This document shows positions 1 through 57,889 of a DNA stretch of 57,889 nt, piece by piece. How positions within the stretch are numbered: the first letter of the stretch is position 1; every line of letters begins with the position of its first letter. The stretch comes from a virus. The DNA lies in IMG/VR virus record IMGVR_UViG_3300047551_001006, positions 1 to 57,889 of that record; one strand, written 5' to 3'. A model generated the notes under the pieces. The model did no database searches, had not been told where the DNA came from, and saw nothing but the letters and a program-made list of their open reading frames with translations. A program made the translations under genes and the position numbers.

Positions 1-10
1 AACTATAACA

Positions 11-18
11 TATTTATA
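11..18 (+). promoter_or_regulatory. late-promoter-like octamer TATTTATA
   Basis: Exact TATTTATA 33 bases before the ATG at 51, followed by a good ribosome binding site (aggagagg). One of twelve copies or near-copies placed before transcription-unit starts. The role as a late promoter is inferred from position. Confidence 0.5.
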
Positions 19-50
19 TTAGACAATTTACGTCAGGAGAGGTACAAATT

Positions 51-677
51 ATGGGATATCTAAACAAGTCAACAATCACAGTTGATGCGGTGTTAACGAA
101 AAAGGGTAGAGAACTTCTATCGAAGGGCAGAAGTGAATTCGAAATCACTCAGTTCGCAGTGGCTGATGACGAAGTAGATTACACATTATATACTACTTCT
201 CACCCACTCGGATCGGCATATTATGGTTCAATCATCGAATCGATGCCAGTACTCGAAGCCTCAAGTGATGAAACACAAGCAATGCGATATAAGCTGGTTT
301 CATTAGACAGAGGTACCAAGGAAATTCCAGTTATTTCTTTGGGTGTTTCTTCATATTCACTTAACTACAACGACTCAGTTGTGGTCAGTCCAACAACTAC
401 CGCAGAATTGGCAACCGCAGGTTACACAGCAATTCTTTATGATGGTAATGTAGCAACTTTGACTACAACACAACCACTTGCAGCAGGAACTACCGTTCCA
501 TTCTTTAATGTAAATCAACCAACATCTGCAAACGCAGTCGTTGTACAAGGCTTCAGTTTCAACTTAACAGCTAAGGAATTAACTGTTGACCGTACAACAC
601 AATTAACAATTGTAAACAATCTTACTGGCGCAACCAAGACGGTCACCGTTTCTGTGGCTGCTAAGCCAACAGTATAA
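51..677 (+). CDS. T4-like virion structural protein, unknown role
   Basis: A 208-residue protein with a start supported by aggagagg. The N-terminal half has a charged motif (LTKKGRELL, then ITQFAVADDEVDYTLY) that I recognise from conserved structural proteins of marine and freshwater T4-like phages. The C-terminal half, from about residue 95, is Thr/Val-rich and looks like a beta-sandwich (Ig-like) domain. No enzymatic motif, signal peptide or membrane segment is visible. It heads a run of four structural-type genes and has a late-type octamer in front. A virion role is likely; the exact place (baseplate, neck or tail accessory) is unknown. Confidence 0.6.
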   Translation: MGYLNKSTITVDAVLTKKGRELLSKGRSEFEITQFAVADDEVDYTLYTTSHPLGSAYYGSIIESMPVLEASSDETQAMRYKLVSLDRGTKEIPVISLGVSSYSLNYNDSVVVSPTTTAELATAGYTAILYDGNVATLTTTQPLAAGTTVPFFNVNQPTSANAVVVQGFSFNLTAKELTVDRTTQLTIVNNLTGATKTVTVSVAAKPTV

Positions 678-691
678 TAGGGGTTTAACAT

Positions 692-1816
692 ATGGCAATT
701 AGAACTTTCGTCCCATTCAACATCGATGAAGATGTGGTACCAGCAAACCAAACCACAGTTACAACTGGTTTGTGGTCTGGTGACACAGGTAGTTTAACTA
801 CCCTCTTCACATCAGCCACGCAGATTTCTGCAAGTGGTGAATATTACTTTGATGCATATGATAAGAACCCAGCAACCGACACAACAGCAGAAGTACAATT
901 CGCTGTAGCATACGGTCATATTTCTGGTGGCGGTTCACCAACACTTGACCAAGATGATTTGGCAGTATTGGCAACTAAAGCAACATATCTACAATATAAG
1001 AATATTTTATTAGATCCAGCAGATGACTTATTCACATTCGGAACTAACAGTCCAGACCACATTTATGTCATCAACGTTCAACGTGCAAGACTAAAGGAAC
1101 AACTTGACCCAGGTAACTGGCTCTTGACACTATCTGGTTCACAAGGTAAATTTACATTTATCGACGATAGTGGTCAAACATTAAGTGCAAAGTCAAAAAC
1201 CAGTAAGTCTGGTCGCGTATTTAACGTAGCATCAGGATCACTAACAGGTATTAGTGGAAGTACAGTATTAACAAGTCAATCTGCAGCAGGTAAGGGATTT
1301 GGTTTAGTATATCCAGATTTGGGTATCATCGTATTGAACCCAGATGCAATCATTCCAACAGTTGGATTCGAATCAGCATCCGCTGGATTTGGTTGTGGTA
1401 CATTCCAAGATTTCACTTACGATACAACAAATACTGCAATCCCATTTGGTCCATTTACTGGTTCATTAACATCAAATGGTGGTGAAGGTCGTGAACAACG
1501 TAACCACGATGGATTGTTACGTTCAATTAAGTTGGGTGGTGACTTCCAAGCACGTTCGGCAGAAACGATTTCTTCAACACATTATTTCGTCCGTTTGAGA
1601 AATAAGGACTTTAATTATACCAATAATCCAACGTTCTATAATAATACTAATGGTCAAATCTTAAACGATGATTTCGTACAAGACCCACGTGTATATCCAA
1701 CATCAATTGGATTATATAATAGTAAAAATGAATTATTGGCAGTTGCAAAACTCAGCCGTCCATTAGAAAAGTCATTCGATAAGGAAGCATTAATTCGCGT
1801 TCGTCTTGACTTCTAA
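692..1816 (+). CDS. T4-like virion structural protein (paralogue of next gene)
   Basis: A 374-residue protein, 14 bases after the previous stop. It is rich in Gly, Ser, Thr and aromatic residues with alternating hydrophobics, as in beta-rich virion proteins. The last 40 residues contain SIGLYNSKNELLAVAKLSRP and end in a beta-strand (IRVRLDF). The following protein ends with a matching block (KIGLYNKNFELLAIATLANP, then FIVKFDT), so the two share a C-terminal domain. No enzyme motif is seen. I infer a tail or baseplate structural role from late-gene context and composition only. Confidence 0.6.
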   Translation: MAIRTFVPFNIDEDVVPANQTTVTTGLWSGDTGSLTTLFTSATQISASGEYYFDAYDKNPATDTTAEVQFAVAYGHISGGGSPTLDQDDLAVLATKATYLQYKNILLDPADDLFTFGTNSPDHIYVINVQRARLKEQLDPGNWLLTLSGSQGKFTFIDDSGQTLSAKSKTSKSGRVFNVASGSLTGISGSTVLTSQSAAGKGFGLVYPDLGIIVLNPDAIIPTVGFESASAGFGCGTFQDFTYDTTNTAIPFGPFTGSLTSNGGEGREQRNHDGLLRSIKLGGDFQARSAETISSTHYFVRLRNKDFNYTNNPTFYNNTNGQILNDDFVQDPRVYPTSIGLYNSKNELLAVAKLSRPLEKSFDKEALIRVRLDF

Positions 1817-1834
1817 TGAACAAAGGGAGGTTCT

Positions 1835-2770
1835 ATGAGAGCAGTAAAACCTCTCGACAGTGATGGGTACACCAAAAATGATTACGTAGCGTATGTGTCC
1901 CAGAGTTATACAATTACCTCTGGGTCACTTACGAATACAGAATATGTCACAATAGATTTCGCAGACCAACCTTCTGATGATTGGAAGTATCAACAAACCA
2001 GTGATGTTGATTTGGGATATCTAAATTCAAGTAGTGGTATATATTCGTATCCGTTGTTTAGTCTAATAAATCGTGCATTTTATTCTTCACAATCAATTGT
2101 AGAATATGGTACGTCATCGATAGCAGTAACAAAGTTTACACCAAGTGAATCGTTGTATGTGTTTAATATTGCAAACGCAGCAGTTGGTGAAGGAGTAGGA
2201 CCAGGCAGTTTTAGTATTAGAGTTTCTGGTTCATCTCCGATATTAGATGATGGTTATGGTAGACTGTACGTAAATAATACAGGTAGTGTAGTGGGTAATA
2301 TTTTCTACAAGCATGGGTTTGCAGTAGTAAAAAATAACAAAACCGCACCATCACAGTCTATATCAACAAATGGTATTAAGTTATCACCGTTTTTATCAAC
2401 GGATGTGGCATTTAGTTCTTCGTTTACGATTACAGAACATACTGTAGTTTGTAAATTAAGACCAACAGAATTTGATATTTCTTTGTTAAATCACACAATA
2501 GGTTATTACACTTCGGTTACAGGGTCATATGTATCTGGATCTACAACAGTCACATATACTAATTACATACCAAAAGTATCATCGTCGGCTGTAGCACTTT
2601 CGGGACAATCAATCTCTGGACTATTTGATTCTGGAAGTTTAACACCATACGTAACAAAAATTGGATTGTATAATAAAAATTTTGAGTTATTAGCAATAGC
2701 AACATTAGCAAATCCAGTACCAAGAGCAAAGAACGTAGACCAAACTTTTATAGTAAAGTTTGATACCTAA
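1835..2770 (+). CDS. T4-like virion structural protein (paralogue of previous gene)
   Basis: A 311-residue protein preceded by a strong ribosome binding site (aaagggagg). Ser/Thr-rich with beta-type alternation. Its C-terminal block (TKIGLYNKNFELLAIATL) aligns with the end of the preceding protein, while the N-terminal parts are much less alike, so the pair probably arose by duplication with the C-terminal domain kept. Translational coupling with the next gene is likely: its stop lies only 13 bases before the next ATG. No catalytic motif is visible and the function is unknown. Confidence 0.6.
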   Translation: MRAVKPLDSDGYTKNDYVAYVSQSYTITSGSLTNTEYVTIDFADQPSDDWKYQQTSDVDLGYLNSSSGIYSYPLFSLINRAFYSSQSIVEYGTSSIAVTKFTPSESLYVFNIANAAVGEGVGPGSFSIRVSGSSPILDDGYGRLYVNNTGSVVGNIFYKHGFAVVKNNKTAPSQSISTNGIKLSPFLSTDVAFSSSFTITEHTVVCKLRPTEFDISLLNHTIGYYTSVTGSYVSGSTTVTYTNYIPKVSSSAVALSGQSISGLFDSGSLTPYVTKIGLYNKNFELLAIATLANPVPRAKNVDQTFIVKFDT

Positions 2771-2783
2771 TGTGGAGAATCAC

Positions 2784-3209
2784 ATGTCAAAGTTGTTAAA
2801 TTTATTTAATGGTTCACAATATTCACGTTTGAACACTATTCCAGGTGGTTCGAAGAACTTTAGTGTTAGAAAACAATCGAACACAGAACAAACTGTCCGT
2901 CAAGAAAATGCGGTGGATTTTTTTCCAAATACGTATCAAGATGGATTCGATGTAAATAAACCATCATTAAGTGTGCAAGGATTTGCAAAATCTCCAACAA
3001 CTCAAAATTCGGACTTTACCGGAAATCCAGTTGGTGCCGCAACAATAGAAAACAACGCGTTTGATTCATATAATCGATTTGCTAACGATGCATTTCGTAA
3101 CACATACAATTCAAAATTGGTGCATCGTTATTTAGCAACCGACTCAACAAAACAATATAAGACAGAACAACAAACAGCATTAGGATTAGTATTAACATAT
3201 AACGTCTAA
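2784..3209 (+). CDS. hypothetical phage protein, probably structural
   Basis: A 141-residue protein. I chose the ATG at 2784 because a ribosome binding site (tggaga) sits before it; upstream in-frame starts would overlap the preceding gene. The protein is Asn/Gln/Ser/Phe-rich (SQYSRLNTIPGGSKNFSVRK, then many N, F and T residues) and has no Cys, no membrane segment and no catalytic signature. Its place at the end of the structural run suggests a small virion component. I do not recognise the family. Confidence 0.5.
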   Translation: MSKLLNLFNGSQYSRLNTIPGGSKNFSVRKQSNTEQTVRQENAVDFFPNTYQDGFDVNKPSLSVQGFAKSPTTQNSDFTGNPVGAATIENNAFDSYNRFANDAFRNTYNSKLVHRYLATDSTKQYKTEQQTALGLVLTYNV

Positions 3210-3225
3210 TATAGACGAGGTTACG

Positions 3226-3576
3226 ATGAAGGCAAGAAGTGCAAAAAATAAAGGTAAGCGGTTGCAAAATGCAATCCGTGACTTAATACTCGAACACTTT
3301 CCACAGCTTGAACCTGATGACGTAGTATCTACGTTGATGGGTGATAGTGGGACCGACATTAAACTGTCCCCAGCTGCTCGGAAAGTGTTTCCGTATTCTC
3401 CTGAATGTAAGAACCAAGAAAAGGTGAATATCTGGTCCGCCCTACAACAAGCAGAAACCAATACCAAAGAAAATACCCATCCAGTAGTGTTCTTTAAACG
3501 GAACAATACAAAAACATATGCTATTATAGAAGCAGACCATTTCTTTGAATTGACCAAACCAAAAAATACAAATTAA
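3226..3576 (+). CDS. PD-(D/E)XK-type nuclease, Holliday-junction-resolvase-like
   Basis: A 116-residue basic protein. The core motif reads GDSGTDIKLSP with Asp44, followed by SPECKNQEKVNIW with Glu60 and Lys62. This D-(15)-E-x-K arrangement is that of the PD-(D/E)XK nuclease fold, and a Gln-rich helix (ALQQAE) and a strand (VVFFKR) follow as in small phage nucleases of this type. It probably cuts branched or damaged DNA. It stands directly before the primase and the SbcCD fusion, in a replication-recombination group. The exact substrate (junction resolvase, repair nuclease) cannot be told from sequence. Confidence 0.65.
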   Translation: MKARSAKNKGKRLQNAIRDLILEHFPQLEPDDVVSTLMGDSGTDIKLSPAARKVFPYSPECKNQEKVNIWSALQQAETNTKENTHPVVFFKRNNTKTYAIIEADHFFELTKPKNTN

Positions 3577-3577
3577 T

Positions 3578-3597
3578 AAATCAACACTTGATTTTTT
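3578..3597 (+). terminator. weak intrinsic terminator candidate
   Basis: AAATCAA, loop CAC, TTGATTT: a 7-bp A/T-rich stem ending in a T run, right after the nuclease stop. Thermodynamically weak. Confidence 0.3.
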
Positions 3598-3623
3598 GAT
3601 AAAGAGATGTTAGTTTTCAACAT

Positions 3624-4535
3624 ATGAATCTAATATCTCTTTTATCGCAAATACTCGGTGATTACAAGGAAATGGGCAAGGGGGAACATTATTTCTCCTG
3701 TCCGTTTTGCCATCATCACAAGAAGAAGTTTGCGGTTAATGTTCTAAAGAATAAGTGGAAGTGTTGGGTATGTGGTTCACGTGGTAATCATCTAATTGGA
3801 CTATTCAAGAAGTTAGATGTCTCTCCAGCACAGATAAAAGAACTGAAGAAGTGTTTGAATGACGATGATATTAAGAGTTACGTAGATACAAGTGATGAAG
3901 TAGTTGAGTTACATCTTCCATACGAGTTCAAACCACTTTGGAAACCTGTTGATAGTTTTGAATATAAGCACGCAATCAATTATTTGAAGAAGCGTGGCAT
4001 CTCTGGATATGACATCATCCGTTATCGTATGGGATATTGTGAGTCGGGTCAATATGGTGGTCGTATTATCGTTCCCTCATATGGGGTAGATGGGAAGTTG
4101 AATTACTTTGTCGCACGAGCATATCACGACACAAATATGAAATACAAGAACCCACCTGTATCAAAGAATGTGGTGGTATTTGAAGAACAGATTAATTGGA
4201 ACGAACCGATTGTACTAGTGGAAGGAGTATTCGATGCAATCTCAGTTCGACGAAATGCAATCCCGATGTTGGGAAAATTCCTACCAAAAAAATTAGAAGT
4301 CAAACTACTTGAAAATCAAGTCAAGACTGTGTATATTCTTCTTGACGATGATGCACGAACCGAAGCACTCCAACTGGAACAGAAGTTGAAGTCGTTCGGG
4401 ATGAATGTATCCCAAGTCTCTGTGAGTGGTGGTGATGCCGGAGAACTTGGGTTCCAAAAGACTTGGGAGTTTATTAACAACGCCAAGCAATCGACATTTA
4501 AGGACTTTATACAAAGTAGGTTACAGAATACATGA
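3624..4535 (+). CDS. DNA primase, T4 gp61 / DnaG type
   Basis: A 303-residue protein. Residues 26-50 form a zinc finger (Cys26, Cys29, Cys47, Cys50; CPFC then CWVC), the template-reading element of DnaG-type primases. A TOPRIM catalytic core follows: VEGVFDA with Glu200, and LLDDDA with Asp241-243, the acidic residues that bind metal. It would make RNA primers for lagging-strand synthesis, working with the replicative helicase, which is not in this window. The length is close to T4 gp61. The ATGA overlap with the next gene implies co-translation. Confidence 0.85.
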   Translation: MNLISLLSQILGDYKEMGKGEHYFSCPFCHHHKKKFAVNVLKNKWKCWVCGSRGNHLIGLFKKLDVSPAQIKELKKCLNDDDIKSYVDTSDEVVELHLPYEFKPLWKPVDSFEYKHAINYLKKRGISGYDIIRYRMGYCESGQYGGRIIVPSYGVDGKLNYFVARAYHDTNMKYKNPPVSKNVVVFEEQINWNEPIVLVEGVFDAISVRRNAIPMLGKFLPKKLEVKLLENQVKTVYILLDDDARTEALQLEQKLKSFGMNVSQVSVSGGDAGELGFQKTWEFINNAKQSTFKDFIQSRLQNT

Positions 4536-7500
4536 AACATACAATTATCGATGTCCCATTCAGTAAGTTACGACGAATAGTTCACCTAGCAGATATTCAT
4601 ATTCGATTATTCAAGCGACACGATGAATATCGTGAATGTTTCGAAACCCTTTATAACCAGTTGCGTCAAGAAGATTTGACCGACTCGGTTATTGTCGTTG
4701 CTGGTGATATTCTCCACGCAAAGACGGATATGAGTCCTGAGATGGTGGTGATGGCAACGGAGTTCCTAAAGTCGTTAGCAGATATCGCACCGACGATTAT
4801 TATCGCAGGTAATCACGACCTCAACCTTTCCAATATGAATAGATTGGATAGTTTGACTCCGTTGGTTACAAGTATCAATCATCCTAATCTGTATTATCTT
4901 AAAAACTCTGGTATCTATACATTTGGTGACACCGACTTCGCAGTATATTCCATCCTCGACGATAAGGAATCATGGCCAACCTATAAGGACTGCACCTCTC
5001 GTCGTAAGGTTGCTCTCTACCACGGACCTGTCCACGGTGCACAAACAGATGCACGATATGTGATTACCAATCGGCATGTTGAGGTGTCTACGTTCAACGG
5101 TTTTGATATGGTATTGTTGGGTGACATCCATCGTTATCAAATCCTCCAAGAGAAGAGTGATGGAAAACCAATTGTAGTATACTCCTCGTCACTCATCCAA
5201 CAGAACCACGGAGAAAGTGTAGATAATCACGGATGGTGTTTGTGGGATATGCAAACCCTTACGCATCAGTTTAGACCACTCCCAAACAACTTTGGATATT
5301 ATACGTTGGAAGTCAAGAACGGAAAGGTACCTGTACTAACAGACGTACCAAAGAATGTTCGTATGCGTATCTTTACGGGTACCTTAGATACTACGGGTGT
5401 CAAGAAGTTAGTGTCGGTATTGAGAAAGCAACACAACATTATTGAATTGAGTATCAATAAGTCCAGACACGATAACACGGAACGAGAGAAGTTAAAGAGT
5501 GGATTGGAAGTAATGGATGTTCAGAATGTCAATCTCCAGAATACTCTTATCCAAGATTGGTTAGAACGGACCTACGATAATACCATCAGTCCAAATTTGA
5601 TGAAGCAAGTGTTGGAGGTCAATAAGAACCTCAATAATGCCATCAATCACGAGGACCATTCTCGTAATGTGAATTGGCGTCCTATCCAACTGAAGTTCTC
5701 CAATATGTTCTCCTATGGTGAGGACAATATCATTAACTTCGGGAAGATGAAGGGAATATACGGAGTGTTCGCACCGAACGCTACGGGTAAGAGTTCATCT
5801 ATGGACGCACTTATTTTCTGTCTCTACGATAAGACCCCACGTGCATTCCGTGGTGACCACATTATGAATAATCGTAAGGACGAATTCACATGCCAATTAA
5901 AGTTTGAAATCAACGATGAAATCTTCTACATTCGTAGAACGGGAACTCGTAAGAAGAATGGTGATGTCAAGGTTGATGTGTCTTTTTGGAAGGAAAATGA
6001 GGACGGAACACACACCTCCTTGAATGGTGAGGACCGTAGAGATACGAACGCCAATATCCGTAATTATGTTGGTAGTTATGAGGACTTCGTATTGACCGCA
6101 TTGAGTGGTCAAACGAGTAATGCTCTCTTCATCGACAAATCACATAGTGAAAGAAAAGACCTTCTTATTCAGTTTATGGGATTAAGTATCTTCGATAAGT
6201 TATGCGACACAGCAAATGACGAGATGAAGGAAATCTCCGGAGCACTTCGTAAGTTTAAGAAGATAGACTTTACCCAGACACTATCTGATACACAGACGAA
6301 GTTGGAAGCTACCCGTGAGGAACATGAACGGGTAGAAGGTATTTTTGGAAGGGTCAAACAGGAACAGGAAACCCTCTACGAAAACTTACGGGAACTCCAA
6401 GGTAAAAAGAAACCTGTTCCAGATATTGAATTAGATATGGATACACTCTTATCGACCAGAGATAAGACCATAGAACTTGCGACATCGTATGAAGAAGGTA
6501 AGCAGGAAGCTGAGAAACGATTAGAAAAACTTAATCAGTATATCACAGAACAAACAAAAGAGTTGTTAGATGCAAACCTTCCAGAATTACGACAAGCGGT
6601 AAGTGAATACGATAGACTATCTGGACTATTTAACAAAGGGTCATCTGCACTTAAATTGACCACTTCCAAGATTGGGGAAAAGGAAAAGTTTAAGACCAAG
6701 TTGGAAAGCTACAAGTATAATCCAAACTGTGATGTCTGTGTAGAAAACAATAAGTCGGTAATTGATGACGCAGAACAAGTCACTCATGAACTAATTGAGT
6801 TGTATGCTCTTCAATCCAACCAAGAAGAAGCTATCGAACAAATCAAGACCCAGATGGAACCCTTGGTCGAAAAGGTTAATCTATGTAGGAACTATGAGAA
6901 ACTACAAACGGATATCCAACAATTCCAGAAGAAGGCAGATGGGGTGGAATTGGAAATCCAGAAGTTAATTACGAATATTGAGAAGTGTGACCGCAAACGA
7001 GAGCAAGTGGAAAACGATATCGAACTTCATCGGTCAAACAAAGAAAATATTGAACACAATTTAGATATTGATAAACAAATCTCGTTCGTCGAACACGACA
7101 TCACGGCAGCTAAGAAAAAGTCAGACCATATGGAAAAGGTCATCCGTGAACTCCACGGTGAGGTCAAGGTATTAGAAGCATCAAAGACCGATATTATGAA
7201 CCAGATTAAGGAAGCTGAAGAGTTGGAGAATACTTACGAAGCGTACAAGTATTATATGGAAGCAGTCGGTCGTGATGGTATCCCATACGAATTGATGAGT
7301 AAGGCAATCCCTAATATCGAAGCTGAAATAAATAATATTTTAACACAGATTGTGGACTTTACTATTTCCCTCGAAGTAGATGGAAAGAACATCGTTGGTA
7401 AGTTAAACTACGACTATGACCGCATTTGGCCGCTGGAAAACTCATCAGGTATGGAACGGTTCATTAGTAGTTTGGCAATCCGTGTAGCATTAATGAACGC

Positions 7501-7714
7501 ATCCAACCTCCCAAAGTCTAACTTCTTGATTATTGATGAAGGCTTGGGGACATTAGACGCGGAAAACTTGAGTTCGATGCACACTCTATTCGGTATCCTA
7601 AAGGCCCAGTTCGACTTCCTTATTGTCATCAGTCATTTGGATGCGGTCAGAGATATGGTAGACAATTTAATTGAGATAAAAAGAGAGGACGGATTCTCCT
7701 ATATCCAATCGTGA
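4532..7714 (+). CDS. fused SbcD-SbcC (Mre11-Rad50; T4 gp47-gp46) recombination nuclease
   Basis: A single 1060-residue frame holding both subunits that are separate genes in T4 and bacteria. Residues about 15-330 are an Mre11/SbcD metallophosphoesterase: HLADIH (Asp21, His23), VVAGDILH, IAGNHDL, ALYHGPVHG and LLGDIH. From about 390 begins a Rad50/SbcC ATPase: Walker A-like GVFAPNATGKSS (Gly419, Lys420, Ser421, with Ala414 at the usual first Gly), long coiled coil, zinc hook CDVC (Cys733, Cys736), second coil, signature SSGMERF (971-977) and Walker B FLIIDEGLGTLD (Asp1002, Glu1003). The complex resects DNA ends for recombination-dependent replication. All motifs are intact, so the fusion should be functional. 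Confidence 0.9.
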   Translation: MKHTIIDVPFSKLRRIVHLADIHIRLFKRHDEYRECFETLYNQLRQEDLTDSVIVVAGDILHAKTDMSPEMVVMATEFLKSLADIAPTIIIAGNHDLNLSNMNRLDSLTPLVTSINHPNLYYLKNSGIYTFGDTDFAVYSILDDKESWPTYKDCTSRRKVALYHGPVHGAQTDARYVITNRHVEVSTFNGFDMVLLGDIHRYQILQEKSDGKPIVVYSSSLIQQNHGESVDNHGWCLWDMQTLTHQFRPLPNNFGYYTLEVKNGKVPVLTDVPKNVRMRIFTGTLDTTGVKKLVSVLRKQHNIIELSINKSRHDNTEREKLKSGLEVMDVQNVNLQNTLIQDWLERTYDNTISPNLMKQVLEVNKNLNNAINHEDHSRNVNWRPIQLKFSNMFSYGEDNIINFGKMKGIYGVFAPNATGKSSSMDALIFCLYDKTPRAFRGDHIMNNRKDEFTCQLKFEINDEIFYIRRTGTRKKNGDVKVDVSFWKENEDGTHTSLNGEDRRDTNANIRNYVGSYEDFVLTALSGQTSNALFIDKSHSERKDLLIQFMGLSIFDKLCDTANDEMKEISGALRKFKKIDFTQTLSDTQTKLEATREEHERVEGIFGRVKQEQETLYENLRELQGKKKPVPDIELDMDTLLSTRDKTIELATSYEEGKQEAEKRLEKLNQYITEQTKELLDANLPELRQAVSEYDRLSGLFNKGSSALKLTTSKIGEKEKFKTKLESYKYNPNCDVCVENNKSVIDDAEQVTHELIELYALQSNQEEAIEQIKTQMEPLVEKVNLCRNYEKLQTDIQQFQKKADGVELEIQKLITNIEKCDRKREQVENDIELHRSNKENIEHNLDIDKQISFVEHDITAAKKKSDHMEKVIRELHGEVKVLEASKTDIMNQIKEAEELENTYEAYKYYMEAVGRDGIPYELMSKAIPNIEAEINNILTQIVDFTISLEVDGKNIVGKLNYDYDRIWPLENSSGMERFISSLAIRVALMNASNLPKSNFLIIDEGLGTLDAENLSSMHTLFGILKAQFDFLIVISHLDAVRDMVDNLIEIKREDGFSYIQS

Positions 7715-7718
7715 TAAC

Positions 7719-7726
7719 TATTTATA
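7719..7726 (+). promoter_or_regulatory. late-promoter-like octamer TATTTATA
   Basis: Exact octamer 27 bases before the ATG at 7753, right after the SbcCD fusion stop, so it would separate a DNA-metabolism unit from late structural genes. Confidence 0.5.
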
Positions 7727-7752
7727 TTGAGTAGTATTCACGTTGAGAGACT

Positions 7753-9573
7753 ATGCCACGAATTAGAAGATCATTATTTAAACAAGGATTAAATGCGGTT
7801 CCTGTCTTAATACAAGACACGAGCCAAGAATCCGTTTATTTTAATATAAAAAAATTAAATAGCTATTTCACAGGAGGTCGTAATGCCTTCCTTATCACAG
7901 GAACAGGATTACTCCAACCCAACACAGATATTTTTATTGAAATATTAGATGTTGATGGTAATCCAATTTATGTTGAAGCTATTAAAAACTTCTCAGAAGC
8001 AGGTTCAAGAGTTGTTGTAGTTGAAATATACGAAAATACCCCACGGGGTGCTGCAACGTTAACGATATTAGGTACAGCAAGACAATTAGCAAATGGTAGT
8101 CCAATTCCTAACGAGTGGGTAGGACAAAGAAATCTTCGTTGGCAAAAGAAATTGGTTATAGAACCCAAAGCAAGAAACGAAACAAGTATTAGAATAAAAA
8201 GACAACCTGAGATAATACTAAATGAACTGTTGTTGACGGGTTCTTTATTATCTCAGTCTATTGTTAATGTACCTCTATCAAACATTACACTAAAACCAAA
8301 AGAAGTATTAAACAAACCACGTGGATATATCGTGTTAACTAATGATGGTGAAGCGGTGAGATTTAGATCATTTCATCTATCACCAAAGATAACAGGAAGT
8401 ATTACACTACAACAAAGAAAATACACAGGTACCATACCAGCAACAACAGAATCTATTGAAGTATTACAATCACATACCGCATCTTTGGATTTAACACTAA
8501 CACTTCAAAACGCATCTAGATCGTTTACTGATAACAATATTACAAGTTCAGTAGATGGAACCATTTTAAACATTACCCCTTTAAAAAATGGTGCGTATGA
8601 AATCGGTGAAACGATATATACAGCATCAGCAACAACATATGTACGTACAGCAAAATCCATAACAGGTTCTATAAATTATTCTTATATTAGTGAAAGTTCT
8701 ACGTTGGTCACAAGTAGTATATTATCGTTTGCAAAACTTCGTATTGTAAATCTTGATACAATTAGTGGTGAAATTTTTAGAATTAAAACATCAAACAAAA
8801 AAGCAGGTTCACAAACGGACTTTGGTTTCATTTCAGACACACCGACTATCGTTGGAGAATTACTAGTCACTGCTTCTGTAGGACAAACTGGTATAGAACA
8901 ACCAATTGGTACATTTAATACGCAAGCAATATTAACGGCTAGTTGGTACGCACACGACACCACAGGTTCCAGTACACCAGATGCATCATATGGAGATGAT
9001 ACATTAAACGCATCTACTCATATAAGCTTAAGTCGAGATGATAATTATATATTAGATGCTGCATATGCCGTGACACCAACAAGTAGTTATTTTATTGGGA
9101 CTAGAGAAGAGTTTGCGTTATTCCCTACATCGGAATACACATTAAAGTTTGATAGTTATGTGTATACGACATCGGCATCATACGCATTCACAGCAAGTCA
9201 ATACGCAGTGGATGTATATTTATCAGGATCTGCAATAGCGGGTAATAATCTTTTTGGACAGAAAATTGGGTCGATAACTACGAATGGAAAAGTAGGATAT
9301 TTCCCAAACAAAACATTCAATTTCTCTGTTCCATTAAGTGGTAGTGCTGGATTACGATTTGTGGTCAATAATGGTTTTTGGCAATTTGCAAATGTTTCAT
9401 TAAAGGTTGCGGAAGAGTACGCATTTAGTCCTGACGAAGTTATTATTACAATACCAAACACAACACAGATAAGTTCTAGTGTTGTGTTTAAAACTGACTT
9501 TTTCGACATCAATAATAACGCACTAGATTTAAACGTACAATCAATACCAACCTTTTTCTCTGGTTCAAGATAA
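7753..9573 (+). CDS. T4-like virion structural protein, unknown role
   Basis: A 606-residue protein. The first 150 residues (MPRIRRSLFKQG, IFIEILDVDGNPIYVEAI, RNLRWQKKLVIEP) match a type of conserved structural protein I recognise from marine T4-like phages. The rest is Thr/Ser-rich with many short beta-type segments. There is no catalytic motif or transmembrane segment. It follows a late-type octamer and overlaps the next start by one base (TAATG). A tail or baseplate-associated part is likely, but I cannot name it. Confidence 0.6.
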   Translation: MPRIRRSLFKQGLNAVPVLIQDTSQESVYFNIKKLNSYFTGGRNAFLITGTGLLQPNTDIFIEILDVDGNPIYVEAIKNFSEAGSRVVVVEIYENTPRGAATLTILGTARQLANGSPIPNEWVGQRNLRWQKKLVIEPKARNETSIRIKRQPEIILNELLLTGSLLSQSIVNVPLSNITLKPKEVLNKPRGYIVLTNDGEAVRFRSFHLSPKITGSITLQQRKYTGTIPATTESIEVLQSHTASLDLTLTLQNASRSFTDNNITSSVDGTILNITPLKNGAYEIGETIYTASATTYVRTAKSITGSINYSYISESSTLVTSSILSFAKLRIVNLDTISGEIFRIKTSNKKAGSQTDFGFISDTPTIVGELLVTASVGQTGIEQPIGTFNTQAILTASWYAHDTTGSSTPDASYGDDTLNASTHISLSRDDNYILDAAYAVTPTSSYFIGTREEFALFPTSEYTLKFDSYVYTTSASYAFTASQYAVDVYLSGSAIAGNNLFGQKIGSITTNGKVGYFPNKTFNFSVPLSGSAGLRFVVNNGFWQFANVSLKVAEEYAFSPDEVIITIPNTTQISSSVVFKTDFFDINNNALDLNVQSIPTFFSGSR

Positions 9574-12374
9574 TGGACATAAACAAACTTTTTGAACGAG
9601 TATTAGTACTAGACGATTATGTAGAACAACATAATTTTCTTGTAGCAAAGCTTGCCCCTTCGTTAGTAAATGAATTAACTATTACAAATACCGATACGTT
9701 GGATGAAGCTACCAAGAAGAGAAAGAAGGCTAAGAAGAAAATTAAGGGATACGGATTTTTCTATCCATTATATCCTCGTGTAATAAAAACTGGTGAGCAA
9801 CCAAAAGAAGAACCAACAACCCCACCACCAACAGACAGCGGTGACACGGGTGGTGCAGACGCAGGTGCAGGTGAAGGTGGTAGTGCAGATGAAGCAGGAA
9901 TGGTTTATCCCTATTCACTTGGTCCGGAGCACGATGATGAATTCATACAGAAAGAAGCGTTGTCTAGCACGGAACGGATGCGGAGATACAATAAGCGTCA
10001 TCCCGAAAAAGTTCGAAAGTACCTTAAAAAGACTCAGGATGACCGCGTTGCCCGTAACCGCGACCGCAAGAAGGCAATCAAGAAGTACGGCAAGTCAAAG
10101 ATGAAAAACCACGATGTGCATCATCCAAATGGTGCACAAAATGGTAAATGGAAATTAGCTCGTAAAGACCACGGACGAGATAAGAAAAACGAAAATATAG
10201 AATATGTCTATCTTTCGGAATTGTATGAAGGACTTGTCCCAAATGGTCCGTGGAGATTGATAGTAGAAGGTGGTGCTGCGGGACATTTGGCACATCCATA
10301 CGAAGATGATAGTTTAACATTCGCAGACATCAAGGAAATGATTAAGCGCGGGTTGGTCGGTAGTTTAGACCAAGAAGCACCCGTGACCGAAAAACTTGAT
10401 GGACAAAACTTGACCTTTAGTGTTCGTGATGGTCGAGTAGTATTTGCTCGTAATAAAGGTCAAATCAAGGGGTTTGGTAAGAATGCGCTTGATGTTGCGG
10501 GTATTCGTAGTATGTTCGCAGGTCGTGGGGCAATCGAAAAATCATTTACCAGTGCGGCGGAAGATTTACAAGCAGCGGTGGATGCACTTCCATCAGAACA
10601 AAGAGAACAGATGTTTGGTGAAGGTCGTAAGTTTATGAACTTGGAAGTTATCTTTCCAGATACCAAAAATGTTATTCCATACGATAAACCTGTATTAGTA
10701 TTTCACGGAACTATCGAATACGACGAAAATGGTGAAGAAGTTGGTCGTAATATTGATGATGGTAAAGTATTTGATCAACAATTACAAGCAGTGAATGCAC
10801 AAAAACAAAAGACCTTCGGCTTATCAGGTCCACAATCTATTTCATTTAGTGATGCAGATACGGCACGAAATATGGAAAAGATGAAAGAATATGGGGCAAC
10901 CTTGGCACGATTACAACAAGAATTTGACCTTGATGATAAGAGTACCTTGGAAGATTACAAGAAGGCTTGGTGGAGAAGAGAAATTGATAAGATGGGGGTC
11001 AATCTTACCGATGAACAAAAAGAAAAGTTAGTACTCCGTTGGGCAACTGGTGATAAAAAAGCAATCGGGGTCAAGGATTTTGAAGATCCTGAAACCAAAA
11101 AATGGTTTAGACAATTCGAAGGAGAACAACTTGCTGATATGCAAAAGGCTTGTGTTCGTCCAGTAGAAAAGGTATTTTTACAGGTCGGGGTAGATACATT
11201 ACGACGAGTCACCAACTTATTAGCGGCTAATAATCCAGAAGCTGCGGCAATGTTAAAACAAGAATTAATAGATGCAATCAAGGCGGTTAAAGAAACTGGT
11301 GATAGAAACCAACTCGCTATCTTACAAAAACAAATCGAACGATTGGATGATTTGGGAATAGAAAACATAGTACCAAGTGAAGGTATTGTGTTTATGTACA
11401 AGGGTAAACCATACAAATTTACAGGCACCTTTGCTCCCGTCAATCAAATCCTCGGTATGATGAAGTTTAGTCGTGGAAAGGCAAAGGAAGTGGAAGAACC
11501 AGAAGAAAAACCAGCAGAAGAACCAAAGGTAGCCACTCAAACTACCACAACACCAACTGGTGAAAAACGAACGGTGGCAATCTTTACTGGTCGGTTCCAA
11601 CCATTCCACGCAGGACATTTTAGTATTTATCAAGCACTGGTCAAGAAATTTGGTAAAGATAATGTGTATATCGCAACAAGTGATAAGACAGACCCAACCA
11701 AATCACCATTTGGTTTTAAAGAAAAGCAACAAATTATTACTCGTATGTTTGATATTCCAGAAGATAGAATTGTACAAGTTAAAAACCCATATTCACCAAA
11801 AGAAATATTGGGACAACTACCACCAGATACTACTTACGTAACTGCGGTCAGTCAAAAGGACTCTGAACGATTGACGGGTGGAAAATATTTCAAAAATTAT
11901 GATGAAGTTCCTGATGCAGAACGAAAGGGATATGGTGAGCAAGGATACTACATCATCGCACCAGAAATGCAACTTCAACTCCAAGGTAAGAATATTAGTG
12001 GAACCCAAGTACGAGCAATATTTGGCAATCCAAAAATTACAGATAGAGCAAAGCAAGAAATTTTTACGATGATATATGGAAAATTTGACCCAGACATCTT
12101 TAAGAAAATTGTTAAAGTCACTACCGACTCCGAAGAAGCATTAAAGTTGACACAACAACACGGTGGTGAAAAGGCTGCAAAGGCTAAGATAAAGGATAAG
12201 GAACCAGCAGCAAAGAAACAACCAAAAACAAAACCAACACCAAAAGACCCATCATTCTACAAACCTGGGGAAACCTGGGAAACAGAGGGTGGAAACTTTG
12301 GTGGTAAAAATAAAAAGAACCAAGTACGATATTTCGGTACACAAGAAAGAGCAAAGAGATTTGCACAAACCTAA
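9573..12374 (+). CDS. multidomain fusion: HNH-like, KxDG ligase-like, HxGH nucleotidylyltransferase
   Basis: A 933-residue protein. About residues 130-205 carry a basic HNH-like patch (KKYGKSKMKNHDVHHPNG, His183-His184, then DHGRDKK). Residues about 250-640 look like a covalent nucleotidyltransferase: motif I EKLDGQNLTF with Lys274, a later FMNLEVIF strand, and SEGIVFMYKGKPYKF resembling motifs IV and V of ATP-dependent DNA/RNA ligases. Residues about 668-850 are a cytidylyltransferase-like fold: FTGRFQPFHAGH with HxGH at 679-682 and ISGTQVR, as in NMN adenylyltransferases. Acidic and Lys-rich linkers join the parts. Domain calls are from motifs; the combined reaction is unknown and could concern nucleic-acid end repair or NAD metabolism. 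Confidence 0.7.
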   Translation: MDINKLFERVLVLDDYVEQHNFLVAKLAPSLVNELTITNTDTLDEATKKRKKAKKKIKGYGFFYPLYPRVIKTGEQPKEEPTTPPPTDSGDTGGADAGAGEGGSADEAGMVYPYSLGPEHDDEFIQKEALSSTERMRRYNKRHPEKVRKYLKKTQDDRVARNRDRKKAIKKYGKSKMKNHDVHHPNGAQNGKWKLARKDHGRDKKNENIEYVYLSELYEGLVPNGPWRLIVEGGAAGHLAHPYEDDSLTFADIKEMIKRGLVGSLDQEAPVTEKLDGQNLTFSVRDGRVVFARNKGQIKGFGKNALDVAGIRSMFAGRGAIEKSFTSAAEDLQAAVDALPSEQREQMFGEGRKFMNLEVIFPDTKNVIPYDKPVLVFHGTIEYDENGEEVGRNIDDGKVFDQQLQAVNAQKQKTFGLSGPQSISFSDADTARNMEKMKEYGATLARLQQEFDLDDKSTLEDYKKAWWRREIDKMGVNLTDEQKEKLVLRWATGDKKAIGVKDFEDPETKKWFRQFEGEQLADMQKACVRPVEKVFLQVGVDTLRRVTNLLAANNPEAAAMLKQELIDAIKAVKETGDRNQLAILQKQIERLDDLGIENIVPSEGIVFMYKGKPYKFTGTFAPVNQILGMMKFSRGKAKEVEEPEEKPAEEPKVATQTTTTPTGEKRTVAIFTGRFQPFHAGHFSIYQALVKKFGKDNVYIATSDKTDPTKSPFGFKEKQQIITRMFDIPEDRIVQVKNPYSPKEILGQLPPDTTYVTAVSQKDSERLTGGKYFKNYDEVPDAERKGYGEQGYYIIAPEMQLQLQGKNISGTQVRAIFGNPKITDRAKQEIFTMIYGKFDPDIFKKIVKVTTDSEEALKLTQQHGGEKAAKAKIKDKEPAAKKQPKTKPTPKDPSFYKPGETWETEGGNFGGKNKKNQVRYFGTQERAKRFAQT

Positions 12375-12383
12375 GAGGTTATT

Positions 12384-12998
12384 ATGGCACGAATGGATGA
12401 AAAAGCATTAGGTGATGTAAGAAGAAAAATTGGCGAGGTAATGAAAAAAGGTGATACCAAACTTACCTTTGGATGGACACCTCAACAAGTAGAACGAAAA
12501 GAAGGTGAGGTATGGGAAGATGTGGACGGAAAGAAATGGACCAGAAAGAATGGTGTCATTCAATCCGTCACGAAATTAGATGGTTTCAAAACTCCGTGGT
12601 GGTGTCCAAAGTGTGGAACACCATTAAATGGTATTCATCTAAAGGCATACAAGAAAGCAGGTCACTGCCACGAATGTATGTTAAAAGAAGAAATGGAATT
12701 AAAAAAGTCTGGTAAGTGGCACGATGTAGTTGTTGAAAAAGGTCGCCAAAATCATATTGCAATAATCAAGGACAAAATACAAGAATTACAAAGTTATCAC
12801 GATAATCTCTCGCAACCAGAATTTATCCACGCCGATAACGAAAAAATTTTGATGATTGAAAAGTGGGATATGGATATCGATACTGTTAGAAAAGATTTAG
12901 CAGAAGAAATAACCAAACTACAAAAACATTTGGATATGGTTGAGTCTGGTATGAGTGAAGAAGAAATCAGACAATACTATGAAACACAGGAGCAATAA
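12384..12998 (+). CDS. zinc-ribbon protein with C-terminal coiled coil
   Basis: A 204-residue protein with a clear ribosome binding site (agaggtt). Residues about 72-98 hold WWCPKCG and then CHEC, a C-x2-C...C-x2-C zinc ribbon. Residues 120-200 are charged and helical with long hydrophobic spacing, a probable coiled coil. Before the ribbon, EGEVWEDVDGKKWTRKNG looks like a small beta unit. It lies between the ligase-like fusion and the membrane protein before terminase. Zinc ribbons of this type are common in T4-like phages without a known job; a role in DNA packaging or replication is only a guess from context. Confidence 0.55.
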   Translation: MARMDEKALGDVRRKIGEVMKKGDTKLTFGWTPQQVERKEGEVWEDVDGKKWTRKNGVIQSVTKLDGFKTPWWCPKCGTPLNGIHLKAYKKAGHCHECMLKEEMELKKSGKWHDVVVEKGRQNHIAIIKDKIQELQSYHDNLSQPEFIHADNEKILMIEKWDMDIDTVRKDLAEEITKLQKHLDMVESGMSEEEIRQYYETQEQ

Positions 12999-12999
12999 T

Positions 13000-13596
13000 A
13001 TGAAGGTTAAACTATTAGGATTACTACTAGTATTTGCCGGTGCGTTGTATTGGCAAGACAGTACAAGTGATGATGCGATGGACAAGTATATTGAAGAATA
13101 TAAACAATTTCAAGCAAAGGCAGATTCAGTCACAGAATTAGCAGATAGTTTGAAGGCAGAAATCGTCATCGCGGATAACGAATCCAGAGCAGCAGAAAGT
13201 CGAGCAAAGATACTCGGTCGCCAAGTTAACTCATTAAAAAATGAAACGTTGAGTATGGAAGAACGAGCAGAGGTGATGAAAGAAACACTTCTTGACACAT
13301 TAGAACTAGCTCGTCAAGTCTTACCACTCAAAGACTCTATTATCGCAAAACAAAAAGAAACCATCGCAGCACAAGATGGACAAGTCACAGAACTCCAAAG
13401 TGCATTACAAAGTAAGGATAATGCATTACGGATGGCACTGATACGTGGTGATAGTCTCCAAGCAGTCATTAATTTAATTCCACCAGCACCAAAGAACCCT
13501 AACCGTATGTTCGGATTTAAGTTACCAAGTCGTAAGGCATCATTCTTAGTTGGTGTCGCTATGGGTGTTGGAACTTCAATATTGGTGGTCAAGTAA
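13000..13596 (+). CDS. membrane-anchored coiled-coil protein, spanin-like candidate
   Basis: A 198-residue protein. I start at 13000 (MKVKLLGLLLVFAGALYW), preceded by acaggag, because the longer frame would overlap the previous gene and hide the hydrophobic N-terminus. Residues 4-18 are a membrane anchor or uncleaved signal. Residues about 30-165 are Ala/Glu/Lys/Leu-rich coiled coil, and the last 20 residues contain a second hydrophobic segment (FLVGVAMGVG). An i-spanin has an N-terminal anchor and a periplasmic coiled coil, so this could act in lysis, but the C-terminal hydrophobic segment is not typical. I saw no adjacent holin or lipoprotein spanin. Confidence 0.45.
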   Translation: MKVKLLGLLLVFAGALYWQDSTSDDAMDKYIEEYKQFQAKADSVTELADSLKAEIVIADNESRAAESRAKILGRQVNSLKNETLSMEERAEVMKETLLDTLELARQVLPLKDSIIAKQKETIAAQDGQVTELQSALQSKDNALRMALIRGDSLQAVINLIPPAPKNPNRMFGFKLPSRKASFLVGVAMGVGTSILVVK

Positions 13597-13605
13597 GAGG
13601 TTTTT

Positions 13606-15192
13606 ATGAACGCAACTGCACAGCAGTTAAGAGAACGAATTAAAGAAGAATATAAGAAGTGTGCGGTTGATCCTGCATACTTCTTATCAAAGTATTCGTA
13701 CATTCAACATCCCGTTCGTGGTCGAATGTTGTTTGATTTATACCACTATCAGAAAAAGTCATTACACGATTTTATGAACTTTGATTATAACATCGTGTTA
13801 AAAGGCCGTCAGATTGGTATTTCAACATTAGTGGCTGGATACGCACTCTGGATGTTATTGTTCCACAAAGATAAAAATATCCTTGTTATCGCAACCAAAC
13901 AAGAAACTGCAAAGAACTTGGTGACCAAAGTTCGGTTCATGCATCAAAACCTTCCAGTTTGGCTTCGTGGTGAAATTGTCACGGATAATAAACTATCATT
14001 ACAATTTACCAACGGGTCACAAATCAAGGCGGTAGCAAGTAGTAAAGACGCCGGACGTTCGGAAGCATTGTCTCTTCTTATTCTGGACGAAGCGGCGTTT
14101 ATTGATGACGCGGATATAATCTGGACCGCAGCATCCAGTACCTTATCAACGGGTGGTCAAGCTATCTTATTATCTACTCCGAATGGTGTGGGTAATTTCT
14201 TCCATAAAATGTGGATGCAAGCAGAAACAAAGGAAAATAATTTCAATCCTATTTTGTTGGATTGGAGAGTACACCCAGAACGTGACCAAGCATGGCGTGA
14301 CCGTCAAACGGAACTGATGGGAGAACTCCAAGCGTCCCAAGAACATGACGCATCTTTCATCTTCTCAGGTAATACAGTCATCCCACCAGAAATCATAGAA
14401 TTTTATAAATCAACATTTGTCCAAGAACCAATTACCAAAGGTGGATTTGATGGAAACCTTTGGGTATGGGAATATGCACAACCTGGAAAATCCTATATAG
14501 TATCTGCCGACATTGCTCGTGGAGATGGTGAGGACTATTCCAGTTTCCACGTGATTGATGTGGAAACCTCAACCCAAGTAGCAGAATACAAGGGGAAGGT
14601 AGAAACCAAACAGTTCGGGAATATGTTAGTGTCTATCGCAACGGAATATAATGACGCACTTCTTATTCCAGAAAATAGTAGTATAGGATGGAATGCTATT
14701 CAGCAGGTCATAGATAGAGGATATAGAAATCTCTTTTATATGTCCAAAGACTTACAATACGTGGACGTAGAACATCAAATGACAGGTCGATATTATCGTG
14801 AAGAACGAAATATGGTACCTGGATTCACTACATCTCAACGCACCCGTCCGTTAGTTATCGCACGATTAAAAGAATATATGTTAGAAAATAGTTTTACTAT
14901 TCGGTCATCTCGTATGTGTGCTGAATTAGAAACTTTTATTTGGAAGAATGGTAGACCAGAGGCATTATCTGGTTATAATGATGACTTGACGATGGCACTT
15001 TGTATCGGTCTGTGGGTTCGTGATACCGCCCTCCGTTTGCGTCAGGAAGGTATAGAATTGACGAAGTTGGCGATAGACAAGACAAAGTACAACGTCATCG
15101 GTCATGTCTATACAAGCAACAATATGACGCACAATCCATACGAAATGGATATTGGTGGTAAAAAGGAAAATATATCGTGGTTACTAGGATAA
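13606..15192 (+). CDS. terL: terminase large subunit (T4 gp17-like)
   Basis: A 528-residue DNA-packaging motor protein. The N-terminal ATPase has a Walker A-like KGRQIGIST (residues 66-74; the classical Lys is replaced as in many T4-like terminases with an RQxG loop) and Walker B LLILDEAAF (Asp161, Glu162). The C-terminal RNase H-like nuclease has YIVSADIARGDGEDYSSF (Asp302), LLIPENSSIGW and YNDDLTMAL, supplying the acidic residues that cut the concatemer. It docks on the portal and pumps DNA into the prohead. A small terminase (gp16) is not recognisable nearby. Confidence 0.92.
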   Translation: MNATAQQLRERIKEEYKKCAVDPAYFLSKYSYIQHPVRGRMLFDLYHYQKKSLHDFMNFDYNIVLKGRQIGISTLVAGYALWMLLFHKDKNILVIATKQETAKNLVTKVRFMHQNLPVWLRGEIVTDNKLSLQFTNGSQIKAVASSKDAGRSEALSLLILDEAAFIDDADIIWTAASSTLSTGGQAILLSTPNGVGNFFHKMWMQAETKENNFNPILLDWRVHPERDQAWRDRQTELMGELQASQEHDASFIFSGNTVIPPEIIEFYKSTFVQEPITKGGFDGNLWVWEYAQPGKSYIVSADIARGDGEDYSSFHVIDVETSTQVAEYKGKVETKQFGNMLVSIATEYNDALLIPENSSIGWNAIQQVIDRGYRNLFYMSKDLQYVDVEHQMTGRYYREERNMVPGFTTSQRTRPLVIARLKEYMLENSFTIRSSRMCAELETFIWKNGRPEALSGYNDDLTMALCIGLWVRDTALRLRQEGIELTKLAIDKTKYNVIGHVYTSNNMTHNPYEMDIGGKKENISWLLG

Positions 15193-15193
15193 T

Positions 15194-15218
15194 ACACTAT
15201 TTATAATGTAGTGTTTTT
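15194..15218 (+). terminator. hairpin with T run after terminase, overlapping a late-type octamer
   Basis: ACACTA and TAGTGT (6 bp) enclose a 9-base loop and are followed by TTTT. The octamer TATTTATA at 15198-15205 lies inside the arm and loop, so stop and restart signals overlap. Confidence 0.45.
15198..15205 (+). promoter_or_regulatory. late-promoter-like octamer TATTTATA
   Basis: Exact octamer, 27 bases before the ATG at 15232, embedded in the post-terminase hairpin. Confidence 0.5.
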
Positions 15219-15231
15219 ATTGGATTTAACT

Positions 15232-15390
15232 ATGATTAAATTAGTTGATATTTTATTGACCGAAAAATGGACAAAGAAGTACAAAAAGTCTATAAATTGC
15301 AGTAATCCAAAGGGTTTCAGCCAAAAAGCACATTGCGCAGGACGTAGAAAGCGCAAACGCGGTGGTGTCACAAAATCTAAACCGGTATAA
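15232..15390 (+). CDS. small basic Cys protein with capsid-targeting-like N-terminus
   Basis: A 52-residue protein. It starts MIKLVDILLTE, a short tag shared with several neighbours and ending in an L-x-E site like those cut by T4-type prohead protease. The rest is strongly basic, with INCSNPKGFSQKAHCAGR (two Cys) and RRKRKRGG. Small proteins with the CSNPKGFSQKAHC motif occur in many phages without a known function. Packaged DNA-binding internal protein is my inference, from charge, tag and position between terminase and portal. Confidence 0.6.
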   Translation: MIKLVDILLTEKWTKKYKKSINCSNPKGFSQKAHCAGRRKRKRGGVTKSKPV

Positions 15391-15393
15391 GAT

Positions 15394-15954
15394 ATGACCA
15401 AAGATGAACTTTTAGAAATTATCCGTGAAGAATTAGATAATATCATGGCAGAATGGGATACGAAAAACCCAGATGATGATCCATCACCACGATGGAATAA
15501 GGCTGACCAGGATGCCGTGGATAAGCAAAGAGCAAATTTGTTTAAGAAGCAAATGGCAAAACAATCTATGATGTCACAAAAGGTCAAGTACAAGAACCCA
15601 GATGGAACCGAAGGTGAAGCTACCGTCAAGACATTATTGGGATACGATAAGGATCATCCAGGTCGTAAAGCTGCGGCAAGAATGTATGCGCAGTATATGG
15701 CTAAGAATAAAGAAGAAAATACCATTTCAGAACATAGTGCTGAATTAGATGAACGCACCGTGGCAAGTCGGGAACCACCACGTAAGATGTCGAAGGACCA
15801 AGTAACCAAACGTGATGGTATCGGTAAGAAGTTGATGAAGAATAAGCGTGCACTTCGTTATTTCAAGGATAAGTTCGGTGATGATTGGAAATCATATCTC
15901 TGGGCAGCATCAACCAATAAAGCAATCGACGGTAAGAAAAAAGGTAAAAAGTAA
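15394..15954 (+). CDS. small basic head-cluster protein with LGY-RKAA module
   Basis: A 186-residue protein. The N-terminus is an acidic amphipathic helix (TKDELLEIIREELDNIMAE). Residues about 66-105 contain KYKNPDGTEGEATVKTLLGY followed by DKDHPGRKAAARMY, a module also present at the end of the HAD phosphatase at 24132. The C-terminus is basic (GDDWKSYLWAASTNKAIDGK, then KKKGKK). It overlaps the next gene by one base (TAATG). No catalytic residues are recognisable; a DNA-associated head protein is possible. Confidence 0.5.
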   Translation: MTKDELLEIIREELDNIMAEWDTKNPDDDPSPRWNKADQDAVDKQRANLFKKQMAKQSMMSQKVKYKNPDGTEGEATVKTLLGYDKDHPGRKAAARMYAQYMAKNKEENTISEHSAELDERTVASREPPRKMSKDQVTKRDGIGKKLMKNKRALRYFKDKFGDDWKSYLWAASTNKAIDGKKKGKK

Positions 15955-16439
15955 TGGAATACAGAGAATATTATTCATATATTTTTGAGGATTGTGATTG
16001 TCTCCACGAAGCAGATTGTGGATGCGGTCAAGAAGAAGGATATCCTTGGGGTGGATACAAGGAAACTGAAAGTGATTTCGCAGACCCACGACTTCAAAAG
16101 ATGGAAGAAATATCAGCAATATTAGAAAAGAATATTCCAACCAGTCCTGATAAATGGGCACGAGCAAAGGCGGCAGCTCGTTCAAAGTTCAAGGTCTATC
16201 CATCCGCATACGCAAATCTATGGGCAGCAAAGAAATACAAGAGTATGGGTGGTGGTTGGAAGAAGGGAAAGAAGGAAGAATATCATATTCCACACAAGCG
16301 CCGTGACCCTATGGGTCAAGAGGATGCGGACATCAATAACGATGGAAAGGTGGATTTAACAGATAAGATGTTGAAGGCAAAGAGAGATTTATATAAACGA
16401 TATTTAGTAGCAAAAGAAAAAGGTCAGAAAAGTATTTAA
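15954..16439 (+). CDS. small protein with Cys N-terminus and EF-hand-like loop
   Basis: A 161-residue protein. The first 30 residues are Cys-rich (DCDCLHEADCGCG). Residues about 64-100 hold KAAARSKFKVYPSAYANLWA and YKSMGGGWKKGKK, a basic aromatic module that I recognise from many phage small proteins of unknown function. Residues about 121-140 hold DINNDGKVDLTDKML, an Asp-rich loop of the EF-hand/dockerin type that could bind calcium. It is coupled to the previous gene by TAATG. Its function is unknown; the head-gene context suggests a capsid-associated part. Confidence 0.5.
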   Translation: MEYREYYSYIFEDCDCLHEADCGCGQEEGYPWGGYKETESDFADPRLQKMEEISAILEKNIPTSPDKWARAKAAARSKFKVYPSAYANLWAAKKYKSMGGGWKKGKKEEYHIPHKRRDPMGQEDADINNDGKVDLTDKMLKAKRDLYKRYLVAKEKGQKSI

Positions 16440-16456
16440 CATTTTGGAGAGTTCCG

Positions 16457-17107
16457 ATGATTAGATTAATGGGATTAATACCTGGTATCAAAGCAATTGG
16501 TGAAAAACCAGTTGGTTCGATGAACGAAGAAGAAAAATGGATACAAAAGGCAATCAAGAAGCCAGGTGCATTAAAGAAGCAACTTGGAGTTGCAGCAGAT
16601 GAACCAATTCCAGCAGGTAAGTTAAAGGCAGCTGCTGAAAAGGGTGGTAAATTAGGTCAACGTGCACGTTTGGCTATGACTTTAAAAAAGTTAAAAGAAG
16701 AAACAGAACTCTCCGAAGAACAATCTGTAAAGCTTGATGAACTTATTGCACAATTAGAAGCAATGGACCCAGTTGGTCAAGAAGATGGTGATATCGATAA
16801 TGACGGTGATAAGGACTCTTCTGACAAGTATTTACAAGCTCGCCGTGATGCAATCGGTAAGGCAATGAAGAAAGAAGGTGCAGAAGGTGAAGATCACGAA
16901 GTATCTATGGCACATAATGCATTAGATGACATCATCAAGAATGCAACCGAATTAAAGAGTAAGATGGGTGAAGGTGAAAAGGACATTCCAGCATGGATTC
17001 AAGACCACGTTTCACAAGCACAAAACTTCATCAGCCAAGCAAATACTAACTATCATGAATACGGTGATAAGGGTATGGATATGAACCCACCGATGGAAGC
17101 TAAGTAA
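16457..17107 (+). CDS. small head-cluster protein with basic module and EF-hand-like loop
   Basis: A 216-residue protein preceded by tttggagag. Residues about 27-75 (EEKWIQKAIKKPGALKKQLG then GQRARLAMTLKKL) form a basic helical module found in several phages. Residues about 110-135 hold PVGQEDGDIDNDGDKDSSDK, an Asp-rich loop like the one in the preceding protein. The C-terminal third is helical (MAHNALDDIIKNATELKSKM). No enzyme motif is seen. Shared modules with its neighbour point to a family of related accessory proteins. Confidence 0.5.
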   Translation: MIRLMGLIPGIKAIGEKPVGSMNEEEKWIQKAIKKPGALKKQLGVAADEPIPAGKLKAAAEKGGKLGQRARLAMTLKKLKEETELSEEQSVKLDELIAQLEAMDPVGQEDGDIDNDGDKDSSDKYLQARRDAIGKAMKKEGAEGEDHEVSMAHNALDDIIKNATELKSKMGEGEKDIPAWIQDHVSQAQNFISQANTNYHEYGDKGMDMNPPMEAK

Positions 17108-17469
17108 TGGAAACCGTTGCAAAGTTTTTGTCCACACTATTCAATAGTCGTGACCAAGCACATATCTTCCATTTACAAACTTCATCATATGCTGCTCACA
17201 AGGCATTAAATTCGTATTATGAAGATATTGTAGATTTGATAGATAGTTACGCAGAAAATTTTCAAGGTCGTTATGGCATCATTCGTGGTTATACTCCACA
17301 AAAGCAATACTTTGAAGGTGATGAAGTAGTCAAGTATTTTACTGGATTATCAACCTATATTGATAGTGTTCGTAAAGGATTACCACAAGATAGTGACCTT
17401 AATAATATCGTAGATGAAATGTCATCACTAGTCAATTCTACGATTTACAAGTTGAAGTTCTTAAAGTAA
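17107..17469 (+). CDS. DUF5856-like helical protein
   Basis: A 120-residue, mostly helical protein. The N-terminal pattern FLSTLFNSRDQAHIFHLQT followed by SYAAHKALNSYY and DIVDLIDSYAENFQG matches the family I know as DUF5856, which is widespread in T4-like phages. The His/Asp/Glu-bearing helices look ferritin- or Dps-like, but I cannot prove a metal site. One-base overlaps on both sides tie it into the terminase-portal operon. Function unknown. Confidence 0.6.
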   Translation: METVAKFLSTLFNSRDQAHIFHLQTSSYAAHKALNSYYEDIVDLIDSYAENFQGRYGIIRGYTPQKQYFEGDEVVKYFTGLSTYIDSVRKGLPQDSDLNNIVDEMSSLVNSTIYKLKFLK

Positions 17470-17795
17470 TGAAATTACAAGATATTTTAGTTGAACTTAC
17501 CGAAGATATTTTGGATGAGAAGTATAAACCAAAAGGTGAATTGGGTAAGTGGTTGAAGCAAAAATGGGTGGATATTTCCAGAAAAGATAAAAAAACTGGA
17601 AAGCATCCACCGTGTGGTGCTTCGGCTGGTAAAAAAGAACGTAAAGGTGGTTCGGCCAAATATCCAAAGTGTAGACCAGCACGTTCCGCAGCAGCAATGA
17701 CTAAGGGTGAAAAGCGGTCAGCTGTAGTAAGAAAGAGAAAAGCAGGAAATCCAGGTGGAAAACCAACGATGGTTTCTACCTTTAAAAAGAAATAA
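17469..17795 (+). CDS. small basic DUF5872-like protein with capsid-targeting-like N-terminus
   Basis: A 108-residue strongly basic protein. It begins MKLQDILVE, nine residues matching the tag of neighbouring small proteins and ending in an L-x-E site. The middle, WVDISRKDKKTGKHPPCG followed by KYPKCRP, matches the DUF5872-type module of phage proteins, with two conserved Cys. The C-terminal half is Lys/Arg-rich (KRSAVVRKRKAGNPGGK). Tag, charge and location fit a DNA-binding internal head protein, by inference. Confidence 0.6.
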   Translation: MKLQDILVELTEDILDEKYKPKGELGKWLKQKWVDISRKDKKTGKHPPCGASAGKKERKGGSAKYPKCRPARSAAAMTKGEKRSAVVRKRKAGNPGGKPTMVSTFKKK

Positions 17796-17818
17796 AACTC
17801 TTGACTTTGAGAGCAAAT

Positions 17819-18373
17819 ATGATTAGATTGGCTGATATTCTATGTGAAGCTTGTTGGGATGGATACAAGCAAGTTGGAATGAAGGAACTAAATGGTAAGA
17901 TGGTTCCTAACTGTGTTCCAGTAGAAGAACTATATCATCGTCCCGAAAGTGAAGTCACATCGGATAGCGACTTCAAACCAGACCAAGATAATGAACGTGA
18001 CCAATTTGGTTCGGAAGGAATGGATGAAATACACGAAGGTGAATTCTGTAATGAATGTTTAATAGAAGTTCTTGAAGGATTACACGAAGATCAACTTGGT
18101 GAAGCAGAATATCGTGGTCGTAAGGTTCCTCTTGGAAAGATTATGAGAGGAGATACCAAGAAGTTTAAGGTATATGTTCGTGACCCAAAGAGTGGCAATA
18201 TTAAGAAGGTTAGTTTTGGTCACGGTGGTTCATCCGCTCGTAAGCGTGGTGAAAAGACGATGAAAATTAAAAAAAATATTCCTTCTCGTCGTAAAGCATT
18301 CCGTGCAAGACACAACTGTGATAATCCAGGTCCAAGAACAAAAGCTCGTTATTGGGCATGTAGGACTTGGTAA
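17819..18373 (+). CDS. small Cys/basic head-cluster protein with capsid-targeting-like N-terminus
   Basis: A 184-residue protein. I start at the ATG at 17819, not an upstream TTG at 17801, because it gives MIRLADILCE, the shared tag. Then come CWDGYKQVGMKELNGKMVPN with a further Cys, an acidic linker, VPLGKIMRGDTKKFKVYVRD (a beta unit) and a basic C-terminus with KAFRARHNCDNPGPRTKARY and WACRTW. Each block is a known recurrent phage module without assigned function. Probably packaged or capsid-associated. Confidence 0.6.
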   Translation: MIRLADILCEACWDGYKQVGMKELNGKMVPNCVPVEELYHRPESEVTSDSDFKPDQDNERDQFGSEGMDEIHEGEFCNECLIEVLEGLHEDQLGEAEYRGRKVPLGKIMRGDTKKFKVYVRDPKSGNIKKVSFGHGGSSARKRGEKTMKIKKNIPSRRKAFRARHNCDNPGPRTKARYWACRTW

Positions 18374-18374
18374 T

Positions 18375-18698
18375 ATGAAAAAGAAGATTTCACGAGAAAC
18401 TTCCGATACAATATTAACCAAAATGGGTTACAACTTCAGCCCAACAGAATTCTTTTTGGGAATGAATACAGAGTTAGAACATCAAGATGTGACCCACGGT
18501 AATGTGGTCAAGACTGCAAAAATCGCAGCTGCACATTTAAGAGAAAACCCAAAGTATTATTCGTTATTAATGAAGCATGTAGAAAAAAAGAAAGCAGAAC
18601 AACTCGTAGGACCTGGTGGGGCAATAAATGCAGCACCTAAACCACAAGATGTTAAGAAAATGCGAACAGCATTGGATAGGGAGAAAAAGAATGATTAA
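18375..18698 (+). CDS. DUF5661-like small protein
   Basis: A 107-residue protein. The ATG at 18375 follows the previous stop by one base; an upstream in-frame start would overlap that gene. The pattern PTEFFLGMNTELEHQDVTHG then KIAAAHLRENPKYYSLLMKH matches DUF5661, a helical protein of phages and some bacteria with no known role. The C-terminus is basic. It overlaps the next gene by eight bases. Confidence 0.6.
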   Translation: MKKKISRETSDTILTKMGYNFSPTEFFLGMNTELEHQDVTHGNVVKTAKIAAAHLRENPKYYSLLMKHVEKKKAEQLVGPGGAINAAPKPQDVKKMRTALDREKKND

Positions 18699-19041
18699 GC
18701 TCACAGATTTAATCACAGAAGCAGGTAAGCAAAACCGCATCAATTCAATGCGTTTAGTCGCATTACTTGAAAAGTTGGTTCCAACTTTGAAAGAAGCACA
18801 AGAAGATAAAGTAATGAAGATGGCAGCAGAATTGTTGGCAGGTATTACCAAGGTGAATGAAATGCCATATAATTACAACACGATGTCTGAATGGCATATG
18901 ACCGAATTAGCAACCGTGGTCATGCCAGCTCGTGATTTACGTGAAACATTAAATAGTCTATTGCAAAAACCAACGAAGGGTTTAGATACAACAGTTCTCG
19001 AAATGGTTATCAAGTCAATAGACGAATTGTATATCTACTAA
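18691..19041 (+). CDS. small helical protein with capsid-targeting-like N-terminus
   Basis: A 116-residue protein. The ATG at 18691 has agggag before it and gives MIKLTDLITEAGK: nearly the same length and form as the 10-residue T4 internal-protein targeting sequence, with an I-x-E/A cleavage-type site. The rest is helical (RLVALLEKLVPTLKEAQ, LRETLNSLL). No catalytic motif is visible. It directly precedes the portal gene. Internal head protein by inference. Confidence 0.6.
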   Translation: MIKLTDLITEAGKQNRINSMRLVALLEKLVPTLKEAQEDKVMKMAAELLAGITKVNEMPYNYNTMSEWHMTELATVVMPARDLRETLNSLLQKPTKGLDTTVLEMVIKSIDELYIY

Positions 19042-19054
19042 AAGTTGAGGGGTT

Positions 19055-20974
19055 ATGGCTGATAACAGCATATTTGGCAGACTAAAGAAACTTTTTTCTA
19101 CTAACACAGTAGTTCGTAATGTTGGTGGAAAAAGACTTAAAGTAGCCGACACAGACAATATTCAATCGTTTATCAACAGACGCGGTATTGATAGATACCA
19201 CCGCGTCTATTCGTCTATGACGGGTGGATATGGTTCTTCACACGGACGATATGAAGCTGCGGCCGCATTCCAAGGCTCACGACTTCAATTGTTCCGTGAT
19301 TATGACATGATGGATAATGACCCAATTATCTCGTCAGTAATGGATATCTACTCAGATGAATCAACCGTTAAAGACGAATTCGGTAATATTCTAACTATCC
19401 ATTCAAAAAATACGCAAATCCAAGAAATTCTTCATAACTTGTTCTATGATGTATTGAATATTGAATTCAATCTCTGGCCATGGGTCAGAAACATGGTAAA
19501 GTATGGAGATTTCTTTTTATATCTTGACATCGACCCAGAATATGGTATCGTGAACGTATTACCACTTTCTGTTTATGAAACCATTCGTATCGAAGGTCAA
19601 GACCCAGGTAATCCGTTCTCAGTCAAGTTTAAGATTGAAAATGACTTTCTTGCTTTGGGTAAGACAGAATTTGATAATTACGAAATAGCACATTTCCGTA
19701 TGTTAGCAGACACCAACTTCCTTCCATATGGTAAGAGTATGGTTGAAGGTGGTCGCCGTGTGTGGAAGCAACTTCAATTGATGGAAGATGCGATGTTAAT
19801 TCATCGTATTATGAGAGCACCAGATAAGCGTAAGATTTTGGTCGATATTGGAAATATTCCACCAGCAGAAATCGATACGTTTATGAACCGTATCATCGAC
19901 CGTATGAAGAAAACACCATTAGTTGACCCACAAACGGGTGATTACAATCTTCGATACAATATGCAAAATATTACCGAAGATTTCTACATGCCAGTTCGTG
20001 GTAAAGACTCTGGAACAGATATCCAAAATCTTCCAGGTCTACAATTCAACGCAATTGAAGATATCGAATACCTCCGTAATAAATTAATGGCAGCATTCAA
20101 AGTACCGAAGTCATTTATTGGATACGAAGAAGATATTAATGGTAAGGCAACCTTGGCGGCGCAAGACGTTCGTTTCGCACGTACTATTGAACGTGTACAA
20201 CGAGTAATGGTGTCGGAATTGACTAAGATTGCAATCATTCATTTGTATGTCCAAGGATTTACTGATGAAGATTTAATTGACTTTGAATTATCACTTACCA
20301 ATCCATCAGTTGTTTACGAACAAGAAAAATTAAACTTGTGGAAGGAAAAGGTTGGTGTGGCAACACAAATTATGGATAGTAAGATGTTGTCGCATGAATG
20401 GATTTACCATAATATTCTTGAATTGTCTGATGATGAAATTGCAGAAGAACAAAAGAAAATTCAAGAAGATGTAAAGAGAATGGCAGGATTAGAAGCAGCC
20501 GCACAACCACAACAACCAGGAGCATCGGGTGGTCCTGACGCTGGTGGAGCAGCACCAACAGAAGAACCAGCGGACGATACGCCAACACCACCAACAGAGG
20601 AAGAAGAGCAACAAATTGATGACGTAGATACAATTTTAGCTTCGTTAGAACCTTCTGAAGAAGAAAGTGAATTAGAGGAAGTTCCAGAAGAAGAATTGGA
20701 AGAAGCTAAGATGGGTCGTCCAAAAGTGGGTATGAAGTTTGGTCAAGATAGTCATCCACGTGGTCGTGACCCACTTGGTCATAAAGAAAATATGGGTTCG
20801 TTGACTGTTAAAAAACAAAGAAACGACAAGCGTAAGTCACCACTTGCACTAACAAAGGAAATCCAAGCATTAATTAGTCAAGTTAAGAAACCATCGAAGA
20901 AAGTTTTGATGGAAGATATAGAACCAACGGGTTCTTTGTTAGATGAAAGTAATATTTTAGATCTGGAAAATTAA
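19055..20974 (+). CDS. portal protein (T4 gp20-like)
   Basis: A 639-residue protein with a strong start (gaggggttatgg). Conserved T4-type portal features run in order: an N-terminal RGIDRYHRVYSSMTGGYG-like segment, YDMMDNDPIISSVMDIYSDE, NIEFNLWPWVRNMVKYGDFF, HRIMRAPDKRKILVDIGN, and AAFKVPKSFIGYEEDINGKA. The twelve-subunit ring forms the DNA gate and the terminase and neck dock on it. The C-terminal 130 residues are acidic, Pro-rich and then basic, unlike the conserved core, and include L-E-E-A sites that the prohead protease might cut. Confidence 0.92.
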   Translation: MADNSIFGRLKKLFSTNTVVRNVGGKRLKVADTDNIQSFINRRGIDRYHRVYSSMTGGYGSSHGRYEAAAAFQGSRLQLFRDYDMMDNDPIISSVMDIYSDESTVKDEFGNILTIHSKNTQIQEILHNLFYDVLNIEFNLWPWVRNMVKYGDFFLYLDIDPEYGIVNVLPLSVYETIRIEGQDPGNPFSVKFKIENDFLALGKTEFDNYEIAHFRMLADTNFLPYGKSMVEGGRRVWKQLQLMEDAMLIHRIMRAPDKRKILVDIGNIPPAEIDTFMNRIIDRMKKTPLVDPQTGDYNLRYNMQNITEDFYMPVRGKDSGTDIQNLPGLQFNAIEDIEYLRNKLMAAFKVPKSFIGYEEDINGKATLAAQDVRFARTIERVQRVMVSELTKIAIIHLYVQGFTDEDLIDFELSLTNPSVVYEQEKLNLWKEKVGVATQIMDSKMLSHEWIYHNILELSDDEIAEEQKKIQEDVKRMAGLEAAAQPQQPGASGGPDAGGAAPTEEPADDTPTPPTEEEEQQIDDVDTILASLEPSEEESELEEVPEEELEEAKMGRPKVGMKFGQDSHPRGRDPLGHKENMGSLTVKKQRNDKRKSPLALTKEIQALISQVKKPSKKVLMEDIEPTGSLLDESNILDLEN

Positions 20975-21006
20975 AGTCTTATTAATATTCGTTATATTTA
21001 ATATAT

Positions 21007-21020
21007 GACGGTATACTGTC
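21007..21020. promoter_or_regulatory. imperfect palindrome in portal-downstream gap
   Basis: GACGGTATACTGTC, a 14-base near-palindrome around GTATAC in the 60-base gap after the portal gene. It could be an operator or a chance match; the upstream TATATTTA is only a partial match to the late octamer. Confidence 0.2.
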
Positions 21021-21038
21021 ACCAAAAATGGGATGTTT

Positions 21039-21917
21039 ATGAAAGCAAACGTCAAGCATAACAAAATACGGAATACGGGCATACTATTTGAATTATTAGT
21101 CCGTAAAATTACCTCAGACGCATTGGAAAATCGTAGTGGAGAAACTGCGGTTAAGCTAATGAAAGAGTATTTCAATTCTAAAACCGAACTTGGTAAAGAA
21201 TTGATACTCTATCGTTCGTTTTTCAATGCTCAACAACTTAGTGAAACCAAGGCATTTGAACTTCTTAATGTATTAATCGCACAACGTAAAAAGTTAAACG
21301 AAACAGCATTAAATACACAAAAATATAAGTTAATTCGTGAAATTAAAAATAACTACGATTTAAAAGAATTTTTAAATGCCCGTATTCCGTCTTACAAAGT
21401 TTATGCTTCTGTATATAAGGTGTTCGATGGTGCAGTGAATGAAATCCAAGACTTCAACGAAATTGAAGGAATGGTTGAAGCAAAATTTACCATCGTAGAA
21501 CATTTGAGTGGTAAAATCATCAGTAAGGAAATCAAGAATGATACCGCATTGTTCGAAGCAATGAAAGGTCAAGAAGAAGATTTACGTTTATTGACCTATA
21601 AGATTTTGATGGAAAAGTTCAATCAAAAGTATGTAGAACTTGATGACCGTCAAAAGAATCTTCTTCGTGAATACATCTACAACGTATCTAATTCCACAGC
21701 ACTTCGTAATTATGCGGTCACTGCAGCAGTAGAATTAGTTGCAGAAATCAAGTCAAAGCTGCAAAAAGTAGACAATAAGATTACCAAGATTAAACTATCT
21801 GAAGTAATCACCCAATTAGAAAAAATTAAAACAGCACAAGTCATTAAGGAAAATCATATGACTGCGTTGTTAATTGCCTTGGAAATTACCAAGACATTAG
21901 ACACCTTAAAGAGTTAA
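21039..21917 (+). CDS. conserved T4-like head-cluster protein, unknown role
   Basis: A 292-residue, mostly helical protein. I take the ATG at 21039 (MKANVKHNKIRNTG); the ATG at 21033 adds only two residues. The segment NTGILFELLVRKITSDALEN resembles a conserved protein encoded beside portal and protease in marine T4-like phages. Long charged helices follow and no catalytic motif is visible. T4 has small core genes 67 and 68 at this place; this one is larger, so equivalence is uncertain. A role in prohead core assembly is inferred from position. Confidence 0.55.
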   Translation: MKANVKHNKIRNTGILFELLVRKITSDALENRSGETAVKLMKEYFNSKTELGKELILYRSFFNAQQLSETKAFELLNVLIAQRKKLNETALNTQKYKLIREIKNNYDLKEFLNARIPSYKVYASVYKVFDGAVNEIQDFNEIEGMVEAKFTIVEHLSGKIISKEIKNDTALFEAMKGQEEDLRLLTYKILMEKFNQKYVELDDRQKNLLREYIYNVSNSTALRNYAVTAAVELVAEIKSKLQKVDNKITKIKLSEVITQLEKIKTAQVIKENHMTALLIALEITKTLDTLKS

Positions 21918-21920
21918 TCT

Positions 21921-22418
21921 ATGGATAACGTACAAAAACTTCGTGAGCTTATCCGTGAGCTTATCAAGAAAGAACTTGATGAAGCAACCACAACGGCAAG
22001 TGTTCCTGGGTACTTAACTCCATATTCTTTCCGTGGTAATAAGGAAAAGAGTATTGCTCGTTCTAAGCATATCGCAACAGCAACCACAGGATTTAAGTTA
22101 ACTCCTAAAGGTGAAGAAGAAGCAAATAGACCAGCAGACAAGATGGAAATAGTCAAGAAAGAATTAAGTGAAAACAAGTACTACGAATATAAGAACGACA
22201 CCACAAAGACACCACACAGAAAGATTGCGGAAGCTATCTCGCAATTAAACAGAAATTTACAAGAAATTGAACGTGTTATCAAAATGAACGCACGTTTAAA
22301 GAATGAATCAGGTATCGCAAGTGAACAACTATGGAAGCGTACGCAACAAGGATTATTGAAGTTAGAAGCAAAACTCCTTGGTGTTGCAACACGCATCCGT
22401 GAAATCCGTGGACAATAA
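21921..22418 (+). CDS. conserved T4-like prohead-core-region protein
   Basis: A 165-residue charged protein. The N-terminus is a Leu/Lys/Glu helix (KLRELIRELIKKELDEA, ending in an L-x-E/A site), followed by SVPGYLTPYSFRGNKEKS, a motif I recognise at this locus in T4-like phages. The C-terminal 70 residues are helical (ISQLNRNLQEIERVIKMN). The next gene starts two bases after its stop. Its place before the protease suggests a prohead core component that may be processed. Confidence 0.55.
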   Translation: MDNVQKLRELIRELIKKELDEATTTASVPGYLTPYSFRGNKEKSIARSKHIATATTGFKLTPKGEEEANRPADKMEIVKKELSENKYYEYKNDTTKTPHRKIAEAISQLNRNLQEIERVIKMNARLKNESGIASEQLWKRTQQGLLKLEAKLLGVATRIREIRGQ

Positions 22419-22419
22419 T

Positions 22420-23007
22420 ATGCAAGCACTATTAGTCGAATATAACGTCATTTCATATGACAGAGCATTATTAAGTGAAGCAGCAGACGTTTCAAAACCA
22501 CTTGTTTTGAAAGACGTATTATTACAACGTGCTGACTTCAAAAACCAAAATGGTCGTGTATATCCAAAAGAAATCTTGGCTCGTGAAGCAATTGCATACA
22601 AGAACAATTTCGTCACACAACGTCGAGCACTGGGTGAATTAGATCACCCAGAAAGTCCAGTAGTTAATTTAAAAAACGTATGTTGCAACGTCACCGAACT
22701 TTGGTTTGAGGGTGAAGATGTAAAGGGCAACATAGAAATCTTATCAACACCATCTGGCAATATTGTTCGTGAATTAATTAAGAATAATATTCGTTTAGGG
22801 GTTTCTTCACGTGGTATGGGTTCGGTCAAGCAAATTGGTGAAAACGCTGTAGAAGTACAGGATGATTTTAACCTTATTTGTTTTGATATCGTCAGTAATC
22901 CAAGTACCCACGGTGCATTTATTAACGAAAACACGGGTGGTCAAATCATCACCCCCTATAGTCGTATTGATACATTAATTTACGACTTCTTAGGTGAACT
23001 AAAGTAA
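22420..23007 (+). CDS. prohead core protease (T4 gp21-like)
   Basis: A 195-residue serine protease of the herpesvirus-assemblin-like fold. I start at 22420 since the longer frame would overlap the preceding gene. Catalytic residues fit the family: His76 in ALGELDHPE and Ser129 or Ser130 in GVSSRGMG, with core strand DVLLQRADFKNQNGRVYP. It matures the prohead by cutting scaffold, capsid and internal proteins after L/I-x-E. LLSEA at residues 17-21 is a likely self-cleavage site. Other L/I-x-E/A sites are visible in the capsid, scaffold and tagged small proteins. Confidence 0.9.
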   Translation: MQALLVEYNVISYDRALLSEAADVSKPLVLKDVLLQRADFKNQNGRVYPKEILAREAIAYKNNFVTQRRALGELDHPESPVVNLKNVCCNVTELWFEGEDVKGNIEILSTPSGNIVRELIKNNIRLGVSSRGMGSVKQIGENAVEVQDDFNLICFDIVSNPSTHGAFINENTGGQIITPYSRIDTLIYDFLGELK

Positions 23008-23018
23008 AAGGAGTTTTT

Positions 23019-23267
23019 ATGACAACGTTTTTAGTATTAGTATTAGGTTTGGCAGTTGCAATCTATTTCATCAATCGTAAGATGATGCAAGCACCAGCAC
23101 CATTATTAAAGGCAACCAAGAAGGTTGAAGAAACTGTCGTAAAGGCGGTTGATGTGAATGGTGATGGTAAGGTTGATTTGGCAGACGCAGTTGCAGCAGT
23201 CAAGGCAGTTAAGACAACTGGTAAGAAAGTTGCAAAGAAAATCAACGGTAAGAAAAAGACCAAGTAA
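23019..23267 (+). CDS. small membrane protein with EF-hand-like loop
   Basis: An 82-residue protein with a strong ribosome binding site (aaaggag). Residues 3-19 are hydrophobic (TTFLVLVLGLAVAIYFI), a single N-terminal membrane anchor. Residues about 46-58 read VDVNGDGKVDLADA, an EF-hand/dockerin-type calcium loop, and the C-terminus is Lys-rich. The same loop type appears in the proteins at 15954 and 16457. No function is known; it might tether head assembly to the membrane, but that is speculation. Confidence 0.5.
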   Translation: MTTFLVLVLGLAVAIYFINRKMMQAPAPLLKATKKVEETVVKAVDVNGDGKVDLADAVAAVKAVKTTGKKVAKKINGKKKTK

Positions 23268-23268
23268 T

Positions 23269-23646
23269 ATGGCGCATATGCGACTCAAAGCTTTACTAAA
23301 TGAAAATATTACAGATGAATTTGTAAAGTTTGTCGCTAAAGAGCTACAACTTAAATCACTACCTGCGAGTATTAAATTTGTTGGTAGTGATTATTCTAAA
23401 GAAAATTTGACATTTGGAACTTACAGACCCGATACGGATGAAATCGTAATTGTCAAAGGTAATAGACATATCGCTGATGTCTTACGAACGTTAGCACATG
23501 AAATGGTGCATCACAAACAACGTATAAGTGGCCAAGAATTAAATGGTGAAGATGGATCAAACACCGAAAATGAAGCAAACGCAGTGGCAGGTGAATTGAT
23601 GCGTAAGTTTCGTTATGTAAGACCAGAATTATATTTGGAGAGATAG
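23269..23646 (+). CDS. HExxH zinc metallopeptidase-like protein
   Basis: A 125-residue protein with LAHEMVHHKQR, an HExxH zinc motif, and 25-30 residues later ENEANAVAGELMRKF, which can supply the third ligand (Glu) as in gluzincin-like folds. Starting at the second ATG (23278) would put MRLKALLNE exactly at the N-terminus, the same tag as neighbouring small proteins, so that start may be the true one. Small peptidases of this kind occur in T4-like head clusters. It might be packaged in the head, but its substrate is unknown. Confidence 0.6.
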   Translation: MAHMRLKALLNENITDEFVKFVAKELQLKSLPASIKFVGSDYSKENLTFGTYRPDTDEIVIVKGNRHIADVLRTLAHEMVHHKQRISGQELNGEDGSNTENEANAVAGELMRKFRYVRPELYLER

Positions 23647-23647
23647 G

Positions 23648-24130
23648 ATGCCAGCAGTCAGCAAAGCACAACAAAAACTAATGGGAATTGTTCATGCTAT
23701 CCAAACTGGACGAGCAAAGGCAACAGATTTTAGTCCAACTGCACAAAAGTTGGCAAAAACTATGTCTAAGGGTGATGTAACAAAATATGCATCAACTCCA
23801 ATCTCTAAATTACCAAAGAAAAAGGACGAGGTTGCAGGAGCAGTTCCTGTATCTGATTTTCCTGTTGCATCGGACGATACTACACCAACGGTGTCTAATG
23901 ACCCACATTTGGTCACTACCGACGAAAACTATAGTGAAAAACAAAATAAGATTTTGAGTATTGTTAAAGATAAACACCCAGCAGAAATAGATGGTACATT
24001 AGTTGATGTATACACTGCAGCATTACTTACAAAAGTTTTACATAAGTTGGCACCAGAAAATCGTAAGAAGATGTTAGCACTTCCATTAGAAAAAATGGTG
24101 GCAACTGCGTATAAGTTAGTAACTAGATAG
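23648..24130 (+). CDS. DUF3008-like protein
   Basis: A 160-residue protein. The N-terminal 55 residues, MPAVSKAQQKLMGIVHAIQT and later SKGDVTKYASTPISKLPKKK, match DUF3008, a short phage-associated domain of unknown function. A disordered Pro/Asp/Thr linker follows, then a helical C-terminal domain (SEKQNKILSIVKDKHP; LTKVLHKLAPENRKKML). The domain usually forms a small protein by itself, so the C-terminal part is an extension. Confidence 0.6.
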   Translation: MPAVSKAQQKLMGIVHAIQTGRAKATDFSPTAQKLAKTMSKGDVTKYASTPISKLPKKKDEVAGAVPVSDFPVASDDTTPTVSNDPHLVTTDENYSEKQNKILSIVKDKHPAEIDGTLVDVYTAALLTKVLHKLAPENRKKMLALPLEKMVATAYKLVTR

Positions 24131-24131
24131 T

Positions 24132-24815
24132 ATGGGTAAAACTGCATACATAACAGATTTTGATGACACCCTTGTACATACTGATGCACGGGTTGCTGTT
24201 ATTGATAAGGACGGCAAACGTAGAGAAATTAGTCCAGCAGACTACGCATCATATGAAAAACAACCGGGTGATACATTCGATTATTCGGAATTTGAACAAT
24301 TAAAAAATCCCCGTCCGATTAAAAAATATGTAAATCTATTAAAGAAAGTTATCGACCAGAAAAAAGCAAATAAGGTCGTAGTATTGACCGCACGTGGTCA
24401 TACCAAACCAATTGCAAAATTTCTTCAATCACAAGGAATTACTTCTGGTGTTACAATTGCTGCATTGGGGGATAGTGACCCAATGGAAAAGGCAAAGTAT
24501 ATTGAAAAACATATTAAAGACGGATATAACCGTATCGCATTCGTGGACGATGCTCCCAAAAATGTGAAAGCGGTTAAAACTTTGATGGATAAGTATCCTG
24601 AAACAAAATTGGTGGTACAACAAGCACAAGAAAAAGACACAAAACAAACTGGTGCAACTCCAACCAAACAAACTCGTTTGAAGGACTTACTAACACATCG
24701 TATCAAAAATCCACAGACAGGTCGAGAAATTCTCGTAAAAAGTGCATTAGGATATAGCACAGATTCACCGGTAAGAAAAGCAGCGATGAATTATATAACA
24801 AAAAATATAAAGTAA
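24132..24815 (+). CDS. HAD-superfamily phosphatase with C-terminal LGY module
   Basis: A 227-residue protein. HAD motifs are complete: motif I ITDFDDTLVHTD (Asp9, Asp11), motif II VVLTARGH, a Lys in the KAKYIEKHI region and motif IV AFVDDAPKN. It probably dephosphorylates a nucleotide, a polynucleotide 3' end or a small metabolite; the polynucleotide-kinase phosphatase domain of T4 Pnkp is of this class, but no kinase domain is present. The last 45 residues (TRLKDLL then REILVKSALGYSTDSPVRKA) repeat the module of the small protein at 15394, suggesting a virion-association tail. Confidence 0.7.
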   Translation: MGKTAYITDFDDTLVHTDARVAVIDKDGKRREISPADYASYEKQPGDTFDYSEFEQLKNPRPIKKYVNLLKKVIDQKKANKVVVLTARGHTKPIAKFLQSQGITSGVTIAALGDSDPMEKAKYIEKHIKDGYNRIAFVDDAPKNVKAVKTLMDKYPETKLVVQQAQEKDTKQTGATPTKQTRLKDLLTHRIKNPQTGREILVKSALGYSTDSPVRKAAMNYITKNIK

Positions 24816-24825
24816 AGGAGGTTGT

Positions 24826-25044
24826 ATGTACGTTGAAGTACGAGGAGAAAGTTTAGGTGATTTAGATAGAGCACTTAGACAATTCTCTAAAATGGTTAAG
24901 AAGGCAGAAATTGTTAATGAAGTCAAACGCCGTGAGTTTTATGTTAAGCGGTCGAAGAAAAAGATACTAAAACGACAAGAAGCACTTCGTCGTAGAATTA
25001 GAGAAGAAAAGAAGGTAGAAAAGAAAAAGAACGCTGATTGGTAA
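24826..25044 (+). CDS. rpsU: ribosomal protein bS21 homologue
   Basis: A 72-residue basic protein with a near-perfect ribosome binding site (aaaggaggttgt). The pattern VEVRGESLGDLDRALRQFSK, KAEIVNEVKRREFYVKRSKK and a C-terminal KRQEALRRRIREEKK tail is that of bacterial S21: the two-helix fold with the invariant RREFY motif. bS21 sits near the anti-Shine-Dalgarno end of 16S rRNA and helps initiation. Phage-borne bS21 genes are known from other phages. Incorporation into host ribosomes to favour phage mRNAs is the usual idea. Here it sits just before the scaffold and capsid genes. Confidence 0.85.
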   Translation: MYVEVRGESLGDLDRALRQFSKMVKKAEIVNEVKRREFYVKRSKKKILKRQEALRRRIREEKKVEKKKNADW

Positions 25045-25089
25045 AAAATGGTGTTTTTTGTAAAACAACTAATATATATTATATAGATT

Positions 25090-25116
25090 ACACCTCTTTT
25101 GGGGTGTCTATGCTTT
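25090..25116 (+). terminator. intrinsic terminator candidate after bS21
   Basis: ACACCTC, loop TTTT, GGGGTGT: a 7-bp stem with one G-T pair, then ctatgctttt. The T tract is short and displaced. It lies between bS21 and the late-type octamer. Confidence 0.5.
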
Positions 25117-25118
25117 TG

Positions 25119-25126
25119 TATTTATA
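25119..25126 (+). promoter_or_regulatory. late-promoter-like octamer TATTTATA
   Basis: Exact octamer, 50 bases before the scaffold ATG and directly after a terminator hairpin. Confidence 0.55.
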
Positions 25127-25175
25127 ACCGTATAATAGTTCAGAATAACTATTGAAACACAACGAGAGGCATTAT

Positions 25176-26405
25176 ATGGCAGAAATCAAGAACGAACTTT
25201 TAAAGCAAGCTATCGCAGACGCAGAAGCTGTTCGCCAAACAGCAATTGCAAATGCAAAGATTGCATTAGAAGAAACATTCACACCCCAAATCAAGTCCAT
25301 GTTAGCAAAGCGCCTACGCGCTGAAGCAATGGAAACCGCAGAAGGTGCAGAAAAGGCAAAGGAAGAACCATTCCAAGATGCAGATCCAGTTGGTTCATCA
25401 GAAATGCCAGCCGATTCATCAACAATCGGAACAGGTGACAATAAGGAACCATCACCAGCAGCATTTGATTCAGCAGAAGATGATATGAGTGGTGAAGGTG
25501 AAACCGATTCATCAACCGATTGGTATGATGATTGGTCAGAATCAGACTTTGACCTTGACGAAGTAATCAAGGAATTAGAAGAAGATGTAAAGGCACTTTC
25601 AGAAGCTGAAGAAGAGGAAGAAGAAGAACTCGACGAAGCTAAGCATGAAGGTGAAGAAGAAAAGGAAGAAATGAAGGAAGGTATGGAACACGGTGAAGAA
25701 GAAAAGGAAGAAGAAAAGGCAGACGAAGCATACCCAGATGAAAATCCAGAAGGTGGTGCACATAAGCCAGAAATTCCAGCTAAGTCAGCACATGATGACA
25801 AGCCAACCGCTCCAGCAATGAATCCTATGGGCAAGTCAGAAGATGCAACAGATGCATCAGACCCACATAAGTTCGCAATGAACCCAGCAGAACCAAAGAT
25901 GGAAATGGGTTATTCAGAAGGTGAAGGCGAAGAAGAACTCGACCTTGAAGCTATCATCCGTGAATTAGAAGCCCAAGATGCTAAGGACGCAGAACAAAAG
26001 CATCACATGGCTACTAAGATGGCAGATCTTCAAAAGGAACTTGCAGAATATCGTAAGGTAGTAGAAGTCCTACGAGGCAAGCTTAACGAAGTAAATCTTC
26101 TAAACGCAAAACTCCTTTATACCAACAAGATTTTCCGTAAGGAAGGTTTAACCAACGAACAAAAGATTAGTATTCTTGAATCATTTGATCGTGCAGTCAA
26201 CGTTCGTGAAGTTAAGATGGTATACGCAACATTAGCAGAAGCAATGACTGTAACTGCTAAGACAGCAAAGGGACGCACCTCATCAAGTAAGGTTGTAACT
26301 GAAGGTTTGGCATCAAAGCCAACTGTAAGTACAGCTCCAAAGAAGGAAATTTTAGAAGAAAATACAGTCGCAAAGCGTCTACAACAACTCGCAGGCATTC
26401 TATAA
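25176..26405 (+). CDS. prohead scaffold/core protein (T4 gp22-like)
   Basis: A 409-residue, extremely acidic protein. The start at 25176 has gagaggc upstream. Residues about 40-250 are Glu/Asp/Ser/Pro-rich and low in complexity. The C-terminal 150 residues form a coiled coil with LNEVNLLNAKLLYTNKIFR and QKISILESFDRAVNVREVKM, the conserved mark of T4-like core proteins. The protein would form the internal scaffold around which the capsid assembles and then be cut by the protease. Several L-x-E sites (ALSEA, ELDEA) are present. It is directly followed by the capsid gene. Confidence 0.8.
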   Translation: MAEIKNELLKQAIADAEAVRQTAIANAKIALEETFTPQIKSMLAKRLRAEAMETAEGAEKAKEEPFQDADPVGSSEMPADSSTIGTGDNKEPSPAAFDSAEDDMSGEGETDSSTDWYDDWSESDFDLDEVIKELEEDVKALSEAEEEEEEELDEAKHEGEEEKEEMKEGMEHGEEEKEEEKADEAYPDENPEGGAHKPEIPAKSAHDDKPTAPAMNPMGKSEDATDASDPHKFAMNPAEPKMEMGYSEGEGEEELDLEAIIRELEAQDAKDAEQKHHMATKMADLQKELAEYRKVVEVLRGKLNEVNLLNAKLLYTNKIFRKEGLTNEQKISILESFDRAVNVREVKMVYATLAEAMTVTAKTAKGRTSSSKVVTEGLASKPTVSTAPKKEILEENTVAKRLQQLAGIL

Positions 26406-26425
26406 CATTTTAGGAGATAAATCAT

Positions 26426-27997
26426 ATGTCAGGTGTATCAGAATTTATCAACGAAGCCGGTTCAGCACACCGCGTAGTAGTTGAACAAACCCGCCAATTG
26501 GCAGGTAAGTGGGAAAAGTCAGGCCTTCTCGAAGGTTTAACTGGCCATGAAAAGCAAGGTATGGCAGTAATGCTTGAAAACCAAGCAACACAACTTCTTT
26601 CAGAAGCAACAACCACAAATCCAGGTGGTTCAGGCACAGCTGGTGAAAACTGGGCAGGTGTCGCACTTCCATTAGTACGTAAGGTCTTTGGTTCAATCGC
26701 ATCAAAGAATTTCGTATCAGTCCAACCAATGAACTTACCAGCAGGTTTGGTATTCTTCATGGACTTCAAGTATGCAAACACAGTAAACGGTAAGACAGCA
26801 GGTGGTTCACTTTATGGTACAACCTCTGGTTCAGGAACTCTCCCACGTGGTGGTTTCTACGGCGCTGGTGAATACGCATACTCAGTAAACGATGCAACAT
26901 TAACACTTGCACCAACAATCGCATCATCATCAGTAACTTCATATGGTGATGTAAACTATAATGATACATATTCTTCATCATTTGCATCATTCTTCAAGTT
27001 CGTTGTTCCAGCAGTAAGTTTCTCAAATGCAGATTTCAACGCAGTTCGTTCATTCCGCATCACAGACACCGTAACTGGTGACTTACTTCCAGAATTCACC
27101 AAGTATGATGGTACAAACGTAACCTTCATCGTAAGTGGTGCAGCACTTGGTAACGCTGTAATTTCAGCAGTCGAATACAGTAAGCAACCAACCGACACAA
27201 CCCGTGGTGACTTCGAAGATCGTGATAACTCAGTAACAAACTTGAACATTCCACAAATTGATTTGGAACTTCGTTCAGAAACAATCGTAGCAAAGACCCG
27301 TAAGTTGAAGGCAGTCTGGTCACCAGAACTTGCACAAGACTTGAACGCATACCACAGTGTTGATGCAGAAGCAGAATTAACAGCAATGTTAAGTGATTAC
27401 ATCTCAACAGAAATCGACCTCGAAATCCTTGATATGTTAATTGCAAACGCAACAACCACCGAATTCTGGCACGCAGAAGTAGGTAAGGTATGGAACGGTA
27501 CCGCATTCGTACCAAGTGCAACACTAAGTGGCCAAGCTTGGACAAACATGACCTGGTATCAAACACTCGGTCAAAAGATGCAAAAGGTATCAAACAAGAT
27601 TCATCAATTGACAATGAGAGGTGGTGCAAACTTCGCAGTAGTATCACCAACCGTTGCAACAATCATCGAAACAATCCCAGGATTTATGGCAGCAACAGAC
27701 GGTGATAAGATGGAATTCGCAGGTGGCGTAACAAAGGTTGGTTCATTCCAAAACCGTTACACAATCTATAAGAACCCATACATGACAGAAAACGTAATGT
27801 TAATGGGCTTCCGCGGTTCTAACTTCTTAGAAACCGGCGCAGTATACGCACCATATATCCCACTTATCATGACTCCTTTGGTATACGATCCAAACAACTT
27901 CACACCACGTAGAGGCGTAATGACCCGCTACGCTAAGAAGATCGTACGTCCAGAATTCTTCGGTAAGATCTTCATCGACGGATTGGCAACAGTCTAA
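26426..27997 (+). CDS. major capsid protein (T4 gp23-like)
   Basis: A 523-residue HK97-fold capsid protein with a strong start (ttttaggagata). The N-terminal part (QTRQLAGKWEKSGLLEGLTG) and GVALPLVRKVFGSIASKNFV are typical of gp23. QLLSEA at residues 57-61 gives a protease site after Glu60, close in place to the known T4 gp23 cut after residue 65, which would remove an N-terminal delta domain. The late part (MTPLVYDPNNFTPRRGVMTR, YAKKIVRPEFFGKIFIDGL) is also conserved. A strong terminator follows. Confidence 0.93.
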   Translation: MSGVSEFINEAGSAHRVVVEQTRQLAGKWEKSGLLEGLTGHEKQGMAVMLENQATQLLSEATTTNPGGSGTAGENWAGVALPLVRKVFGSIASKNFVSVQPMNLPAGLVFFMDFKYANTVNGKTAGGSLYGTTSGSGTLPRGGFYGAGEYAYSVNDATLTLAPTIASSSVTSYGDVNYNDTYSSSFASFFKFVVPAVSFSNADFNAVRSFRITDTVTGDLLPEFTKYDGTNVTFIVSGAALGNAVISAVEYSKQPTDTTRGDFEDRDNSVTNLNIPQIDLELRSETIVAKTRKLKAVWSPELAQDLNAYHSVDAEAELTAMLSDYISTEIDLEILDMLIANATTTEFWHAEVGKVWNGTAFVPSATLSGQAWTNMTWYQTLGQKMQKVSNKIHQLTMRGGANFAVVSPTVATIIETIPGFMAATDGDKMEFAGGVTKVGSFQNRYTIYKNPYMTENVMLMGFRGSNFLETGAVYAPYIPLIMTPLVYDPNNFTPRRGVMTRYAKKIVRPEFFGKIFIDGLATV

Positions 27998-28027
27998 TTG
28001 ATGTAGAAGGGTAGTACATTAGAAATT

Positions 28028-28060
28028 GGGGTGGCCGAAAGGTCACCCCTTTTTCTTTTT
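28028..28060 (+). terminator. strong intrinsic terminator after major capsid gene
   Basis: GGGGTGGCC, tetraloop GAAA, GGTCACCCC (9 bp with one G-T pair), then TTTTTCTTTTT. The best terminator in the window. Confidence 0.9.
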
Positions 28061-28076
28061 ATATAAAGTAAACTAC

Positions 28077-28084
28077 TATTTATA
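28077..28084 (+). promoter_or_regulatory. late-promoter-like octamer TATTTATA
   Basis: Exact octamer, 32 bases before the ATG at 28116 and 17 bases after the capsid terminator, so transcription restarts for the neck genes. Confidence 0.6.
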
Positions 28085-28115
28085 TTAAGAGTTTTTCTAT
28101 CCATGAGATTTTAAT

Positions 28116-29282
28116 ATGGCAATATTAAGTGATGAACCAATAGTTTATGATGGTGACCCAGAAAACCCATACGGATTGACTCCATTTGGATTATTTGATG
28201 ATGATGCAATATTTCAGTCGGATGCTCCGAAAGTAGCTGATTATGTAGCTAATAGATTAGGATATCCTGTATTGGATGTTGAATTAGTAGATAAAATGAT
28301 TTATACTTGCTTTGAAGAAGCGGTAATGACGTATGGTTCACAAGTAAATCAGTTTCAAGCTCGTGAACATATGCTCACTCTTCAGGGATTAACAACAGGT
28401 AGTACATTAACTCAAAAAAATATAATTGGAACACCATTACAACAATTAGTACGTATCGCGTCTGATTATGGTACAGAAGCACAATCTGGTGGTGATGTAC
28501 AAGTTAAGCAGGGATACATTTCCGCATCAGCATACACCCAATCATATGATTTAAAAAGATTGTGGTCGGATGTACACGAAAGTGGAAAAGCAATTGAAAT
28601 TCGTCGTGTGTATCATTACATGCCACCCGCAGTTGCTCGTTACTACGACCCATTTGCAACCACGGGTCTTGGTTTAACAAACTTGATGAGTGAATTTGGA
28701 TTTGACGGATTTTCACCACCAGTGACATTCGTGATGATGCCTGCATACGAAGATTTACTCCGTATTCAAGCAATTGAAATCAACGATATGATACGTAAGA
28801 GTCAATATTCGTTTGAAATCTCGGATAACGTTATTCGTTTTTCACCAATCTTTAAGAAAGAAGCAACCGTATGGTTCGATTATATGGTGGTGGATGATAA
28901 GAGTGGTGCAAACAAAACATTTAATACAGGAAGTAATATCATAGCAGATTATTCAAATATACCGTATAGTCATATTCCTTATTATACAATCAATTCTATA
29001 GGTAAAAACTGGATTTTTAGATACACATTAGCATTAGCAAAAGATACACTAGGTAATGTCCGTGGTAAATACGATAATGTACCTATCCCAGATCAAATAA
29101 TTAAATTAGATGGTGATATTCTTCGTCGTGAAGGTAAAGAAGAAAAAGATTTACTCATCAAAGAAATTCGTGATACATTAGAACAAACTGGCTTACAAGC
29201 ACAAATGAAAAAGCAAGCAGAAAATGCAAAGATGATGCAAGAAATGTTTGCAAAAGTTCCCACATTAATTTATATCGGATAA
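28116..29282 (+). CDS. neck protein (T4 gp13-like)
   Basis: A 388-residue protein. Sequence features such as NPYGLTPFGLFDDDAIFQSD near the start, LWSDVHESGKAIEIRRVYHY and PVTFVMMPAYEDLLRIQAIE in the middle, and FSPIFKKEATVWFDYMV are those of T4-like gp13 neck proteins. With gp14 it closes the filled head below the portal and receives the tail. Order here is capsid, then gp13-, gp14- and gp15-like, unlike T4, where 13-15 precede the terminase. Confidence 0.7.
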   Translation: MAILSDEPIVYDGDPENPYGLTPFGLFDDDAIFQSDAPKVADYVANRLGYPVLDVELVDKMIYTCFEEAVMTYGSQVNQFQAREHMLTLQGLTTGSTLTQKNIIGTPLQQLVRIASDYGTEAQSGGDVQVKQGYISASAYTQSYDLKRLWSDVHESGKAIEIRRVYHYMPPAVARYYDPFATTGLGLTNLMSEFGFDGFSPPVTFVMMPAYEDLLRIQAIEINDMIRKSQYSFEISDNVIRFSPIFKKEATVWFDYMVVDDKSGANKTFNTGSNIIADYSNIPYSHIPYYTINSIGKNWIFRYTLALAKDTLGNVRGKYDNVPIPDQIIKLDGDILRREGKEEKDLLIKEIRDTLEQTGLQAQMKKQAENAKMMQEMFAKVPTLIYIG

Positions 29283-29283
29283 T

Positions 29284-29754
29284 ATGCCACGTTTCGTATC
29301 TCAAAAAGATTTTAATTTTTTTCAACACATCAATCGTGAATTATTATTTGATGTGGTGGATGTGGACGTTATTTTATACAAAATTGCTTTAGAAACAACC
29401 GCTATCAATTTGTACGGTGAAGCAACTGAAAAAGCACGCTATACTGGTGTGGAATTAAAAGCACTGGTCAAATATCCAAAAGTACAACCAGAAACAAAAG
29501 ATGGATTTGGTGTTGACGTTACACAAAATGTTGAATTTAGATTTGCTCGTAAAATGTTACAAGAAGTAAACACATATCCAGAACCAGGTGATATTGTAGG
29601 ATATAATGGATTGTTCTATGAAATAGATATGACCCAGGATTCACAACTTGTGGCAGGACAACCAGAGTATTCTACTTCATTATTATGTATCGCACATCTA
29701 ACTCGTCGTAGTGGTATTCAAATTGAGGAGGCTGGAATGTATGGCGGAATATAG
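29284..29754 (+). CDS. neck protein, gp14-like
   Basis: A 156-residue protein one base after the gp13-like stop. The pattern FFQHINRELLFDVVDVDVIL, then LYGEATEKARYTGVELKALV and PEPGDIVGYNGLFYEID fits T4-like gp14 neck proteins, though T4 gp14 is longer (about 256 residues), so this version would be short. It overlaps the next gene by 14 bases. The assignment leans on order and short motifs. Confidence 0.6.
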   Translation: MPRFVSQKDFNFFQHINRELLFDVVDVDVILYKIALETTAINLYGEATEKARYTGVELKALVKYPKVQPETKDGFGVDVTQNVEFRFARKMLQEVNTYPEPGDIVGYNGLFYEIDMTQDSQLVAGQPEYSTSLLCIAHLTRRSGIQIEEAGMYGGI

Positions 29755-30547
29755 TAATAGAAAAGCAACAGACCATATCAGAAAAGCTACAGATTTACAA
29801 GTTCCAACCGAACGTGAAAATCGTGGGAATGATACAAAAAGTGATAAAGAAAGTACACCGATAACTGTTACTTTATTAACCATAGATGAAACACTAATAA
29901 AGTATTTATCTGAGAAAATAGAACCAATTGTAACACAAGACGGTAAATCGGTCAAGGTACCTATTATTTACGGTAATCCCGAACGATGGAAGAGTGTTCA
30001 AAAAGACGGTGTTTTACGCGACAAGTTTAACAAAATACAACTACCAATTATTATGTTGCGTAGAACCAGTATGAAAAAGAGTAAGCAAAACTCACCAGTA
30101 AACAAGTATCTCGGATATGAATTTGAAACTGGGTGGAACAAATACAATCCATACGATAGATTCGCAGCCGTAAACGGTATAAAACCAGTAAAGAAGTATG
30201 TAACGACATTCAAACCAGATTATTTTGATTTAACATACGAATGTATGATTTGGACAGAATATATGGAACAAATGAATAGACTTGTAGAACAAGTTTCATT
30301 TGAAGATGATGAATATTGGGGTAATAGAGCACAGTATAAATTCTTGACCAGTATAAATGAATATAAGACCGATACTGTACTTCCAAATATTCAAGATAGA
30401 CTAGTTAGAACGTCATTTAATTTGAATGTATCGGCATACCTACTTCCAGAGAAAATGGTAGGTAAAACTGGTCAAACTATACAAACATCACAAGAACGAT
30501 ATTCGGTCAAAAAAATTGTTACTTTTAGTGAAATAGAAGAGGGTTAA
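29741..30547 (+). CDS. tail completion / sheath stabiliser, gp15-like (by position)
   Basis: A 268-residue protein starting at 29741 (MAEYSNRKATDHIRKATD), with gaggaggctgga upstream inside the previous gene; the longer frame from 29711 would lack this signal. The protein has mixed alpha/beta composition with PIIYGNPERWKSVQKDGVLR and IQLPIIMLRRTSMKKSKQNS. The size is very near T4 gp15 (272 residues) and it lies between gp14-like and the sheath operon. gp15 caps the tail tube and sheath and joins the tail to the neck. Motif-level proof is lacking. Confidence 0.55.
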   Translation: MAEYSNRKATDHIRKATDLQVPTERENRGNDTKSDKESTPITVTLLTIDETLIKYLSEKIEPIVTQDGKSVKVPIIYGNPERWKSVQKDGVLRDKFNKIQLPIIMLRRTSMKKSKQNSPVNKYLGYEFETGWNKYNPYDRFAAVNGIKPVKKYVTTFKPDYFDLTYECMIWTEYMEQMNRLVEQVSFEDDEYWGNRAQYKFLTSINEYKTDTVLPNIQDRLVRTSFNLNVSAYLLPEKMVGKTGQTIQTSQERYSVKKIVTFSEIEEG

Positions 30548-30573
30548 AAGTAATCTTTGACGAAAATAATCTA

Positions 30574-30581
30574 TATTTATA
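30574..30581 (+). promoter_or_regulatory. late-promoter-like octamer TATTTATA
   Basis: Exact octamer, 32 bases before the ATG at 30613. Confidence 0.55.
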
Positions 30582-30612
30582 ATACGAGTACAAATATATT
30601 AAAGGAGGTTAT

Positions 30613-30888
30613 ATGAGTGAAGTACAAAAGTTAACAGATGAAGAATTATCATCTGTTAAAAGTTTGCGTGAAGAAATTATCGGTGCAATTTCCACAGTCG
30701 GTCAGTTAAAATTAACACATGATTTGATGGAAGAAGATTTGGCATCTGTAAAATCAAAACTTACTGAGCATGTTGTAAAATACAAAGAATTGCTCACTAA
30801 GGAAAAGGAATTAATCGACGTATTTATGAAAAAATATGGAATAGGTTCTTTAGATATCGAAACTGGTGTATTTACCCCTGAGCAATAA
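30613..30888 (+). CDS. small coiled-coil protein before tail sheath
   Basis: A 91-residue acidic helical protein with a strong ribosome binding site (aaaggaggttat). Heptad-like Leu/Val spacing runs from about residue 5 to 70 (LTDEELSSVKSLREEIIG; YKELLTKEKELIDVFMKK). A short C-terminal tail follows (YGIGSLDIETGVFTPEQ). It is the first gene of the sheath unit. A tail assembly chaperone is possible, but I do not recognise a named family. Confidence 0.5.
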   Translation: MSEVQKLTDEELSSVKSLREEIIGAISTVGQLKLTHDLMEEDLASVKSKLTEHVVKYKELLTKEKELIDVFMKKYGIGSLDIETGVFTPEQ

Positions 30889-30907
30889 GTAATATTGGAG
30901 ATTCCGT

Positions 30908-33265
30908 ATGGCAGAACGCATTGTTAGTCCTGGCGTTTTCACACAAGAACGTGACCTTAGTTTCCTAGAACAAGGGGTCGGTGAAATTGCTGGTGCATTT
31001 ATTGGTCCAACACCAAAAGGACCAGCATTTATTCCAACTGTTGTCACAAGTCAACAAGACTTTGAAAACAAGTTTGGTACACCTGATGGAAAGTCATTCC
31101 TCGGTAATACAGTAAAAAATTATCTCCGTGAATCAGGACGAGCAACAGTTGTTCGTATTCTTGGTTTGGACGGATATAGTAACACCGACCACACACCAGC
31201 ATTATTATTTGCAACTGGTTCAAGTGGTTCGTTTTTATACGCCGTACTTCATCCAACTGTTTCTGGTAGTAAGATTGAAGCAGTTAGTGCAAGTGGAGCA
31301 CCAAGTAATTTTGCATTAACTATATCATCTTCGGTAATAACTGATATAGTAGAATCTGGATTATCAACAACAACCGCTGCGGGTGGTTTTATTGGAAATG
31401 CTCTTTCCTTCGGACCAACAGGAACAAAGAACGGATATGTATACAACATCTTCCCAGAAGCAGTAACATTAGCAGGTGCAGCAGTAACAATGTCAGCTGT
31501 AACAAGTTCTGATGCACTGATGTTAACTGGTAGTATATACGGTATATATAAATTTGCATCTACTCCTTGGGTGCAATCACAAACAATTGGTGCTGGAAAA
31601 TTGAATCTTTTCAAGGTACATACGTTAACCGATGGTAACGCAGCAAATAAGGCTGTCAAAATTTCTATCGTAGGACCAAAGAAAGGAACAATTACTGGTG
31701 ACTATGGTACTTTTACTCTTCAAGTTCGTGATTTTAATGATACAGATGCACAACCAACTGTATTAGAACAATGGGACAATTTAACTCTTGATACAACCGA
31801 TTCAAATTTTATAGCTCGTCGTATCGGAAATAGTGAACCAGTAACAGATGCAAATACTGGTGAAAGATATTTTCAAGGTGATTATATAAATAATTCTGCA
31901 TATATTCGTGTTGAAATGGCACCTGGTATTGATGACATCTCAACAGATGCATTACCATTCGGATTTGATAAATTACAAACACCAGTAGGAACCTCAATCA
32001 GTAATGTTGTAATTCCATCATATGTTTCATCTTCTTGGAAAACAACAAGTGGTATTAGAGGATATAGTACAACATCTTCATATTCAACATCCGATTATTA
32101 CGGATACGCATATTCATCAACACCAAATACCAACATATCATATTTGGCACCAATTCCAAGTGGTGCAGCACAAGTTGGTGCAGCATTTAATATCGAAAAT
32201 CTTGGAAATTCTGAAATCCAAGATTCATCAGGAAACTTCATTTTAGCAACTGATTTCTTAACAAATACAGATGCTACTGCAAAATTAAAGTTTACAGTAC
32301 CATTCCAAGGTGGGTTCGATGGTTCTAATCCAGCTCGTGAAATTAAAATGTATGATACAATCACATCCGCAAATACACAAGGATTTGATTTAACAAATGC
32401 AACAAGTGCTGGTTCACGTGCATATAAGAAAGCACTGGATGCAATCAGTAATCCAGACTCATTTGACATTAATTTGTTAGTATTACCTGGTGTTGTTTAT
32501 GAACTTCATTCATATGTTGCAAACTACGCATTAACTGTTTGTGAAACACGTGGTGATTGTTTCTATATTATGGATTTAACACAAGCAAGTTCAACAGTAT
32601 CAACCGCAGTAAATCAAGCAGCGTTAATTGACAGTAATTACGCAGCAGCATATTATCCTTGGGTACGAATTCTAGACACAGATACAAACAAGTTTGCATT
32701 TGTTCCACCATCAGCAGTGCTTCCAGAAGTATACGCTTATAGTGATAACACTTCAGCAGAATGGTTTGCACCAGCAGGTTTAAATCGCGGTGGAATTCCA
32801 GGAGCATCTGGTGTTAAGGTTCGTTTGGCACAAGCACAACGTGACCAATTATACGAAGGTAAGGTTAATCCAATCGCACAATTCCCAGGACAAGGTATCT
32901 GTGTATGGGGGCAAAAGACATTACAACGTAGATCATCAGCACTTGACCGTGTAAATGTTCGTCGTTTACTAATTACCGTCAAGAAGTTTATCGCAAGTTC
33001 AGCACGATTCCTCGTATTCGAACAAAATGTTGAAGCAACCCGTCGTCGCTTCCTCAACATCGTAAATCCATTCTTGGCAAATGTACAAGAACGTTCAGGT
33101 CTTTACGCATTCCGTGTTATTATGGACGAAACAAATAACACACCAGACGTAATTGACCGTAATATCTTGGTTGGTCAATTGTATCTCCAACCAACAAAGA
33201 CTGCTGAATTCATTAAGTTAGAATTCAACATTCTCCCAACTGGTGCAACATTCCCAGGGGCATAA
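30908..33265 (+). CDS. tail sheath protein (T4 gp18-like)
   Basis: A 785-residue contractile sheath subunit. The N-terminus (VSPGVFTQERDLSFLEQGVG, then GAFIGPTPKGPAFIPT) and the middle (VVTSQQDFENKFGTPDGKSF) are typical. The conserved C-terminal domain has FPGQGICVWGQKTLQRRSSA, LDRVNVRRLLITVKKFIASS and NRGGIPGASGVKVRLAQAQR. The long variable middle (about residues 100-500) is the surface-exposed part. It contracts around the tube to drive DNA injection. It is followed by its own promoter-like octamer and the tube gene. Confidence 0.93.
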   Translation: MAERIVSPGVFTQERDLSFLEQGVGEIAGAFIGPTPKGPAFIPTVVTSQQDFENKFGTPDGKSFLGNTVKNYLRESGRATVVRILGLDGYSNTDHTPALLFATGSSGSFLYAVLHPTVSGSKIEAVSASGAPSNFALTISSSVITDIVESGLSTTTAAGGFIGNALSFGPTGTKNGYVYNIFPEAVTLAGAAVTMSAVTSSDALMLTGSIYGIYKFASTPWVQSQTIGAGKLNLFKVHTLTDGNAANKAVKISIVGPKKGTITGDYGTFTLQVRDFNDTDAQPTVLEQWDNLTLDTTDSNFIARRIGNSEPVTDANTGERYFQGDYINNSAYIRVEMAPGIDDISTDALPFGFDKLQTPVGTSISNVVIPSYVSSSWKTTSGIRGYSTTSSYSTSDYYGYAYSSTPNTNISYLAPIPSGAAQVGAAFNIENLGNSEIQDSSGNFILATDFLTNTDATAKLKFTVPFQGGFDGSNPAREIKMYDTITSANTQGFDLTNATSAGSRAYKKALDAISNPDSFDINLLVLPGVVYELHSYVANYALTVCETRGDCFYIMDLTQASSTVSTAVNQAALIDSNYAAAYYPWVRILDTDTNKFAFVPPSAVLPEVYAYSDNTSAEWFAPAGLNRGGIPGASGVKVRLAQAQRDQLYEGKVNPIAQFPGQGICVWGQKTLQRRSSALDRVNVRRLLITVKKFIASSARFLVFEQNVEATRRRFLNIVNPFLANVQERSGLYAFRVIMDETNNTPDVIDRNILVGQLYLQPTKTAEFIKLEFNILPTGATFPGA

Positions 33266-33290
33266 TCGGTTATATTTTTGGATTATAGAC

Positions 33291-33298
33291 TATTTATT
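33291..33298 (+). promoter_or_regulatory. late-promoter-like octamer, one mismatch (TATTTATT)
   Basis: Matches seven of eight positions, 24 bases before the tail tube ATG, in the 56-base gap after the sheath gene. Confidence 0.45.
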
Positions 33299-33321
33299 TA
33301 AGAATCTGTTAGGAGATACAA

Positions 33322-33816
33322 ATGGCAAATAATATCGTAGCCGAAAATGAAATTTTCTTTACGGCGTTCGAACCAAAGGTCAAAAATCGTTTTCTAATGT
33401 TAATTGAAGGTGTTCCAGCCTACATCGTTAGAAAGGTGAGTCGCCCTGAAATTCGTCAAGACACAATCAAGGTTCCACACATCAACACAGTCCGTTTCAT
33501 TAAGGGTGTGTCTGTATGGCAACCAATCACCATGACTTTGTACGATCCTGTAGTACCATCTGGTGCACAAGCAGTAATGGAATGGGTTCGTTTACATCAC
33601 GAATCAGTCACAGGTCGTGATGGATACGCAGAATTCTACAAGAAGGATTTAACCCTTCAAGTTCTCGGTCCAGTAGGTGATAAGGTTGAAGAATGGATTA
33701 TCAAGGGTGCACAAATCACACGTGCAACATTTGGTGATTTGGAATGGTCAGATACAAGTGATAACGTAGCAATTGAATTAGAAATCCAACCAGATTACTG
33801 CGTATTGAACTACTAA
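33322..33816 (+). CDS. tail tube protein (T4 gp19-like)
   Basis: A 164-residue protein of the usual gp19 length, start with aggagata. The conserved pattern FTAFEPKVKNRFLMLIEGVP, then YIVRKVSRPEIRQDTIKVPH and SVWQPITMTLYDP, then ATFGDLEWSDTSDNVAIELE is the tube-domain signature. It stacks in hexamer rings inside the sheath. Confidence 0.93.
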   Translation: MANNIVAENEIFFTAFEPKVKNRFLMLIEGVPAYIVRKVSRPEIRQDTIKVPHINTVRFIKGVSVWQPITMTLYDPVVPSGAQAVMEWVRLHHESVTGRDGYAEFYKKDLTLQVLGPVGDKVEEWIIKGAQITRATFGDLEWSDTSDNVAIELEIQPDYCVLNY

Positions 33817-33840
33817 TAATTGATAAAAACAGAAGGTGTG

Positions 33841-33890
33841 TCCCACTGCTTGATACTTATATAGAGTATAATTGGGCAGTGGGACTTTTA
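33841..33890 (+). terminator. large hairpin after tail tube, loop holds a promoter-like octamer
   Basis: TCCCACTGC (33841-33849) and GCAGTGGGA (33876-33884) pair perfectly over 9 bp, followed by cttttatt. The 26-base loop contains TACTTATA, a one-mismatch octamer. Confidence 0.6.
33854..33861 (+). promoter_or_regulatory. late-promoter-like octamer, one mismatch (TACTTATA)
   Basis: In the loop of the hairpin, 43 bases before the ATG at 33904, the first gene of the fibre region. Confidence 0.4.
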
Positions 33891-33903
33891 TTAGAGCTAT
33901 GAT

Positions 33904-34251
33904 ATGGCAATGCTTACTGAACTAAATGTTGGTCAAGGTGAAACATTTAGAATACTGGTAACGGTATCGGATTCTGGTACCGACACTCCATTAAATTTAG
34001 AAAACTATAACATAACTGGTCAGGTTAGAGAAAATTACACTACCGATGAAATTGCAGCGACATTTTCAACAATAAAAATGTCTCCTAATTCATCGGGAAG
34101 TTTTATACTTGCCCTAACACAAGATCAAACTATACAATTAAATCAGCGTAAATATGTTTACGATGTATTATTATCAAGTGGTTCCGTCACGCCAACCACA
34201 CGTAGAATTTTAGAAGGACCATTTACAGTTCGACCAGCTGTTACGAGATAA
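33904..34251 (+). CDS. small Ig-like/adsorption-type beta protein
   Basis: A 115-residue protein. It opens with ELNVGQGETFRILVTVSDSG and continues LNLENYNITGQVRENY, the pattern of the small beta-sandwich domain often placed at the base of phage receptor-binding assemblies (BppU-N-like). No other motif is visible. It is four bases upstream of the first long collagen-like fibre and probably helps attach or assemble it; this is inferred from domain type and position. Confidence 0.5.
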   Translation: MAMLTELNVGQGETFRILVTVSDSGTDTPLNLENYNITGQVRENYTTDEIAATFSTIKMSPNSSGSFILALTQDQTIQLNQRKYVYDVLLSSGSVTPTTRRILEGPFTVRPAVTR

Positions 34252-34254
34252 TAA

Positions 34255-37200
34255 ATGACAGATATTAAACTTGATATACCGGATATTACAGTTTTAGTAA
34301 ATAAACCAGACGTAGTAGTTCGTAGTCGTTTGAATGGAACTGGGTCATATATTAATGTTGCCGATTCTGCCATATCTTCATCATATGCATTAACTGCGAG
34401 TTATGCATTAAATGCAAGTAGTGGTAGTGGTGGTGGTGCAACTGGTGCAACTGGCCCAGTAGGTGCGACTGGTCCACGTGGTGCAACGGGTGTTCAAGGT
34501 ATTCCAGGTACACCAGGTGGTGCAACAGGACCAACAGGACCAACAGGTAGTGCAGGTGCAACGGGTGTACAAGGTGCAACAGGTATACAAGGATCAACAG
34601 GACCAACCGGTGTTGTAGGACCAACAGGTGCAACGGGTGTTACTGGTAATCAGGGTCCACAAGGCCCACAAGGTCCAATAGGTGCTACGGGTCCAGTAGG
34701 TAGTACTGGACCACAAGGTGAAATAGGTATTACAGGTCCAACAGGTGCAACAGGTATTCAAGGGCCAACCGGTAGTACAGGTCCTATAGGTCCACAAGGT
34801 GTAACTGGATCAACGGGTCCAACTGGTATCCAAGGACCAACAGGTAGTACTGGTCCACAAGGTGAAATTGGCATCACAGGCCCAACAGGTGCAACGGGTA
34901 TTCAAGGACCAACAGGTAGTACAGGACCAATAGGTTTACAAGGTGTAACTGGTTCTACAGGTCCAACTGGTATCCAAGGACCAACAGGTAGTACCGGTCC
35001 ACAAGGTGCAACAGGTATTATTGGTATTACAGGTCCAACAGGTGCAACTGGTATTCAAGGTCCAACGGGTGCAACTGGTGTTGCTGGTGCAGATGGTGAT
35101 AGATACCACACTACTTCGACTAGTTCATTCGCAATATCTAGTAGTGGTCAAGTCACTGTATTCACAACAGACTTAAATCTTGATTACAGTATTGCTCAAA
35201 CCATCATTTTAGCATACGATTTAAATAATCACCAACACGGTGAAGTAGTAAGTTACAATCCATCTACTGGTGAATTAATATTTAATAGAACCACATCCGA
35301 AGGTTCAGGGACATATAGTAGTTGGTCAATCAATTTGGACGGTGCGGTTGGTATTCAAGGTGCAACAGGTCCAACTGGTATCCAAGGACCAACAGGTGCA
35401 GTGGGACCAACAGGTAGTACAGGTCCAACAGGTCCAATCGGCATTACAGGACCAACTGGCATCCAAGGGCCAACGGGTGTACAAGGTGTAACAGGCAGTA
35501 CAGGTCCAACTGGTATACAAGGACCAACAGGTAGCACAGGTCCAATAGGACCACAGGGTGTTACTGGTAGTACAGGTCCAACAGGTCCACAAGGTGTTAC
35601 TGGTAGTACTGGTCCGCAAGGTTTAACAGGACCAACAGGACCAACAGGACCAACAGGTCCACAAGGTGTAACAGGTTCAACAGGACCAATAGGATTACAA
35701 GGTGTCACGGGTTCTACAGGTCCAACTGGTGCAGAGGGTCCAACTGGTGTACAAGGCGTTACAGGCAGTACAGGTCCACAAGGTCCATTAGGCCCAATAG
35801 GGCCAACAGGTCCAACAGGTTCTACTGGACCGATTGGTACCACCGGTCCAACAGGCGTTACAGGTCCAACCGGTATTCAGGGTCCAACAGGACCAACCGG
35901 TAGTACAGGTCCAACAGGCCCACAAGGTACTACAGGACCAACTGGTGCATCGGGTGATAGATACAGTACTACAAGTAGTACATCACTCACTATAGGAACT
36001 GGTACACAAACACTTACCGTTGGTACAGGACTTTCATACAGTATTGGTCAATCAGTAATTATCGCATTTGATAATAGCAATAAAATGGAAGGTAGTGTTA
36101 CTTCTTACAATAGTGGAACAGGTCAATTAGTTGTCAACGTAACATCAACTACTGGTTCGGGAACACAAGCATCATGGCAAGTTAGTTTGGCGGGTGCACC
36201 AGGACCAGCAGGTGCAACCGGTCCAACAGGTCCTGCAGGTCCAAATATTCCTGGATTACTAAGTAGTTCTGCACAAATTAATGCTCTAACTGGTGTTACG
36301 GCATCATACGCAAGTGCAGTAAGTGGTGGAACTGCAGATTATCTTCCATTATGGACTACAGAAGATACATTAGGTAAAAGTATATTGTATCAAACTGGTT
36401 CAAGTATCATCTTCAACGGAACAACATTCTTTGATGAAACCGCACCAGATATTTTTGGATTATATGGTGGTATAACAGATTCATTTAATTTAATTACCGC
36501 ACACGCAACAATTGACAATTACCTACAAATTAATGTTCGTAATTTAAGTACAGGTTCACAAGCGTCATCTGATATAGTAGCAGTCAAAGCATTAGGTACT
36601 GAAGATGTTGGATATATCAATATGGGTATCAACAACGACACGTATGTTGGTAGTCGTATATTTGATACTGCTGGTGATGGATATCTTTATACCACAGGTA
36701 GTAATTTAATTATCGGTACAGCAACATCTGGTAGTACACTTACACTATTCGCTGGTGGAGAAACCTACGGTGATGGTAAATTACGATTACGAGCAAATAA
36801 TCAACACGAATTAACAGGTAGTATAACAGCATCACAAGGATTTGTTGGTTCATTAACAGGAACCGCATCAGTTGCAACAGCAGTTAGTGGCGGAACAGCA
36901 AATTATATTCCATTTTTCAATACAGCAAATACATTATCTAGAAGTAGATTATATCAAACTGGTTCAAGTATCATATTTGGTAGTACAACCTTTTTTGATA
37001 CCAGTGCACCTGATGTACTTGGTATTTATGCGGGTGTTGTCAATTCATTTAATTTAATATCTGCACACGCAACCGTAGATAATTATTTACAAATTAATGT
37101 ACGTAATTTCAGTACAGGTTCAAACGCATCATCCGACATCGTAGCTACATCCGATACTGGTACTGAAGAAACTGGTTACATTAATATGGGTATCAACGGA

Positions 37201-40200
37201 ACCAGTTTTGTAGGTGATGCAATACATGACTTACCTGGTGATGGATACATCTTCACTACAGGAAGTAATTTAGTAATTGGTACAGCGACAGCAAATAGTA
37301 CACTTACATTATTCGCTGGTGGTGAAAACTATAGTAATGGTAAGTTAAGATTACGAGCAAATAATCAGCACGAACTTACTGGTTCATTAACCATTTCAGG
37401 ATCAAATACGCTAACCAATATTGGTGCAGCTGTATTTAGTGGTTCATTAAATGTAACACAAGGAGTTACAGGTTCGTTATTTGGAACCGCAAGTGTGGCA
37501 CAAAGTGCACTAACCGCATCATATGCAGCAAATGTTCCAGCAACGGCATCATTTGCAACATCCGCATCATTTGCATTAACCGCAAGTTATGTACCTGGTG
37601 CAGCAAGTGATTGGGATTCTGTAGCAAATAAACCAGCAAATATTGTTTCATCATCTACACAAGTCAAAGCATTCCTACCAGATGGTACGGTAAGTGCGTC
37701 AGCACAAGTTGATATCACAGCAACTACAGGTTATAGTACCTTTAGCTCGTCACTATCAGCGATAGATGCTGCACAAAATGCTCGTATAGATAATTTATCA
37801 AGTGTAACAAGTTCATACGCATTACAATCGCAACTCGCTGGCGTAGCATCAAGTTCAGCACAAGTTAAAACATATTTACCAGATGGTACCGTATCATCTT
37901 CTGGTCAAGTTCAATTGAGTGGTATTACGGGTACAACATTTGCAACAGCAGATTTCACATTCCCACAAAACCTAACTGTTACCGGATTACTTACAGCAAC
38001 ATCACAATCAGTACAATATGTAAGTTCATCACAACTAAATGTATCAACTAATAAAATTATAGTTAACACAGATAGTTCATTACGATTTGGTGGATTGACT
38101 GTTATTGACTCTGGTTCTGTTGGTGCATCAGGTTCATTATTCTGGGATAGTTTAAATGACCGCTGGTTGTACGAAGATGTTGCTGGTGGTGTGTATACTA
38201 GTGCAATATTAATTGCAGGACCAAAAAATACTGGTGCAACTGGTGGTGAACGTGGATTAGTATCGGGTCGTGTTCCTGTAGCAAGTGGTGATGACCACAT
38301 CGATACAGCACCAGAATCAAGTTCTATTCGTGTAGATTTCCCATCACGATTAACACATATTGAAGCAGGACTGTACGTAACAGGACAAGTATTTGCAACA
38401 GGATATACAGGTTCATTACTTGGTACATCAAGTTGGGCAATTAACGCATTAACAGCAAGTTATGTACCTGGTGCAGCAAGTGATTGGGGTACGTTGGCAA
38501 ACAAACCAGCAGATTTGGTCAGTAGTTCTACACAAGTTAAGGCATTCCTACCAGATGGTACAGTATCAAGTTCAGCACAATATCCAGGATGGGTAACTGC
38601 TTCATCACAAATTGACTACAATAACATCCAAAACAAGTTAAGTGGTGTTATTAGTAGTTCAACACAATTTAACGCACTATCTGGTACATCTGCGTCATTT
38701 GCATTAACGGCAAGTTATGTACCAGGAGCAGCAAGTGATTGGGATTCCGTAGCAAACAAACCAGCGGACATCGTTTCAAGTTCTACACAAGTCAAAGCAT
38801 TTTTACCTGGCGGTACATTATCAAGTTCAGCACAATATCCTGGTTGGGTCACCAGTTCAGCACAAATTGTTTGGTCATCGGTAAACTATAATAGTGGTAT
38901 AGTATCGTCATCAGCTCAAGTTAAAACACTATTACCAACAGATACAGTATCTTCATCCGCACAAGTCAAGGCATTCCTCCCAGGTGGTACAGTAAGTGCA
39001 TCGGCACAATATGCAGGATGGGTAACCGCATCTTCACAAATCGTAGTACAAAATACCACAGGTATCGGTGCATTAGCAACAACTGGTTCAAATACATTTA
39101 TTGGTAATCAAGTAATTAGTGGTTCATTAACCACAACCGCAGATACGATGACCTTTAACGGGTCGATGGCAGTATCGGGTACACTTTCCGTAACTGGTAG
39201 TTTAAATACCTTAAATGGTGGTCTTACAGGTTCATTACTTGGAACCAGTAGTTGGGCAAGTAACGCGGTATCTGCTTCACACGCAGTAACCGCTAGCTAC
39301 GCACTTAATGCACAATCTGGTGGAACGGGAGCAGGATTCCCATTCAGTGGTTCTGCAGTAATTACAGGATCGTTGGAAGTAGTCAATACAGGTAGTGTTG
39401 GTGGAATTACTGGTTCATTCAAGGGTGATGGTTCACAACTTACCAACTTACCAGTAGCAACAATTCTCAGTAGTTCCGTTGCAATCGACACATATACATT
39501 CTCTGGTGATGGGTCAGTCAAGAATTATGTATTATCACAGAGTTATGATATTGACTCATTAATGGTGTCGTTGGATGGTTTAACACAAGTAAAAACCACA
39601 GACTATACGTTATCTACTAATACACTAACATTTGTAGACACACCACCGTCAGCATCAAATATTCTCGTTAGAGCATTCTTAAATGTAACCCAAAATATGA
39701 CGGGTTCATTTAGTGGTTCGTTCTTGGGAATTGTATCAACCGCATCATTCGCAAGTGCAATCAATAGACAAATTAGTGGAAATGTAGGAATTACAGGATC
39801 GTTGGATGTTACAGGACCAGTAAGTTTAAGTGGTGATTTGTTTGTCGGTGGATACTTAACAGCAGATAGATTATTGGTATCGTCATCGGTCATCTACGAA
39901 TCTGGTTCTACTAAGTTCGGTGACTCACCAGATGATACACATCAATTTACTGGGTCTGTGTCCTTTACCCAAGTACCAAATATTAGATTACAAGCAGATA
40001 ATCACTTGTTTATAGGTGATGGTACAACAACAATCTATACATTATCATCATCATATGACCCATCAATTCTAACAGTCTCGGTGGATGGTATGTTGAACGC
40101 ATTAACCTCGGATTATTCAGTCTCAACAAACCAATTAACGTTCGTTTCTGCACCACCAAGTGAATCAAACGTCTTTGTCAAGGGACTCAGAATAACATTA

Positions 40201-40206
40201 TCGTAA
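34255..40206 (+). CDS. giant collagen-like tail fibre protein
   Basis: A 1983-residue fibre. Residues 1-60 are an N-terminal attachment region with [14 protein letters not shown]. Collagen-like Gly-X-Y tracts, mostly Gly-Pro-Thr, Gly-Ala-Thr and Gly-Ser-Thr, cover about 61-280 and 363-566, with a third short one near 646-664. Each long tract is followed by a related beta domain beginning DRYxTTS. Residues 690-1065 hold a tandem 188-residue repeat ([10 protein letters not shown] / [10 protein letters not shown]). The rest repeats [20 protein letters not shown]-type units and includes one domain with [11 protein letters not shown] shared with the next two fibres. Probable host-binding or adhesive fibre. 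No trimerisation or autocleavage chaperone motif is recognised at the C-terminus. Confidence 0.8.
34435..35094 (+). repeat. collagen-like triplet repeat tract 1
   Basis: Codes for about 220 residues of uninterrupted Gly-X-Y triplets. The DNA repeats ggtccaacaggt-type units with small changes. Confidence 0.9.
35341..35952 (+). repeat. collagen-like triplet repeat tract 2
   Basis: About 204 residues of Gly-X-Y, separated from tract 1 by an 82-residue beta domain. Very similar in motif order to tract 1, so slippage or recombination between tracts is possible. Confidence 0.9.
36322..37449 (+). repeat. tandem duplication, 188-residue unit
   Basis: Two copies start 564 bases apart at 36322 and 36886. 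Both contain [28 protein letters not shown] and TLTLFAGGE blocks with amino-acid divergence between them. Confidence 0.8.
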
Positions 40207-40233
40207 AAGTTATAGGGATGAGAAAATGGTTTA

Positions 40234-40241
40234 TATTTATA
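40234..40241 (+). promoter_or_regulatory. late-promoter-like octamer TATTTATA
   Basis: Exact octamer, 29 bases before the ATG at 40270, in a 63-base gap. Confidence 0.55.
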
Positions 40242-40269
40242 TTTAACACCTATAGTGTGAGATTTACAG

Positions 40270-43200
40270 ATGGCAACAACTAGACTTACGGGTACATTAA
40301 TTAAAAGTGGCAGTATTCCGGTCACCGCATTAGGTGGGGGAGTAGTAACTAGTTCTGCCCAGATAGCAGGACTAATACCAGCAGGAACGGTATCGTCCTC
40401 GGGACAAGTAGATATTACCGCAACTACAAATTATAGTACATTTAGTTCATCCCTATCTACTGTTGATGCACGACAACAAGTATCACTTGACGCGTTAAAC
40501 TCAGCAACCAGTTCATACGCAATCAACGCAACAATTCAATCACAACTTGCTGGGGTTGCTTCAAGTAGTAATCAAGTAAAAGAATATTTGCCATTAGGAA
40601 CAATATCTGCGTCAAATCAAATTGATATAACTACAACAACTAACTACCCAACATTTAGTTCTTCTATTGCAACGAAGAATGATACACAAGACATATCAAT
40701 TAGTGCATTAAACGCAGCAACAAGTTCATACGCATTACAAACTCAATTGGCTGGTGTTGCATCAAGTTCTACACAAGTTAAAACGTATTTACCAGTAGAT
40801 ACAGTATCGTCATCAACACAAGTTGTTGCATTTTTACCAACAGGTACAGTATCATCATCAGCACAGTATCCTGGTTGGGTAACTAGTTCTACACAAATTA
40901 CACAAGCTTTACCTACTGGAACAGTATCAAGTTCGGCACAATACCCTGGTTGGGTCACTGCTTCATCACAAATTGACTATAACTCAATTCAAAATAAGTT
41001 GAGTGGAGTTCTATCAAGTAGTGAACAAGTTAAACCATTATTACCAGCAAACACAGTATCAAGTTCTACCCAAGTAATTAATAACATACAAAATCAAATA
41101 ATATCACCAACCACAGTATATGCAGTTACAATTGATGCAACCACAATTTCTGGTTCTACCGTTAGTGGTTCATTTGTTGGTGATGGTAGTGGATTAACAA
41201 ATATCGGTGCAGCAGGTTTACCTGGTGGAGTTGTATCAGCATCTTCTCAATACCCAGGATGGGTGACCGCATCAAGTCAAATTGACTATAACTCAATTCA
41301 AAATAAATTGAGTGGAGTAGTTTCTTCATCTACACAAGTTCAACCACTACTTCCTGGTGGTACCGTATCATCATCTGGTCAAGTAGATATTACAGCAACC
41401 ACAGGATACTCAACATTTAGTTCTTCATTATCAACAGTAGACACTAATCAACAAACAGAAATTAACGCGTTAAAAGCAGTAACAAGTTCATACGCAATTA
41501 ATTCTACAATACAATCGCAACTTGCTAATGTAGTTTCATCATCTGCACAAATTAAACCACTACTTCCTGACGGAACAGTTTCATCATCTGTTCTCGCATC
41601 ACCATCACAAGGTACAGTTCGTTTAACTATTAACGGTGCTGTTACAGATGTTGATACTGGATTACAAGTTGGTGATACTCCATTATTTACTGGTTTAGAT
41701 TCTAGTGGTAGTATTAATTTGGCATCAAATGGTCAAATTCGTGTATTAAATGATGCAGAAAGTACATTATTTGGATTCTATAATGGTAGTAGTATTTTAG
41801 GTGCATACTATCAAATGTGGGGTAATAACCACGCATCACCAAGTCAACGTGGTACCGCAGAATTCGTATTTGATACCAGAAATAGTGGTGGTGCATTCCA
41901 TATCGCAGGATTTGATGGAGCTACTTGGACAAGAAGATTAACAGTAGACAGAACTGGTCTTACAAGTATCACAGGATCACTTGAAGTAGTTGGTCCTTTG
42001 GTTGCATCACTTACTGGTTCAATCCTATCACCAGGTGTAGTATCAAGTTCTACACAAGTGGTACAATCACTTCCTGGTGGAACTGTAAGTGCATCAGGTC
42101 AAGTCAGTATTACAGCAACCACAGGATATTCAACATTTAGTTCATCAATAGCAACTAAAAACGACACCCAAGATATTTCAATCAACGCATTAAACGCAGC
42201 GACCAGTTCATACGCAATCAACGCAACAATACAATCACAACTGGCTGGTGTCGCTTCAAGTAGTGCACAAGTCAAAGCATATCTCCCAGATGGTACAGTA
42301 TCAAGTTCTGGTCAAGTAGATATTACAACCACAACAGGATATTCAACATTTAGTTCATCGCTTGCAACAGTAGATGCTGGACAAACTACACGTATTGATA
42401 ACTTAGCAAGCGCAACCAGTTCATACGCAATAAATTCTACTATTCAATCACAACTTGCAGGAGTTGCATCATCCTCAGCACAAGTTAAGGCATATCTTCC
42501 AGATGGTACAGTATCTTCGTCTGGTCAAGTAGATTATAATTCTATTACCAATAAGTTAAGTGGTGTTGTATCAAGTAGTGCACAAGTTCAACCACTATTA
42601 CCAGCAGGTACACTTAGTAGTTCAACACAAGTTAATGCAATTCTTGATGCAGACGGAGTATTTAGTAGTTCAGCACAAGTTGTGGTACAAAATACCACAG
42701 GTATTGGTGCAATAGCAACTACTGGTTCAAATACGTTCCAAGGTAATCAAACTATCACAGGTTCGTTATTCGTCAGTCAAAACCTAACAGTCCTTGGTTC
42801 ATCGTCTATCACGTACTTATCACAAAGTACATTAAACGTAGAAACAAACTTAATTACAGTTAATGCACAAAATCCATCAGCAAGATTTGGTGGACTTGCA
42901 ATTATTGACTCAGGATCATCTCCATTACGTAGTGGTTCAATCTTATTTGATTCCGTCAAGGATGAACCTGTATTCGTCCATCAAGCAGCTGGTCAAACTT
43001 CATCGGTATTCATATTAGGACCAGAAACATATGGTGATTTGGGCAATGAAACATATTTGAGTGCAAACGTAGTACCAAAATCACAAGGTAATGAACATTT
43101 ATTAGATTCACAAATAAGTGATAATGGTATAACAGTCTCTATTACTAAGGGATTATCGGTTGGCACAAACCTAACAGCATCCAGTGCTACAATTAGTGGT

Positions 43201-44292
43201 TTGACTGCAAACCAAGCAGTATTTACAGATGCAAACGACACATTAGTATCAGTTGCAACCACTGGTACTGGTGATGTAGTACGAGCAGGATCACCAACCA
43301 TTACAGGTACACTAAGTGCAACAAATATTACCGCAACTGGTACGATGTTGTTGGCAGGTATCTACTCATCATCAACACAAGTAGATTATAATAGTATTCA
43401 AAACAAGTTATCTGGTGTGGTTTCCGCATCTGGTCAAGTTCAACCATTACTTCCTGGTGGAACCGTAAGTAGTTCAGCACAATATCCTGGATGGGTCACT
43501 GCATCATCACAAATTGATTATAATTCAATCACCAACAAGTTAAGTGGTGTGGTATCCAGTTCTACACAAGTACAACCATTATTACCTGGTGGTACTGTAT
43601 CAAGTTCTGGTCAAGTGGATATTACCGCAACAACTAATTATGCAACATTTAGTTCGTCCATCGCAACTAAAAATAATTTACAAGATGTTTCTATTAACGC
43701 ATTAAATGCAGCAACCAGTTCATACGCAATCAATTCTACAATACAATCACAACTTGCTGGTGTAATATCATCTTCCGCACAAACTGTAGCATCGATTGCA
43801 AATCAAACTATCGCACCAACAACAGTCAACGCAACAACCATAAATGCAAGTGTTGTTACCGCATCGGCATTAACTGCAAACCAAGCAGTATTTACAAACG
43901 CATCGGACGGTTTAGTATCTAATGCAATCACGGGTACTGGTAATGTGGTGATGAGTGCAAGTCCAACACTCACAGGTACAATTACCGCAGCAAGTATCAC
44001 CGCAACGGGAACGATGTTGTTGGCTGGTATCGTATCACAATCATCACAAATTGACTATAATTCAATTACTAACAAATTAAGTGGTGTATATAGTAGTTCG
44101 GCGTTCTCGGCACCAAGTCAAGGTACCGCACGTCTTACATTTAACGGTGTAGCACTTACTGATGTGGATTTGGGGCTACAAGCAGATGATAGACCATTAT
44201 TCTCTGGTTCACAATTTTCTGGTATAGTCTCAGGTAGTGGAACACAGTACAGATTGGTTGTTCCTGTAGGAACCAACTTCTACGCAACCTAA
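40270..44292 (+). CDS. long repetitive tail fibre protein
   Basis: A 1340-residue fibre without collagen tracts. It is built from Ser/Thr/Ala-rich units such as [20 protein letters not shown] and NKLSGVVSSSTQVQPLLPGG, alternating with [15 protein letters not shown] and ALNAATSSYAI units that look like short helical-coil and beta turns. About residues 470-570 and 840-960 hold more complex domains, the second related to [11 protein letters not shown] of the upstream fibre. The last 25 residues (GIVSGSGTQYRLVVPVGTN) are nearly the same as those of the next fibre. A strong terminator follows. A tail fibre or whisker is likely. Confidence 0.75.
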   Translation: MATTRLTGTLIKSGSIPVTALGGGVVTSSAQIAGLIPAGTVSSSGQVDITATTNYSTFSSSLSTVDARQQVSLDALNSATSSYAINATIQSQLAGVASSSNQVKEYLPLGTISASNQIDITTTTNYPTFSSSIATKNDTQDISISALNAATSSYALQTQLAGVASSSTQVKTYLPVDTVSSSTQVVAFLPTGTVSSSAQYPGWVTSSTQITQALPTGTVSSSAQYPGWVTASSQIDYNSIQNKLSGVLSSSEQVKPLLPANTVSSSTQVINNIQNQIISPTTVYAVTIDATTISGSTVSGSFVGDGSGLTNIGAAGLPGGVVSASSQYPGWVTASSQIDYNSIQNKLSGVVSSSTQVQPLLPGGTVSSSGQVDITATTGYSTFSSSLSTVDTNQQTEINALKAVTSSYAINSTIQSQLANVVSSSAQIKPLLPDGTVSSSVLASPSQGTVRLTINGAVTDVDTGLQVGDTPLFTGLDSSGSINLASNGQIRVLNDAESTLFGFYNGSSILGAYYQMWGNNHASPSQRGTAEFVFDTRNSGGAFHIAGFDGATWTRRLTVDRTGLTSITGSLEVVGPLVASLTGSILSPGVVSSSTQVVQSLPGGTVSASGQVSITATTGYSTFSSSIATKNDTQDISINALNAATSSYAINATIQSQLAGVASSSAQVKAYLPDGTVSSSGQVDITTTTGYSTFSSSLATVDAGQTTRIDNLASATSSYAINSTIQSQLAGVASSSAQVKAYLPDGTVSSSGQVDYNSITNKLSGVVSSSAQVQPLLPAGTLSSSTQVNAILDADGVFSSSAQVVVQNTTGIGAIATTGSNTFQGNQTITGSLFVSQNLTVLGSSSITYLSQSTLNVETNLITVNAQNPSARFGGLAIIDSGSSPLRSGSILFDSVKDEPVFVHQAAGQTSSVFILGPETYGDLGNETYLSANVVPKSQGNEHLLDSQISDNGITVSITKGLSVGTNLTASSATISGLTANQAVFTDANDTLVSVATTGTGDVVRAGSPTITGTLSATNITATGTMLLAGIYSSSTQVDYNSIQNKLSGVVSASGQVQPLLPGGTVSSSAQYPGWVTASSQIDYNSITNKLSGVVSSSTQVQPLLPGGTVSSSGQVDITATTNYATFSSSIATKNNLQDVSINALNAATSSYAINSTIQSQLAGVISSSAQTVASIANQTIAPTTVNATTINASVVTASALTANQAVFTNASDGLVSNAITGTGNVVMSASPTLTGTITAASITATGTMLLAGIVSQSSQIDYNSITNKLSGVYSSSAFSAPSQGTARLTFNGVALTDVDLGLQADDRPLFSGSQFSGIVSGSGTQYRLVVPVGTNFYAT

Positions 44293-44322
44293 TAATTGAC
44301 AAATAGTTAATATTATAAAAAA

Positions 44323-44347
44323 GGCACCCCGAAAGGGTGTCTTTTTT
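44323..44347 (+). terminator. intrinsic terminator after second long fibre
   Basis: GGCACCC, loop cgaaa, GGGTGTC (7 bp with one G-T pair), followed by TTTTTT. Confidence 0.85.
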
Positions 44348-44369
44348 AGCTTCTTTGTATATAAAATGA

Positions 44370-44377
44370 TATTTATA
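44370..44377 (+). promoter_or_regulatory. late-promoter-like octamer TATTTATA
   Basis: Exact octamer, 33 bases before the ATG at 44410, just after the terminator. Confidence 0.6.
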
Positions 44378-44409
44378 CGGGGGTGTATACATTCTAGTTT
44401 GAGTCAAAT

Positions 44410-47400
44410 ATGAGTTTATTAAAAGTAAATAATATAAGTACCGCAAGTTCAGCAACAGATAATCTTACGTTTACTGGAAACGTAACATTTGATAAAGCGG
44501 TCACAATCTCTTCAGGATCTATTACCGCAAGTTTCGCTATTGCGAACGCGTCTATTGAAAAAGAAAAACTAACGAATGACGCAAGAGATTTCGTAAATAT
44601 CTTAAATAAACCAGCAGGTCTTATTAGTAGTTCTGGACAATTCGTTTCAGCTATTTCGGGATCTTCTTTAGAATTAGGTGGTATTCTTGCAACAGGTAGT
44701 GTAAGAACGACATCGGTATTTAGTGGTAGTGGTGCACAACTATTTGGTATTCCAAACGCAGCACTTAATAATAGTCAAATTACTATCAACGGAACCGCCG
44801 TATCACTTGGTGGAACCCGAACCCTCAGTACATCGGATATTGCAGAAGGTACTAACCAATATTATACAGACGCACGAGTTAAAGCAAAACTAGATGCAGA
44901 AACCGTGGTCAGTTCATCCAGTCAAATAAATTATCAAGCAGTTCAAGGACAACCAACAGTAAATTCATTAGGTGGTGATGGTAATAAATCATTTACTATT
45001 ACAACTGGTATTTTCGTTACGGCATCCGGTGGTGCCGATGGTATCATAGTTACAAATGATACTGCAAATTATACATTACGTTTTAGAACAGTGGGTGGAA
45101 CAGTATCATCATCCGCACAAGTAGTTTCAAGTTTACCTGCAGGAACTATCTCGTCATCTACACAAGTACAAGCAGGATTACCTGGTGGAACGTTATCCTC
45201 ATCAGTACAAATTCCAGCAGTATTACCCGCAGGTACTGTTTCAAGTTCAACTCAATTTAGAACATTAACAGACCCATTTAGTGGTTCGTTTTCTGGGTCA
45301 TTTAATGGAAGATTTACTGGTTCAATATTATCCGCGGGTGTAGTGTCAGCATCTTCGCAGTATCCTGGTTGGGTAACTGCTTCATCACAAATTGATTATA
45401 ACTCAATTACTAATAAATTATCTGGTGTAGTATCTGCATCAGGACAAGTACAACCACTACTTCCTGGTGGTACAGTCAGTAGTTCAGCACAGTATCCTGG
45501 TTGGGTAACTGCATCTTCGCAAGTTGATGTTCGTAACACTATTGGTATCGCAACTATAGCAACTACTGGTTCTAATACATTCGTTGGTAATCAAACTGTA
45601 TCAGGTTCATTTACACTTACTGGTAACTTAAATGTATTAGGTTCATCATCGGTCCTTTACACTACCGCATCTGAACTTGTTGTTGGTGATAATAAAATCG
45701 TAGTCAATTCAACCGATGCATTTAGATTTGCTGGTTTACAAATTATTGACTCTGGTTCAGCTTCACCAACCACAGCATCATTCTATTGGGATAGTCTAAA
45801 TCACAAGTTTATATATGAAAATTTAAGTGGGTCTGATTACAATAGTGCAATATTCTTGGCAGGTCCAAAGAATACCGGAACACTTGGTAATGAACCAGTA
45901 TTAACCACAGGTCGTATTCCTGTTGCAACTGGTGGGGACCATTTGGATAATAGAGTAGAATCAAGTTCTATTCGTGTAGATTTTACAACCAGAAGAACAG
46001 ATATTGAAGCAGGATTATTTATTACTGGTTCAACTACCGCATCGGGACATATCGTACCAGCAGTAACAGATACGTTTGACCTTGGTTCACCAACATTAAA
46101 GTTTAGAGATTTATACCTTTCTGGTTCAACATTATATCTTGGTTCATTAGCAATCAGAGATAATGGTGGTTCATTATCTGTAGGACCATCTGGGTCAGCA
46201 ATAGGAACAAACTCACCTGTATCTGGTGCATTTACAGGTTCATTCCAAGGTAACGGTAGTCAACTAACAAATATCTCAAATGCCGCATTACCTGGTGGTG
46301 TAGTTTCTTCATCAACACAATTACCAGCAGGTACTGTAAGTAGTTCAGCACAATATCCAGGTTGGGTAACCGCATCAAGTCAAATTGATTATAATAGTAT
46401 AACAAATAAGTTATCAGGCGTATACAGTAGTTCTACACAAATTGCAAATAATCTTCCAGCAGGAACTGTATCAAGTTCAGGTCAAATCAACGCCGGTGCA
46501 ACTGCAAACTTCGCAACCGCAGTAGCAGCACAACTTGGTACGGTACACTCTGGAAGCTTTATGAGTACTGCAACAACCAATAATCTTCCAGAAGGTGTCA
46601 CCAATCTTTACTATACTGACGCACGTGTTAAGGCTAAGTTGAGTAATGATGTAGTACACTCTGGTAGTTTCTTGGGCACTGCAACAACCGATAATTTAAC
46701 ACAAGGGTCAACAAATAGATACTACGCAAATTCTCTTGTATTGAGTTATATTGATTCATTATCAGTAGTCAGTAGTTCACAACAAATTAAAAATAATTTA
46801 CCAGCAGGAACAGTAAGTAGTTCCACACAAATTGCAGCAGTTCAAGTTACAAGTGCAAGTTACGCATTAACGGCAAGTTTGGCAATTGGTGTGTCTGGTT
46901 CACTCGCGGTCAGTACTGATGGATTGAACGAAGGTACAATAAATCTTTATTATACCGATGCACGTGTTAAGACCAAGCTAAATGCAGAAAATGTACACTC
47001 CGCAAGTTTCCTTGGTACAGCAACTACGACAAACTTAACAGAAGGTATTAATCTTTACTTTACTAATCAACGTGTAAAGGATGCACTTCCAGGTGTAGTA
47101 TCATCTTCAACACAACTTCCGGTATTATTACCTGGTGGTGTTGTTTCTTCATCGGCACAATATCCTGGTTGGGTAACAGCATCAAGTCAAATTGATTACA
47201 ATTCAATTCAAAATAAGTTGTCTGGTGTAGTATCATCATCTACACAAGTTAAACCATTACTTCCTGATGGAACTGTAACATCATCGGCACAATATCCTGG
47301 ATGGGTAACGGCATCATCACAAATTGATTACAATTCAATTACTAACAAGTTAAGCGGTGTTGTTTCCGCATCCGGTCAAGTACAATCATTACTTCCTGGT

Positions 47401-47808
47401 GGAACAGTTAGTAGTTCGGCACAATACCCAGGATGGGTGACCGCATCAAGTCAAATTGACTACAACTCAATTACTAATAAGTTAAGTGGTGTTGTATCTT
47501 CATCGGCACAAACAGTTGCATTAATAGCATCACAAGACATTTCACCAGCATCGGTCAACGCAACATACGTTACCGCATCATCGTTAACTATAAATCAAGC
47601 AGTCTTTACAAATGGTAGTGATGGATTAGTATCCAACGCAATCACGGGTACTGGTAATGTGGTAATGAGTGCAAGTCCAACCCTTACGGGTACAATCACA
47701 GCAAATAATATAGTAATGTCCGGTTCACAATTTGCAGGTATAGTCTCTGGTAGTGGAACCCAATATAGATTGGTGGTTCCAGTAGGAACTAATTTATACG
47801 CAATTTAA
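44410..47808 (+). CDS. long repetitive tail fibre protein (paralogue of previous fibre)
   Basis: A 1132-residue fibre. The N-terminus is distinct (MSLLKVNNISTASSATDNLT). The rest shares with the 40270 fibre the [20 protein letters not shown] and NKLSGVVSASGQVQPLLPGG units, the RFAGLQIIDSGSASP-type domain, and the C-terminal GIVSGSGTQYRLVVPVGTN. It also has copies of an EGTNQYYTDARVKAKL unit, a repeat common in phage fibre shafts. The two fibres may assemble into related structures at different places or form one fibre together. Confidence 0.75.
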   Translation: MSLLKVNNISTASSATDNLTFTGNVTFDKAVTISSGSITASFAIANASIEKEKLTNDARDFVNILNKPAGLISSSGQFVSAISGSSLELGGILATGSVRTTSVFSGSGAQLFGIPNAALNNSQITINGTAVSLGGTRTLSTSDIAEGTNQYYTDARVKAKLDAETVVSSSSQINYQAVQGQPTVNSLGGDGNKSFTITTGIFVTASGGADGIIVTNDTANYTLRFRTVGGTVSSSAQVVSSLPAGTISSSTQVQAGLPGGTLSSSVQIPAVLPAGTVSSSTQFRTLTDPFSGSFSGSFNGRFTGSILSAGVVSASSQYPGWVTASSQIDYNSITNKLSGVVSASGQVQPLLPGGTVSSSAQYPGWVTASSQVDVRNTIGIATIATTGSNTFVGNQTVSGSFTLTGNLNVLGSSSVLYTTASELVVGDNKIVVNSTDAFRFAGLQIIDSGSASPTTASFYWDSLNHKFIYENLSGSDYNSAIFLAGPKNTGTLGNEPVLTTGRIPVATGGDHLDNRVESSSIRVDFTTRRTDIEAGLFITGSTTASGHIVPAVTDTFDLGSPTLKFRDLYLSGSTLYLGSLAIRDNGGSLSVGPSGSAIGTNSPVSGAFTGSFQGNGSQLTNISNAALPGGVVSSSTQLPAGTVSSSAQYPGWVTASSQIDYNSITNKLSGVYSSSTQIANNLPAGTVSSSGQINAGATANFATAVAAQLGTVHSGSFMSTATTNNLPEGVTNLYYTDARVKAKLSNDVVHSGSFLGTATTDNLTQGSTNRYYANSLVLSYIDSLSVVSSSQQIKNNLPAGTVSSSTQIAAVQVTSASYALTASLAIGVSGSLAVSTDGLNEGTINLYYTDARVKTKLNAENVHSASFLGTATTTNLTEGINLYFTNQRVKDALPGVVSSSTQLPVLLPGGVVSSSAQYPGWVTASSQIDYNSIQNKLSGVVSSSTQVKPLLPDGTVTSSAQYPGWVTASSQIDYNSITNKLSGVVSASGQVQSLLPGGTVSSSAQYPGWVTASSQIDYNSITNKLSGVVSSSAQTVALIASQDISPASVNATYVTASSLTINQAVFTNGSDGLVSNAITGTGNVVMSASPTLTGTITANNIVMSGSQFAGIVSGSGTQYRLVVPVGTNLYAI

Positions 47809-47826
47809 TAAGAGGTTATAATAGAT

Positions 47827-48684
47827 ATGGGTCTTAATGAGCAAATTCTCGCAGGTGCAACCGCACTAAAGCGTGAAGTATTAACCATTCCAATAGAAAG
47901 TGCACAAACACAATATTCAGGATCTATAGAATTAGGTCGTGCATTAACTATTACTGCGATTCAAGCGAGTAAACGTTGTCGTATTCGTTTTTATGGAAAT
48001 TCAGCAAGTATATATGACGGAACAGAAAAAGCACGACCATTTATATCACAAAGTATTACAGCAACGAATATTGGATTAATAGCTGATATTAATTTAAATA
48101 CCGAAGCATTATTTAATTTGGCTCCACCTCTTTTTGGTGTAAACCTTGACAATCCGGTATCGTCTAATATATATTACACAATTGATTCCAGTTCTGGATA
48201 TAATTTGGATGCAGGAGACAGAATCACGGTTACACGATTTTTGATGGAAGATCCTACAGTTACTAATTTACCTGGGGTCAGTACAAGAACTACTATGATA
48301 ATAAGTGCATCAGCACTAGCATCTGGTAGTCATAGAACGGGAAGTATTAGTTCACCAAAAACATATCTACTCTATGCAGTAGAACCCACCGTAGCACCAA
48401 TCAGACTCAGACTATACACAAGTCAAAGTTATAGAGATAGCGTTACGGAAATTTCCCGTTCATTTGGAACAGAACCATCATCTGGTAGTGGAATCATAGC
48501 AGATATTTATATGGAAGATGTATCACAAACACCACTAATACCAATATTAGTTGGTCGTAATGATAATGATTTATTAAATCCGTCATTATTAGACGCATCA
48601 CCAGAAACATATTATACGATTACAAATGGGTCAGGAACGGGAACGTTTTCTGCATCCGCTTATTTATTTTCATTAGAGGACTAA
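47827..48684 (+). CDS. beta-rich fibre-cluster protein, unknown
   Basis: A 285-residue protein. Motifs such as SGSIELGRALTITAIQASKR, CRIRFYGNSASIYDGTEKAR and a second related half (TYLLYAVEPTVAPIRLRLYT) suggest two beta-sandwich domains with similar form. There is no catalytic signature. It follows the long fibre with only 18 bases between and is probably co-transcribed. It might be a fibre tip or collar protein; I do not recognise the family. Confidence 0.5.
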   Translation: MGLNEQILAGATALKREVLTIPIESAQTQYSGSIELGRALTITAIQASKRCRIRFYGNSASIYDGTEKARPFISQSITATNIGLIADINLNTEALFNLAPPLFGVNLDNPVSSNIYYTIDSSSGYNLDAGDRITVTRFLMEDPTVTNLPGVSTRTTMIISASALASGSHRTGSISSPKTYLLYAVEPTVAPIRLRLYTSQSYRDSVTEISRSFGTEPSSGSGIIADIYMEDVSQTPLIPILVGRNDNDLLNPSLLDASPETYYTITNGSGTGTFSASAYLFSLED

Positions 48685-48694
48685 CGAGGTCATT

Positions 48695-49360
48695 ATGAGT
48701 GTGCAAATGTTTCGTGAATTACAAGAATTGATTGACACAGCAGAAAATATTGTTATAGCAGTAATACTTGCAGAAGGATGTGAAAATTACAAGGGTAAGT
48801 TTCTAACAGATTTTGAGCAACAAATTAACTCACAATCTAATCCGGTACACTTACACATCATTTGCTATCGTGAAGAACCTATTATGTTCCCACGACCGAT
48901 GACACAAGCAGTGTATTATTTCGCACCAAAGAATTATACACCACTTTTTTATCGTCAAGGTCAAAGAGCGATGGATGCACCAACTGATATTGTTACGGCA
49001 ATAAAAATGGTACAAGGTATGTCTTATTCCGAAGCAGCCTATGGAGCAGACAAAAAAGAAAGTTATGAACGTACCGAACAATTAGTAAAAAATGAAGATA
49101 CATCAAAGTTTCCTTCGTTGTTTCAACAAGCTCGTAATTTTGCAAAAGAAATGTGGCACGCAGGAAAAAACGCAGCAGTTGGGCTACCAGTATTGGTTGA
49201 TGCAGAAACAGCGTTTAATAGATTCCAAACGTGCCAAGGTTGTGAGTTTTTAACACAAGATAGTTTCCGTTGTGAAAAATGTGGATGTTTTATGAAAACA
49301 AAAACACAAATCGCAACTTCTTCGTGTCCGATTGGAAAATGGCACGCTGTAACACAGTAA
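48695..49360 (+). CDS. protein with C-terminal Cys zinc-binding domain in fibre cluster
   Basis: A 221-residue protein. Residues about 15-80 look like a small alpha/beta fold (IVIAVILAEGCENYKGKFL; VHLHIICYREEP), perhaps thioredoxin-like, but without a CxxC active site. The C-terminus contains six Cys in CQGCEFLTQDSFRCEKCGCF and SSCPIGKW, a rubredoxin- or ribbon-like metal site found in other phage fibre clusters. It sits between long fibres and the short collagen/HTD fibres and could be an assembly factor. Function is unproven. Confidence 0.5.
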   Translation: MSVQMFRELQELIDTAENIVIAVILAEGCENYKGKFLTDFEQQINSQSNPVHLHIICYREEPIMFPRPMTQAVYYFAPKNYTPLFYRQGQRAMDAPTDIVTAIKMVQGMSYSEAAYGADKKESYERTEQLVKNEDTSKFPSLFQQARNFAKEMWHAGKNAAVGLPVLVDAETAFNRFQTCQGCEFLTQDSFRCEKCGCFMKTKTQIATSSCPIGKWHAVTQ

Positions 49361-49387
49361 AAACAAAGTACCAAGTTTAGTTTTTGA

Positions 49388-49395
49388 TATTTATA
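49388..49395 (+). promoter_or_regulatory. late-promoter-like octamer TATTTATA
   Basis: Exact octamer, only 10 bases before the ATG at 49406. The closest spacing of the set, so the leader would be very short or the true start later. Confidence 0.45.
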
Positions 49396-49405
49396 TAAGA
49401 GCACT

Positions 49406-50137
49406 ATGTTAAGACACTTTCCACTTAGAACATTTACATCATCATTCGCATTTACGGGATCGTCAGCAGCAACGGCATCTTTCGTATTGACGGGTATGAC
49501 CGCATCGTATTCTGTTACGGGTGGTGGACCAACCGGAGCAACGGGGGCAACTTCTGTAGTACAAGGGGTTACGGGTGTTACTGGTGCAACGGGTATAGGA
49601 CCAACAGGACCAATAGGAACCACAGGTCCAACAGGTCCACGGTCAGCAACAGGACCAACTGGACCAACAGGTATCACGGGGCCAACGGGTGCAACTGGTG
49701 CAACGGGGGCGGCATCTACTGGTCCAACCGGTGTAATCGGTGTTTCGGGTAGTACTGGACCAACGGGTGCAACAGGGGCAACAGGTATTATTGGTATCAC
49801 AGGTGCAACAGGTCCAACAGGTGCAAGTGGTCCAACTGGTGTAACAGGTATTCAAGGTATCGCAGGACCACAAGGTGTTACGGGAGCAACTGGACCAACT
49901 GGACCAACTGGTGTAGCTGTATCTGGTATCCAAGGACCAACGGGTGTTACAGGTCCAAGTGGTCCTCGTGGTGCATCGGGTCCGCAAGGAACAATCGGAA
50001 CTACAGGTCCAACAGGACCAACAGGTGCACAAGGTACGGCATTTACAGGACCAACTGGTGCAACCGGTGCAACAGGAGCAACGGGACCAACAGGTGCACA
50101 AGGTTCCACAGGTCCAACTGGTGCTAACACACCATAA
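49406..50137 (+). CDS. short collagen-like fibre protein
   Basis: A 243-residue protein. Residues 1-38 ([20 protein letters not shown]) form an N-terminal module also seen in the collagen proteins at 50153 and 52751. Residues about 40-241 are nearly pure Gly-X-Y with GPTG and GATG triplets, which should form a collagen triple helix. It ends GPTGANTP with no C-terminal domain, so trimerisation must depend on the N-terminal module or a partner. First gene of the short-fibre operon. Confidence 0.7.
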
Positions 50138-50152
50138 TAGAGAGTAATAGTT

Positions 50153-51274
50153 ATGACGTTTAAGTTTTTCCCATTTGGGGCACCAACCACGAGTTCGTTC
50201 GCTATTTCGGTTGTCGGTACTACGGCAACCGCATCGACGGCTATCAATAGTGGTTCGGGATTCTTAACGGCGTCATTTGCATTAGGCGGATTTTCAGGAC
50301 CAACAGGTGTATCGGGACCAACTGGTGCAACGGGAGCAACAGGCCCAACTGGACCAACTGGTGTTTCTGGGTCAACTGGTGTATTGGGTGTATCGGGTTC
50401 TACTGGACCACAAACATCAGGATCAACAGGTCCAACAGGTCCAAGTGGTCCAAGTGGTATATCGGGGCCAACGGGTCCAACAGGTCCTACTGGAGCAACT
50501 GGTGTAATCGGTATTACTGGACCATCTGGTATTCGTGGTGCAACTGGTGCAACGGGAGCAACAGGTCCAACAGGTCCAACAGGTAGTATAAGTACGACCG
50601 CGGGCGCAATCGGTGTATCGGGTGTTACAGGACCAACAGGATCTTCGGGTCCGACTGGAGTACAAGGGTCCACAGGTCCAACTGGTGTCGGTCCAACGGG
50701 TGCAACAGGACCAACGGGGCCATCGGGTTCTACAGGTCCAACAGGTCCAGTAGGTCCAACGGGTGCAACTGGAGCAACAGGACCACAAGGTGCAACAGGA
50801 CCAAATACGTTCGGTATTTCAGGTCCAACAGGAGCAACGGGTGCAACTGGTGTCGTAGGAGCAACAGGTATACAAGGTGCACCAGGTCGTGCAGTATTTT
50901 TCGTAACAGGTTCATGTAACCAAACACATTCTGACGTTACGGTTCCGCATAGTGATATTGCACAAAGTCATACTAATATTACGGCCGCGCATACAGACAA
51001 TACCACCAATCCATCACACTCGGATATTGTCAGTACTACACCAGCATCACATACGGACAATTATACACCACACACCAATACTACAATCAACGCATCACAT
51101 AGTAATATTACAATAAACGCGTCACATTCTGATATTTCACATTCTAATATTACAATTAACGCAAGTCATACTGATAATACAACAAACTTCCACACAGACA
51201 ATTACACACCACACGGTAATAGTTATACCACCAATAATCATGGAAATTCATACGGCGGAGGTAATCCGTTCTAA
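50153..51274 (+). CDS. collagen-like protein with C-terminal HTD/HSN repeats
   Basis: A 373-residue protein with three parts: N-terminal module [16 protein letters not shown] (1-42), a collagen-like region to about residue 250, then from about 258 a region with about 14 His-X-Asn/Asp triplets (HSD, HTN, HTD, HGN), including [16 protein letters not shown]. It ends [13 protein letters not shown], as does the protein at 53688 (NNHGNSYQGGPSF). It links the two repeat classes in one chain and is the best hint that they belong to the same structure. Confidence 0.7.
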
Positions 51275-51286
51275 TCGGATATAGTT

Positions 51287-51949
51287 ATGGCTCATTCTAA
51301 TTTTTATATAGCCGCATCGCACACCAACGCAGCAGGGTCGCATACCAATAGTACCGCTGCGCACACGGATAATACTACTCCTGCGGCGCATACTAATATT
51401 GCACATCAAAATGCAACTATTCCTGCAGCACATACCGACAACACCACTTCGTTTAGTAACATAGCATTCAGCAACATAGCATTTTCCAATAGTTACACTC
51501 CACACACTAATATCGCACACAGTAACATCGCACATAGTGATGGTGGATTTACAAATACTACAATACCATTTAGTAATATCGCAAAAGCACATACAAATAT
51601 AGCGCATACCGATACACCGAAGTCACATACTGATATTGATTTTAGTAACATAGCATTCGCAAATAATTACACAAGTAATAATCACACAGATAATACTACA
51701 AATCCAGCACATACTGATATCGCACACACCAACAATAGCTCGGCACATACTGATAGTACAATTAACAATTCACACGCAGATAATACAACACTACATTCGA
51801 ATATTGCACATGCAGATTCACCGCATGTCGATTCTTACACTCCGGCACAGTGCTCACAGTGTCCTGGTGGTAATGCAGCAGAATGTGACGAATTCTGCGC
51901 TTGTTATCCAAACTGTGGATGTCAAGATAATATATGTGTAGGTACATAA
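51287..51949 (+). CDS. HTD/FSN repeat protein with Cys-rich C-terminus
   Basis: A 220-residue protein starting MAHSNFYIAASHTN, nearly the same as the start of the protein at 54922. About 28 Phe/His-X-Asn/Asp triplets (HTN, HTD, FSN, FTN, FAN, HAD, HVD) fill residues 2-184. The last 35 residues hold eight Cys in CSQCPGG, ECDEFCACYPNCGCQDN and IC, which may form disulphides or bind metal. No other domain is seen. Possibly the substrate of the radical SAM enzyme at 55911, by inference from repeat type and proximity. Confidence 0.65.
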   Translation: MAHSNFYIAASHTNAAGSHTNSTAAHTDNTTPAAHTNIAHQNATIPAAHTDNTTSFSNIAFSNIAFSNSYTPHTNIAHSNIAHSDGGFTNTTIPFSNIAKAHTNIAHTDTPKSHTDIDFSNIAFANNYTSNNHTDNTTNPAHTDIAHTNNSSAHTDSTINNSHADNTTLHSNIAHADSPHVDSYTPAQCSQCPGGNAAECDEFCACYPNCGCQDNICVGT

Positions 51950-51976
51950 TAAAATGTTTATAATAGGGAATAACTA

Positions 51977-52741
51977 ATGCCAGGTCCTACTCATACAAAC
52001 ATAGCACATAGTGATATAGGATTTAGTAACGTTTCTGCCGCGCATACTGACGTTACTATTAATTCTTCACATACGGATAATACACTTCCGCATGGTAATA
52101 TTGCATTTACTAATAGCACTATTCCCGCAGCACACACAGACAATACAACATTTACAGCACATACCAACACACCACACAGTAATATATCATTTGTTAACAG
52201 TACCACACCATTTAGTAATATTTCTTTTTCAAATAGTTACACACCACATAGTAATATTGGAGCATCGCATACAAATATTGCACACAGTAATACAGCATTT
52301 AGTAACGTAGGATTTAGTAATATCGCACAAGGACACACCAATATATCACATAGTAATATCAGTCATAGCAACATTTCTGCCGCACATACGGACAATACTA
52401 CTAACCTATCACATAATGATACGGGACATGTAGATTCTACAATCAACGCAAGTCACACGGACAATTATACAGGTCCATCGCATAGTGATAATACGACACC
52501 AGCATCGCATAGTGATATCGCATTCTCAAATATCACCATTAATGCATCACATGATGATATTACAATAAATGCAAGTCATACAGATATAGCAAAAGCACAT
52601 ACAGATACAACCATTAACGCATCACACACTAATATCGTCAGCACCACACCAGCGGCACATACAGATAACACTACATCATTTAGTAATAGTTATACTCCAC
52701 ACTCAAATGTTGCGGCAGCCCATAGTAACGCATTCCTATAA
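51977..52741 (+). CDS. HTD/HSN/FSN repeat protein
   Basis: A 254-residue protein made almost wholly of about 36 Phe/His-X-Asn/Asp triplets, starting MPGPTHTNIAHSDIGFSN and ending AAAHSNAFL. Units are five residues (HSNIG, FSNIA), seven (FSNSYTP, HTDIAKA) or nine ([18 protein letters not shown]). There is no hydrophobic core of a normal globular protein, no Cys, no Lys-rich part and no membrane segment. It is probably an extended or solenoid-like fibre. Confidence 0.65.
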   Translation: MPGPTHTNIAHSDIGFSNVSAAHTDVTINSSHTDNTLPHGNIAFTNSTIPAAHTDNTTFTAHTNTPHSNISFVNSTTPFSNISFSNSYTPHSNIGASHTNIAHSNTAFSNVGFSNIAQGHTNISHSNISHSNISAAHTDNTTNLSHNDTGHVDSTINASHTDNYTGPSHSDNTTPASHSDIAFSNITINASHDDITINASHTDIAKAHTDTTINASHTNIVSTTPAAHTDNTTSFSNSYTPHSNVAAAHSNAFL

Positions 52742-52750
52742 TACGAGAAT

Positions 52751-53614
52751 ATGACGCAATTTTTTCCACTTGGTACACCAACCACATCAAGCTTCTCACT
52801 CACCAGTAGTTTAGCGTTTGTCGCAACGTATGCGGTGAATGTAAATGTGTTAACCGCATCTTACGGACCAGGACCAACAGGACCAACAGGTGTTCGTGGA
52901 CCATCAGGACCAACAGGACCACAAGGACAAGCTGGTTCAGGTTCTACAGGTCCAACAGGTGCAACAGGACCAACAGGATTAACAAGTTCAGGTCCAACAG
53001 GACCAACTGGACCTGCGGGGACAATAGGTATAACAGGTATTACTGGTGCAACGGGTGTAACAGGTAGTACAGGTCCAACAGGACCAACTGGTATCACGGG
53101 TGTAATTGGTATTACGGGTATTAGTGGTGTAACAGGCATCGCATCATTCGCATCGGGTTCTACAGGACCAACTGGAGCAACTGGAGCTACTGGTGCAACG
53201 GGTGTGGTGGGTATTACTGGTGCAACAGGGGTAATCGGTATTACAGGACCAACAGGATTAACAAATCTTGTTGGTATTACAGGCCCAACAGGACCAGTAG
53301 GATTACCCACCACAGGTTCCACAGGTCCGTCAGGTCCACAAGGTGCAACGGGTGTAATAGGTGTTACTGGTATATCCGCAGCAGCTGCATCGGCAGGAAC
53401 GGGTGGAGTGGGAGGTACTACAGGAGTCCAAGGACCAACAGGACCACAGGGTTCTCGTGGAGTTGATGCAGAATGTCCGGCTGGGTTTGTTACCTGTACT
53501 GAAGGATCCCCTTCATCTGGGTCAAATTTCTATACTAATCCAAATAGTAGTATATATTCTGTGGTTTGTGCAGCAAGACCTGTAGGTTGTTTAGGAACAT
53601 TTACTTGTGTCTAA
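52751..53614 (+). CDS. short collagen-like fibre protein with Cys-containing tip
   Basis: A 287-residue protein. The N-terminal module [16 protein letters not shown] is shared with the other short collagens. Residues about 38-235 are Gly-X-Y rich, with some interruptions ([17 protein letters not shown]). The C-terminal 50 residues have five Cys ([25 protein letters not shown]) and form a small, probably disulphide-linked or metal-bound tip. It is the last gene of the operon that starts at 49406. Confidence 0.7.
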
Positions 53615-53670
53615 CGTCATTTTCTTGATTGTAGGTGTAAAAAATACTACTTATATGAAGGTAGACGTTA
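53612..53670. other. inverted repeat flanking a promoter-like octamer
   Basis: TAACGTC (53612-53618, overlapping the collagen stop) and GACGTTA (53664-53670), 45 bases apart, with TACTTATA between. No T run follows. It could be a stem or chance. Confidence 0.3.
53648..53655 (+). promoter_or_regulatory. late-promoter-like octamer, one mismatch (TACTTATA)
   Basis: Identical to the variant at 33854, 32 bases before the ATG at 53688; would drive the two largest HTD-repeat genes. Confidence 0.45.
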
Positions 53671-53687
53671 TGTGGAGATTTTAATAT

Positions 53688-54899
53688 ATGCCAAAGGCAC
53701 CTGGTAGTATTTGGGTTGATGGAGAAACCTTTAGATTTATTGATGCAACAGGAAACGAGTACTATTATACAGGTACTGCGGGTTCCAGTCCTGCGGGAGC
53801 AAAGGCGGGTTCAATCTGGGTAGACGGAAATGATTTCCATTATATTTCCGCTACCGGTGTTGACCGCACTATTGCATCAAGTGATTTGGGAGCGGCATCA
53901 GGAGCAAAGGTTGGATCGGCATGGGTGCAAACCACATTTTGGAATTGGATTTCTACCGCTGGTAATGTTCGTCGTGGTCATACAGACGTAACCGCAGCAC
54001 ATACGGACAATACCACCCCAGCATCCCACACAGATATCGCGTTCGTCAATACCACGATTAACGCAGCACATACAGACAACACGACGATAGCAGCACATAC
54101 AAACAACTATACTCCGCATACAAACACCACGATTAACGCAGCACATACTGATAATACCACCAACGCAAGTCACACAGATATCGCACACACCAACACCACG
54201 ATTAACGCAGCACATACCGATACCACAATCAACGCATCACATACCAACAACTATACTCCACACACTAACACAACGATTAACGCAGCGCATACAGACAACA
54301 CCACACCAGCTGCACATACCGATAATACGACTCCATTTAGTAATATAGCATTTAGTAATTCATACACACCAAATAGTCATACTAACAGCTATACTCCACA
54401 TAGTAATATCGGTCACACCAATATCGGTGCAGCACATACCGATAACACTACACCATTTAGTAATACAGCATTCGTCAATAGTTATACCGGAAATAATCAT
54501 ACCAACAATTACACGCCGCATAGTAATATCGGACATAGTAACATAGGATTTAGTAATATTGGATTCAGTAATATCGGATTCAGCAATATCGCAAAGGCAC
54601 ATACAGATAATACTACTAACGCAAGTCATACCAATATCGCACACAGTAATGTCGGGTTCAGTAACAGTTATACTGGATTTACCAATAGTTATACTCCATT
54701 TAGTAATGTTGGATTTAGTAATATTGGTGTAAGTCATACTAATATTGGACATAGTAATGTAGCACATAGTAATGTCGGTGCAAGTCATACCAATATTGGA
54801 CACAGTAATGTTGGGTTTAGTAATAGTTATACACCATTTGCTAATAGTTACACACCAAATAATCACGGTAACAGTTACCAAGGTGGTCCTTCGTTCTAA
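53688..54899 (+). CDS. HTD/FSN repeat protein with N-terminal WV repeats
   Basis: A 403-residue protein with tggagat before the start. Residues 5-95 hold three related units (SIWVDGETFRFIDATG, SIWVDGNDFHYISATG, SAWVQTTFWNWISTAG), a small beta module probably for attachment. From about residue 98 to 392 come about 44 triplets (HTD, HTN, HSN, FSN, FVN, FAN). It ends NNHGNSYQGGPSF, like the hybrid protein at 50153. It has a domain for anchoring and a long repeat stalk. Confidence 0.7.
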   Translation: MPKAPGSIWVDGETFRFIDATGNEYYYTGTAGSSPAGAKAGSIWVDGNDFHYISATGVDRTIASSDLGAASGAKVGSAWVQTTFWNWISTAGNVRRGHTDVTAAHTDNTTPASHTDIAFVNTTINAAHTDNTTIAAHTNNYTPHTNTTINAAHTDNTTNASHTDIAHTNTTINAAHTDTTINASHTNNYTPHTNTTINAAHTDNTTPAAHTDNTTPFSNIAFSNSYTPNSHTNSYTPHSNIGHTNIGAAHTDNTTPFSNTAFVNSYTGNNHTNNYTPHSNIGHSNIGFSNIGFSNIGFSNIAKAHTDNTTNASHTNIAHSNVGFSNSYTGFTNSYTPFSNVGFSNIGVSHTNIGHSNVAHSNVGASHTNIGHSNVGFSNSYTPFANSYTPNNHGNSYQGGPSF

Positions 54900-54921
54900 T
54901 TATGTTTAACGGATAAATAAT

Positions 54922-55845
54922 ATGTCGCATTCAAATTTTTACAATGCTGCATCACATACTAATGTGGCTACAAGTCATACTAATATTGGATTCAGTAATG
55001 TTGGATTCAGTAACAGCTATACTCCGTTTAGTAATGTCGGATTTAGTAATGTTGGATTCAGTAATAGTTACACCCCACATAGTAATGTAGCACATAGTAA
55101 TGTTGGGGCAAATCATACAAATATTGGTGCAAATCACACGAATATCGGATTTAGTAATGTCGGATTCAGTAATTCATACACACCAAATAGTCATACTAAC
55201 AACTATACCCCACATAGTAATATCGGTCACAGTAATATTGGGCATAGTAACATCGGATTTAGTAATATAGCATTTAGTAATATTGCAAAGGCACATACAG
55301 ATAACACCACAAATGCAAGTCACACCAATATCGCACATACTAATATTGGTGCAGCACATACAGATAGTACTACACCATTCAGTAATATAGCATTTAGTAA
55401 TATTGCAAAGGCGCATACTGATACCACTATCAACGCAAGTCATACAAATATTGCGCATAGTAATATTGGTGCGGCACACACGGATAATACTACCAATCCA
55501 TCACATACTGATAATACTACCAACGCATCACACACCGATATTGCAAAGGCACACACCGATACCACGATTAACGCTTCACATACTGACAATACCACCAACG
55601 CAAGTCATACAGATATTGCGTTCGTCAATACCACCATTAACGCCGCACATACGGATAATACCACTATCGCATCACACACCGATATTGCGAAGGCACATAC
55701 AGACAACACCACACCAGCCGCCCACACAGATAACACCACCCCAGCATCACATACCGACATCGCACATACTAACACTACGATTAACGCAGCCCATACGGAC
55801 AACACCACACCACATAGTGACCAACCAGTATTCGTTGGTCCATAA
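54922..55845 (+). CDS. HTD/FSN repeat protein next to radical SAM gene
   Basis: A 307-residue protein, nearly all repeat. It begins MSHSNFYNAASHTN. About 44-45 triplets follow; the first half is FSN/HSN/HTN-rich and the second half HTD-rich. All spacings between consecutive repeat aromatics/His that I counted are 5, 7 or 9 residues (HSNIG; FSNSYTP; HTDNTTNAS). It ends HSDQPVFVGP. It is directly upstream of the radical SAM promoter and is the most probable substrate by distance. Confidence 0.7.
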   Translation: MSHSNFYNAASHTNVATSHTNIGFSNVGFSNSYTPFSNVGFSNVGFSNSYTPHSNVAHSNVGANHTNIGANHTNIGFSNVGFSNSYTPNSHTNNYTPHSNIGHSNIGHSNIGFSNIAFSNIAKAHTDNTTNASHTNIAHTNIGAAHTDSTTPFSNIAFSNIAKAHTDTTINASHTNIAHSNIGAAHTDNTTNPSHTDNTTNASHTDIAKAHTDTTINASHTDNTTNASHTDIAFVNTTINAAHTDNTTIASHTDIAKAHTDNTTPAAHTDNTTPASHTDIAHTNTTINAAHTDNTTPHSDQPVFVGP

Positions 55846-55852
55846 TTGGGGC

Positions 55853-55881
55853 TTGACAAGTGGTGAGCCGTTTGGTATATT
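55853..55881 (+). promoter_or_regulatory. sigma70-like promoter of radical SAM gene
   Basis: TTGACA (55853-55858), 17-base spacer, TATATT (55876-55881), 30 bases before the ATG. Perfect -35 box and five of six at -10. The gene lacks the late octamer used elsewhere. Confidence 0.75.
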
Positions 55882-55910
55882 ACAAAATGATTTATTAATC
55901 ACGAGGTTAT

Positions 55911-57224
55911 ATGACTATTGAATTAGAACCAGTTGGAGTAGTATGTAATTTAAGTTGCCCGTATTGCTACGAACATCCTATGCGCGATGCGGGAAATTTT
56001 CGTCATAAAACATACTCTGTAGAGAAAATGTTAGAAGGTCTTGCCAAAGAGGGACATAACTTTACCTTATTTGGTGGTGAACCATTATTAACTGATATTG
56101 ACGATTTAGAAACTATTTTTAAGTGGGGTTATGAACGTTATGGAATGAATGGCGTTCAAACAAATGGTGTTTTAATCACCGACCGCCACATCGAAATGTT
56201 TAAGAAGTATAACGTTCACGTTGGAGTGTCCCTTGACGGACCCGATGAAATGAACGATACTCGTTGGGCTGGGTCATTAGAAAAGACCAGAGAAGCCACC
56301 CGTAAATCATTTGAAGCTATTAAAAAGTGTTTAGCTAATAAACTATCACTTGGATTAATTATTACCATTCATACAAAGAATGGATTACCAAAACATCGTG
56401 AACGTTTCAAGAATTGGATTAAAGAACTCCAATCGTGGGGTGTTGATGGAGCAAGACTTCATCCATTAGAAATTGACCATAGTGCAGTCGGTGAAACATT
56501 AGCCCTAACACCAGAACAAAATATTGAATTCTTACTTGATATGTGGGAATTTGAACTTAAAGAATTGAACGTTCCTGGTAAAAAGTCATTCCACTTTGAT
56601 ATTTTCCGTGATGTGGAAGATATGTTAAAAGCACAAGATGATAACGCTACGTGTACGTTCTTATCGTGTGACCCATATACTACACACGCGGTGCAAGGTA
56701 TTGACTCGCAAGGTAACAAAGCAAATTGCGGTCGTGGAAATAAGGAAGGTATTAACTGGATTAAGGCCGATGTAGACGGATTCGAACGTCAGATGGCTTT
56801 ATATAATACTCCACAGGAGCATGGTGGTTGTCAGGGATGTCGTTTCTTTATTATGTGTAAGTCGCACTGTCCTGGTACAGGTATTGAGATGGACTGGAGA
56901 AATCGTACTGATACTTGCATGAATTGGAAAGTAGCGTTTGGTATCTACGAAAAGTTGATGGTGGAAAAAGGTGAGACACCATTATCATTAAGTCCAGAAT
57001 TAAAGAAATATGAAGATATTTTAATGTATGGTTATAGTCGCGGTGTAGAACTTAGATTAAAACATATTAAGCAATATCTTGAAGGAAACTTCAATATAGA
57101 AGCATTTATTGACAGTTACCTTAAAAACCAAGCATTTGGATCACAAATACCACATGCAGACCATACTGATGAAACTGGACGTTACGCTATTGAGTATAAA
57201 GAGAAGTACGGATATTTACCTTAA
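55911..57224 (+). CDS. radical SAM/SPASM peptide maturase
   Basis: A 437-residue enzyme. Cys12-X3-Cys16-X2-Cys19 (CNLSCPYC) binds the SAM [4Fe-4S] cluster, and LFGGEPLL is the GGE SAM-contact motif. The C-terminal SPASM pattern is complete: Cys253...Gly268-X4-Cys273, then Cys307-X2-Cys310-X5-Cys316-X3-Cys320 and Cys336 (Cys248 as a further one), for two auxiliary clusters. SPASM enzymes of this type modify peptides or protein side chains. The last 26 residues carry HADHTDETGRY (His415 on), matching twice in the next small protein. With Phe/His-X-Asn/Asp repeat proteins upstream, a cross-linking maturase of fibres is my inference; sulfatase maturase is less likely as no sulfatase is present. 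Confidence 0.85.
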   Translation: MTIELEPVGVVCNLSCPYCYEHPMRDAGNFRHKTYSVEKMLEGLAKEGHNFTLFGGEPLLTDIDDLETIFKWGYERYGMNGVQTNGVLITDRHIEMFKKYNVHVGVSLDGPDEMNDTRWAGSLEKTREATRKSFEAIKKCLANKLSLGLIITIHTKNGLPKHRERFKNWIKELQSWGVDGARLHPLEIDHSAVGETLALTPEQNIEFLLDMWEFELKELNVPGKKSFHFDIFRDVEDMLKAQDDNATCTFLSCDPYTTHAVQGIDSQGNKANCGRGNKEGINWIKADVDGFERQMALYNTPQEHGGCQGCRFFIMCKSHCPGTGIEMDWRNRTDTCMNWKVAFGIYEKLMVEKGETPLSLSPELKKYEDILMYGYSRGVELRLKHIKQYLEGNFNIEAFIDSYLKNQAFGSQIPHADHTDETGRYAIEYKEKYGYLP

Positions 57225-57244
57225 CATTAAAGAGGATATGTAAA

Positions 57245-57616
57245 ATGATTGACGGATTACACGCAGACCATATAGACACAACTGGTGCCTACGGTCAAAA
57301 ATTCGCAGTAGTACAAGAACTACTCGAAACAGGAGTACTAAAAGAAATTCCAGAGGAATTCCGTGAAAAGGGTGCAGAAAGTGTACCAGTAGTAACTACT
57401 TCACAAACAGTAATTGGTGATGAATTTGATATGACCAACGGACATGCTGATCACGTTGACGAAACTGGTCGCTATGCACGTGCATATGAAGAACGATTCG
57501 GTGCAGGATCACTTGGTGAATCATCAAACTCACAACAAGAAGAACAAGCTGGTAATTCATGGAAGTCTTTCTTACAAAAGATTATCGCTGAAGAAAAGAG
57601 TAAGTTGAAGGTTTAA
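57245..57616 (+). CDS. small protein with two HADHxD motifs, radical SAM partner candidate
   Basis: A 123-residue acidic protein, 20 bases after the radical SAM stop (agaggatatgtaa). HADHIDTTGAYG lies at residues 6-17 and HADHVDETGRYARAYEERFG at 67-86. The second nearly repeats the tail of the radical SAM enzyme (HADHTDETGRYAIEYKEKYG). The middle is helical (FAVVQELLETGVLKEIPEEF) and the C-terminus basic-amphipathic (WKSFLQKIIAEEKSK). It might be a substrate (HAD, HID and HVD are also His-X-Asp), an adaptor, or a leader-like docking protein. No known family is recognised. Confidence 0.6.
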   Translation: MIDGLHADHIDTTGAYGQKFAVVQELLETGVLKEIPEEFREKGAESVPVVTTSQTVIGDEFDMTNGHADHVDETGRYARAYEERFGAGSLGESSNSQQEEQAGNSWKSFLQKIIAEEKSKLKV

Positions 57617-57635
57617 TCTAAACAACGAAGGGGTT

Positions 57636-57889
57636 ATGCAAAGAATAAAGCACGTCCTGCCTGACTGGACTCGTGTGCAGTGGACTAGTATTGAAAATAG
57701 AAATAAGTACGAACCTATTATCAATTCTATTAATGCTGCATGGAAACAAATTGAACGTATGTCGGTGGTGCACGATATTAGACCATCCTCGTTGGATATC
57801 GTATCACCAAACGAACTCGTACAACTTACAGAAGAATATAAAAAGTACGGAGTACTTGTAGTTCCTCTTGCGAAAGAAGGTAAGTCATC
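57636..57889 (+). CDS. partial hypothetical protein, runs off window end
   Basis: The ATG at 57636 has aaggggtt before it. An open frame of 84 codons continues to the end: MQRIKHVLPDWTRVQWTSIE, then INAAWKQIERMSVVHDIRPS and YKKYGVLVVPLAKEGK. Trp- and charge-rich N-terminal part, mixed helical composition. Incomplete, so no family can be assigned. It is likely co-transcribed with the radical SAM genes. Confidence 0.5.
   Translation, partial: MQRIKHVLPDWTRVQWTSIENRNKYEPIINSINAAWKQIERMSVVHDIRPSSLDIVSPNELVQLTEEYKKYGVLVVPLAKEGKS

Follow-up and report, generated by a model that had tools for sequence, protein, structure and literature searches.

The window analysed here, i.e. the whole 57,889 nt stretch of the IMG/VR virus record IMGVR_UViG_3300047551_001006, harbours genes of a contractile-tailed phage, including those encoding a terminase, a portal, a major head protein, a tail sheath and a collagen-like tail fibre, and no DNA relatives of its positions 1-25000 were found among sequenced phages. 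Close to its end, where tail fibre genes surround several proteins with arrays of [H/F]-x-[N/D] triplets, lie the genes of a radical SAM (rSAM)/SPASM enzyme and of a small protein as well as the start of a third gene, as follows:

50153-51274, + strand: collagen-like protein of the tail-fibre type, with an [H/F]-x-[N/D] array at the C-terminus (Pfam Collagen, E 4.5e-25; PHROG tail fibre families)
51287-51949, + strand: array protein, 220 aa, with a Cys-rich C-terminus
51977-52741, + strand: array protein, 254 aa
53688-54899, + strand: array protein, 403 aa, with an N-terminal GSxWxxG domain
54922-55845, + strand: [H/F]-x-[N/D] array protein, 307 aa, with the C-terminal sequence HSDQPVFVGP
55911-57224, + strand: rSAM/SPASM enzyme, 437 aa (Pfam Radical_SAM, E 1e-15; Cys pattern; AF2 model; PDB fold matches)
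57153-57185, + strand: HADHTDETGRY, double-triplet box in the C-terminal tail of the enzyme (from the sequence)
57245-57616, + strand: small protein, 123 aa, with two boxes and a conserved C-terminal helix, WKxFLxxIIxEEKxKL
57260-57292, + strand: box 1 of the small protein, HADHIDTTGAY
57443-57475, + strand: box 2 of the small protein, HADHVDETGRY
57636-57889, + strand: DUF483-methyltransferase fusion gene, start only, cut by the window end (N-terminus as in L007:11757-13238)

The enzyme belongs to the radical SAM superfamily by its CxxxCxxC motif (C12, C16 and C19 being invariant), its Pfam match and its fold. The SPASM signature, CX9-15GX4C - CX2CX5CX3C - C, is present exactly, i.e. as C253-x14-G268-x4-C273, C307-x2-C310-x5-C316-x3-C320 and C336, all invariant among 74 homologous sequences. 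Its AF2 model (pLDDT 90.3) is confident except for the tail, in which the box scores lowest (residues 414-419 with pLDDT below 50, i.e. disordered), followed by a helix at residues 424-433; the C-terminus reads ...IPHADHTDETGRYAIEYKEKYGYLP. The closest solved folds are those of anSMEcpe (PDB 4k39), which was also the best PDB sequence-profile match, and ChlB (PDB 9gm3 and 9gmc; E 7.5e-14; 17-19% identity in the structural alignment). The nearest NCBIfam families include sulfatase maturases and the cyclophane maturases AmcB, DynA and YhhB; the scores, however, lie far below their cut-offs and those of every named cyclophane family, and the enzyme belongs to no named NCBIfam family. Sulfatase maturation was rejected as its role: despite the likeness to anSMEcpe, no sulfatase (PF00884) was found in the 12 phage records bearing the module (0/12), some of which are fragments.

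The preliminary description of this DNA had noticed the motif HADHxDxTGxY at the end of the enzyme and in the protein after it, and all three copies were confirmed, i.e. one at the rSAM C-terminus and two in the 123-aa protein. It had also named an observation that would speak against a link between motif and enzyme, namely that the motif is common in unrelated phage proteins without rSAM genes. When all of IMG/VR was scanned with an exact DNA pattern for HADHxDx[ST]GxY, 14 contigs were returned, 13 of which contain exactly three copies each, always adjoining this rSAM gene; the match on the remaining contig (L037) was set aside as chance, being a single copy outside the + strand ORFs of at least 80 aa and antisense to an ORF. 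The motif thus withstood the check named in advance. Across eight homologues of the small protein, HADHxD is invariant in both copies and the linkers diverge, with synonymous to nonsynonymous pair differences of 131:51 and 132:22 in the two boxes compared with 517:1251 in the remainder of the protein. Since the codons of the box vary and HADHxD is kept, it is the amino acids that are under selection, with strong purifying selection acting on each of the three copies; the codon variation and the collection scan together rule out that the box is a chance or repeat artefact. The similarity between the rSAM tail and box 2 extends past the 11-mer (shuffle p = 0.001), but none was found past the 11-mer for box 1 in the same comparison.

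The enzyme is part of a divergent rSAM/SPASM family, for which relatives were drawn from Thermus phages, IMG/VR and bacterial genomes of many phyla, resulting in 100 non-redundant members (45 from phages and 55 from bacteria); those of the Thermus phages phiLo, phiMa and Cumys are 44-53% identical to the enzyme of the window. At least two HxD/N triplets are present in 32 of the 36 phage enzyme tails of at least 8 aa, and all tails together, bacterial ones included, contain 179 such triplets, compared with 34 expected from shuffling. The double triplet H-[G/A]-D-H-x-[D/N] is found in 32/38 HxD-bearing tails, against an expectation of 0.4 when residues are shuffled and of 13.7 when the triplets are shuffled as units. 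The HADHTD of the window is this family box, of which the 11-mer is the local form. The 11-mer first described is specific to the neighbourhood of the rSAM gene, but the conserved unit is the double triplet H-[G/A]-D-H-x-D, the TGxY portion being confined to the phage clade of the window. The likeness of the motif to the HTDNTT repeats, also pointed out at that stage, proved right, both being made of H-x-D/N triplets. One phage clade (L019-L026) has arrays and no enzyme tail, and therefore the tail is not essential everywhere.

Beyond enzyme tails and arrays, the box H-[G/A]-D-H-x-[D/N] was encountered only in the small protein of the window's clade and in one chance frame, and other clades possess the enzyme tail without any small partner protein. 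The small protein family has no match in Pfam, PHROGs or NCBIfam. Its AF2 model (pLDDT 49.5) shows helices at residues 15-28, 76-85 and 103-120 and is mostly disordered; a structure search with this model was dropped as too weak. Judging from sequence similarity and this low-confidence model, the small protein is best regarded as a separate and largely disordered carrier on which the tail element of the enzyme is present in two further copies. The idea that a small peptide substrate has the motif as its core is not supported as worded, i.e. in the sense of a classical RiPP, since the main substrate candidates are long arrays in phage proteins of 200-500 aa. Compared with a RiPP precursor, which is a short leader-core peptide that undergoes cleavage and export, the small protein has two motif copies within 123 mostly disordered residues, and no protease or transporter was noticed among the listed downstream + strand ORFs.

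The arrays are closely linked to the enzyme. With phage members gathered by enzyme sequence alone and an array ORF defined by at least 10 triplets per 80 aa, such an ORF is present in the locus of 42/45 phage members, the remaining three being contig fragments; in contrast, 11 control loci with unrelated rSAMs peak at 7 triplets per 80 aa. Long arrays are found at 27 of the 55 bacterial members; among the remaining bacterial loci, several of those inspected encode, upstream, a large protein whose His-x-Asp clusters are smaller, and at some none was evident. When the search was reversed and based on the DNA pattern alone, 16 of the 19 clear His-x-Asp arrays among the matches listed were located on the same contig as this rSAM; the remaining three, all on partial contigs, are in array proteins of a type that is also encoded on an rSAM-bearing contig. 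A 205,857-bp phage contig (L242), which may be incomplete, carries a long HTDTA array and no detectable rSAM of this family. A DUF483 match was obtained in all 12 module-bearing records (12/12) at a permissive threshold, five of them above the Pfam cut-off, and the DUF483 gene is probably part of the system. It is located downstream of the rSAM gene (L004:11253-12191, L007:11757-13238 and L003:13479-14513) and is fused to a methyltransferase in some phages; the L007 gene matches DUF483 above the Pfam cut-off and includes a methyltransferase domain. Two copies of this rSAM gene are present in L166, L169, L174, L175 and L027, mostly adjacent but 2.5 kb apart in L027, and several two-copy phages have long tails of HGDHTD repeats.

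The arrays of the window (50930-55845) are found in five ORFs or parts of ORFs shortly before the rSAM gene; they and the enzyme tails are alike in kind, and the arrays follow strict pairing rules. All of their 123 His residues (123/123) have Asp or Asn at position +2, 43/51 Phe residues have Asn and never Asp there, and Tyr is essentially unused (1/28). In 156/161 cases, the distance from one triplet to the next is 5, 7 or 9 residues, i.e. the linkers are almost always of 2, 4 or 6 residues (an even-linker rule), and the arrays of this clade hardly ever contain adjacent triplets. Over all loci, Phe is paired with Asn or Asp at 144:44 and Tyr with Asp or Asn at 133:20 (Fisher p about 1e-33), and His is followed by Asp 1688 times and by Asn 167 times. 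The pairing thus depends on the residue type, as expected from a cross-link between the two residues. The arrays come in dialects (L142, L147, L169, L174, L057, L069, L109 and L173), with mostly Phe-x-Asn in some phages and Tyr-x-Asp mixed in in others; L147 has a Phe-x-Asn array, yet retains His-x-Asp in its enzyme tail.

Outside the triplets, a GSxWxxG repeat domain of ~100 aa (53688-53981 in the window; Cumys_13) precedes the arrays in most phage members and may be a recognition or virion-attachment domain. The N-terminal domain encoded by 53688-54899 is related to the phiMa and Cumys array protein (E 4e-5 and 1e-3). A tblastn search of phages with the array protein yielded no match, probably owing to the low-complexity filter, although the N-terminal domain did match Thermus phages. 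The product of 51287-51949 ends in a Cys-rich tail, CSQCPGGNAAECDEFCACYPNCGCQDNICVGT, and several relatives end similarly. In Actinobacteria and Chloroflexi, array proteins (L051, L063, L069 and L117) start with a Tat-like signal, e.g. FSRRALLRAG, which suggests that they are exported.

Several known systems resemble the one described here. According to the accessible part of a review (PMC11002830), three-residue cyclophane enzymes create a bond between an aromatic residue and the beta-carbon at position +2, the known pairs being Phe-Asn (XncB and OscB), Trp-Asn/Asp, Tyr-Asp (YxdB), His-Ala and His-Arg; His-x-Asp/Asn is absent from the cyclophanes named in that part. The triceptide enzymes it covers (XncB, OscB, MscB, YxdB, HaaB and YhhB) are alike in the rSAM/SPASM type, the aromatic-x-(Asn/Asp) i,i+2 motif and the Phe-Asn and Tyr-Asp pairs. 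As for a triceptide maturase, proteins with aromatic-x-(Asn/Asp) motifs are linked to the enzyme, but its scores against the named cyclophane maturase families are well below the NCBIfam cut-offs, none of which is reached. In contrast to the short precursor peptides of triceptides, moreover, tens of triplets occur here in phage tail-region proteins, His-Asp/Asn dominates, and the enzyme itself bears a substrate-like tail. ChlB, which a title referenced by PMC12636437 calls a multiple cyclophane synthase, differs in having been solved with a leader region of its own precursor. The His-Xaa-Ser system HxsABCD (PMC9062424) is similar in that a His-x-polar repeat protein is encoded with rSAM enzymes; unlike in that system, however, the +2 residue in the window arrays is Asp/Asn and never Ser, and HxsB is a weak match to one divergent family member. 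The His-Xaa-Ser system was rejected for this wrong third residue (N/D in 123/123 His).

The 'rSAM module' of Cumys and phiMa (PMC11437467) is the same module, with an rSAM of 44-45% identity, a DUF483 gene downstream and the array protein upstream, where a His-x-Asp array protein is encoded 9 bp from the rSAM gene in both phages. The accessible part of that account describes the Thermus phage module as rSAM, DUF483 and an unknown gene, suggests DNA modification and does not mention arrays or tail boxes. In the open-access literature, to which our search was directed, we found no description of phage cyclophanes or His-x-Asp arrays.

On balance, we judge it rather probable that the locus is a protein-modification module, in which the arrays are substrates of the rSAM enzyme, probably receiving aromatic-Asp/Asn cross-links, and the enzyme tail and small protein are substrate-like elements engaging the enzyme. 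We infer the following course: the rSAM/SPASM enzyme would act on the aromatic-x-Asp/Asn triplets of the neighbouring tail-region proteins and link the beta-carbon of the Asp/Asn at +2 to the aromatic side chain, which is that of His or Phe here and of Tyr in other phages, giving three-residue cyclophanes and thereby a chemically stiffened array, which the DUF483-methyltransferase may modify further. The HADHxD boxes on the rSAM tail and the 123-aa protein would keep sequences of the substrate type close to the enzyme. In cis, the flexible tail box may engage the active site, being either self-modified or a pseudosubstrate displaced by the array; the small protein, in which a helix comes after each of the two boxes, may be the counterpart in trans, which would help to hold enzyme and substrate together or be co-modified.

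Three roles come into consideration for the box: it may make the tail a pseudosubstrate or a target of self-modification, act as a docking tag, or serve as a helper joining array and enzyme. Docking tag and self-modified segment had both been put forward in the preliminary description, and both still fit the sequence, which does not separate them. We favour direct engagement of the active site, as the box conforms to the triplet rule and is flexible, and most phage clades have retained it. A serious but rather unlikely alternative is that the boxes serve only to dock enzyme, small protein and array onto each other and undergo no chemistry themselves, the arrays possibly still being substrates: the box is a short, tethered and disordered segment that has been conserved in the small protein while the linkers drift, but it follows the H-x-D rule of the arrays in every tail-bearing clade, which is beyond the needs of a binding tag. 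Somewhat less likely still, the enzyme-substrate relation may hold with another rSAM chemistry, i.e. epimerization, beta-hydroxylation or dehydrogenation of His/Asp, or another cross-link, given that SPASM enzymes catalyse many reactions, that the nearest folds include a sulfatase maturase and that partners such as the DUF483-methyltransferase suggest additional tailoring; nevertheless, the pairing is strictly i,i+2 and Phe-Asn and Tyr-Asp are preferred, which points to a reaction involving both residues.

Two further alternatives take the arrays out of the reach of the enzyme. His and Asp bind metals, and HxH motifs bind iron in phage tail tips, so the HxD/N arrays could be metal-binding or structural repeats requiring no modification, with the rSAM acting on something else nearby. 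We regard this as improbable, as the Phe-x-Asn dialects (L142, L147 and the window) cannot bind metal via Phe, yet adjoin the same enzyme in the same position. The least credible alternative is the DNA modification proposed for the Thermus phage version in the accessible part of PMC11437467, where some cyanobacterial homologues are reported from deazapurine DNA-modification contexts; the methyltransferase partner would fit such a role, but the array gene 9 bp upstream in phiMa and Cumys, the near-universal linkage to arrays in phages and the typical action of SPASM enzymes on peptides make it highly improbable.

Our data suggest an undescribed system in which an enzyme chemically stitches array proteins. 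As a tentative proposal, to which we give slightly less than an even chance, phages and many bacteria would make proteins with tens of tandem three-residue cyclophanes (His-x-Asp/Asn, Phe-x-Asn and Tyr-x-Asp), i.e. a fibre material stapled by covalent bonds and situated at or close to the virion. It would be matured by an rSAM/SPASM enzyme with a built-in, substrate-like HGDHxD tail box, alongside which a dedicated two-box helper protein would act in trans in the clade of the window. Cross-linking by rSAM enzymes is known from small peptides, and here a motif of this type forms long arrays within phage proteins of the tail region; a single enzyme family is linked to such arrays across phages and many bacterial phyla. 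Thermus phages with this module are cultured, and the system is directly testable there. If true, a maturase whose flexible tail bears the substrate motif would exemplify an unusual control of a repeated modification, and, if the chemistry holds, the arrays would represent a new covalent protein material and a new viral way to harden or diversify surface proteins.
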